Shown piece after piece: positions 1-64,000 of a DNA stretch of 64,000 nucleotides. A program made the position numbers and the translations under genes. The notes beneath the pieces are model-generated. The model saw only the letters and a program-made list of their open reading frames with translations, ran no database searches and was not told where the DNA came from. Origin of the DNA: Hemibagrus wyckioides (lineage: Eukaryota; Chordata; Actinopteri; Siluriformes; Bagridae); assembly GCF_019097595.1 (NCBI RefSeq), contig NC_080719.1, forward strand, positions 14,503,501 through 14,567,500, read 5' to 3'. How positions within the stretch are numbered: the first letter of the stretch is position 1; each line of letters starts with the position of its first letter.

Positions 1-655
1 TGCTTAAGATGCTGGACTATTGGTGGGAAGGTTGGGATTATAAATCCTGCTGGATAAGTGGATAGGTGTCTATCTAATGCTAGAAATGTAAAATAAAAAT
101 GATATCACAAATTAAGAATTCATTCTCACAACCTATAAATATTTCGACACATTTTACTAATTTGTTCCCTCATATTTTGGCCTCTTTTATCAATTCATGC
201 CTGCAGCTTAATAAATCCATCATAGTTTCACTGAGTGGTGATAACAGCGGGTATAGATGTGTTTTTTAATGGACAGAGTTTTTTTGAGTTGATCATTGGT
301 GAAATCATATACAATCCATATTGTAAAGTCAGCTGACTATTTATGCCTTGTAGATGCCTTGAGATCACTTAAAAAGATTTCATACAATGCAAGACTTTTG
401 AAAAGATCTCTATAACTCATTCTCAACTCCAATTGTCTCTGTCCATAACAGCAGCCAGAGATGTATTTTATCACTGCACACTAAAAGAACGATGGATTTA
501 TGATACTGCGAGCACAGACTGGTAAAACATGGCGGGAATTGAACTGAAACAAGGGAATGAATTAATAATGCATATGCTCATATGTTGCTGGAACAAATTC
601 TTAATTCATGGCCATGACATTTTTACTTATTTAGAAATAGCCTTTATTTGGCACA
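1..655. other. No gene seen
   Basis: AT-rich sequence without a recognisable exon, RNA gene or mobile element. Upstream exons of the glutamate dehydrogenase pseudogene would be expected on this side, but I could not find them here. Confidence 0.5.
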
Positions 656-872
656 TATACATTACAGCACAGTGAAATTCTTTCTTTGCATATCCCATCC
701 TTGGAGGTTGGGGTCCAAGTGCTGGGTCAGCCATGATACAGCACCCCAGGAGCAGAGAGGGTTAAGGGCCTTGCTCAAGGGCCCAGCAGTGGCAAATAGG
801 CAGTGTTGGGGCTTGAACCCCTGATCTTCTGGACAATGACCCAGAGCCTTAACCACTTGAGCCACCACCTCC
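656..872. repeat. Dispersed fish repeat (SINE- or LINE-tail-like)
   Basis: The stretch starts with a CACATATACATTACAGCACAG-type motif and runs into GGGTTAAGGGCCTTGCTCAA and CTTGAACCCCTGATCTTCTG. These are recurrent motifs of an abundant fish interspersed repeat. A shorter piece with the same head (TGTCACATATACATTGCTGC) recurs at 41098-41135. The open frame on the minus strand here is a by-product of the repeat and not a gene. Confidence 0.6.
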
Positions 873-1031
873 TCTTTATTTGACAAGGATAGAGATTTTA
901 TAATCCCATTTTTGCTAGTAGACAGTATTTGTCTGGAATTAATTGTAAGCCTACAGTGTTTTGAATAAATGAACTGGATGAATAGTGTAATGTAGAGAAA
1001 TAAAGTGGCTGCTACTGTTGTTGTTTTCTAG

Positions 1032-1139
<108 letters not shown>

Positions 1140-1543
1140 TAACTGTATTTAGTGTTTAGGAATGTATATAGTACAATCTCACCCACTTCTCAGGAGCAGG
1201 GCTGGACATCCATCCTGGTGATTGTTTAGTTTACAGTCATGTCATTACTTTCTTTCCAGGTCAAGAGTACAATAGTTTATTCAACACAAATCTACTGGAT
1301 TTAAAATCACACTACACAATTCATCCTCCTCATTCTTTAGCAGACTCTCATCAGTTAAGCACTTGGGTAGTTTTCTTTCACAGAATGTCTGAGAGAGGGT
1401 TTAAGAATAAGCAGGATGAATTTCACAAGTTCAGGAGGAGCAAATTTGAATGTGAGCAAGCTAGATTTGTAGGAGAGTAAATAAATCTGAGTGAGGAGGA
1501 ATATTTTTTTCAGCGGTTGAATGATTGTGCTCATTTCATTTAG

Positions 1544-1705
<162 letters not shown>

Positions 1706-1803
1706 TAAGTGCAGCACTGTTTAATATATGTTACTGTTTTTTTTTTAATATAAAATAAGGATAATCCTTAATCCTAATAAAAAAAACAACACCAGTGAAT
1801 ATT

Positions 1804-2000
1804 TGTTAGAGGGCTTGGCGGACATGTGCCTCACACCTCCATGGTTGGGGGTTTGATTTCTAACTCTGCCCTGTGTGTGGAGTTTGCATGTTCTCCTCAT
1901 GCTTTTCTTCAGGTTCTGTGGTTTTCTCCCCATTACAAAGACATGTTGTCAGCTGACTGGCAGATGATCTCTAAATTGTCTGTAGTATGTGTAAGAGAGA

Positions 2001-2041
<41 letters not shown>

Positions 2042-2155
2042 CCCTGTGATGGTTAGAACCCCATCCAGGGTGTCACCTGCCTTGTGCCCCAAGTCCCCTG
2101 AGATAATCTCCAGGCTCCCAGTGTATGATAAGCTGTCCAGGAAATAGAAGAATAC
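1804..2155 (+). repeat. tRNA-derived SINE, catfish/HE1-like
   Basis: The head reads GGCTTGGCGGACATGTGCCT and CACACCTCCATGGTTGGGGG, followed by TGTGGAGTTTGCATGTTCTC and a body ending near CCTGAGATAATCTCCAGGCT. This is the layout of the abundant fish tRNA-derived SINEs, with A- and B-box-like motifs in the head. A GT microsatellite (about 2008-2030) lies within it, as is usual for this family. It sits in an intron of the glutamate dehydrogenase pseudogene. Confidence 0.7.
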
Positions 2156-2166
2156 TTTTTGTAATC

Positions 2167-3312
2167 TACAGTTAGGCCCAGGAATATTTGGACAGTGACA
2201 CAATCTTCATGATGGCTATGCAAGCCACCACATTGGATTTGAAATTAAACAACTGAGATGCAATTGTAGGGACTTTCAGGTTTAATTAGAGGGGTTGAAC
2301 AAAAATGTCCTATGAAACATTTAGGAATTACAACCATTTTAATACAGGTACCTCATTTAACAACAAATTAACAACAAATTAATGTTACTGTAAATTAAAT
2401 GTTCATTTTTAATACCTTGTTGAGAATCTTTTGGAGGCAATGACTGCCTGAAGTCTTGAACCCATAGACATCACAAAACGCTGGGTTTCCTTCTTTGTAC
2501 TGCTTTGCCAGGCCTTTACTGCAGCTGTCTTCAGTTGTTGCTTGTTTGTGGGTCTTTCTGCCTTAAGTTTTGTCTTAAGCAAGTGAAATGCATTATCGAT
2601 TGGGTTGAGATCTGGTGATTGACTTGGCCATTGCAGAATATTCCAATTCTTTGCCTTAAAAAAACTCCTGGGTTGCTTTTGCAGTATGTTTTGGGTCATT
2701 GTCCATCTGTCATTGTACTGTGAAGCGCCGTCCACTCAATTTTGCAGCATTTGGCTAAATCTGAGCAAAAAAGTACATCCCTATACACTTTAGGATTCAT
2801 CCGGCTGCTTCTGTCACATCTTCAACAAACACTAGTGATCCAGTGCCACTGGCAGCATGCCCATGCCATCTCACTGCCTCCACCATGTTTTACAGAGGAT
2901 GTGGTGTGCTTTGGATCATGAGCTGTTCCAAGCCTTCTCCATACTTTCTTTTTCCCATCATTCTGGTACAGGTTGATCTTAGTTTCATCTGTCCAAAGAA
3001 TGCTATTCCAGTACTGGGCCGGCTTCTTTAGATGTTTTTTTTTGGCAAAGTCTAATCTGGCCTTCCTATTTTTAAGGCTGATTAATGGTTTGCACCTTGT
3101 GGTGAACCCTCTCTCATTAAGTCTTCTCATATTAAGGAGCTGTAATTCCTGAACCCTTCTTCCAATTTCGATGGGAATACCCTCAAGTTACAGCAGAGAG
3201 TCTGCACTTTAAACCCATAATCATTATATAACTGTATTTTGAATATGTTTTGGTAAACAGCTAAAATAACAAAACTTGTCTCAGTGTCCAAATATATATG
3301 GACCTAACTGTA
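2167..3312 (-). mobile_element. Tc1/mariner transposon, degenerate (family 1)
   Basis: The ends are inverted repeats opening with TACAGTTAGGCCCAGGAATA on the left and closing with ATATGGACCTAACTGTA on the right, both at TA dinucleotides. Minus-strand coding remnants (about 3130-2822 and 2735-2409) carry Tc1 transposase motifs. These include ILWTDETKINLYQ around the first catalytic Asp and [13 protein letters not shown] in the DDE region, where the family Glu/Asp is followed by an unusual NAF. The reading frame is broken between about 2822 and 2735, so it is non-autonomous now. It inserted in a glutamate dehydrogenase pseudogene intron. Confidence 0.85.
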
Positions 3313-4092
3313 TTTGCCTTCTGATGTTTGCATAGGCCCAAAACCTACAACAAAATATACACTCTCATTATAAAGCTCTGCCCTAAATTTTTTCAGATGA
3401 GCCGGAAGACTTGCCTTCTTCACTTTAGCAGTGGTCACATGCCAGAGCTCTTCAAGGAAGAGTAGACAGACAGGAGCTTCTTTCATTTCAGTGCCGTAAT
3501 AAAATAGAAAGTGTACACAGCTTGTTCCCAGTACAGTCATTTACCTGCCCCAGAGAGCCTGAAGTACTCTTACTGATGTTGCTGGGAACAAGCTGTGGAG
3601 TTTTAAAAGCTCACTCTTTGTATTTTAGCTTTTCAAATGTCAGACTCTGGGAAAATGTTAGGAGTGTTTTGAGCAGCTTTAGCTGAAAAGATTTTTGCTT
3701 CAGCTGTTACTGATCACTCAGCCACGTCTTTGAGTCTGATTCTTACAGTAATTGCTATTGGAATTTTGTGTCAGGAATAAAACACATCTGGTCATGTTGA
3801 TATAGAAAATTAATCAACAATGTGATGGTGGCCTGATGCGAAGATGTTACTAAAGTTGAATTATTTTTCTATAACAACACAAATCAAAATGTTTTATTCC
3901 TCTTACAACATACACAGATTTCTGGTATCAGTTACATTATGGAAGCTATAAACAATTGTTGTTGAGGTTAAGACTAAAATAATGCATTGCTTGCAAAAAC
4001 CTTCTTATATTCATGGAGGAACTGAAAAATGTGAAGTGATCAATCCTGAAAGTGAATACTTACTTCTATAAATATTAAATACTTTACATATA
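3313..4092. other. Pseudogene intron; unrecognised open frame and inverted repeat
   Basis: A 78-codon minus-strand open frame (3540-3304) matches nothing I recognise and lies entirely within the intron, so I do not call it a gene. A 14-bp inverted repeat (CAGCTTGTTCCCAG about 3517-3530 against CTGGGAACAAGCTG about 3580-3593) could form a hairpin. The rest is AT-rich. Confidence 0.35.
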
Positions 4093-5343
4093 TAGACTAT
4101 ATTGCCAGAAGTATTCGCTCACCTGCCTTGACTCGCATATGAACTTAAGTGACATCCCATTCCTAATCCATAGGGTTAAATATGACGTCGGTCCACCCTT
4201 TGCAGCTATAACAGCTTCAACTCTTCTGGGAAGGCTGTCCACAAGGTTTAGGAGTGTGTTTATGGGAATTTTTGACCATTCTTCCAGAAGCACATTTGTG
4301 AGGTCACATACTGATGTTGGACGAGAAGGCCTGGCTCTCAGTCTCTGCTCTAATTCATCCCAAAGGTGTTCTATCGGGTTGAGGTCAGGACTCTGTGCAG
4401 GCCAGTCAAGTTCATCCACACCAGACTCTGTCATCCATGTCTTTATGGACCTTGCTTTGTGCACTGGTGCACAGTCATGTTGGAAGAGGAAGGGGCCAGC
4501 TCCAAACTGTTCCCACAAAGTTGGGAGCATGGAATTATCCAAAATGTCTTGGTATGCTGAAGCATTCAGAGTTCCTTTCATTGGAACTAAGGGGCCAAGC
4601 CCAGCTCCTGAAAAACAACCCCACACCATAATCCCCCCTCCACCAAACTTTACACTTGGCACAATGCAGTCAGACAAGTACCGTTCTCCTGGCAACGGCC
4701 AAACCAGACTCGTCCATCAGATTGCCAGATGGAGAAGCGCGATTCGTCACTCCAGAGAACGCGTCTCCACTGCTCTAGAGTCCAGTGGCGACGTGCTTTA
4801 CACCACTGCATCCGACGCTTTGCATTGCACTTGGTGATGTATGGCTTGGATGCAGCTGCTCGGCCATGGAAACCCATTCCATGAAGCTCTCTGCGCACTG
4901 TTCTTGAGCTAATCTGAAGGCAACATGAAGTTTGGAGGACTGTAGCGATTGACTCTGCAGAAAGTTGGTGACCTCTTCGCACTATGCGCCTCAGCATCCG
5001 CTGACCCCGCTCCGTCAGTTTTCGTGGCCTACCACTTCGTGGCTGAGTTGCTGTCGTTCCCAAACACTTCCACATTCTTATAATAGAGCTGACAGTTGAC
5101 TGTGGAATATTTAGGAGCGAGGAAATTTCACGACTGGATTTGTTGCACAGGTGGCATCCTATCACAGTTCCACGCTGGAATTCACTGAGCTCCTGAGAGC
5201 GACCCATTCTTTCACAAATGTTTGTAAAAACAGTCTGCATGCCTAGGTGCTTGATTTTATACACCTGTGGCCATGGAAGTGATTGGAACACCTGATTCCG
5301 ATTATTTGGATGGGTGAGCGAATACTTTTGGCAATATAGTGTA
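4093..5343 (-). mobile_element. Tc1 transposon, family 2, copy 1 (frameshifted transposase)
   Basis: Terminal inverted repeats (ATATTGCCAGAAGTATTCGC left; the complementary GCGAATACTTTTGGCAATAT right) lie at TA targets. The minus strand encodes a Tc1 transposase in two pieces, about 5291-4650 and 4695-4084. The first has paired-like helix-turn-helix sequence ([31 protein letters not shown]), a GRPRK hook and the first catalytic Asp in VLWSDESRFSIW. The second has QHDCAP (second Asp) and [14 protein letters not shown] (final Glu). One base is missing near 4698 relative to copy 2 at 54795-55831, which shifts the frame, so the copy is inactive although all three catalytic residues persist. Confidence 0.92.
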
Positions 5344-5589
5344 TCTCCTTACAGAAATCTTCAGTGTATTACTCGTTAGTTTTTAAAACGAATATTAAAC
5401 AAGTGCATTAATATGAACCTGATTTGTATAAATAGGTTAAATAAAATGTCCTGCTGAAAGGCTTACTAATATAACAGTCTGTTTTTCTTTGTTTCCTGGT
5501 TTGAGTTTAGTGAATGAACTGCAGTAATGCTTTAAATAACGATTAACATTTAATAATTCAATAATTTAATTTAATTTAATTTAATGCAG
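5344..5589. other. Pseudogene intron, AT-rich
   Basis: It contains a TTTAA-rich run (about 5555-5585) just before the acceptor of the third pseudogene exon. No gene is seen. Confidence 0.4.
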
Positions 5590-5696
5590 TGTCTGTGCAG
5601 GAGAGTCTGGAGAGGAAGTTTGGAAAGCATGGTGGCTCCGTCTCTGTGGTCCCAACCTCTGAATTTTAGGCCAGGATTGCTGTGAGTAGACAAACA

Positions 5697-6725
5697 CACT
5701 TCTCCTCCTCCTCCTCCTCCTCTGTAAATGTACACATAATATAGATTCAATTCATTACACAGTCAGTATAAGATAAAGTTCAGATGTGGTATCAGAAACA
5801 GGAAAATGTTTAGCCTGTTCTAACACAAACACACAGAGTTTAAGAACTTTAAGTAAACCAAACCAGCTCACAGTTTTACTGTATTGTGTGATTCTTACTA
5901 GAAAATGAGCAAAAAAGGAAGAAATCTTAAAGCTTAAAAATAGTAAAATATGTCTATACTGGATTTGGGTTATCTTTTAATAAGAAATGCTAGATCATTT
6001 TTAACTATATATTCAAGAAACTTTATCTTGCGAAGTTGTCATTTTTGCACTGTTATTTATTTATTTATTTTTTATGAGAGCCACATTCATCAAACTAAAT
6101 ATTTTCAATATCAAACAGGAAGAAACCAGCATTTTTTTTAAGTTGACATTGTTAGAAACTTTACATATCCTGGAAGCTTACTGGAAGATGTTAAACCTAT
6201 ATTTAAATAAAAATTGTTCTTAATCAGAGGCTTCAAAGACTTCACTGAGCCTACATGTGGTCTGTTTATGCAGTGCATACATAATAAACAGCAAGAGCCA
6301 AGATCACTGAGTCTTCATAATCAGTCAGAATTACACATACTAATGTAGGACTATTCAGAAGGAACACGCTAATACGTTAAACAATGGAAAATTAACCACA
6401 ACTGAGTTAAAAAACAAAACAAAACAGAAAAACCCCCACTGACCATGAGCATCATTAAGCATGGAATTTTATTGACATTTTGATTTGGGTTTGATTTGTG
6501 AATCCTAGATTTGATCAGATCTGGTCTATCTAGATGTGAACTCACCCCTACAAACACTGCTATGATCCACACACAAAGTGTGTTAAAGTGTATAGTTTTT
6601 ATAGTTTATTCAATTATTCCTGATTAGGGACATTAGGTCATGCCAGATTGCTTGAAAGAATATTCATTGATTAATAATGCTAGTGAATGAAATTGGGTAT
6701 GAAGAAGAAAAAAAGAAGAAGCAGG
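5697..6725. other. No gene seen; short CTC repeat
   Basis: A (CTC)n microsatellite lies at about 5700-5720. The remainder is AT-rich intron of the glutamate dehydrogenase pseudogene, with only short spurious open frames. Confidence 0.45.
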
Positions 6726-6729
6726 AAAC

Positions 6730-6792
6730 GCTGGCTTGGTGGTTAGCACATTTGCTTCACACCTCCAGTGCTGTGTGTGTGTGTGTGTTCAA
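6730..6792 (+). repeat. SINE head fragment plus GT run
   Basis: GCTGGCTTGGTGGTTAGCAC followed by TTGCTTCACACCTCCAGTG is the tRNA-like head of the same SINE family as at 1804-2155. It breaks off into (GT)n at about 6774-6788, where the LINE tail begins. Confidence 0.6.
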
Positions 6793-6794
6793 GA

Positions 6795-8715
6795 TTCAAG
6801 ATTTTTATTTGTCACATACATGGCTGTACAAGTACAACAGTAGTGAAATGCAATTGCAACAACTCCAGACTGTGCAGAATAAAAATATAAAAGATTTAAA
6901 AAAGACAAAGAGATAAACAATCTAATAAGAAAAATAACACAATAGCATTGTTGTCATGGCTGTGTGCTAATGTTTATCAGTTAATACTAAGGTTTTGTGT
7001 TTAATGCCCGTATGAGAAAAGCTACTGTTCAGTCTTTCAGTTTGTGCCCTGAGTGATCGGAGTCTCTTGCTAGATGGCAGCCCCTGAAACAGTTTGTGAT
7101 TTGGGTGATGAGTGTCTTTAGTAATCTGCTCACCCCTGGACCTGCATCGCCTGATGTAAATATCTAAATAAATATATTTCCAGATACAGCAGACTGGATG
7201 ATGGACGTGTAGAAGGATTTGCGTAGACCAAGCGCTGCCTAGCCTTCTTTACCAGTGAAGAGATGTGGGGTGTCCAGGACAAGTCCTTAGAGATATGGAC
7301 TCCCAGATACTTGTAGCTGGTCACTCTCTCCACCAGAATCCCATTGATCTTGAGCGGCGTGTACTGAGAATCTTGCTTTCCTCTCCGGAAGTCCACCACC
7401 ATCTCCTTGGTCTTTGGGACATTTAGGTCCAGGTTGTTATCCTTACACCAAGAAGAAAGTGTTGAAATCTACTCCAAATTTGCTGTCTTGTTGTTGTTCT
7501 GGATCAGTCCAACCACCACTGTGTCATCTGCGAATTTCCCAATGGAGTTGGAACTGTGTCGTGCATAGCAGTCATGGGTGTAGAGAGAGAAGAGCAGGGG
7601 ACTCAGAACACAACCTTGAGGTGATCCAATGTGCAATGTGATACTGTCTGAGAACCGATGTCCTATCTTTACCACCTGTGGTCTGTTTGTCAGGAAGCTC
7701 AGGATCCAGGAGTTACCAAGTCCCAGTTCACTGAGCTTTATGATGAGACAGAAAGGGAATACAGTGTTAATTGCTGAGCTGTAGTCAACATACAGTCAAC
7801 AACCTGCAGTCTTACATAATTCCCTTTCCCAGTGTCCAGATGTGAAAGTGCTGTATGTAGGACATGGGAGATGGCATCATCCATGCTTCTGTTTTGGCGG
7901 TACGCAAATTGTAGGGGATCATGGGATTTTGGTAACGAAGCCCAGATAAGATCCTTTACAAGCCTCTCGAAGCTCTTCATCACCACTGATGTCAGAGCCA
8001 CAGGACAGTAATCATTCAGATAAGCAGGGTTGGAATTCTTGGGAACAGGAATGATAGTGGATTTCTTTAAGCACGTAGGCACTGTGGACAGGGCGAGGGA
8101 CATACTGAAGATGGAGGTGATCACAGAAGCCAGCTGATCCGCACAAGCCTTCAGCACTCTCCCTGGAATTTCATCAGGACCAGCACTGTTCACTCTCTTC
8201 AGAGCTCTCATCACGTAATGCTCCAAGACACTGAGTGGGCGGTCCTCTCCGTCACTCACCAGGGCTGAAACTCACCTTGTAGCGGTGTTGTCCTTGAAGC
8301 ATGTGTAGAAGGAGTTCAAGTCATTAACGCGTGCAGAATCAGTGTCCTCTGCAGCCTGTGATCGTCTTTTTGCCTCTTTCACTGCCTTCCGGAAGTTGTA
8401 CAAAGCTGCATTGTACGCGCTCATATCACACGTGATGAGCCTGCTGTTGTAGGCAGCAGTGTGATCATTCAGCGCCTTGTGGACTGATCCATCCACCCAA
8501 GGTTTCTGATTAGGAAAGACCTTCACAGTCACCATGGGTAAAGCTTTCATAGTGTGGAGGTATGGAAACAGCGACAGTAATGACTGAAGAAAACTCGCGG
8601 GGCAGATAGGAGGGCCGGCAGACAATGGACATATGCTTGAGGTCTGGAGAACAGGAATGAGACAAGATGGAGACGTTTCTGGGGTTACACCATTTGTTGT
8701 TAGTCATGAAGCACA
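6795..8715 (-). mobile_element. L2-clade-like LINE, degenerate
   Basis: Read on the minus strand, the order is as follows. A linker region (8625-8272) contains FPNQKPWVDGSVHKALND. A reverse transcriptase (8259-7738) carries [31 protein letters not shown] and [10 protein letters not shown], and then [14 protein letters not shown]. Next (7675-7469) come [20 protein letters not shown] and the catalytic-type [12 protein letters not shown]. Then (7402-7130) come VVDFRRGK and VTSYKYLGVHISKDLSW. The order and motifs are those of fish L2/CR1-type non-LTR retrotransposons, of which reverse transcriptase copies RNA at a nicked target. Frameshifts separate every block, and the endonuclease is absent, so this is a 5'-truncated dead copy. 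The 3' tail (6795-7130) includes a TTTATTTGTCACATACATGG motif. Confidence 0.85.
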
Positions 8716-8789
8716 CTCCTCCACCTTAAGATTTACCTGAATCCTCTGTTCTGTCTGATCGAAAAACAGAAAAGGAATGTGTGTGCCTG

Positions 8790-8985
8790 TGTGTGTGTGT
8801 GGTTTGCATGGATTTCCTCTGGGTGCTCTGGTTTCCACCTCTAGTCCAGAGACATGCATTGTAAGCTGATTGGCATCTCTAAATTGTCTGTAGTGTGTGA
8901 ATGTGTGTGTGCCCTTCCTTGTGCCCAGAGTCTCCTGAGATAGGCTCCAGGTTCCCTGTGACCCAGCAGGATAAGTGGTGTAGAA
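8790..8985 (+). repeat. 5'-truncated SINE
   Basis: The segment has GGGTGCTCTGGTTTCCACCT, CCAGAGACATGCATTGTAAG, CTCTAAATTGTCTGTAGTGT and TGTGCCCAGAGTCTCCTGAG. It is the body of the SINE family seen at 1804-2155, without the tRNA-like head. Confidence 0.65.
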
Positions 8986-9057
8986 AAAATGCAGAGTCAA
9001 AATAAATATTAAAAGTGATGAGAGGCAAAGTGAATGTGCAGTTGAGAAAAAAGAACG

Positions 9058-9505
9058 TACACTACCAGTCAAAAGTTTGGACACATCTAATCCCGGGGTC
9101 TTTCCTGATGTTTATTTCTTTCTACATCGTAAAACAATGCTGAAGGCAGCCGAAATACAAAATAATCTCGTTTGAACAGTTGATATTGAGATATGTCTGC
9201 TACTGATGCTCTGTAAAGCCTTCATAACGGCTCTAATCTGAGGTGCTGTTAACTGGTGATTTCTGAGGCTGGTAACTCTAAATGAACTTCTCCTCTGCAG
9301 CAGAGGTATGTTTTGGTCTTGCTTTCCTGGGATGGTCTTCATGTGAGCCAGTTTCATCATGGTGCTTGATGGGTTTTGCAAATGCACTTGACAATACTGT
9401 TCATAGTTTTGAAATCTCCAGTATTGTTCTAGAATGTAGAAAATAAGTCACTAAACAAAAAACACTGAATTAAAAGGTGTGTCCAAACTTTTGACTGGTA
9501 GTGTA
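9058..9505. mobile_element. Tc1-type MITE, family 3
   Basis: Its inverted repeats are TACACTACCAGTCAAAAGTT on the left and AACTTTTGACTGGTAGTGTA on the right, at TA dinucleotides. The 448-bp body retains a transposase fossil on the minus strand (LRNHQLTAPQIRAVMK). A second, longer copy lies at 27341-27891. It is non-autonomous. Confidence 0.88.
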
Positions 9506-9735
9506 TAAATATATGAATAACAAATATTCAATAATCTAAAAATCTTTTGGAGGAATAAGCCTGCATCCACATTGAGGATTATTCTACACATGTCTGTGAT
9601 CTTCTCAGTCAAGCCTGATTATTCTGATGTTTAGGCTTTAAAGGTTTTTCCTTCCTTCTTGTCTTGTTGCTGGGAGCATCTGAGAAGGACATTGTGCATT
9701 CTGGACTGGCCTGCACCATGGAGCACTCTGCCAGG

Positions 9736-10735
9736 GTTAGTACATAAATAATACAAGAATTGCTAACCACATGCTAAAATGTGACATTTGAACCTTAGTA
9801 AACATTTAGAGTACACTTTTAGAACAGCACAGTTTCTGATAGGAACTATAAACAGATGCCGAATGTTTAGTAGTTGTGTGTTTAGTAGACCAATAACACA
9901 TCAACTATTCTGCTTAAAAGTCTCAATGCCTTAAATGCCGAAAGTGCTATTGATATTTATAAATATTCATTCAGATTGCATAGGTATTCATTCCGATTGC
10001 TTTAAAACCCTAAAATTAATTTTATGAAATAATTATGAAATATTATTTTTATTAATTATTATGAAAAAAAAATTAAATTAATGACATATTTGCATATATT
10101 TGCATTTTCTAAGCATGGGTGTTTGTGGTATTTAGATGAGGCTATATATAAATTCTGGGTACAAATTTAAAATTTATACATTAATCCATAAAGAACAAGG
10201 CACAAGCGATTGACAATCTCAGTTAACAGCCGCCACTGATTGTGATTCTTCTTCATTCACCGGGTGGGAAACAACCTCAACTAGCACTTTAAAAGATAAT
10301 AGAGCATTTCACCTAACATTTCCTTAAATGAACTCAGGCTTTAATGGGCATTAAATGATAGATATCTACAAGACATGTTTGTGACCATCTCCAAAGCACT
10401 TAAATAAACAACATGGCTCATTTCTGTGAAGCCTTCAATGAAGTACAAGTTGCAGCAACAAAAATAAACCGGCAATATCAGACACAAATAAACACAACAT
10501 AAACACAAAACCACAAAACAACCACAAACACCCAAACAATTACAGCCTATAATCATTTATATTATCTATAATTGGATATAGCACATTAATTATTAGATTC
10601 AACCCATATTTAAACATATTTTAATTTGAATTTTTAATTTGAAATCAACCTAATTTAACAAACACATTCCATCTTGTTTCTGTAGAAATGAAGGTATATT
10701 TTTGCTGAATGGTGAAAGGTTTTATATTGTAAATT
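9736..10735. other. Intergenic, no gene seen
   Basis: AT-rich sequence following the last recognisable glutamate dehydrogenase pseudogene exon. I looked for the missing C-terminal exon here and did not see it. Confidence 0.45.
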
Positions 10736-10739
10736 TAAA

Positions 10740-11036
10740 TAAACATATCAGCAAAACCTGTAATTTAGACAGAGTAATACCTTTGATTTTAGGGTAATTA
10801 CTTGTTTATGAAGTTATGGCATTTTCCTGTTAATTTTACCAAACTTTTCTATTTCCACAGTAACAATGTGAATTTTTTACATATTAGGACAGTAAAAATG
10901 AAAGTACATACTGTTTCTTTATTTATGGTAATTCGATGTATGTACTACGGTGTTATACTATTTTTGACTTTACAGTCTTTTCCTGTTGCTATTTCACAGT
11001 TTTTTACTGTAATTTTCATGTACATTTTTTACAGTG
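10740..11036. repeat. AT-rich dispersed repeat, ACAGTAAAA type
   Basis: It contains repeated TTTACAGT, TTTTTTACTGTAA and TTTTTTACAGTGTA motifs in both orientations. These resemble a common fish MITE-like family with ACAGTAAA-rich ends. Boundaries are approximate. Confidence 0.4.
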
Positions 11037-11160
11037 TAGAGGTATTACATTATTATAAAAAGTTATATTTATTTAGTGCTTTCAACAATGAATATTGTCA
11101 CATAGCAGCCTGAAAAAAACTGGATATAGATTTTGTGTGTAAAACCATAACAGAGAGGGC

Positions 11161-11215
<55 letters not shown>

Positions 11216-11240
11216 ATGAAATTAGTAGAACATGTTTGTG

Positions 11241-11272
<32 letters not shown>

Positions 11273-11290
11273 CTTCTTATTATTATTATA
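11037..11290. repeat. Dispersed repeat with paired AAT/ATT microsatellites
   Basis: A unit beginning AGTTATATTTATTTAGTGCT and containing AACAATGAATATTGTCACAT is followed by (ATA)n at about 11161-11210 and (TAT)n at about 11242-11288. The same unit with the same paired microsatellites recurs at 39885-40135, and its head recurs inverted near 43575-43650. The two opposite triplet runs could pair into a long AT hairpin about 100 bp upstream of the cabyr-like promoter. Confidence 0.65.
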
Positions 11291-11395
11291 AGGAATTATT
11301 CTAAAGCCATTCACATTAACCGATATTTTCCGTGTAGGTTTAAATCAATATCAGGAGCTGTGCGCTTGGCTGGACTGTTTCTAAGCAGTTACTGG

Positions 11396-11403
11396 TGACG
11401 TCA
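11396..11403 (+). promoter_or_regulatory. Consensus cAMP response element (CRE)
   Basis: A perfect TGACGTCA palindrome lies 112 bp upstream of the cabyr-like ATG, with a TGACG half-site 27 bp further on (11430-11434). CREB/CREM binding to such sites near the start drives many post-meiotic spermatid genes, which suits a sperm-protein gene. No clear TATA box is seen. The functional role is inferred. Confidence 0.6.
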
Positions 11404-11514
11404 TTCTAGAATTAGAACGATCTCTATTATGACGCAAGCTTCATAGTGCAGTGTTGAGTCATTTTGATCAAGCATCAAATCTCTTGCTTTACTGCGGTGA
11501 TTACTACAATTACA

Positions 11515-11695
11515 ATGTGTAAGCAATTTATTGCCGATAAAACCGAAACCTTTGAGGGCTGGCCAACGGTGTTACTGCCGTTTGGCCTGTCGAAGTTGCT
11601 GGAGAACATGACCAGGGCAGTTATGATTGAACAGCCGGAAAACTTCGTCTTGTTTCTGGTTAATTACATGTTTGATCTGCTACTGTACATGGACC
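11515..11695 (+). CDS. cabyr: cabyr-like exon 1: RII-alpha/R2D2 docking domain
   Basis: It encodes 60 residues plus one base, ending TACATGGACC before a GTAAGT donor. The pattern P-F-G-L-x-x-L-L-E-x-x-T-R-A-V, then EQPENFVLFLVNYMFDLL, matches the two-helix dimerisation/docking fold of CABYR, SP17 and PKA RII subunits. Hydrophobic spacing is kept throughout. Confidence 0.85.
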
Positions 11696-14600
11696 GTAAG
11701 TATTTTTTTCCCACTAAACAAAACTTTTAGCACTTTACAACAATAGTAGATTTCGTGCTGTCAAATTAGCTTCAGATTATAACGGTAATGGGTTTTCGAT
11801 GGCTGATGTGTGAAGAAAAGCTTTCTTTGTGGCTCGTAATTACAACATATACTACCATCTTCAGTGAAATTTAGCTAGCAGCTTAGCTCTTTTTGCGCTA
11901 CGTGACAGACTGCTATAGTTGACTTGATTTTAGAAAAATGTTTTGATGGCCTAAGACTGAAAATTGAACAGGGTGGCAGAGCAGCACCACAGTTTGTACA
12001 GCTCTCTCGGTATAGTGAAAGTGACTGGCTAATTAAGAGCATGTACTGCTGGCCGTGTTTGCGGACAGACCCCTTAAAATGGCGGAAATGAAAGTGAATG
12101 AAATAATAATAAACAGAAGATGTTTCCAACACCTGGTTACAAGGGGATTCAATGTGCAAGCAGATAATAACAGCAAACAACAGGAAACTAAAACTATTGT
12201 CAAAAACACGCGAGCTAAGTATGAAACAAGCTACGACTATAGCTAAGTTATCTTCCTAATGAAGTACTCCATTAGTATTTACACTTTATAAACACATAAA
12301 TGTCCCCTTATGACTCTGTCGCATAACAACAGATGAGTAAATCAAATATAATTTTTTTTCCTTAAACGGCGGTTGACTAGTTATTGTGTTGTGTATTGTA
12401 TTTACAACCATTTCTACATTGTGTATTATGTTGTATTTACAGCCATTTTTGTTGTATTTGACAATCTTTATGCTACAAATGTAAGTTATTATGACCAACT
12501 GCCTTGGTTTTGATTCCTCAGAAAACCCATCCCTGGACATGAATGAAGTCATAATTGGATTTCAAGCCAGGAGAGGTGAGTTTTATGACAAACCATATAT
12601 AAAAAAATGTATTCCTGATTTCTTAATAATTTTTAAACATTGTTGTAAAAAAACAGTGAAGCTTTAACAGAATAAAGAGACATTAACAATAATAATAGTA
12701 AAAAAATATATAAATACTTTTTTCTGGATTCTCAGAAGAGGTCAAGAAAATATATTATGACGCCACAACTGGTGGAGTTCAAGGTTTCAGGAAGGAAAGT
12801 GGGAAGTGTTCCCCAAACCTCCTCTCAACCAGTCAAGGTGAGAACTGTTGATTACTGCAAACTTAAAATGGTACTGTTTAAGATAAATTAAAGAATTGTA
12901 TGTTGTTTATTTTTATGCCAAGAAGAGTTTCAGAATTATTAAATTAGAATATTGGTTGTTTCTGTATGTGTAAGGAAAAATTTCTGTTTTCAATAATATG
13001 ATGTTTGTGGTTTGTTAAACCACACACCTGGTATATAATATTGGGATATAACCTGCTTAAATGTTGTCAACTTTAATCATAAGCTGCTCCTGTTTACACA
13101 ATTGCACTTTCTGACTATATAGTATACAATTATAGAAGGAACATCTTGCTGTATTAGCAAAGTTCTGCATGGTTAATGTTATATCCTCTCCTCTCACTGC
13201 AGTTAAACATAGTCCAATGCCACAACGAAAACCTTTGAGAAGATTATCAGCCACTTTGAAAAGACTTGTTATACAGAAAAAATGTTCAAAGAGTGATGGT
13301 GAATCCACTGACCAAGAGAAACACTCTACTGGACTGGCAAAGACATCATCTCATCTGGATAGTGATCTGATGTCCTTTGAAGTAATTTCCTGTCCTGTCA
13401 CAACACAACAGGAGGCTTCACTAGATAAAGGTACATTTCACAGACAGACAACTTCATTGAACTTATGAAGAGGTATTTATTATATTGACTAGTGTCTGTA
13501 AATAGACAGTAATCACAGCCATAATGCCAACAATTACCAGTACCTAACAATTACACTGGTAAAAGCATGCACAGAACATTGAACACTGAGGTGTATGGAC
13601 TACAATGGCAGAAGAACACTTTGAGTTTCTCTCCTTTCAGCCAAAAAAAGGAATCTGAGGCTATCGTTTTAGAAACAGTTATTTGAGGCAGTTTTTCACT
13701 CATGTATCCATCACTGGACAGCTGATAACTTTAACCAAATAGATTTAATCTTAAAACTATCATGAAGTCAGACATGAATCTCCTTCTTCCAATCTTAAGT
13801 TTTTTTTTAACTCATAAGTTCCTGTTTACACAATTGCACTTTTTGACTATATAGTATAGTTATAAAAGGAACATCCTGTTGTATTAGCAAACTTCTGCAT
13901 GGTTAAGGTTATATCCTCTCCTCTCACTGCAGTTAAACCTCAACAAATTCCCCCACCAAAACCTAAGAGAAATCCAGCAGCAGCTTTAAAAACTTCTGCT
14001 TATCTGATGAAATATTCTGAGATTCATGGTGAATCCACTGACCAAGAGAAACACTCTACTGGACTGGCAAAGACATCATCTCTTCTGGATTGTGATCTGA
14101 TGTCCTTTGAAGTAATGTTTTGTCCCGTCACAACGCAACAGGAGGCTTCTCTAGATAAAGGTACATTTCACAGACAGACAACTTCATTGAACTTATGAAG
14201 AGGTATTTATAATATTGACTAGTGTCTGTAAATAGACAGTAATCACAGCCATAATGTCACCAATTACCAGTACCTAACAATTACGCTGGTAAAAGCAGTA
14301 ACAAGCAGTACTAATGCTCAATGATTGTTTTTCAGAAGTTGGATTTGACAGAGCTCAGTCCAGTGAAGTCAGTGTCACACCACCTGAAAGTGTTCCTGAT
14401 GTCGAGCTGCTACAGGAAACACCAGTGGTCGAAGGTAAATTACAAAATACACAGTATTGTGTACAAAAACTCAAAACATGGAGTGAGCGGCTGTTCAGTG
14501 GATGGAAACTCCTTGTTGATAAGAAAGGTTAGATCAAAATGGCCTGTTTTGTTTGAGCTGACAGGAAGAATTTAGTAACTTCTATAATAATTCCACAACT

Positions 14601-17600
14601 GTGGTGAGCAGAAAAGCATCTCAGCATGCACACAACATTGAACACTGAGGTGTATGGACTACAATGGCAGAAGAACACTTTGAGTTTCTCTCCTGTCAGC
14701 CAAAAAACGGAATCTGAGCCTATCATTTTAGAAGCAGTTATTTGAGACAGTTTTTCACTCATGTCTCCATCACTGGACAGCTGATAACTTTAACCAAACA
14801 GATTTAATCTTAAAACTATCATGAAGTCAGACATGAATCTCCTTCTGCCAATCCTAAGTTTCTTTTAAACTTATAAGTTCCTGTTTACACAATTGCACTT
14901 TTTGACTATATAGCATACAGTTATAGAAGGAACATCCTGTTGTATTAGCAAAGTTCTGCATGGTTAAGTTTATATCCTCTCCTCTCACTGCAGTTAAACA
15001 TAGTCCAATGCAGCGACAAAAACCTTTGAGAAGATTATCAGCCACTTTAAAAAGACTTGTTATACAGAAAAAATGTTCAAAGAGTGATGGTGAACCCACT
15101 GACCAAGAGAAACACTCTACTGGACTGGCAAAGACATCATCTCTTCTGGATTGTGATCTGATGTCCTTTGAAGTAATGTCCTGTCCTGTCACAACGCAAC
15201 AGGAGGCTTCACTAGATGAAGGTACATTTCACAGACAGACAACTTCATTGAACTTATGAAGAGCTATCATTTTAGAAGCAGTTATTTGAGACAGTTTTTC
15301 ACTCGTGTCTCCATCACTGGACAGCTGATAACTTTAACCAAATAGATTTAATCTTAAAACTATCATGAAGTCAGACATGAATCTCCTTCTTCCAATCCTA
15401 ATTTTTTTTTAAACTCATAAGTTCCTGTTTACACAATTGCACTTTTTGACTATATAGTATACAGTTATAAAAGGAACATCCTGTTGTATTAGCAAACTTT
15501 TGCATGGTTAAGTTTATATCCTCTCCTCTCACTGCAGTTAAACCTCAACAAATTCCCCCACCAAAACCTAAGAGAAATCCAGCTTATCTGATGAAATATT
15601 CTGAGATTCATGGTGAAACCACTGACCAAGAGAAACACTCTACTGGACTGGCAAAGACATCATGTCTTCTGGATTGTGATCTGATGTCCTTTGAAGTAAT
15701 GTTTTGTCCCGTCACAACGCAACAGGAGGCTTCCCTACATAAAGGTACATTTCACAGACAGTCAACTTCATTGAACTTATGAAGAGGTATTTATAATATT
15801 GACTAGTGTCTGTAAATAGACAGTAATCACAGCCATAATGCCACCAATTACCAGTACCTAACAATTATGCTGGTAAAAGCAGTAACAGGAAGTACTAATG
15901 CTCAATGATTGTTTTTCAGAAGTTGGGTTTGACAGAGCTCAGTCCAGTGAAGTCAGTGTCACACCACCGGAAAGTGTTCCTGATGTCGAGCTGCTACAGG
16001 AAACACCAGTGGTCGAAGGTAAATTACAAAATACACAGTCTTGTGTACAAAAACTCAAAACATGGAGTGAGCGGCTGTTCAGTGGATGGAAACTCCTTGT
16101 TGATAAGAAAGATCAGCAGAAAATGGCCTGTTTTTTTTTAGCTGACAGGAAGAATTTAGTAACTTCTATAATAATTCCACAACTGTGGTGAACAGAAAAG
16201 CATCTCAGCATGCACACAACATTGAACACTGAGGTGTATGGACTACAATGGCAGAAGAACACTTTGAGTTTCTCTCCTGTCAGCCAAAAAACAGAATCTC
16301 AGGCTATCATTTTAGAAATGGTTATTTGAGGCAGTTTTTCACTCGTGTCTCCATCACTGGACAGCTGATAACTTTAACCAAATAGATTTAATCTTAAAAC
16401 TATCATGAAGTCAGACATGAATCTTCCAATCCTAATTTTTTTTTAAACTCATAAGTTCCTGTTTACACAATTGCACTTTTTGACTATATAGTATACAGTT
16501 ATAGAAGGAACATCCTGTTGTATTAGCAAAGTTCTGCATGGTTAAGTTTTTATCCTCTCCTCTCACTGCAGTTAAACATAGCCCAATGCGGCGACAAAAA
16601 CCTTTGAGAAGATTATCAGCCACTTTAAAAAGACTTGTTATACGGAAAAAATGTTCAAAGAGTGATGGTGAATCCACTGACCAAGAGAAACACTCTACTG
16701 GACTGCCAACGACATCGTCTCGTCAGGATAATGCTCTGATGCCCTGTGAAGTCATGTCTTGTCCCATCGAAATGCAACAGGAGGCTTCTCTAGATAAAGG
16801 TACATTTCACAGACAGACAACTTCATTGAACTTATGAAGAGGTATTTATAATATTGACTAGTGTCTGTAAATAGACAGTAATCACAGCCATAATGCCACC
16901 AATTACCAGTACCTTACAATTATGCTGGTAAAAGCAGTAACAAGCAGTACTAATGCTCAATGATTGTTTTTCAGAAGTTGGATTTGACAGAGCTCAGTCC
17001 AGTGAAGTCAGTGTCACACCACCTGAAAGTGTTCCTGATGTCGAGCTGCTACAGGAAACACCAGTGGTCGAAGGTAAATTACAAAATACACAGTCTTGTG
17101 TACAAAAACTCAAAACATTGAGTGAGCGGCTGTTCAGTGGATGGAAACTCCTTGTTGATAAGAAAGATCAGAAGAAAATGGCCTGTTTATTTTTTAGCTG
17201 ACAGGAAGAATTTAGTAACTTCTATAATAATTCCACAACTGTGGTGAACAGAAAAGCATCTCAGCATGCACACAACATTGAACACTGAGGTGTATGGACT
17301 ACAATGGCAGAAGAACACTTTGAGTTCCTCTCCTGTCAGCTACAAAACAGAATCTGAGGCTATCATTTTAGAAGCAGTTATTTGAGACAGTTTTTCTCTC
17401 ATGTATTCATCACTGGACAGCTGATAACTTTAACCAAATAGATTTAATCTTAAAACTATCATGAAGTCAGACATGAATTTCCTTCTTCCAATCCTAATTT
17501 TTTTTTAAACTCATAAGTTCCTGTTTACACAATTGCACTTTTTGACTATATAGTATACAGTTATAGAAGGAACATCCTGTTGTATTAGCAAAGTTCTGCA

Positions 17601-20600
17601 TGGTTAAGTTTTTATCCTCTCCTCTCACTGCAGTTAAACATAGCCCAATGCGGCGACAAAAACCTTTGAGAAGATTATCAGCCACTTTAAAAAGACTTGT
17701 TATACAGAAAAAATGTTCAAAGAGTGATGGTGAATCCACTGACCAAGAGAAACATTCTACTGGACTGCCAACGACATCGTCTCGTCAGGATAATGCTCTG
17801 ATGCCCTGTGAAGTCATGTCTTGTCCCATCACAACGCAACAGGAGGCTTCTCTAGATAAAGGTACATTTCACAGACAGACAACTTCATTGAACTTATGAA
17901 GAGGTATTTATAATATTGACTAGTGTCTGTAAATAGACAGTAATCACAGCCATAATGCCACCAATTACCAGTACCTAACAATTATGCTGGTAAAAGCAGT
18001 AACAAGCAGTACTAATGCTCAATGATTGTTTTTCAGAAGTTGGATTTGACAGAGCTCAGTCCAGTGAAGTCAGTGTCACACCACCTGAAAGTGTTCCTGA
18101 TGTCGAGCTGCTACAGGAAACACCAGTGGTCGAAGGTAAATTACAAAATACACAGTCTTGTGTACAAAAACTCAAAACATTGAGTGAGCGGCTGTTCAGT
18201 GGATGGAAACTCCTTGTTGATAAGAAAGATCAGAAGAAAATGGCCTGTTTATTTTTTAGCTGACAGGAAGAATTTAGTAACTTCTATAATAATTCCACAA
18301 CTGTGGTGAACAGAAAAGCATCTCAGCATGCACACAACATTGAACACTGAGGTGTATGGACTACAATGGCAGAAGAACACTTTGAGTTTCTCTCCTGTCA
18401 GCCAAAAAATGGAATCTGAGGCTATCATTTTAGAAGCAGTTATTTGAGACAGTTTTTCACTCATGTCTCCATCACTGGACAGCTGATAACTTTAACCAAA
18501 TAGATTTAATCTTAAAACTATCATGAAGTCAGACATGAATCTCCTTCTTCCAATCCTAATTTTTTTTTAAACTCATAAGTTCCTGTTTACACAATTGCAC
18601 TTTTTGACTATATAGTATACAGTTATAGAAGGAACATCCTGTTGTATTAGCAAAGGTCTGTATGGTTAAGTTTTTATCCTCTCCTCTCACTGCAGTTAAA
18701 CCTCAACGAATTCCCCCACCAAAACCTAAGAGAAATCCAGCAGCAGCTTTAAAAACTTCTGCTTATCTAAGGGAATATTCTGAGATTCATGGTGAAACCA
18801 CTGACCAAGAGAAACACTCTACTGGACTGGCAAAGACATCATCTCGTCAGGATAATGCTCTGATGCCCTGTGAAGTCATGTCTTGTCCCATCACAACGCA
18901 ACAGGAGGCTTCACTAGATAAAGGTACATTTCACAGACAGACAACTTCATTGAACTTATGAAGAGGTATTTATAATATTGACTAGTGTCTGTAAATAGAC
19001 AGTAATCACAGCCATAATGCCACCAATTACCAGTACCTAACAATTATGCTGGTAAAAGCAGTAACAAGCAGTACTAATGCTCAATGATTGTTTTTCAGAA
19101 GTTGGATTTGACAGAGCTCAGTCCAGTGAAGTCAGTGTCACACCACCTGAAAGTGTTCCTGATGTCGAGCTGCTACAGGAAACACCAGTGGTCGAAGGTA
19201 AATTACAAAATACACAGTATTGTGTACAAAAACTCAAAACATTGAGTGAGCGGCTGTTCAGTGGATGGAAACTCCTTGTTGATAAGAAAGATCAGAAGAA
19301 AATGGCCTGTTTATTTTTTAGCTGACAGGAAGAATTTAGTAACTTCTATAATAATTCCACAACTGTGGTGAGCAGAAAAGCATCTCAGCATGCACACAAC
19401 ATTGAACACTGAGGTGTATGGACTACAATAGCAGAAGAACACTTTGAGTTTCTCTCCTGTCAGCCAAAAAACAGAATCTGAGGCTATCATTTTAGAAACA
19501 GTTATTTGAGACAGTTTTTCACTCGTGTCTCCATCTCTGGACAGCTGATAACTTTAACCAAATAGATTTAATCTTAAAACTATCATGAAGTCAGACATGA
19601 ATTTCCTTCTTCCAATCCTAAGTTTTTTTTAAACTCATAAGTTCCTGTTTACACAATTGCACTTTTTAACTATATAGTATACAGTTATAGAAGGAACATC
19701 CTGTTCTATTAGCAAAATTCTGTATGGTTAAGTTTTTATCCTCTCCTCTCACTGCAGTTAAACCTCAACGAATTCCCCCACCAAAACCTAAGAGAAATCC
19801 AGCAGCAGCTTTAAAAACTTCTGCTTATCTAAGGGAATATTCTGAGATTCATGGTGAAACCACTGACCAAGAGAAACACTCTACTGGACTGGCAAAGACA
19901 TCATCTCTTCAGGATAGTGATCTGATGCCCTGTGAAGTCATGTCTTGTCCCATCACAACGCAACAGGAGGCTTCACTAGATAAAGGTACATTTCACAGAC
20001 AGACAACTTCATTGAACTTATGAAGAGGTATTTATAATATTGACTAGTGTCTGTAAATAGACAGTAATCACAGCCATAATGCCACCAATTACCAGTACCT
20101 AACAATTATGCTGGTAAAAGCAGTAACAAGCAGTACTAATGCTCAATGATTGTTTTTCAGAAGTTGGATTTGACAGAGCTCAGTCCAGTGAAGTCAGTGT
20201 CACACCACCTGAAAGTGTTCCTGATGTCGAGCTGCTACAGGAAACACCAGTGGTCGAAGGTAAATTACAAAATACACAGTCTTGTGTACAAAAACTCAAA
20301 ACATTGAGTGAGCGGCTGTTCAGTGGATGGAAACTCCTTGTTGATAAGAAAGATCAGAAGAAAATGGCCTGTTTATTTTTTAGCTGACAGGAAGAATTTA
20401 GTAACTTCTATAATAATTCCAAAACTGTGGTGAGCAGAAAAGCATCTCAGCATGCACACAACATTGAACACTGAGGTGTATGGACTACAATGGCAGAAGA
20501 ACACTTTGAGTTTCTCTCCTGTCAGCTACAAAACAGAATCTGAGCCTATCATTTTAGAAGCAGTTATTTGAGACAGTTTTTCACTCATGTCTCCATCACT

Positions 20601-23600
20601 GGACAGCTGATAACTTTAACCAAATAGATTTAATCTTAAAACTATCATGAAGTCAGACATGAATCTCCTTCTTCCAATCCTAATTTTTTTTTAAACTCAT
20701 AAGTTCCTGTTTACACAATTGCACTTTTTGACTATATAGTATACAGTTATAGAAGGAACATCCTGTTGTATTAGCAAAGTTCTGCATGGTTAAGTTTTTA
20801 TCCTCTCCTCTCACTGCAGTTAAACATAGCCCAATGCGGCGACAAAAACCTTTGAGAAGATTATCAGCCACTTTAAAAAGACTTGTTATACGGAAAAAAT
20901 GTTCAAAGAGTGATGGTGAATCCACTGACCAAGAGAAACATTCTACTGGACTGCCAACGACATCGTCTCGTCAGGATAATGCTCTGATGCCCTGTGAAGT
21001 CATGTCTTGTCCCATCGAAACGCAACAGGAGGCTTCTCTAGATAAAGGTACATTTCACAGACAGACAACTTCATTGAACTTATGAAGAGGTATTTATAAT
21101 ATTGACTAGTGTCTGTAAATAGACAGTAATCACAGCCATAATGCCACCAATTACCAGTACCTAACAATTATGCTGGTAAAAGCAGTAACAAGCAGTACTA
21201 ATGCTCAATGATTGTTTTTCAGAAGTTGGGTTTGACAGAGCTCAGTCCAGTGAAGTCAGTGTCACACCACCGGAAAGTGTTCCTGATGTCGAGCTGCTAC
21301 AGGAAACACCAGTGGTCGAAGGTAAATTACAAAATACACAGTCTTGTGTACAAAAACTCAAAACATGGAGTGAGCGGCTGTTCAGTGGATGGAAACTCCT
21401 TGTTGATAAGAAAGATCAGAAGAAAATGGCCTGTTTATTTTTTAGCTGACAGGAAGAATTTAGTAACTTCTATAATAATTCCACAACTGTGGTGAACAGA
21501 AAAGCATCTCAGCATGCACACAACATTGAACACTGAGGTGTATGGACTACAATAGCAGAAGAACACTTTGAGTTTCTCTCCTGTCAGCCAAAAAACGGAA
21601 TCTGAGCCTATCATTTTAGAAGCAGTTATTTGAGACAGTTTTTCACTCATGTCTCCATCACTGGACAGCTGATAACTTTAACCAAATAGATTTAATCTTA
21701 AAACTATCATGAAGTCAGACATGAATCTCCTTCTTCCAATCCTAAGTTTTTTTTTTTAACTCATAAGTTCCTGTTTACACAATTGCACTTTTTGACTATA
21801 TAGTATACAGTTATAAAAGGAACATCCTGTTGTATTAGCAAAGGTCTGTATGGTTAAGTTTTTATCCTCTCCTCTCACTGCAGTTAAACCTCAACGAATT
21901 CCCCCACCAAAACCTAAGAGAAATCCAGCAGCAGCTTTAAAAACTTCTGCTTATCTAAGGGAATATTCTGAGATTCATGTTGAAACCACTGACCAAGAGA
22001 AACACTCTACTGGACTGGCAAAGACATCATCTCTTCTGGATAGTGATCTGATGCCCTGTGAAGTCATGTCTTGTCCCATCACAACGCAACAGGAGGCTTC
22101 TCTAGATAAAGGTACATTTCACAGACAGACAACTTCATTGAACTTATGAAGAGGTATTTATAATATTGACTAGTGTCTGTAAATAGACAGTAATCACAGC
22201 CATAATGCCACCAATTACCAGTACCTAACAATTACGCTGGTAAAAGCAGTAACAAGCAGTACTAATGCTCAGTGATTGTTTTTCAGAAGTTGGATTTGAC
22301 AGAGCTCAGTCCAGTGAAGTCAGTGTCACACCACCTGAAAGTGTTCCTGATGTCGAGCTGCTACAGGAAACACCAGTGGTTGAAGGTAAATTACAAAATA
22401 CACAGTATTGTGTACAAAAACTCAAAACATTGAGTGAGCGGCTGTTCAGTGGATGGAAACTCCTTGTTGATAAGAAAGATCAGAAGAAAATGGCCTGTTT
22501 ATTTTTTAGCTGACAGGAAGAATTTAGTAACTTCTATAATAATTCCACAACTGTGGTGAACAGAAAAGCATCTCAGCATGCACACAACATTGAACACTGA
22601 GGTGTATGGACTACAATGGCAGAAGAACACTTTGAGTTTCTCTCCTGTCAGCCAAAAAACGGAATCTGAGCCTATCATTTTAGAAGCAGTTATTTGAGAC
22701 AGTTTTTCACTCATGTCTCCATCACTGGACAGCTGATAACTTTAACCAAATAGATTTAATCTTAAAACTATCATGAAGTCAGACATGAATCTTCCAATCC
22801 TAATTTTTTTTTAAACTCATAAGTTCCTGTTTACACAATTGCACTTTTTGACTATATAGTATACAGTTATAGAAGGAACATCCTGTTGTATTAGCAAAGT
22901 TCTGCATGGTTAAGTTTTTATCCTCTCCTCTCACTGCAGTTAAACATAGCCCAATGCGGCGACAAAAACCTTTGAGAAGATTATCAGCCACTTTAAAAAG
23001 ACTTGTTATACAGAAAAAATGTTCAAAGAGTGATGGTGAATCCACTGACCAAGAGAAACATTCTACTGGACTGCCAACGACATCGTCTCGTCAGGATAAT
23101 GCTCTGATGCCCTGTGAAGTCATGTCTTGTCCCATCGAAACGAAACAGGAGGCTTCCCTAGATAAAGGTACATTTCACAGACAGACAACATTGACTTCCA
23201 ATTCCAATTCTAAATTATTTTTAAACTCATAAGTTCCTGTTTACACAATTGCACTTTTTGACTATATAGTATACAGTTATAGAAGGAACATTGTGTTGTA
23301 TTAGCAAACCTCTGCATGGTTAAGGTTATATCCTCTCCTCTCACTGCAGTTAAATCTCGACAAATTCCCCCACCCAAACCTAAGAGAAATCCAGCAGCAG
23401 CTTTAAAAACTTCTGCTTACCTAAGGGAATATTCTGAGATTCATGGTGAAACCACTGACCAAGAGAAACACTCTGGACTGGCAAAGACATCATCTCTTCA
23501 GGATAGTGCTCTGATGTCCTGTGAGGTGACTGATGAATCCGTCACAATGCCACAGGAGGATTCACTAGATAAAGGTACATTTCACAGACACCTTAATTGA

Positions 23601-24427
23601 ACATATAAGTGGCTGTAAATAGACAATAATAACGGTCAAAATTCCATCAGTTACCAATACTAACAAGTCTGCAGATAACATGTGTTCAAAGGTAAATTGC
23701 AAATGAAAGACAATTGTGCAAACAAAACCCCTAAAAAAGTCTATGTATCATCAACTTGAGAAATAACCCCTTTGACAAACCATTTTCCACTAGTGTACCA
23801 CAACAGTCAATATTTCTTGCTGAATGTAATTCCTTTTCTTTACGTTTTTAGGAATTTAAAAGAATTATCAAATGGTTGAGATTCAAACAGTGGCTTTATA
23901 TTGAACTCCTGCAAGATAACCTGCTAACACATTTAGTGATAAAACACTATTTTAGAACACATGACTAAAGACTATAGCCAGATTATAAGTATTTATCCTC
24001 TCTGGTTAATTATAACAATTTCACAACATCATACATTGTCACATTCACTAGCATCCCATCACTGAAGTGCTAAGTTGTGCCTCATATCTTCTGCATCATC
24101 TTTCCCCAGATAAAAATTTGCCATTCAACAAATTTCTAACCGAGTGCTATTTACTTCTGAGGCCATTAAGACTGAAACAAAAACAATGGTGCCTTGGTCT
24201 TTGTAGGATAAGTGGTACAGAAAACAGATGGATTTCATGATTTCATGAGCTTTCCTCCTTTGGAATTTTTAGGTACTAAATCACAGGGACCAAGACCAAG
24301 ACAGGCTATCAGAATCAGCACAGCATCTTCAGAGGAAGAAGAGAACAACCTAAATGACTGTTGGACTTTATACCATCTTCCACATGGGGTGGCAGTGGGA
24401 ACAGTGTCTACCACAGTCCTCTTGTAA
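11515..24427 (+). CDS. cabyr: CABYR-like sperm protein with tandemly amplified exons (gene span)
   Basis: A split gene with exons at 11515-11695, 12522-12575 and 12736-12837, then 12 copies of exon A and 8 of exon B between 13203 and 23574, and a terminal exon at 24273-24427. The N-terminus holds an RII-alpha/R2D2 docking domain (about residues 14-55, LPFGLSKLLENMTRAV). This fold binds AKAP-type helices in the sperm fibrous sheath and is shared by CABYR and SP17. Every internal exon starts and ends in phase 1. The summed exons give 3,996 nt, or 1,331 aa plus stop, if all are used. ATG 11515 was chosen because the frame upstream of it has no other ATG. Human CABYR lies next to TTC39C and LAMA3, both present downstream here. 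The repeat region has no family I can name. Transcript structure is inferred from splice sites only. Confidence 0.82.
12522..12575 (+). CDS. cabyr: cabyr-like exon 2
   Basis: A 54-bp exon between a TGATTCCTCAG acceptor and a GTGAGT donor, phase 1-1. With the base carried over from exon 1 it reads QNPSLDMNEVIIGFQARR, which continues the region just after the docking domain. Confidence 0.75.
12736..12837 (+). CDS. cabyr: cabyr-like exon 3
   Basis: A 102-bp exon, phase 1-1, with acceptor GGATTCTCAG and donor GTGAGA. It encodes EEVKKIYYDATTGGVQGF and then a Ser/Asn-rich tail ending STSQ. It is the last exon before the repeat array. Confidence 0.72.
13079..13810 (+). repeat. cabyr: Array unit 1 (exon A type H; exon B lost)
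   Basis: Exon A spans 13203-13430. The sequence then jumps from CTGGTAAAAGCA straight to the GCATGCACA of the Tc1 fossil, so exon B is deleted. The shared AGCA/GCA at the junction suggests a microhomology deletion. The unit is a diverged edge copy. Confidence 0.85.
13811..14869 (+). repeat. cabyr: Array unit 2 (exon A type P, exon B)
   Basis: Exon A spans 13933-14160 and exon B spans 14336-14434. Exon A encodes a head rich in Pro (QIPPPKPKRNP) and a tail with LMSFEVMFCPV. The Tc1 fossil here has a shifted frame relative to later units, but it is intronic. Confidence 0.88.
14480..14790 (+). mobile_element. Tc1 transposase fossil inside the repeat unit (example copy)
   Basis: Directly after exon B, GTGAGCGGCTGTTCAGTGGA, CTCCTTGTTGATAAGAAAGG, ACTGTGGTGAGCAGAAAAGC and CTCCTGTCAGCCAAAAAACG follow the order of the interior of a common fish Tc1 family (a related element is at 48067-48541). 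It is a small, frame-broken piece without terminal repeats. Equivalent copies sit in units 4 to 10, and a part remains in unit 1. It was therefore already in the ancestral unit when amplification began. Confidence 0.7.
14870..15413 (+). repeat. cabyr: Array unit 3 (exon A type H; exon B lost)
   Basis: Exon A spans 14994-15221. After CTTATGAAGAG the sequence jumps directly to CTATCATTTTAGAAG, removing exon B and most of the Tc1 fossil. This breakpoint differs from that in unit 1, so the losses were independent. Confidence 0.87.
15414..16447 (+). repeat. cabyr: Array unit 4 (short exon A type P, exon B)
   Basis: Exon A is 207 bp (15538-15744), missing seven codons (the AAALKTS segment of other P copies) without loss of frame. 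Exon B spans 15920-16018 and differs from the common copy only at synonymous sites (GGG for GGA, CCG for CCT). Confidence 0.87.
16448..17509 (+). repeat. cabyr: Array unit 5 (exon A type H, exon B)
   Basis: Exon A spans 16572-16799 and exon B spans 16975-17073. It is the first of the highly homogeneous block, and its exon A tail changes from the AKTSS...SFEV form to PTTSSRQDNALMPCEV. Confidence 0.9.
17510..18571 (+). repeat. cabyr: Array unit 6 (exon A type H, exon B)
   Basis: Exon A spans 17634-17861 and exon B spans 18037-18135. It is nearly identical to unit 5, giving two H units in a row and breaking the H-P alternation. Confidence 0.9.
18572..19633 (+). repeat. cabyr: Array unit 7 (mosaic exon A, exon B)
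   Basis: Exon A spans 18696-18923 and exon B spans 19099-19197. Its head is type P, and AKTSS is followed by the RQDNALMPCEV tail otherwise attached to type H, so it looks like a recombinant or gene-conversion product. Confidence 0.9.
19634..20695 (+). repeat. cabyr: Array unit 8 (exon A type P, exon B)
   Basis: Exon A spans 19758-19985 and exon B spans 20161-20259. The type P head is followed by AKTSSLQDSDLMPCEV. It forms the second of two consecutive P units. Confidence 0.9.
20696..21759 (+). repeat. cabyr: Array unit 9 (exon A type H, exon B)
   Basis: Exon A spans 20820-21047 and exon B spans 21223-21321. Exon B carries the same synonymous variants as unit 4 (GGG, CCG), which points to exchange between distant units. 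The unit is 1,064 bp because of a longer T run. Confidence 0.9.
21760..22815 (+). repeat. cabyr: Array unit 10 (exon A type P, exon B)
   Basis: Exon A spans 21884-22111 and exon B spans 22287-22385. One codon differs in the IHVET segment (Val for Gly), and exon B has GTT for GTC near its end, which is synonymous. Confidence 0.9.
22816..23225 (+). repeat. cabyr: Array unit 11 (exon A type H; exon B lost)
   Basis: Exon A spans 22940-23167. A truncated intron leads directly into the next unit, so exon B and the Tc1 fossil are absent. A short CCAATTCCAATTC motif marks the junction. Confidence 0.88.
23226..23600 (+). repeat. cabyr: Array unit 12 (diverged exon A type P; no exon B)
   Basis: Exon A is 225 bp (23350-23574), one codon shorter in HSGLA, and its tail (SCEVTDESVTMPQEDS) is the most diverged of the array. 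It is the 3' edge unit, followed by unique intron sequence. Confidence 0.87.
23601..24272 (+). other. Last intron of the cabyr-like gene
   Basis: Unique sequence with no exon seen. It ends in the polypyrimidine tract and acceptor TGGAATTTTTAG. Confidence 0.6.
24273..24427 (+). CDS. cabyr: cabyr-like terminal exon
   Basis: After the acceptor at 24271-24272 the phase-1 frame opens GTKSQGPRPRQAIRISTASS, continues with an acidic EEEENN cluster and DCWTLYHLPHGVAVG, and stops at TAA 24425-24427. It is the only downstream segment that continues the array frame to a stop, and it has an acceptor of the right phase. Confidence 0.75.
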
Positions 24428-24510
24428 CCACAGTATCAAAAAGGGGCAAAAATCCATGCCATCGGACCTGGCTATGTTTTATTCACAGCATGTTAGACTA
24501 GGTAGCAAGG

Positions 24511-25431
24511 TATGGAATAAAATCACTGTCAAAAATAATCGTGCGTAATTCAGAAGATTTGTCTGTAATTCTGTGTTTTGTCCGAGTTGGATTCCAAATT
24601 CTACGGCCACGGCAGTTTGCAGATACGAGATTTTGTGTGTTTCTTACAGTACAATCTAAAATGTATGACTATGACTGTTTACAGACACAATGCTCGTTTT
24701 CACAACACCTTTGTTACACGGACGACATGCGAAATTAGACCCACAAATGTAGTGTGTTAAACCACTGTCAAAAATACATCATCAAGGCCACATGCACAGG
24801 AATTACTATCCGAGGGAAGATGAATTGATTCGGCGCATGCGCCCCGCCACCGTTTTAAACCACGGGCGCCAAAATGCCAGATCAGCAGCCAAGCGCTCAC
24901 TCATCTATGGAAGCCCGTTCCCGCCACTGAATAAAAAATAAAAAAGGTCATTGTGACTTTTTATCTCACGATTCGGACTTTTTTTCTCAGAATTGTGAGT
25001 TGCACGGTTCACATCTAAGTTTGAAATAGGCATTTTGTGTTAGCCACCTTTTTGAAATGCCAGAATTTGATATAACCCCGTTCATGATATAACAATTTTC
25101 CTCTGCATGCCCCTTAACATGCAAATCAAGGGAGAGTTCTGTTGATGTACTGCCAAGCCCCAGTGAAGTACCGCTGTGGTCCAGTAAAAAATAATGATAA
25201 ATCATTGTCTGATGATAGATATTACAGTATACCGTAAGTGAAAACGAGCGTTGTGTCTGTAAATGGTCATAGTCGTACATTTTAGAGTTGTACTGTAAGA
25301 AACACACAAAATCTCGTATCTGTAAACTGTCGTGGCCGTAAAATTTGGAATCCATCTCGGACAAAACACAGAATTACACACAAATCTTTTGAATTACGCA
25401 CGATTATTTTTGACAGTGATTTTATTCCATA
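24511..25431. mobile_element. Foldback-type element with about 194-bp inverted repeats
   Basis: The left arm at 24511-24703 begins TATGGAATAAAATCACTGTC. The right arm at 25238-25431 is its diverged reverse complement. The arms are highly similar over about 190 bp, and the middle (24704-25237) is a mix that includes a CTTTTTATCTCACGATTCGG motif of another fish repeat. No transposase is seen, so it is non-autonomous. Target duplications are not evident. Confidence 0.82.
24516..24521 (+). terminator. Candidate polyadenylation signal
   Basis: AATAAA, 89 bp after the cabyr-like stop. It lies inside the left inverted repeat of the foldback element at 24511-25431, so the transposon may have supplied the gene's 3' end. 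Confidence 0.45.
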
Positions 25432-25639
25432 ATTAAGATGGTGATCAGACCACCTCCTCGTCAACGTAAAAATGCTTAGCCCTGTGGCGTGGAAAAGTGT
25501 ACCAAATGTGTTCTTTTTAATTAAATCAAATAAAAAATCTAAATTGCAATAAAAAGCCTTTTATGACTGTCTGTTACATACAAGTCGAATTTTGAAATGA
25601 ACAATCTATAATTTAGAATATAATTATGAAACAAAACAT

Positions 25640-26046
25640 AATTTTAGGTTGAAGCAGCCATAACATTAACAACCACTGACAGCTGAAGTGAATACCACTG
25701 ATGATCTTGTTACAGTGGCACATGACAATGGGTTGGATATAATTAGGCAGCAACTAAATAGTCAGTTCTCAAAGTTGACGTGTTGGATCTTTGCGACTTT
25801 GACAAAGGTCAAATTGTGATTGATAGATCATTAGGTTAGAGCATCTCCAAAAATAGAAGGTCTTGTGGGCTGCTCCCATTAGTACCCACCAAAAAGGTTC
25901 AAGATAACCGGTGAACTGACAACAGAGTCATGTGTACCTATGGCTCTCTGATGCATGTTCGGAGGAGAGGCTAGCTCACAAATAAGAGTTACTGTAGCAC
26001 AAACTGATGGAAAGGTTCAAGCTGGTTATAATAGAAAGGTGACTGA
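25640..26046 (+). mobile_element. Tc1 remnant, 5' part
   Basis: CAGCCATAACATTAACAACC near the start and GGGTTGGATATAATTAGGCA are end-region motifs of a common fish Tc1 element. GACAAAGGTCAAATTGTGAT and TTAGAGCATCTCCAAAAAT correspond to its transposase helix-turn-helix (FDKGQIV, QSISK). Frame is lost, and the catalytic part is missing. Confidence 0.6.
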
Positions 26047-26075
26047 TCGGTAAATATATATACCGATCAGTCACC
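26038..26075. repeat. 15-bp perfect inverted repeat
   Basis: GGTGACTGATCGGTA at 26038-26052 and its complement TACCGATCAGTCACC at 26061-26075 flank an 8-bp AT loop. The arm resembles the terminal repeat of the adjacent Tc1 remnant, so it is probably two element ends joined head to head. Confidence 0.65.
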
Positions 26076-26309
26076 AAGTAAAATTTCTTTTTCATAGTTT
26101 TTTTAATATAATTTATATATTTATTCTTATTAGAATAAGATTACTGCACAAATACTGTAATTGCCCATCACACACCAAAACATTAGTTAACTAAATACTG
26201 AAAAGTGTCAAGTTTTTGTTAAAGTGAATCTTTTTAAATTCTTGCTAGTCATTTGTTTAAAACTGATTCCCAGGACACAGGAATGTCCACCACACGAGTT
26301 ACTCTGTAT

Positions 26310-26315
26310 TTTTTT

Positions 26316-26374
<59 letters not shown>
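26310..26374. repeat. (TTTA)n microsatellite
   Basis: An uninterrupted tetranucleotide run of about 15 copies. Confidence 0.9.
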
Positions 26375-26378
<4 letters not shown>

Positions 26379-26734
26379 CCTTCAGTGCCTCCAGAACAAG
26401 AGGTTTTACATATTCACATTATCACAATAACATTAGCTGGCAAATAAGAAAAGGAAAATAGATTTTTTTTTTTTTCAGAGCACTACATGTTTTCAGACCT
26501 TTTTTGTTTTTGGTTTGTTCCCAAAGATTAACATAATTTAAAGTCATTTATAATATTTAATTAAAATTAAAAATCCTTCAGAAAAATACACTGTAAAAAC
26601 AGATTTTTTCCTGACCTCAGAATTCACAGGTATAGGAAATATTAAGCTTAAATCTTTGCAAAACATGTTTAGCAGGATAAATTCTATGAGGTATTTTGTA
26701 AGACACTTCCTTAATTTTGTTATTAATTCAGAAC

Positions 26735-27312
26735 ATGTCTGGCAGCTCCCTTTCGAGGGAACTCGATGCTGCGTCATGGCTGAAGCTATGGGAACACTTC
26801 TATGTGGAAGTGGAAAATCTGTGTGAAATCACGCCAATTTATCGGCTCAGGTGAGTCATGTGACGAAGCGGAGCACACCACCAGGACCATAATAGGGCAT
26901 CTACATCACATCACTCCAGCTTCTTTGTCTTCAGGAAGCGCTCTGTGCACTAGCGTAGCCAGGAATCACAATGTGGGTGGGCCAGGAAAAATTTGGGTGG
27001 GCCAACACAACTACACCTGCATGCAAACCACCATTTAATCAGAGCATAAGCCTGTATGTCATCGTAAGCAGTGTTAAGAACATAACAATAAGAACAGCAT
27101 GAGCACGGTGGCCACACCATGAGTGCAGAGACGTTTCATTCTTCCTCGTAGCCGGAGGGCGCGCTCACACAGAAAGTACCAAAAAAACCTAATAGGGACA
27201 AAGGCAAGCAACTGGTTTGGTGGGCCAGACTGACAGGGCCCACCCAGGCCCCTCCCATAGCTACGCGAGTGGCTCTGTGTATGTTTGTGTTGATTGTTTG
27301 TCCTGTCTGTCT
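26735..27312 (+). repeat. Dispersed repeat family R, copy 1, with insertion
   Basis: TCCCTTTCGAGGGAACTCGA, CACGCCAATTTATCGGCTCA and CTTCTTTGTCTTCAGGAAGC (26745-26945) match 41530-41720. The shared continuation GTTGATTGTTTGTCCTGTCT appears only at 27290 here, because about 330 bp (26946-27277) is inserted. The inserted piece begins and ends with AGCGTAGC/GCTACGCG-type inverted sequence and reads GGGTGGGCC repeatedly. It is probably another small transposon. The nature of family R itself is unclear. Confidence 0.6.
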
Positions 27313-27340
27313 AGACTAGTGAAAAATAAGATACAGTATA

Positions 27341-27886
27341 TACACTACTAGTCAAATGTTTGTCACACCTTCTAATTCCATGGTCTTTCCTGATGTTTAT
27401 TTCTTTCTACATTGTAAAACAATGCTGAAGGCGGCCGAAATACACAATAATGTCCTTTGAACAGCTGATATTGAGATATATGTCTGCTACTGATGCTCTG
27501 TAAAGCCTTCATAACGGCTCTAATCTGAGGTGCTGTTAACTGGTGATTTCTGAGGCTGGTAACTCTAAATGAACTTCTCCTCTGCAGCAGAGGTAAATTT
27601 TGGTCTTGCTTTCCTGGGATGGTCTTCATGTGAGCCAGTTTCATCATGGTGCTTGATGGGTTTTGTAAATGCACTTGACAATACTGTTCTTGCAAGAACT
27701 ATTCCAGAACACCTGACCTTCGTGTCTTAAAATAACAACTGACTGTAGTCATTACATATGGATTACTTAAGTCCATGTGTGTTATTTCATAGTTTTGAAA
27801 TCTCCAGTATTGTTCTAGAATGTAGGAAATAAATCCCTAAACAAAAAACATTGAATTAAAAGGTGTGTCCAAACTTTTGACTGGTA

Positions 27887-27891
<5 letters not shown>
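27341..27891. mobile_element. Tc1-type MITE, family 3, copy 2
   Basis: Ends are TACACTACTAGTCAAATGTT and AACTTTTGACTGGTAGTGTA. It shares its body with 9058-9505 but keeps about 95 bp more (27690-27785), which was deleted from the first copy. A (TA)n run follows directly at 27890-27962. Confidence 0.87.
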
Positions 27892-27952
<61 letters not shown>

Positions 27953-27962
27953 TATATATATA
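27890..27962. repeat. (TA)n microsatellite
   Basis: A TA dinucleotide run seeded at the TA target site of the adjacent MITE. Confidence 0.9.
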
Positions 27963-28308
27963 AAAGATTAGGAAAGATGGCACGTTCAGGTAGTGTGTGC
28001 ATCTGTGCACCACTACATTTCGGGAGTCGACTCACACTTTTTCTGCTTCGTTTGTTTGATAATGGAGCATGCAGCTGCGTGCTCTGGGAAACATTGCGTT
28101 TCTAGAATTTGAAAACATCAGGGGCTGAGCCCGAAACATCAGGGGGTAATTATGGAGAAAGGGTAAGCAAGAATAACACGTTTTGTAAGGGCATTTTATG
28201 TAATATTGTTTAATAATAAACACAAATTATCACAAACATTATGCAACTCTAGAAAATTTCTTTCAGTACAATCTTTTTTCTGACTCCTCCCATCATTTCA
28301 AAGTCTTG

Positions 28309-31300
28309 CTACTTTGCTATACCTTCTACCTTTGACAATAATATCCTCCCAAATATCGATAAATCCCTGATTAACCACAAATTAAATTTCCTTTTTGTTT
28401 TTTCAATAATTGGTTCAAAATTTAACTGACTCCTTTGTTTTTCATTTTTACAAATTACTACATCAGGATATGTTAATTTATGTTTAACTGGAATATTCTG
28501 TATTTCTGTGGAGGAGGAATCTTTAAAGGGAAACCATACATTTTTATCTAAATTCATTTTAAGGCCTGAAACACTAGTAAATTCCTCAATATATCAACAA
28601 ACTGGATAAGTTTAAATTTAAGCTGTGATACCATTAAATTAATTTCTTTTTACATGCAATGCTAAAACCAGAGTGACTAATAGAAATAAAAAACGAGAGA
28701 GACGGCATCCTTGTTTAATGCCACAATGAATATCAAATCTCTGTGAGGTTCCATAAGCAAGTTTAATGGAACTATTACATCCACTATACAATATTTTGAC
28801 TGTGTTTAAAAACATATCTCCAAAGCCAAACAATTTGTTACTTTGAAAATAAAACTATTGTTAAAACTGTTTATCATATCAAATGCTTTATAAAAATCAA
28901 TAAATGAAATAAAACTACCATAATCAATATAGTGATTATAATCAATCATATCTAATACTAATCTTATATTATTCCTGACAGCTTGATTATTTTGTCTAAA
29001 CCTCACTTTAGTCTTCTAGCAAAAATCATTGCAAACAATTTATTGTCATTATTGAGCAAACTAATAGGCCTCCAATTTTAAATAAATAGTTTGTCTTTAT
29101 TAGGTTTGCGGATCAGTGTTATAACTCCTTGTTTTAATGAAACAGGCAATTCACAGTTTTGTATAGCTTCAACAAATACTAGTAATAAAAAAGAAGAAAA
29201 TTCTTCAAAAAAAGTCTTATAAAATTCTCCTGTTAGCCGGTCATTGCCAGGAGATTTGCTATTTTTTAAGTTTTTAAGTTAATGCACTCTCTCAACTCCT
29301 CACTGTCTATTTCTTTATCACACATGTTCTGAAATTTTTGGTCTATTTTTTGGCATCATTCACTAACTTATTTAAAAAAGTATCAATGTTGGAAGCAGTT
29401 GATATGGAAGAGTACAAATGACTAAAAAACTGAGCTACATGTTTTGAAATAACTAAAGAATTATCTACAATTTTGTTGTTAATCATTAATTTCAAGATTG
29501 AGGCAGACACCGTAAAAATTCATTCATAAAAAATATTCATAAAAGACAGTTGCTCTTTTTTTAATAAATATTCCTTTATGATCTGTCATTATGCAAGGTT
29601 CTATCTGTACAGAGGCCACATTATTAGTTAGATCATTAGACACTAACCAATAGTCAATACTAGAATGAAGAGATGAGTCCTTATTACTCCACGTATATCC
29701 TTCTCTGTCTGGATTCTTACATTGCCACACATCAGTAAGGCCTAATCTTAAACATACATGTCCAGTTCACTAGAAAGGCCCAGTCTACTTTTAGGAGGCC
29801 ATCTATCAATGGTTTCATTAAACACAGTACTGCAATCTCCTCCCCAGTTAACTTGGGCTGAAGGATAAAATAAAATGAAATGCTGAATCCTAGATAAAAA
29901 AGCATATCATTGTTAACTTTGTTGTGAGTGGCATAACAATTGATGAATACAAATTTTTCATTATCCTTCTCCATCATAAGTAATATCTATCTACCGCAAT
30001 CATCTTTTTCATAATTTAGTGCTGGACCTGCAAATTTATCTTGTAAAATAGTGACCCCTGCTTAGCGATTGCTGCCAAATGACAACCAAATCTCTTTTCC
30101 CCCACTGATTTTTCCAAAACACAGAGTCTAAAGAGCATGCTTCTTGAACTAAACAAAAATCGACACATTTTGCAATACAAAAACAAAGCCTTTCCCTTTA
30201 GTATATCACGAAAACCTCTGGCATGGATAGAAAATAAAGACAGAGACAATGTTCGAATGATTACTGAACGAATCACAAGAGTAAGTAAATAGCCTAAGCT
30301 TTAACCCTGAACATAATGGAATTCACACAAATGATCACCAAGAATGTTTACAGTTGGAAACATTAAATAAAACTTAAAGTGCATCCAGTAATAGCCATTG
30401 GATTTAACTCAACTTTCATGATACCTCCTATTGCAAACTGCAACAGGACGACCATAAGTCTATGTAGTTCCATTGCCTTCTTCAGGACGAACCTCTTTTC
30501 TGTCAACGAAAGCCCTGCTCTGCTGAAGTATGCATTTTTTGCCTTCTTTCCTTGCTCTCTCCACAGTCGGCCAAAGACGATTCTGTGCTTCCTTAAGTCT
30601 TTCTTAGACCGCAGCCCCTTGGTGGTCAGATACTCGTTGTGGTTTGAGCTTTTCCAGATTAAATCTCTGGCAGTACGTGAAATGAATCTCATGATCACCA
30701 GTCTTGGTTTCACTCTTCAGCCGTCATCCAAGGTTTTGAGTCTGCCAAGACAGTGTGCCACATCCAAAGCGTCTGCTACTACCTGTTTGTCTGTGTCCAA
30801 AGCCACTGCTTTGCAAACTTCTATGACTCTCATTTTCATGTTTTCACTGGATTGCTCGGAGAGTCCATATAAACGCAGGCACCATCTGCGGGTGTAAAGG
30901 TCCTGATCATGAATTTTTTTGTTCAGTTCCTTGACCTTTTCTTCTAGGAGAGCATTCGCATTTTTTAGTATTTTTTTTTTCTTTCTGCAGAACCATTACA
31001 TCATCATGCACTAAGGTAAGAGATTTGCCCAAAGCTTCAGTGTTGGAAGAATTCTCTTTAACCATTCTTTCAAGTTGGTCGGATCTCTCGTTAATCTTCT
31101 CAGAGAGAATTCGGATGATATTGTCCTACATGGCACTCAAAGAGAGTTCACTTTGTTTATCAGAGAAGACAAAGACTTTTTTGTCTTTTGGGAGGTTGTT
31201 TGCTTGGTGTGTTAGGCCAAGAATCACATGAGTGAGTATCGTTAAAGCTTCTCTTTTATAGTGTCAACCTCCATCACTGTACCAAGATCCTCAGCCATTT

Positions 31301-31425
31301 TTCTGAACTGTGCATTGGAACTGTTTATAATTTTTTACAATTTAATATTGTTTGTACTGCTCCAACATCTAATAAAATTCGGCAACATATCTATAGCCAT
31401 CTTGGAGCCCCCATCATGAGTTACT
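28309..31425 (-). mobile_element. L1/Tx1-like LINE, heavily degenerate
   Basis: On the minus strand the order is as follows. An ORF1-like region (about 31300-30363) contains RLVIMRFISRTARDLIWKSS and EQGKKAKNAYFSRAGLSLTE. An endonuclease remnant (29977-29524) contains GYTWSNKDSSLHSSIDYWLV and MTDHKGIFI. A reverse transcriptase remnant contains RNNIRLVLDMIDYNH, FIDFYKAFDMI and HCGIKQGCRLSRFLFLLVT. A C-terminal piece lies at 28557-28309. These are L1-superfamily motifs. Stops and frameshifts are frequent, and the catalytic FADD box was not seen. The 5' end has a GGCTCCAAGATGGC motif (about 31397-31410, minus), typical of some fish L1/Tx1 elements. Confidence 0.82.
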
Positions 31426-32080
31426 GTTATTTTTTAATTTTGAAAAAATTTTTTTTTTTTATTTCAAGTCAAAACAGCTACAGACAAAACAGGCTTTAAG
31501 CAAAATATACAGTTACAAATACCATAGCCAAACACAATTATAAGTTTTATATATTGTATGGCAGTGGTTAAGTTTGAAATAGAAATAAAAATGAAATGTA
31601 AAAAATGCATGTACATAATTTTGTAAAAGGGTTTGCTTCTTATAAACAAGTTAGTACATTTTTTATCTAATAGAATAGAGGCTAAGTGTCGATGCAGGTC
31701 CAGCCCTGTCCAAAACCACAAAACACTAATTTGAGGAGGGAAACCACACAGATAATCAAAATAACACAAAGAATATTTAATACAATTCGATTAAAAAAAT
31801 GAAATAAACACACAGCACATAAGACTTAAACACACAAGAATCAGTGGCTGGTCTGCCCCTTTAAGAAAACACATTAGTTACCAGTCACCTAAATATACAA
31901 ATACACAAGGGCAACAAGACACAACATACTTTACCGAAAGTCCACTGCAGTTACCAAATGTCGGTGCTCAATCTCACGACCAAACTCAGAATACAGAGGG
32001 AATCAGATAAAATGTAGTGTACCAACTACTTAATTCTCATAACAAATCGACTTCAATAAAATAAGCATTTTCAATTTACC
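31426..32080. other. No gene seen
   Basis: A long T run (31449-31460) is followed by A/C-rich sequence with no recognisable exon. Confidence 0.4.
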
Positions 32081-32084
32081 AGTT

Positions 32085-32420
32085 AGGGCAGCACAGTGGC
32101 TTAGTGGTTAGCACTGTTGCCTCACAGCAAGAAGGTCCTGGGTCTGAATCCCAGGTTTGAACAAGCGGGGACCTTTCTGTGTGGAGTTTGCATGTTCTTC
32201 CCTTGCTTGCATGGGGGTACACCGGTTTCCTCCCACAGTCCAAAAACAAGTACATTAGGTTGATTGGTAATTCTAAATTGCCCACAGGAGTGTGTGTCTA
32301 TATGTGGCCCTGTGATGGACTGGTGACCTGTCCAGGGTGTACCTCTGTCTGTGTGCTGGGATAGACTCTAGCAGATCCCTGTCACCCTAATTAGGAATAA
32401 AGCCGGTATAGAAGATGAAT
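32085..32420 (+). repeat. Full-length tRNA-derived SINE
   Basis: GGGCAGCACAGTGGCTTAGT, GGTTAGCACTGTTGCCTCAC and AGCAAGAAGGTCCTGGGTCT form the tRNA-like head with A and B box. TGTGTGGAGTTTGCATGTTC and CCTGTCCAGGGTGTACCTCT form the body, ending in ATAGAAGATGAATAAA. It is an HE1-like fish SINE. Confidence 0.85.
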
Positions 32421-32884
32421 AAATTTACTGGTCATTTACATATTCCATGTTAAAACAGTTTGAACTGATCTAATACCTTGTCCAATATACTCACAAATAA
32501 GTAATGAAATCTTGAAGAAACAGTATGTGTCCATATGATGGATAATACATGGTGGAATGAATAGACATAACGTATCAGGGCTTACCTGCCCTGGTTGAAC
32601 AAGAGAAATTAGTCCAGACTTGTGTAAAGACATGGGATTGACTGATGTTCGAGAAACCGAAACCTAAAGAATGTACTGTCAGTAGTTCAAAGCTTGAGTA
32701 GCAATTGAATATATTAGAAATCTGCTAATAAATTACTAATAAATGTAAATACCAAAGCAAAATACTTTTTTTCTAACACCAAAGGAGAAAGAAACAAGTA
32801 AAACCAATAAAAGGGAATTTGAATAAATGTATGAAAAGTTCAGCTGCTTAAGATTTGGCAGTTGCCAACTAATAAATCTAGCCA

Positions 32885-34178
32885 TGGGGGTCACAGTGCA
32901 GTGACATCTGTGTTGCGGTCCCAAGCCCAGATAAATAGAGAGGGTTACATCAGGAAGGGCATCCAGCGTAAAACATTGCCAAATTTAATTAAATTTAATC
33001 AATCGTCAGTACTCTGAATTTCATACCGGATCGGTCGAGGCCCGGGTTCCATCGGTGGTGTTGACCTACAGGGCGCCAGTGTAAATTGGGCTATTGTTGG
33101 TCAAAGGAGTAGAGGAGAGAGGAGAGAGAGAAGAGGAAAGGTAAGAGTGTAGGACTGAGATTAGTGACTGTAAAGTGGTAGATGGAGAGAGTGTAGCCAG
33201 ACAGCATAGGATGGTGGTGTGTAGGATGACTTTGATGGTCTGTAAGAAGAAGAGGTCAAAGATAGAGATAGAGAAGAAAACCAAGTGGTGGAAGCTGAAA
33301 AAGGAGGAATGTTGTGAGGAATTTAGACACAAGTTGAGGCAGGCTCTGGGTGGTCAGGCAGTGCTGCCAGATGACTGGGAAACTACAGCAGAAGTGATCA
33401 GAGAGACAGGAAGAAAGGTGCTGGGTGTATCATCTGGAAGGAGGAAAGAAGATAAGGAGACTTGTTGGTGGAATGAGGAAGTTCAGGATAGTATTCAGAG
33501 GAAGAGGTTAGCCAAGAAGAAGTGGGACATGGACAGGACTGAAGAGGGAGGTTTCTAAGGCCAAGCAGAAGGCATATGACGAGTGGTACAATAGGTTAGA
33601 CACTAGAGAAGTATAGAAGGACTTGTACAGTTTAGCTAGGCAGAGGGATCGAGATGGGAAGGATGTGCAGCAAGTTAGAGTTATTAAGGATAGAGATGGA
33701 AAGGTGCTCACAAGTAAGGAGAGTGTACAGAGGAGATGGAAGGAGTACTTTGAAGAGCTGATGAATGAGGAAAATGAGAGGGAAAAGAGTACAAGGGATG
33801 AACTCTGTGGAACAGAAAGTAGATACGATTAGAAACGATGAAGTCAGGAAGGCTTTGAAGAGGTTGAAAAGTGGAAAGGCAACTGGTCCTGATGACATCC
33901 CGGTGGAGGTCTGGAAGTGTCTAGGAGAGGCAGCAGTGGAATTTTTAACTAGTCTGTTTAACAGGGTTTTAGAGAGTGAGAAGATGCCTGAGGAATAGAG
34001 AAGAAGTGTATTAGTGCCGATCTTTAAGAATAAGGGTGACGTGCAGAGTTGCAGCAACTATAGGGGGATAAAGTTGATGATCCATACAATGAAGCTATGG
34101 GAAAGAGTAGTGGAGGCTAGGTTAAGGAAGGTAGTGGAAATTTGTGAGCATCAGTATGGCTTCATGCCCAGAAAGGGA
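32885..34178 (+). mobile_element. RTE-clade LINE, 5' part
   Basis: The non-coding lead (GTTGCGGTCCCAAGCCCAGA, GGAAGGGCATCCAGCGTAAA, CCGGATCGGTCGAGGCCCGG) is followed by coding pieces. These include ARQHRMVVCRMTL, KWWKLKKEECCEEFRHKL, KATGPDDIPVEVWKCLGEAA, LVPIFKNKGDVQSCSNYRGI and EICEHQYGFMPRKG, which are reverse transcriptase N-terminal motifs of fish RTE elements. Several frameshifts and stops are present. It breaks off at 34178, where hAT sequence begins, and a short piece of the same LINE resumes at 36857. Confidence 0.85.
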
Positions 34179-36856
34179 CTACACAGAGGTATTTCCTTGC
34201 CAGCACAGACAGTATTGGAAATTGCCCCTTGTGTTCCTTTTACCAGACTAAGGGGTCATCTTCGCTGTCGATGTTTCTTGTGAGCAGATATGAGCCTAGC
34301 TCCATGTCAACATCATTCTCTTGAGAGCATCAGATGGTGCTGCTGCTTAAGGTCTTTCTCCTCTTTTCTATGGGGGGCAGCAAAGGGTGGGCGCTGGGGG
34401 CAATTGTGGGGTAACTTTGCTGGAAAAAAAAAAGTCACATAAAAACCTTAATATTCTACACTCAGTAACAAAAGTAACATGTCAGCACTTAAAAACTAAG
34501 GTGGGTTAGCTAAATCAAATTTCAATTATTTGCAGCTGCGAACAATGTAGCCTAATGTAAATTTCTTACTCTGTGAGACAAAGTGTAATGTGAATCATGT
34601 AAAGATTTTACTTATACTTACCATAGCAATGCTAGTAATCTCATTCTTCAGTCTTTCCTTGACACTGACTTTGTTGTCCTCACTGATATAGTCCAGTTTA
34701 AACCGTGAATCCAATACTGTGGCTATGTCGAGCAGCTCCTGTGTGTGGATCACTATACTTTTATTTAAGGTAATGCAGGATTTTTTACTTAATTGATCAT
34801 GTGTGATCTGTATCATCTTCCTGCACTGCCATCATTGTCTCAAAAAGATGGAGGACCAGCTTGACTGAGGAGATAGTAATATACTGTTCTCCTGAGAGAG
34901 CATCAGTGAAGTCTGCCAGTGGAGTGAACATCTTGTTGATCACTTCAAGGACTTCAGTACCCTGCCAGGTTGGTGTCAAATGACTAGCCTTCCGGTCAGA
35001 GGTGAGAACACGTCCAGTAACAGTTTACTGTTCAAGGCTAATCTGGACCATAGCTTTTAAGCTGGTGTTCAGGCAGGTTGAGCTCTTCCTGGGCAACAGC
35101 AAGCTCCCTCCTCTGCTTCCAACTATGGCTGAAGTAGGCCACAAGCTTTTTGCAAAGACCCATAGCACGGTCAATCTGTGAATCTTTCACTGCATTCTCT
35201 ACAAATAAAAATATACAGTTATCAACTCTGCAGTAAATTAATTTAACATTCCATACAATAGATATTATTAATAATAATTTTTTTGTTTTACATTTTTTAA
35301 TCTAAATTTTAAATAGTAAATAGATAAAAATGCACAGCTTAAAATGTAGAAACAATGTTCATTTAAACATCATAGTAAAATGGGCCCATTTATAACACTT
35401 TATAATAAGGTTCCATTATAGTTAATGTTAGTTAATGTATTTACTAACATGAACAAACAATGAAAAATACATTTATTATTATATATTCATATTAGTGAAC
35501 ATTAGTTAATGAATATACAGTTGTTCATTGTTAGTCCTTGTTAACCTACAGTGCATTAACTAACACAACTTTGGATTTTAATAATGCATTAATAATGTTG
35601 AAATTAACATGTTAGTAAATGCTGTACAAGTATTGTTCATTCTTTGTTCATCCACATTAACTGATTAACTAATGGAATCTTATTGTACACTGTGACCATT
35701 TTTTCTATATAGTAACATTGAAGCCTTGTTCAGGGAGGCTCCATATTTTTGCTCCACTGTCTGTAGTGATGCACACCATTTTTAAACTCCAGGAATTTAG
35801 ACTCTCCTTTAGTCCCTGTGCCAGTTCCTCACCAGTGTGATCAGCAGGGAAGAACGCTGTCTGTAGACAGCAGCTTTTCAAGTTGAAGTCACTTGTTATG
35901 GAATGCACTGTCAAGCTTAAATACGGCTCCATAGTTCGGCTTGACCATAGGTCTGCTGTTGCCGTGAAGTTCTGTATATTTTGCAGTTCTTCCTCGACTG
36001 TCATTTGACCTGGCAGTGCAATGGATGAAAAATAGTTGCAAGAGGGCAAAGAGTAGTGTTTGTCAAAAGTCTTTATCATTGCCTTAAATCCTTCGTTTTC
36101 AACAGTGTTGATTGGAGCCATGTCTTTAGCTAAATGATAAGTGATGACGTTTGTTATCTCTTTGTGCCGTTGGGTATGGCGATGCTCCGTACAACGTCTG
36201 AGTTATAGAAGTTTGTGTGGTCTGGCGGCTGGTATTTTGAGGTGTAGCTCCCTTGTCTTTCATGGCTAACTCATACTGTATTTTGTGGTGATGTTTGAGG
36301 TGATTGTAGAGATTAGTGGTGTTACCTTGTGGTGCTGTGACGATGCCAATGCACTACTTACAAATTATGACACTTTGCACATCGTCTTCAGGTTTTAAAC
36401 CTGAAACAATTCCACGGTGGAATGTACTCCTTTTTTCTGTACCAATACTGGTACATCCTCACTCTCACCGTCGCCACCAGGATTTTCCACACTGTGGTTC
36501 ATTTTTATTTTCCTCTTTCCACTACAAATCCATCAAGTACTGACTGACTCCGATTGATTAGGTCTGCCTGCTTGTTACACATCACGTGAGTGACAGCGGA
36601 ACGCAGCCAATGAGGGAGAGGAGAGAAGTGATCAAGATATATGATTGATTGGTGAAATAATAAAGAATAAAGCTTATTCTGAAAATTCTGCTAATAGTGT
36701 TTTTGTTATTGTGTGAGTGTGACCAGTAACATGTGAAAGCAGCATTATCTGAATGCAGGGAAATACACAGAAGTGAATCGCCGTCATTTAGAAATGAGAT
36801 CACATATATGTATGGATCGAGATCGTGATTTTTTTACGATTAATTGTGCAGCCCTA
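34179..36856 (-). mobile_element. hAT transposon (ZBED-type), degenerate
   Basis: On the minus strand, moving towards lower coordinates, the pieces are as follows. A probable BED-finger region lies at about 36480-36150. A core with MAPINTVENEGFKAMIKTF, FTATADLWSSRTMEPYLSLT and CITTDSGAK lies at 36121-35705. Middle pieces with LDIATVLDSRFKLDYI lie at 34979-34595. The C-terminal dimerisation motif DSEDDPLVW, a stop, then KEHKGQFPILSVLARKYLC lies near 34278-34190. The right end, CGATTAATTGTGCAGCCCT, resembles a hAT terminus. Stops and gaps make it inactive. It interrupts the RTE LINE and itself contains a MITE. Confidence 0.82.
35384..35697. mobile_element. MITE nested in the hAT element
   Basis: ACACTTTATAATAAGGTTCC on one side and CTTATTGTACACTGTGACCA on the other are roughly complementary ends. 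The inside is made of TTAGTTAATG and CATTAACTAA motifs in both orientations. This is the pattern of an abundant fish MITE. Confidence 0.75.
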
Positions 36857-36945
36857 TTCTGTGTTATAGAAAAATATCAGTGAGAATCAAGGGGAAGGTG
36901 TACAAGACAGTGGTGAGACCAGCCATGCTTTATTGTTTAATAGGG
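36857..36945 (+). mobile_element. RTE LINE, 3' fragment
   Basis: AAAATATCAGTGAGAATCAA and ACAAGACAGTGGTGAGACCA encode KISVRIKGKVYKTVVRPAM, the reverse-transcriptase-distal part of the same RTE family as 32885-34178. Much of the expected middle of the LINE is absent. Confidence 0.7.
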
Positions 36946-37099
36946 GCCAATCACCAAGAGAATAATTTATAAAGTCAAAAATGTACACCATTAATGTTTT
37001 GTGTGTGAATACAATATAAATAATGTAAGACTCAAATTCCACTGTTAATTCAAACTTTTATTTTAAATTGCTGTACCTGAAAATGTAAAATAAATGCAC

Positions 37100-37435
37100 A
37101 GGACGTTCTATCACCAGAGTTCTAACACTGACACCTTCTACCCATCACCAGAACACTATATAGCACCCTCACGCCACACAATCAATGGCTAGTATCAAGG
37201 TTGCTCTCTATGAGACTTCTCTTCCAGCCTGTTCCCCTGTTGGATTTATCTCCTGTGGGATCTCCTGTTTGCGTTTGGACTACAGTTCTTTAGTTCGTAC
37301 GATTTTCAGTTTATCCTTTTTGTTCCTCCGTTTTTTCCCAGTTTCTGTGTACTTGAATAAACAACTTTGCACGTACCTGTTTCATCTCGGTCCTCGTCCT
37401 TGGTCAAGTATGACAACATCACGATTTTCGCAAAA
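37100..37435 (+). repeat. Possible LTR fragment
   Basis: A C/T-rich stretch contains CTTGAATAAACAACTTTGCA (AATAAA signal) followed by TGTTTCATCTCGGTCCTCGT. It resembles the 3' half of fish retroviral-type LTRs. No partner LTR or primer site was identified, so this is weak. Confidence 0.3.
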
Positions 37436-38361
37436 TTAATATGTAATATAATTTTATAATTTTTATAACAATTATATGAAAGTGTTAATTATTACTTTAA
37501 TAATTGTCTCTCATGCATAAAAAAACACTTTTAGTTAATGAACAAATTAAAATATTTACATTCCTGGTGCTAATTTTTTGTGCATCACAAATACCTAAAA
37601 TAGATCATTTTTATGCCTCCAACACTGTATTATAGCAGGGTAGGAAGTAACCATCTGTAATCCTTACTTCTGTAATCCAAAAGGATTGGAAAATTGATAA
37701 CACAATAGATACACTGCTTATTTGGTACACAGGATGCAAGATTGGCACACAATCTCACACACATAAAATTTTTTTTTTAAAGAACATTGTCCTCCATCTA
37801 TCCATTCAATCAAATCTATCCATTCATGGATACATTCCATGTATCCTAACTGTCCACCTCATCTGTCCTCTGATATGAAAACGACTGAGTTATGATCATA
37901 TTTAGTCTAAAATTAAACTAGCATCCAGAGTCTGCTTGTCATACACTGCTGAGAGAAAATATGTGGTTTAAAGTCAACTCATTTTCATGGTACACAAAAT
38001 GTTCATGAAAATATGATTATCCTGACCTGAGCTAATTTACTGAATCAACCAAGTCACATCTCCATTCTATCTTTTCATCCATGATGACATTAAAATCATC
38101 TGTTGATGCTTCATCGCTGACTGTCCCACAACTGCGATACCTGCTCATTACACCTTTCAGTGAGATGTACATGCGGTGTTCTTGGATGCGTGCATCGACA
38201 CAGGCGGACTCTCTGTGTCCTGCTCAGTCCTGCTCCTCAGCGGTGATGACAGCGCGTGGTAAAAAAATCATAACAGACAAATGTAAAAAGTGGGGGGACA
38301 CAAACGGGATTTTGAAAAGTGGGGGGGACATGTCCCCCTGTCCCCAGTGGAAATTACGCCC

Positions 38362-39945
38362 CTGAGACATACAGTAAGATACAGAATAAAAATATAATCT
38401 TCAAAATATTGACCATATTTAAATGATTCTGGGCATGACAAGAGATATCATTAAATCAGATTTTTCACATTGTCCTCAATATCTTGCCCAGATTATTGTT
38501 ATATCACTCCAGTTGCATGAGATGAGTAATAAAGCATATGCATATACTGCCTAGACTGAAACACTATGAATAAATGAATATGGTTAAATATGTTCAGGTA
38601 GTTTTCCACTTTATTTACAAGTTTATTTCCACTAAAACATCAACCCCAACTATTAAAAGTTTTCTGAAGAATCATTCATGAGCTGCAAGAATTATGTATC
38701 TCTACGCTTTACACTGAAGGATAATCTCTCAGTACTGGTTGTGACCACTCATACAGCTACCTTGTTTTTTACTTTTATTTAAAGAATGGAATATATGCCT
38801 ATATGCTATTACTTACTTTTTTCATTTTATGTCATATAAAATATTCTTTAAATATCCTTGACCTTTTTTTTGAGCAAGGTTTTCTTTTATTCACCATCAT
38901 TTTCAGTTTGAATTATGGAGGATGAAATGTGATTTGCTCTTCTTCTTCTTCTTCTTCTTCTTCTTCTTCTTCTTCTTCTTCAAAACTGTCTATGATTGGC
39001 ATTCCTGCCAGTTGTCCCTGAATTAAAATGTGTTCTTAATACCCTTACACATCATGGTCATCACATTTGTAATATCTACATGTATATTTGATTTCTTTCA
39101 TAAACTAAGATCATATTAGCTACTGCATGTGGGCTTCCAAACCAAACCATCTTTCATTCCATAGGCTAAAGTTTTGAAAACAAGGTATTAAGCAGGTGCT
39201 TGATAAAACTATACAGAAAAAGTTTGACATTTCATGGCTATTATTAATTAATCAAATTTGCATTAAAGCCTTCTATCTGTTTTAAATTCCACATATAAAT
39301 CCACCACATTCCCAGAGTTTTCTATATATTAAACATATTTTTGAAAGTACTTGAAAAATGTTTTTGGCCAATGTCAAAGATATCAAAAATCCAGCAATAG
39401 AAATTTTGGGCCATAGACGCAGTAGAGAAATCAGATTTTGGGGCTTTGCTTATTAAGTCCTCAGAGTTTCATGGGCTACTGATTCACATTAGAAAGAATT
39501 CAGCATTTTAACAGGAACTGGATATCTTGTCTGTGTTTTCTTCCTTAAACTGGACAAAATGTAAAACTCTAACAAATAAATTAAAAAAAACAAATGCATG
39601 TTATCCTGTTATTTTTTTCAACACCTGATTACTGTCATGAATTCAACCATTTAGCAACTAGGATGCAAGTGCAGTGCATGATTTATTACACACACACAGG
39701 GTGCAAAAACACACACAGGGTTGGTATGATCAGAAGGCAGGAATGCACAATAACATGAAATGCAAAAACATCCAACAAACAATCACAAAATAAGGAACAG
39801 TTATAAATAACATTATTTATTATTTAAATTTGAGATGACTTGTGCATTGTAACAAGGTACATCATTATCCTGGAGGTATTAAGTTATTCTAAAAATCGAA
39901 AGTTATATTTATTTAGTGCTTTTAACAATGAATATTGTCACATAG
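38362..39945 (+). repeat. Inverted duplication, left arm
   Basis: Starting TGAGACATACAGTAAGATAC, the arm matches the reverse complement of 43575-46003 for its whole length at roughly 90% or better by eye. Anchors include AGGTAGTTTTCCACTTTATT, GATAATCTCTCAGTACTGGT and CAGGAACTGGATATCTTGTC. A (CTT)n run at 38937-38981 is expanded relative to the other arm. No gene is seen. Confidence 0.88.
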
Positions 39946-40011
39946 CAGCCTACAAAAAACTGGATATAGGTTTTGTGTGTAAAACAATAACAGTCAGTGC
40001 AATAATAACAG

Positions 40012-40076
<65 letters not shown>

Positions 40077-40097
40077 TTAGTAGTAGACAGTTGTATG

Positions 40098-40134
<37 letters not shown>

Positions 40135-40135
40135 C
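39885..40135 (+). repeat. Dispersed repeat with paired AAT/ATT microsatellites, copy 2
   Basis: The same unit as 11037-11290, upstream of the cabyr-like gene. AGTTATATTTATTTAGTGCT is followed by AACTGGATATAGGTTTTGTG, (AAT)n and (ATT)n. It joins directly to an exon B fragment at about 40148. Confidence 0.7.
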
Positions 40136-40140
40136 ACCCT

Positions 40141-40660
40141 GTATCAGTTCAGTGAAGTCAGTGTCACACCACCTGAAAGTGTTCCTGATGTCGAGCTGCT
40201 ACAGGAAACACCAGTGGTCGAAGGTAAATTACAAATTACACAGTATTGTGCACAAAAACTCAAAACATTAAATGAGCGGCTGTTCAGTGGATGGAAACTA
40301 ATTGTTGATAAGAAAGGTCAGAGGATGATTTGTTTGAGCTGACAGGAAGAATTTAGTAACTCCTATAATAATTCCACAACTGTGGTGAACAGAAAAGCAT
40401 CTCAGCATGCACACAACATTTAACATTGAGGTGTATGGTCTACATTGGCAGAAGACCACTTTGAGTTCCTCTCCTGTCAGCCAAAAAGGAATTTGAGACT
40501 ATCGTTTAAGAGGCAGTTATTTGAGGCAGTTTTTCACTCAAGTCTTCTTCACTGGACAGCTGATAACTTTAACCAAATACACAATTGCTCTTTTTGACTA
40601 TATAGTATACAGTTATAGAAGGAACATCCTGTTGTATTAGCAAACTTCTGCACAGTACAG
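40141..40660 (+). pseudogene. Orphan fragment of the cabyr-like repeat unit with exon B
   Basis: From AGTGAAGTCAGTGTCACACC the sequence reads the exon B peptide EVSVTPPESVPDVELLQETP intact, then the GAAG/GTAAAT donor. The Tc1 fossil and the intron motif TGACTATATAGTATACAGTT follow, ending near 40650 just before where exon A would start. The first part of exon B (VGFDRAQ) and its acceptor are missing, so this cannot be spliced normally. It lies about 16 kb from the array, on the same strand, between inverted duplication arms. Confidence 0.85.
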
Positions 40661-40682
40661 CAAGGTAGCATTTACAGTTTAG

Positions 40683-40756
40683 AGTCAGACACTTTAATGC
40701 CATCTTGTTTATATCAGCCCTTAGCTATGAACAAGATGGCATTAAAGTGTCTGACT
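40683..40756. repeat. 27-bp perfect hairpin
   Basis: The arm at 40683-40709 (containing GACACTTTAATGCCATCTTG) is exactly complementary to 40730-40756, with a 20-nt loop. It could be a foldback of transposon origin or a small-RNA precursor. Nothing shows transcription. Confidence 0.8.
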
Positions 40757-41275
40757 GCATTATTAAATTAAATACAATTAAATTGAGCCCCCAATAAATT
40801 TTTATAGATTATGGTAAACATGTACCTTTAAAATATCCATGAAAACCTCATCTGCAAAATGAATTATATACCCATGTGACACTGTCAGAGTGGTCAGGGA
40901 TCAGCATGGGCTCCCATCCTCTGGCTCTCACAGAGGGAGAAAGCATGCACATTGCTGGGTTGAGGCCTAGGGATGTCTGCCTGCCACTTCCCTCTACTAA
41001 GATGAGCCAGTCATCTGGGTAATTGAAAGTACATGGATGCCCCATGGATGTACATGGATGCCAAAGCAGCCTCCATGCACTTTAAGTTGTCTTTATTTTG
41101 TCACATATACATTGCTGCACAGTGAAATTCTATATAAGGATATAATAAGGATAATATAATATATAATAAGGATTATTCCACAACCTCGACACCTCAGTGT
41201 GGAGCTCTGGGAAAAATGGAAGATGCCTGCATGGAGGTGGAAGGCAGCGTGAATATAGGCAGGGATTGTCAAGCT

Positions 41276-41534
41276 CAGTAACTCCTATAATAATTCCAAT
41301 ATAATAATACTGTGGTGAGCAGAAAAGCATCTCAGCATGTACAAAACATTGAATGCTGAGGTGCATGGGCTACAACAGCAGTAGACCACTTGGAGTTCCT
41401 CTCCCCTCAGCAAAATTAATCTGAGACTATCATTTTAGAGGCAGTTATTCACTCAGGTCTCCATCACTGGACAGTTGATAACTTTAACCAAATAGATTTA
41501 ATGTAAATATATCATGAAGTCAAGAATGAATCTG
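41276..41534 (+). pseudogene. Second orphan fragment of the cabyr-like unit (Tc1 fossil and intron)
   Basis: CTGTGGTGAGCAGAAAAGCA, ATCATTTTAGAGGCAGTTAT and GATAACTTTAACCAAATAGA match the non-exonic part of the array unit. No exon is included. It is more diverged than units inside the array. Confidence 0.72.
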
Positions 41535-41757
41535 TTTGACGCTGCATCATGCCTGACACTATTAGAACGCTTTTTTGTCAAAGTTGTGTCTGAAGCGCTG
41601 TGTGAAATCACTCCTATTTATCGGCTCAGGTAGGTCATGTGACAAGGCTGAGCACCCAAGCAGGACCATGAAAGGGCATCTACATAACATTGCTCCAGCT
41701 TCCTGTCTTCAGGAAGTGTATGTTTGTGTCAATTGTTTGTCCTGTCTGTCTGGACAT
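41535..41757 (+). repeat. Dispersed repeat family R, copy 2
   Basis: It matches 26745-26945 plus 27278-27312 without the insertion found there. Shared motifs include CTATTTATCGGCTCAGGTAG-type sequence, CAGGACCATGAAAGGGCATC and AATTGTTTGTCCTGTCTGTC. It abuts the gypsy-type integrase fragment. Confidence 0.6.
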
Positions 41758-43245
41758 GCGGGCACTGAAATATCTTATTTGGACAGGCATAAAGCGTGAT
41801 ATAGCACATTATTGCCAAACCTGTCACACGTCAGGTAGTAGGTCCCAATCAACCCCAATCAAGTCATCCCACCTGCACCCCTACAGCCCATTTTATTTCA
41901 GATTGAGCCCATTGAGCGTATAATGGATTGTGTTGGTCCCCTGCCCAAGACCCATTCTGGCAATTGTTATTTGCTGACCCTCATGAGTGCTGCTACTCGT
42001 TTCCCAGAGGCTATTCCAATGCATACTCTTAAATCTAAGACTGTCATCAAAATTCTCATAAAGTTTTGCACTAAGTTTGGTATGCATAAATGTTTACAAA
42101 CAGATTGTGGCTCGAACTTCATGTCATGGCTGTTCTCTCAGGTAGTAAGAGAGTTGCAAATTAGCCATCAGGTCTCGAGTGCCTGAGTCACAAGGTGCCC
42201 TTGAACGTTTCCATCAGACATTTAAGAACATGCTGCGCTCATATTGTATTGAAACTGAAAAGGACTGGGATGAAGGTGTTCTCTTTCTGCTGTGTGGGAG
42301 TCTCTTGGATTTAGTCCTTCTGAGCTTGTGTTCAGTCATACCATACGAGGACCAGGAACAATGGTTGTCAACAGCATCAGGCCACCAAGAAAAGTCGAGG
42401 ACCAGGAACAATGGTTGTCAACAGCATCAGGCCACCAAGAAAAGTCTATTTTGACACATGTTCATGCCCTTCATAAGCGTTTAAGGGTAGTGTGGTACCT
42501 TCTCGAAAGCCCTGATTACAAGATTCCTTGCTGATGTCCTATCTCACACAACATTAATTGAGCATGACATTGACGTAGGTGATCAGTCTCCTATTAGGCA
42601 GCACCCATATAGAGCAACCCCTGCTAATCGACCAATTATGAAGCAAGAAACAGAGTACTTACTTAAACATGGGCTAGCTATCCATTGTGTGAGCCCTTAG
42701 TGTTCACCTTGTAATTTAGTGTTGAAGGCTGATGCCTCATTTCGGTTTTGTACTGATTATTGAAAAGTGAATGCGTTCACTAAACCTGACTCTTTCCTTT
42801 TTCCTAGAATGAAGGATTGTGTAGATTGTGCTGGCATAGCCAAGTTTACTAGCAAGCTGGACCTGTTAAAAAGTTATTGCTAGGTACCCCTCACTCTATG
42901 GGCATCTGAGATTTCTGCGTTTGCTACCCCATACAACTTCCTCCAGTATACGGTCATGGCTTTTGGTCTCTGGAATGCCCCCTCCACATTTCAAAGACTC
43001 ATAAATCGTGTATTGGGGGAGGTCCCAAATTGTGCTCCTTACCTTGATTATGTGGTGGTGTACTTTGATACGTGGGAACAGCACCTAAAACTACTGGAGC
43101 TTGTATCTTCACACCTCTCTGAGGTTTCCTTCATATTGAATTTGGAAAAGTGTGAGTTTGGTAAGGAGGTGATCTCTTATCTCTAGAAAATGGTTGGGCA
43201 GGGTATGGTGAAACCTTTGGATGCTACAGTCCAAGCCATTTGTGT
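41758..43245 (+). mobile_element. Ty3/gypsy-type retrotransposon fragment, integrase before RT (Gmr1-like)
   Basis: An integrase core lies first (about 41800-42530): YWTG-like HYCQTCHTSG, then DCVGPLPKTHSGNCYLLTLM, ATRFPEAIPMHTLKSK, QTDCGSNFMSWLF, and PESQGALERFHQTFKNMLRS carrying the last catalytic Glu. Reverse transcriptase follows (about 42600-43240): a DLLKSY piece, FLQYTVMAFGLWNAP-type sequence, FQRLINRVLGEVPNC, and YLDYVVVYFD at the catalytic YxDD position. The closest sequence resemblance is to Ty3/gypsy, in which integrase normally follows RT. The reversed order is known from Gmr1-type fish elements. A 50-bp direct duplication (42346-42395 and 42396-42445) and several stops show it is dead. 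Confidence 0.8.
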
Positions 43246-43574
43246 ATAGGTGATTATTATCACTGCTGCCTTTGTAAAAAATGTTATGCCTATGTTAAAA
43301 AATGTTAAAAATGTGTCTAATGTTATTTTAGCCTTTAATAAATTGTTATGCCAGAGTGTCTTATTTAAGTGGTCTCCAGAGTGCCAGTCTTTAAGGAAAA
43401 ATGACTATATTTGTTTTCTCAGTTGTTGTTATGTGACAGAGACATAAGGGGATATTTATGTGTGTTTTTTTAAGTGTAAATACTAATGGAGAACATCATT
43501 AGGGAAATAACTTAGCCAAAGCCATAGATTGTTTCATGTTTAGCTCACATGTTTTTGACAATAGCTTTTGTTTC
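43246..43574. other. Spacer between the gypsy fragment and the right inverted arm
   Basis: AT-rich, with an internally repetitive AAAAATGTTAAAAATGTG stretch at about 43296-43320. It is perhaps a decayed continuation of the retrotransposon. No gene is seen. Confidence 0.35.
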
Positions 43575-46003
43575 CTGTTTCGACAATATTAATTGTTAAA
43601 AGCACTAAATAAATATAACTTTTTTATAATTTTTATAATAACGTAATACTTCCAGCATAACGATGTACAAAGCACAAGTCATCTCAAACATGAATAACAT
43701 AAAATGTTATTTTTTAACTATTCCTTATTTTGTGATTGTTTGTTGGATGTTTTTACATTCCATGTTATTGTGCATTCCTGCCTTTTGATCATACCAACCC
43801 TGTGTGTGTTTTTGCACCCTGTGTGTGTGTAATAAATCATGCACTGCACTTGCATCCTAGTTGCTAAATGGTTGAATTCATGACAGTAATCAGGTGTTGA
43901 AAAAAAATAACAGGATAACATGCATTTGTTCTTATTAATTTATTTGTAATAGTTTTACATTTTGTCCAGTTTAAGGAAGAAAACACAGACAAGATATCCA
44001 GTTCCTGTTAAAATGCTGAATTCCTTCTGATATGAATCATTAGCCCATGAAACTCTGAGGACTTTATGGCAAAGCCCCAAAATCTGATTCCTGTACTGTG
44101 TCTATGGCCCAAAATTTCTATTGCTGAATTTTTGATATCTCTGACATAGTCCCAAAATAGACAATTACAAGAACTTTCAGAAATATTTGAAATATATACA
44201 AAACTCTGGGAATATGGTGGAGTTTTATGTGGAATGTAAAAGACAAAAGGCCTTAACACGAATTTGATTAATTAATAATAGTTGTGGAATTTCAAACTTC
44301 TACTGTATAGTTTTATCAAGCACCTGCTTAATACCTTGTTTTTAAAATTTTAGCCTATGGAATGAAAGATGGCTTGGTTTGGAAGCCCACATGCAGTAGC
44401 TAATATGTTCTCAGTTTATGAAAGAAATCAGTACATGTATAGATATTACAAATGTGATGACCATGATGTGTAAGGGTATTAAGAACACATTTTAATCCAG
44501 GGACAACTGGCTGGAATGCCAGTCATACACACTTTACGGTCTCAGTGACATTACAGTACAGAATATTAGTTATGGTTATGCATATAGGATTAACATAGCA
44601 ACACATTACCTGGGCACTTAACAGTAAAACACACAAATGATCAGTGCAAATGTGAGATTCTGACTTATTTTGCACATGATCAAAATATTTAAAATGTACA
44701 ATTGCCGTAATGCCATATTTCAATGGCATTCAACAAAGTAATGTTGAAGAAGAAGAAAGAACAAATCACATTTCATCCTCCATACTTCAAACTGAAAATG
44801 ATCGGGAATGAAATAACAACAAAATAAAGGTCAAGGATTATTAAAGAATATTTTATATGACATATGAAATGAAAAAAGTAAGTAATAGCATAGAGGCATA
44901 TATTCCATCCTTTAAATAAAAGTAAAAAACAAGGTAGCTGTGTGAGTGGTCAAAACCAGTACTGAGAGATTATCCTTCAGTGTAAAGCATAGAGATAATT
45001 CTTGTAGCTCATGAATGATTCTTCAGAAAACTTGTAGTTGGGGTTGATATGTTTTAGTGGAAATAAACTTGTAAATAAAGTGGAAAACTACCTGAACATA
45101 TTTAACCATATTAATATATTCATAGTGTTTCAGTCTAGGCAGAATATGCTTATGCTTTATTACTCATCTCATGCAACTGGAGTGATATAACAGGCTGATT
45201 ATCTAATGCATCAAGAGTATGTCATCTAACATGAACATGACACATGAAACCGTGTCATCTATATGTACTGTACTAACAACTACTAAATGATTTTTAAAGG
45301 ATCAGAAATATTAAAAAATAAAACTGTATAGATCTCTATGGTTCTCACATCTTTTGCAGCCAGGGAGTCTTTGCAGTTTAAAAAATAATATCATTGCAGA
45401 AATGAGGTATTGTATGAGTGAAGTCCTATTATTTCAATATTAGGGACATCAATCAATCAATTAATCAATTATAAAACCATTATTAATAGTTTTTTTTCTA
45501 GCTTGACTACCATAGTATTTATATTTGAGTTGAAATTATGTTTGTATGCCCTAGTTTAAAAATAGTGGGCTATAACTGAATAAAATCTTTGATAATAGTC
45601 TATGGATTTCTCCCACTTTACCCTCATGAAAAAATAGAAATAAAGTAACTGTACCCTTGGCTGTATGTCAAGAACCCCACTTTGAGAACTATATAGCAGG
45701 AAATTTGAGTAAGTGAAAATAATGTCTTATTGTTACCAATAGTAATGATATAACAATGAAAGCAAGCTAATACAAAAACTTTCACCAGGTGCTATGAACA
45801 AGCTTAAACATATAGAATCAACAGCAACGAAAACAGAAGGTAATCAGTATCATATTAGTTGTAATCTGGACAAGATATTGAGGACAATGTGAAAAGATGG
45901 CAGTCTGATTTAATGATATTTCTTGTCATGCACAGAATCATTTAAATATGGTCAATATTTTGAAGGTTATATTTTTATTATGTATCTTACTGTATGTCTC
46001 ATG
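43575..46003 (-). repeat. Inverted duplication, right arm
   Basis: Reverse complement of 38362-39945. It is about 850 bp longer because of extra sequence at about 45192-45866 and about 44533-44745, which may be insertions here or deletions in the left arm. The outer end (TACTGTATGTCTCATGA) mirrors the left start. No gene is seen. Confidence 0.88.
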
Positions 46004-47916
46004 ATTAAGACCAAGACAATTAATGTGATTGGTTAAATAACACTATCCATGTGGGATTCTTTCCCTGAATAATCACTTTTTTTCTCACAGTTGATTTTGG
46101 GATCATGGTCTTCTGCACTAACAGTGGCAAGCTGACTCAGTTCACACATTTCCAGTGTGTTAATGAGAACAATGATTTAGCAATGATTTAGTGGATAGGA
46201 ATTCAGATTTTTGATCACCTCAAACTTGTCTTAGTGATGGGAGATTAGTAGGATTACAAATTTTAGACTACTGAACTGTGCATATCTCTGCAATGCAGAC
46301 AACACATGCATCAAGTATCACTCAGCACATTTGATTACTGTAAAAAACACTGATTAGAGAAGTGTTGCCGAGTTAATCTTTAAAAGGTTTATGTATGTAA
46401 ACTTAGCAGAAACGCTCTAAATGCATCAAATGCTGAACAGAGTAAAGTATTTCAACGGACTAAATGAAAGTTCAGTGATTCCAGTTTCATTTATGCACTC
46501 TGGGCTGATTAATGAAGTGACTATATGACTTGATGTGGAAAACAGAATTTTTAAAGATGATTAAGCAGAGAAGTATTATTCTTCATTTCAAGTTTGAAAT
46601 CTGATCTGTTCAGTCTGTAGCACTAGCTAAAATGCTAACATGAAGTGCCATGTAAAAACATTGACTTGAAATTGTCTTATGTATATTCATAAACGAATCA
46701 TTAAGAGTTAAGCATTAAAAAGTAACTGTTGCCTTTTAGCCATGTCAATCACTTATCTATACATGAGCAATCATAAGTCATTTTTGTAGCTGTAACTTTT
46801 CAATTTTTTCTTGTATACCCCTTAATATCCCTGAATGCAAAAATGTGATTTTAACTGTTTAACTGCTCATGGATGGCCAATTAATTTTGATACTATAAAT
46901 TGGTCTTTGTTTCAAATTTGTTAACAAATGCTGAATCTACATTTTCCCATTTAGAACTTCTTATAAATTAATAAAACGTATTTGGGAAGTGTAAGGGCTG
47001 CTGGATTTAAATCTTTCACATCTGACATGAAGATTTTCAGAGGAAACAGGACCTGCTCAGCTACCCAGCTAAAAACTGTTGAGAAAATGCATATGGGTCT
47101 GTGATAGTGAGATCCCTCTTGACAAGTGTGAGCTTGTTTACTAGCAGTAAACTAGCTTCTAAGACCTTCATTCATATTCAAAATTCCCAGTAAAGATGAA
47201 GTGACGTTCATGAGCAATTCTAGTAGTTATCTGGGAATTAAAACAACACATTATCACACAGTGCTTATTTCTAATTACATTTTCAGATCATACACAGATA
47301 ATTCTTGTAAAATGCAAAATGGGGGTAAATGCTATTTCTTTCAGGGGGATTATGTTTATTAGAGAAAAAAGTTCAACATGATAAAGGCCTTATTTAGAAA
47401 ACTGCCTTCCTCTGACATTAAGGTGTGTGTAAATATAATAATAGTGTTAGGTAGTGTTAGGTAGGTAGTGTTAAACTTGTATTATTCTAATGACACACAT
47501 TCTAAAATTAAAATCAAATCTAAACCCAGCCAAATTCAGAACATTTTTCTTATCCTTTCCAAGATATTCTGTCTAAAATTTAACATATATTCAAAGACAA
47601 AAAAAAGGACAAAACATTCAGAAATAGAAACAATCATCAGTGTAATGGGTCAGCTACCTTTAACTGAACTCTGAAATGTAGCAACATAATCTACTTAAAG
47701 CATAATCTATTACTTAAAAACAGGAACTCCACCTACATAAAAAATAAAAATAGAAATACTACTGGTGATCAACCTATGCAAATAAAAATAATTTAGCATC
47801 ATTTTGGTTTTCAACAAACAAACAAACAAAAAAGAGAACAATTTTAATGGCTTGCATTTTAAAAGGTGCCAAACAGGACTGGTCCCTGTAAAATGCGCTT
47901 CCTGGGTTGGCTGGGG
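46004..47916. other. Intergenic / ttc39c 3' region, no other gene
   Basis: AT-rich. TTTATT at 47355-47360 would read AATAAA on the minus strand, about 560 bp past the ttc39c stop, and is a candidate polyadenylation signal. No repeat or exon was recognised. Confidence 0.4.
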
Positions 47917-61576
<13,660 letters not shown>

Positions 61577-61625
61577 TTAACAACGAGTACCAAGCGTAGA
61601 TAAACCATCAAAATGACAGGCCAAT

Positions 61626-61670
61626 CTTAAAACAGTCCTAAACGTAGCATAAAACAGTCCTAAACGTAGC
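61626..61670. repeat. Two-copy 22-bp tandem repeat in the ttc39c promoter
   Basis: AAAACAGTCCTAAACGTAGC occurs twice in tandem with a 22-bp period, about 80 bp upstream of the ttc39c ATG. Confidence 0.75.
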
Positions 61671-61989
61671 CGGGAATTCACGTTTCTCCAGTTGCCTGTC
61701 AAAACCTTAGCGACGAGTGTTTCATCCAAGATTTAACTCGCATATTTTGTGAGAAAAACACCGATGATCAGGCCAAACGTCCTCTGTATAGTACAACTCC
61801 TGTCACATTCATCTTCGCTAAATATATTATATTGTTAAAAATAGAACATGTAATCATTTTCATTGTTTACCAGCTTGATTATTTACGACGTTTGATAATA
61901 ACCTCAGCAGCATGAAGTCGAAATGCAATGCGAAATATTCGCTCCTCATTCATTTCTGCCGGATTTTCCCGAAGCGGCGGACCAAAACG

Positions 61990-62556
61990 CAGAGAGAGAG
62001 AGAGGCAGGGTTGCCAGATTTTACTTGCCATTTCCAAATACTGTGTAAACACTTCACAACTCACTGAACATTAATTCATATATGAACACAGGACAGGTTT
62101 CTGGAAAATATTAAAAGCAAAGGTTCAGTAATAGCGTCATAAAGCAATAATTTTTTTTTTATTTTTTTTTAGATAAATCGGCTGAATAGTGTTAATTGAT
62201 AGTAAAGTTTTCTACTCAATCTGGCAACTTATGTCAGCAAGTCACAGCCTATCACTGAACTGGACCAATATCTAACTGTACTGTACTTTCAACCAGGGTT
62301 GCCAGAGTGCACCAAATTATATGTGCTAGGAGCTTGGAAGCTAACAAAAGAACTTGAATGTGGTTTTTATACATAAAAAAGTTAATAACAAAACAGATTG
62401 TTGTCCGATTTATATATTATTATATAATTTATATATTTTTGTGAAGTGCTTTGTGTCGACGGAATGTGAAGTGTACATCGTTAAAATGTAGAAAATTCAC
62501 ATTCATAAAATAATTTTCAGCTTCCAAGCTTCATAGTAAATCAATTATCAACAGCA

Positions 62557-62606
<50 letters not shown>

Positions 62607-63326
62607 GTTGTTGTTGTTGTTGTTGTTGTTGTTATATATTTATAGATAAACGTTCCTTATCAATTTGGCAACCCTGCTTCCAAATGACCTGCAATATTCT
62701 GCAACAAAATCATTACTATTTGTCCTGCTATGGCAATGTTACATGATATTTAAAGTTACTTAGGTGAAGATGAATGAGATGAACACATATATACATTACT
62801 GTACACACTGCATTAATAAATTAGAGATCACATCAGAGTTTATAAATTCAGAGAGAATAATTTTTCTCACAAAACACCAAAATACATTATATAGTCATGT
62901 AAAAAAATGTTTCATCAAGAGCACAGACAGGAACTAGTGAAAACAAAAAAAAAGCTGACCATTGTTAATTACTAAGTCATTTTCATCATTATACTGGTGT
63001 AAACATTGATGAAAAACCCAAATACCTTTAACATATAGATTCAAAGTACCACTGAAATCATACCAGTTGGTTCCACATGGGTAGCTTAAAGATTAACAAA
63101 AAGAATTTATGTCCATATTTCACCTTTGCTTCTATGAATAATCTTACCTGGATACTGTAGATTTGTACCTAAGAGCTACTGCTGCTGTATTTATAAAGTC
63201 CATCCTGTGTTCACGCCAGGATTCTTGTACACATTCACACTTTCACATACTTTCAGTACAATGGCTATTACATTTTGAGTCTGGTTCCTCCTGAAAAATT
63301 GATTACTAATATTAACAGGCTTTATA
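61990..63326. other. Intergenic between ttc39c and lama3
   Basis: It contains an AGAG run (61991-62004) and several copies of a GGTTGCCAGA/TTGGCAACCCTG motif in both orientations (about 62009, 62296, 62660), which suggests decayed transposon ends. A microsatellite is at 62557-62632. No exon is seen. Confidence 0.45.
62557..62632. repeat. Compound (TTA)n(TTG)n microsatellite
   Basis: About 16 TTA-type units change abruptly to about 9 TTG units. Confidence 0.9.
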
Positions 63327-63883
63327 CTACTCTGCTGGACACTCACTGACGTTGACAGAACCAAACACACTCCTAACAGATTTAAATGATAGAGCAGCCT
63401 GGTTTATTTGCACATTTCTCAAACATCCCACGTAGGAGCTCCACACAGGCACTCTCTTCCTCTTGGTCTCTGCATTGACAGTATAAATAAAATCCATTAA
63501 CAAAATACTAGTGTACAGATGTCATTATCCCCAAAGGTTTTTTAAATATATTACATTATTTATGTTTAATCTTTCTCCACATGTAGTACTTTCCCTAACC
63601 AACTATGTTGTCCTAAACAACAGTGCATGCACATCTCTCACACTGTCCTCTAAATGTTATCTTGCTAAATAAATGTGGTATTAAAAATACATATTGTGAT
63701 ATTGTTTATATTTAAGACTCTTCAAAGCTTGAACAAAAAACCCATGTACTTGTGTGAGCTTACCTGGTATGCCTCCAATGTAAAGTGTGTGACGAGTCTT
63801 AAAAGTGGAGTACACTTTAGGCCCAACAGCACTGTTGGAATTGTGTTCCATCTTCAGCTTGATAACATTTCCTTTTTTTGTCA
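63327..63883 (-). CDS. lama3: Laminin subunit alpha (lama3) C-terminal exons, partial gene
   Basis: Two coding exons are present. 63883-63764 (120 bp, phase 1-1) encodes VTKKGNVIKLKMEHN, then HTLYIGGIP. The last exon, 63469-63327, encodes ETKRKRVPVWSSYVGCLRNV, then QINQAALSF and VNVSECPAE, stopping at TAG (63329-63327). LYIGGIPE across the junction, YVGCLRN and the closing Cys-Pro are hallmarks of a laminin G-like domain, here the final LG5. Laminin alpha-3 is a basement-membrane subunit whose LG domains bind integrins and dystroglycan. Earlier exons lie beyond the window edge. The alpha-3 assignment rests on adjacency to ttc39c, as in human. Confidence 0.8.
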
Positions 63884-64000
63884 CTGATTAAAAAAGGGTG
63901 TTAAAAGAAGACTCTTGTCCTTCCATTCCTACACTCCCTCCACCAATTCCTAGCCCTTTGCCTCTTAGTACTACTGCTTAGTAAACTGCTATTTTCCACT

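Follow-up and report, generated by a model that had tools for sequence, protein, structure and literature searches.

Tandem exon duplication is known from the kringle IV array of apolipoprotein(a), the PEVK region of titin and nebulin, where exons of symmetric phase have been multiplied head to tail with their introns, lengthening one protein. The locus described here is another gene in another clade, and differs from these arrays in keeping two exon cassettes on an otherwise homogenised unit; tandem exon duplication being already known, what is new is a tandem gene pair and this two-cassette pattern. In Dscam the choice among exons is mutually exclusive, whereas predicted relatives of the catfish gene suggest serial inclusion. 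Dscam-type clusters are described as related exons grouped within one gene (PMC3364881).

CABYR, a fibrous sheath protein of mammals, shares an N-terminal RIIa-type docking/dimerisation domain with the catfish gene and continues into a long low-complexity tail; the A and B exon modules described below set the catfish gene apart from it. We know of no counterpart of the repetitive tail in SPA17 or ROPN1L. CABYR is described as having been added in higher animals, humans among them (PMC8339350), and a review states that ray-finned fish have no fibrous sheath (PMC11276731). Judged by titles and the beginnings of abstracts, the literature on CABYR, fish and catfish, tandem exon duplication and concerted evolution of exon arrays apparently does not describe the gene, and no paper was found for LOC113657731.

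Our main reading, with a probability of about 0.7, is that the middle of a catfish RIIa-domain gene consists of repeated symmetric exons, now numbering 12 A and 8 B after amplification in homogenised units, with exon A in two cassettes. The predicted protein seems to have grown by exon copying, which would make the locus a clear case of a vertebrate gene growing by whole exon units; its paralogue and several catfish relatives differ in A and B counts.

Layout of the array and predicted product

The window, a stretch of 64,000 nucleotides from Hemibagrus wyckioides, was searched by BLASTN using one unit (16505-17566) as query. An array of 12 head-to-tail units, the number given by the first-pass annotation, occupies 13136-23609 (+ strand), with units U01 to U12 starting at 13136, 13866, 14927, 15471, 16505, 17567, 18629, 19691, 20753, 21817, 22873 and 23283. 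The start-to-start intervals are 730, 1061, 544, 1034, 1062, 1062, 1062, 1062, 1064, 1056 and 410 bp (exactly 1,062 bp in 4 of 11). Pieces of U01-U11 were 91.5-98.6% identical to the query, and U12 78% over 339 columns. Tandem Repeats Finder did not detect the array in the window because its longest period is 500. The Rfam scan of the window at the gathering threshold and the tRNA scan were empty.

Each unit contributes one or two exons (A without B in U01, U03, U11 and U12). All 12 A exons (228 nt, except 207 in U04 and 225 in U12) and all 8 B exons (99 nt each) are open and in phase 1-1. Acceptor strings and donor intron strings are each uniform in 12/12 A and 8/8 B exons, which were located via these very strings. 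The locus thus has exon and intron together in head-to-tail units and symmetric exon phase, as in other tandem exon arrays. Two copies of the gene stand in tandem, and the one in the window is the second, copy 2; its features are listed below, P0001 to P0006 being related proteins.

11515..11695, + strand: E1, RIIa (docking/dimerisation) exon, by Pfam RIIa; modelled from an ATG 5 codons upstream of the copy 1 ATG site
12522..12575, + strand: E2, phase 1-1, 54 nt, by sequence and splice sites; NPSLD-like stretch common to P0001, P0002, P0004 and P0006
12736..12837, + strand: E3, phase 1-1, 102 nt
13203..13430, + strand: exon A, unit 1, cassette type 1
13933..14160, + strand: exon A, unit 2, cassette type 2
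14336..14434, + strand: exon B, unit 2
14994..15221, + strand: exon A, unit 3, type 1
15538..15744, + strand: exon A, unit 4, type 2, with a 21-nt in-frame deletion
15920..16018, + strand: exon B, unit 4
16572..16799, + strand: exon A, unit 5, type 1
16975..17073, + strand: exon B, unit 5
17634..17861, + strand: exon A, unit 6, type 1
18037..18135, + strand: exon B, unit 6
18696..18923, + strand: exon A, unit 7, type 2
19099..19197, + strand: exon B, unit 7
19758..19985, + strand: exon A, unit 8, type 2
20161..20259, + strand: exon B, unit 8
20820..21047, + strand: exon A, unit 9, type 1
21223..21321, + strand: exon B, unit 9
21884..22111, + strand: exon A, unit 10, type 2
22287..22385, + strand: exon B, unit 10
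22940..23167, + strand: exon A, unit 11, type 1
23350..23574, + strand: exon A, unit 12, type 2, with a 3-nt in-frame deletion
24110..24199 (bounds approximate), + strand: remnant of copy 1's first middle exon, with a legible acceptor followed by shortened, out-of-frame sequence
24273..24427, + strand: last exon, to an early stop (TAA 24425-24427); copy 1 continues to a longer C-terminus
24498..25439 (bounds approximate), + strand: insertion with inverted ends, probably a mobile element, downstream of the early stop
40144..40652, + strand: orphan array fragment comprising most of exon B, part of the intron after it and the beginning of a next unit

The exon A starts previously reported at 16572, 17634, 18696, 19758 and 20820 are exact, and E1-E3 spliced to the array and then to the last exon gave a conceptual product of 1,331 aa, again as previously inferred. 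Pfam RIIa matched the E1 open reading frame (E 1.7e-6, 28 bits) and the spliced copy 2 N-terminus (E 2.4e-6), scoring 28.4 bits in copy 1 and 27.5 bits in copy 2 (cut-off 22.4); among solved structures 7my4 (E 3e-6), 9fqr (3.9e-5) and 8j07 (1.9e-4) were matched, the best being SPA17. By these matches the N-terminus of the predicted product is an RIIa docking/dimerisation domain, and the product would be a dimerising, AKAP-docking-type N-terminal domain followed by a long tail of A and B modules. Both AKAP docking and a role in sperm may be expected from the domain; the label 'CABYR-like' is unproven and rests on the RIIa domain and a single UniRef name. In R2D2 proteins one loop proline is followed by a hydrophobic residue and the second proline is replaced by I, L or V (PMC8339350). 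With the position taken from our own alignment reading, copy 1 has proline then V, as in this rule, whereas copy 2 has F there, outside I/L/V, so the two copies differ with respect to the R2D2 docking-domain group that includes SPA17 and ROPN1L. OSBPL1A adjoins CABYR; EQVSHHP and VSHHPP, which we take to be the OSBP signature, were not found in six frames of 144 kb. Type 2 exon A also matched Pfam NYAP_N weakly (E 6.8e-5, 22.7 bits, cut-off 38.6); this was set aside as, by our own reading, a common PPPKPKR-like stretch.

All relatives among the protein matches listed were catfish proteins, from Pangasianodon, Pangasius, Tachysurus and Bagarius, and their module counts differ (P0001, 4-5 A and 4 B; P0003, 2 A and 10-11 B; P0006, 2 strong A and 20-21 B). 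The UniRef name of the short Bagarius relative P0005 starts 'Calcium-binding tyrosine phosphorylat'. Five relatives were scanned with Pfam, and none reached the RIIa cut-off: P0001 fell narrowly short, P0003 and P0005 by more, and P0002 and P0004 were not matched at all.

The following mechanism is proposed. Phase 1-1 exons would have multiplied in units arranged head to tail, each at most 1.06 kb long. Since each unit carries a flanking intron, unequal crossing-over within introns could add or remove 76 or 109 residues with the frame intact. Recombination and gene conversion, both of which we infer for the array, would hold the units similar to one another everywhere but in exon A, whose 5' half would persist in two versions, types 1 and 2. 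The exon-unit amplification suggested by the first-pass annotation was borne out, here in an RIIa-domain gene, with different A and B numbers in the paralogue and in catfish proteins.

The tandem pair and the state of copy 2

Copy 1 lies 47.5 kb upstream. Its A modules number 5, one of them fused to B, and it retains middle exons and a C-terminus absent from copy 2. In copy 2 the original ATG is lost (ATT at 11530, where copy 1 has ATG), an alternative in-frame ATG being present 5 codons upstream; the middle exons are missing apart from the out-of-frame remnant of the first one, and the gene ends at an early stop. The insertion at 24498..25439 separates stretches that nearly adjoin in copy 1, and the 3' half of exon A in U12 is nearest to copy 1 exons. 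The idea of a single intact gene in the window was rejected on comparison with copy 1; the earlier reading of the gene is supported for the exon-unit amplification and the product, but overlooked that this is the damaged member of a pair.

In the 5' 1.8 kb, E1 carries 10 substitutions in 166 bp, whereas the non-exon sequence there carries 15 in 1,491 bp (Fisher p 7e-5), so that E1 has an excess beyond that predicted by neutral decay at the local rate. In an alignment of 16 units, leaving out copy 1's fused exon, the listed exon indels were multiples of 3 in 3/3 cases (21, 3 and 30), versus 5/19 of those listed as intron-starting. Under a rough model, the A exons have stayed stop-free despite at least 71 changes in copy 2 (P 0.06, not significant) and at least 132 changes when four copy 1 exons are included (P 0.006). 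Within-type dN/dS of A exons was 0.57 (type 1) and 1.07 (type 2), which indicates little or no purifying selection on exon A within copy 2. The chance that copy 2 is translated at present is put at roughly one in two.

Two exon A cassettes in a homogenised unit

Exon A exists as two cassettes, in 6 units each, interspersed along the array in the order 1,2,1,2,1,1,2,2,1,2,1,2. The types have no base overlap at 33 sites in all 12 units (34 without U12), and all 33 lie at unit positions 74-160 of 1,062, within exon A (68-295), so the unit appears to be homogenised around two retained exon versions. Partial type differences end near the end of exon A. Among U01-U11 the segregating sites number 40/113 in the A 5' half, 26/115 in the A 3' half, 3/99 in B and 72/735 in introns; the 3 variable sites among the eight nearly invariant B exons are all synonymous. 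Within either type, variability of the A 5' half does not surpass that of introns (8/113 and 6/113; p 0.52 and 1). The A 3' half is more variable than introns in type 1 (23/115 vs 42/735, p 2e-6) and, to a weak degree, in type 2 once U12 is left out (13/115 vs 44/735, p 0.04). Exons and introns of the youngest subfamilies are alike in variability. Between cassettes dS is 0.32 (codons 1-36), far above the intron divergence of about 2-6%, which makes the cassettes appear old and suggests that the introns have been homogenised. The corresponding dN is 0.52 (copy 1: dN 0.40, dS 0.20), and four between-type dN/dS ratios range from 1.6 to 2.3, significance not assessed. For the same type between copies, dN/dS in codons 1-36 was 1.13 (type 1) and 0.69 (type 2).

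Weighing of alternative explanations

That the array length is an assembly artefact is scarcely credible: the array is known from one assembly only, but no two units within U01-U11 are identical (the nearest full-length pair differs at 11 of 1,062 sites), which argues against simple assembly duplication, and unit lengths vary from 410 to 1,064 bp while the paralogue has its own diverged array. It is very unlikely that types 1 and 2 are spliced alternatively or mutually exclusively instead of being joined serially. The two sharply distinct versions in 6 units each would suit such splicing, phase 1-1 throughout would leave any exon subset in frame, and the name isoform X21 of one Tachysurus relative suggests many annotated isoforms; yet several A and B modules occur in each of the predicted proteins P0001, P0003 and P0006, and the type order is interspersed instead of clustered. 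Serial inclusion of A and B exons in one transcript is accordingly the likelier arrangement, as suggested by these predicted proteins of relatives. A little short of an even chance is given to copy 2 being a decaying duplicate, its array shaped as coding sequence and now expanding and drifting without function. The lost ATG, the missing middle exons with their out-of-frame remnant, the early stop followed by the probable mobile-element insertion and an omega near 1 in type 2 exons point that way; against decay, 20/20 array exons are open and spliceable, exon indels are in frame, variation in B is synonymous only, an in-frame ATG stands just upstream of the lost one, and E1 shows the substitution excess given above.

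The confinement of divergence to exon A could be passive, gene conversion being unable to cross a strongly diverged block once some units had it, and the introns homogenised around it without selection. We hold this tentatively, at somewhat under even odds: the high cassette dS relative to intron divergence, the A 5' half being no more variable than introns within either type and the same-type dN/dS values between copies are consistent with it, but dN exceeds dS between cassettes in both copies, the A 3' half varies beyond introns within type 1 and weakly within type 2 without U12, E1 likewise has an exon excess, and the partial differences between types give out close to where exon A ends. 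It seems doubtful that diversifying selection acts on a two-cassette exon system in which unequal exchange and gene conversion erase other unit differences and the tail composition of a flagellar docking protein is reshuffled per catfish lineage; if it held, selection would keep two versions of the A 5' half (three with copy 1), their number and order being free to vary. With homogenised introns, a near-invariant exon B and two A cassettes, the locus suits a test of selection versus recombination barriers in preserving coding variants within a tandem array, and the two-cassette pattern merits follow-up.

The whole unit was also considered as a mobile element and rejected: the matches listed outside the locus, for which the best candidates only were scored, all fall within the intron that follows exon B, at unit positions 576-862.

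Array structure and conceptual product

A BLASTN search of the window with one unit as query (16505-17566) recovered 12 head-to-tail units (U01-U12) at 13136-23609, spaced in order by 730, 1061, 544, 1034, 1062 (four times), 1064, 1056 and 410 bp. Exon A was present in 12/12 units and exon B in 8/12, the four A-only units having arisen by large deletions (U01, U03 and U11) or by the end of the array (U12). All 20 array exons were open, in phase 1-1 and flanked by identical splice strings, which bears out the twelve-unit exon array described in the first-pass annotation. The array lies between the following exons of the window gene (copy 2):

11515-11695, E1, RIIa exon
24273 to the stop at 24425-24427, last exon

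Joining the 5' exons E1, E2 and E3, the array exons and the last exon gave a conceptual product of 1,331 aa, the same length as annotated before. The intron piece at unit positions about 576-862 (e.g. 17080-17366) matched many dispersed places elsewhere in the genome among the matches listed; it is probably an old mobile element that travels with the full-length units. A detached array-unit fragment at 40144-40652 spans the larger part of exon B, some intron and the beginning of a next unit, and sits beside AAT/TTA simple repeats.

Catfish relatives and the tandem gene pair

E1 matched the Pfam RIIa model (E 1.7e-6; spliced N-terminus, 2.4e-6). Among solved structures the top relatives were SPA17 chains (E 3e-6 to 1.9e-4), with PKA RII-alpha chains ranking behind them (E 0.48 and above). 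Searches of a 5.8-billion-protein collection returned six relatives (P0001-P0006), each named as catfish, and the window itself most probably comes from a catfish; more distant relatives may exist, since the protein searches needed shared five-residue words, restricted length and in some cases scored only the candidates with most shared words. In the Pfam scan of five relatives RIIa scored just below the cut-off in P0001 and lower in P0003 and P0005, and was not found in P0002 and P0004, though their N-termini align with copies 1 and 2.

Exon modules counted by HMM (paired figures: first pass / after one iteration)
Copy 2 (window gene): A 12; B 8
Copy 1 (tandem paralogue): A 5; B 2
P0001 (Pangasianodon): A 4/5; B 4
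P0002 (Pangasius) and P0004 (Pangasianodon): one weak A; B 1
P0003 (Tachysurus vachellii): A 2; B 10/11
P0005 (Bagarius; UniRef name begins 'Calcium-binding tyrosine phosphorylat'): A 0; B 2/1
P0006 (T. fulvidraco, isoform X21): A 3 (two strong, one weak); B 20/21

Exon number therefore differs widely: the window gene has multiplied A, and Tachysurus has multiplied B.

Copy 1, 47.5 kb upstream of copy 2, carries an RIIa exon too, together with two B modules and five A modules, one of which is incomplete and runs in frame into B. The earlier reading of a CABYR-like sperm-protein gene expanded by duplication of an exon-bearing 1,062-bp unit held for the exon amplification but missed this tandem partner, and the sperm role and length polymorphism that it proposed are putative. 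Identity between the copies was 98.1% over the 5' 1.8 kb and 85-88% in the 3' flanks. Copy 1 has a longer C-terminus and middle exons that also occur in P0002 and P0004; one of these exons is tandem-duplicated (97.2% over 362 bp; positions 907-1916 of L012, an upstream stretch with copy 1). Copy 2 lacks both, retains an out-of-frame remnant of the middle exons from about 24110, and has an early stop in its last exon followed by an insertion with inverted ends. At the site of copy 1's ATG its E1 reads ATT, and a further ATG lies five codons upstream.

E1 differed between the copies by 10 substitutions in 166 bp, compared with 15 in the 1,491 non-exon bp of the 5' block (Fisher p 7e-5), of which five adjoin E1; no substitution was seen in the 156 bp of E2 and E3. 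Of the ten E1 changes, nine lie in eight codons whose residue changes and one is silent. By alignment reading against the catfish relatives, a direction could be given for six of these eight codons: five look derived in copy 2, and codon 3 looks derived in copy 1.

Two exon A cassettes and the coding status of the array

The most interesting part of the locus is the division of exon A into two cassettes differing in its 5' half: type 1 (U01, 03, 05, 06, 09, 11) and type 2 (U02, 04, 07, 08, 10, 12). Counting only the sites at which the types have no base in common gave 33 across all 12 units and 34 without U12; every one falls within unit positions 74-160, and exon A itself spans 68-295. When the rule was relaxed to differences in over 80% of pairs, the number rose to 36, at 74-169. 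Among U01-U11, segregating sites amounted to 40/113 in the A 5' half, 26/115 in the A 3' half, 3/99 in B and 72/735 in introns (Fisher p versus introns 4e-11, 2e-4 and 0.024, respectively). Because between-type divergence over codons 1-36 (dN 0.52, dS 0.32) far exceeds that of the introns (about 2-6%), the cassettes look old, with introns homogenised around them. In the A 5' half, copy 1 holds relatives of type 1 (about 14-15% away) and type 2 (10-13%); it also has a third exon A type. Exon A type 2 (e.g. 18696-18923) showed a weak, sub-threshold Pfam likeness to NYAP_N over the part with PPPKPKRNP.

Several results speak against a purely selective reading of the cassettes. The A 5' half did not exceed introns in variability within either type, and neither half of exon A did so in the youngest subfamilies. 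Same-type comparisons between copies gave dN/dS of 1.13 (type 1) and 0.69 (type 2), and the between-type ratios of 1.6-2.3 carry no significance values. For the type 2 unit of copy 1, divergence from copy 2 was about equal in introns and exon, so the exon excess is absent from some comparisons.

The listed exon indels (21, 3 and 30) were all multiples of 3, compared with 5/19 of those starting in introns, and the three variable sites of exon B were all synonymous. By a rough estimate, the probability that no stop would have arisen was 0.06 for the A exons of copy 2 by themselves and 0.006 when four exons of copy 1 were added. Both copies taken together, these data support a coding history of the array but do not extend to the present function of copy 2.

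Putative function and other features of the window

RIIa-type domains are described in PMC8339350 as dimerising and docking AKAP helices, with SPA17, ROPN1, ROPN1L and CABYR as sperm members. The fibrous sheath, home of mammalian CABYR, is absent in ray-finned fish according to a review (PMC11276731), so on that account a fibrous-sheath role would not be transferable to this gene. The product may be a docking protein whose A/B tail would set spacing or partner number, with tail length probably changed by unequal crossing-over.

Other features observed in the window were:

4084-5348 (-), Tc1-like transposase remnant; its ORF 4650-5345 scores HTH_Tnp_Tc3_2 in Pfam
54837-55718 (+), Tc1-like transposase remnant, recognised only by the similar ORF
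11161-11289, trinucleotide-run pair (AAT/TTA) upstream of copy 2 E1
40001-40134, trinucleotide-run pair (AAT/TTA) beside the orphan array fragment
62560-62633, trinucleotide-run pair (TTA/TTG)
42346-42446, tandem repeat of two perfect 50-bp copies; an ORF with an integrase-core match (41842-42183) lies just upstream
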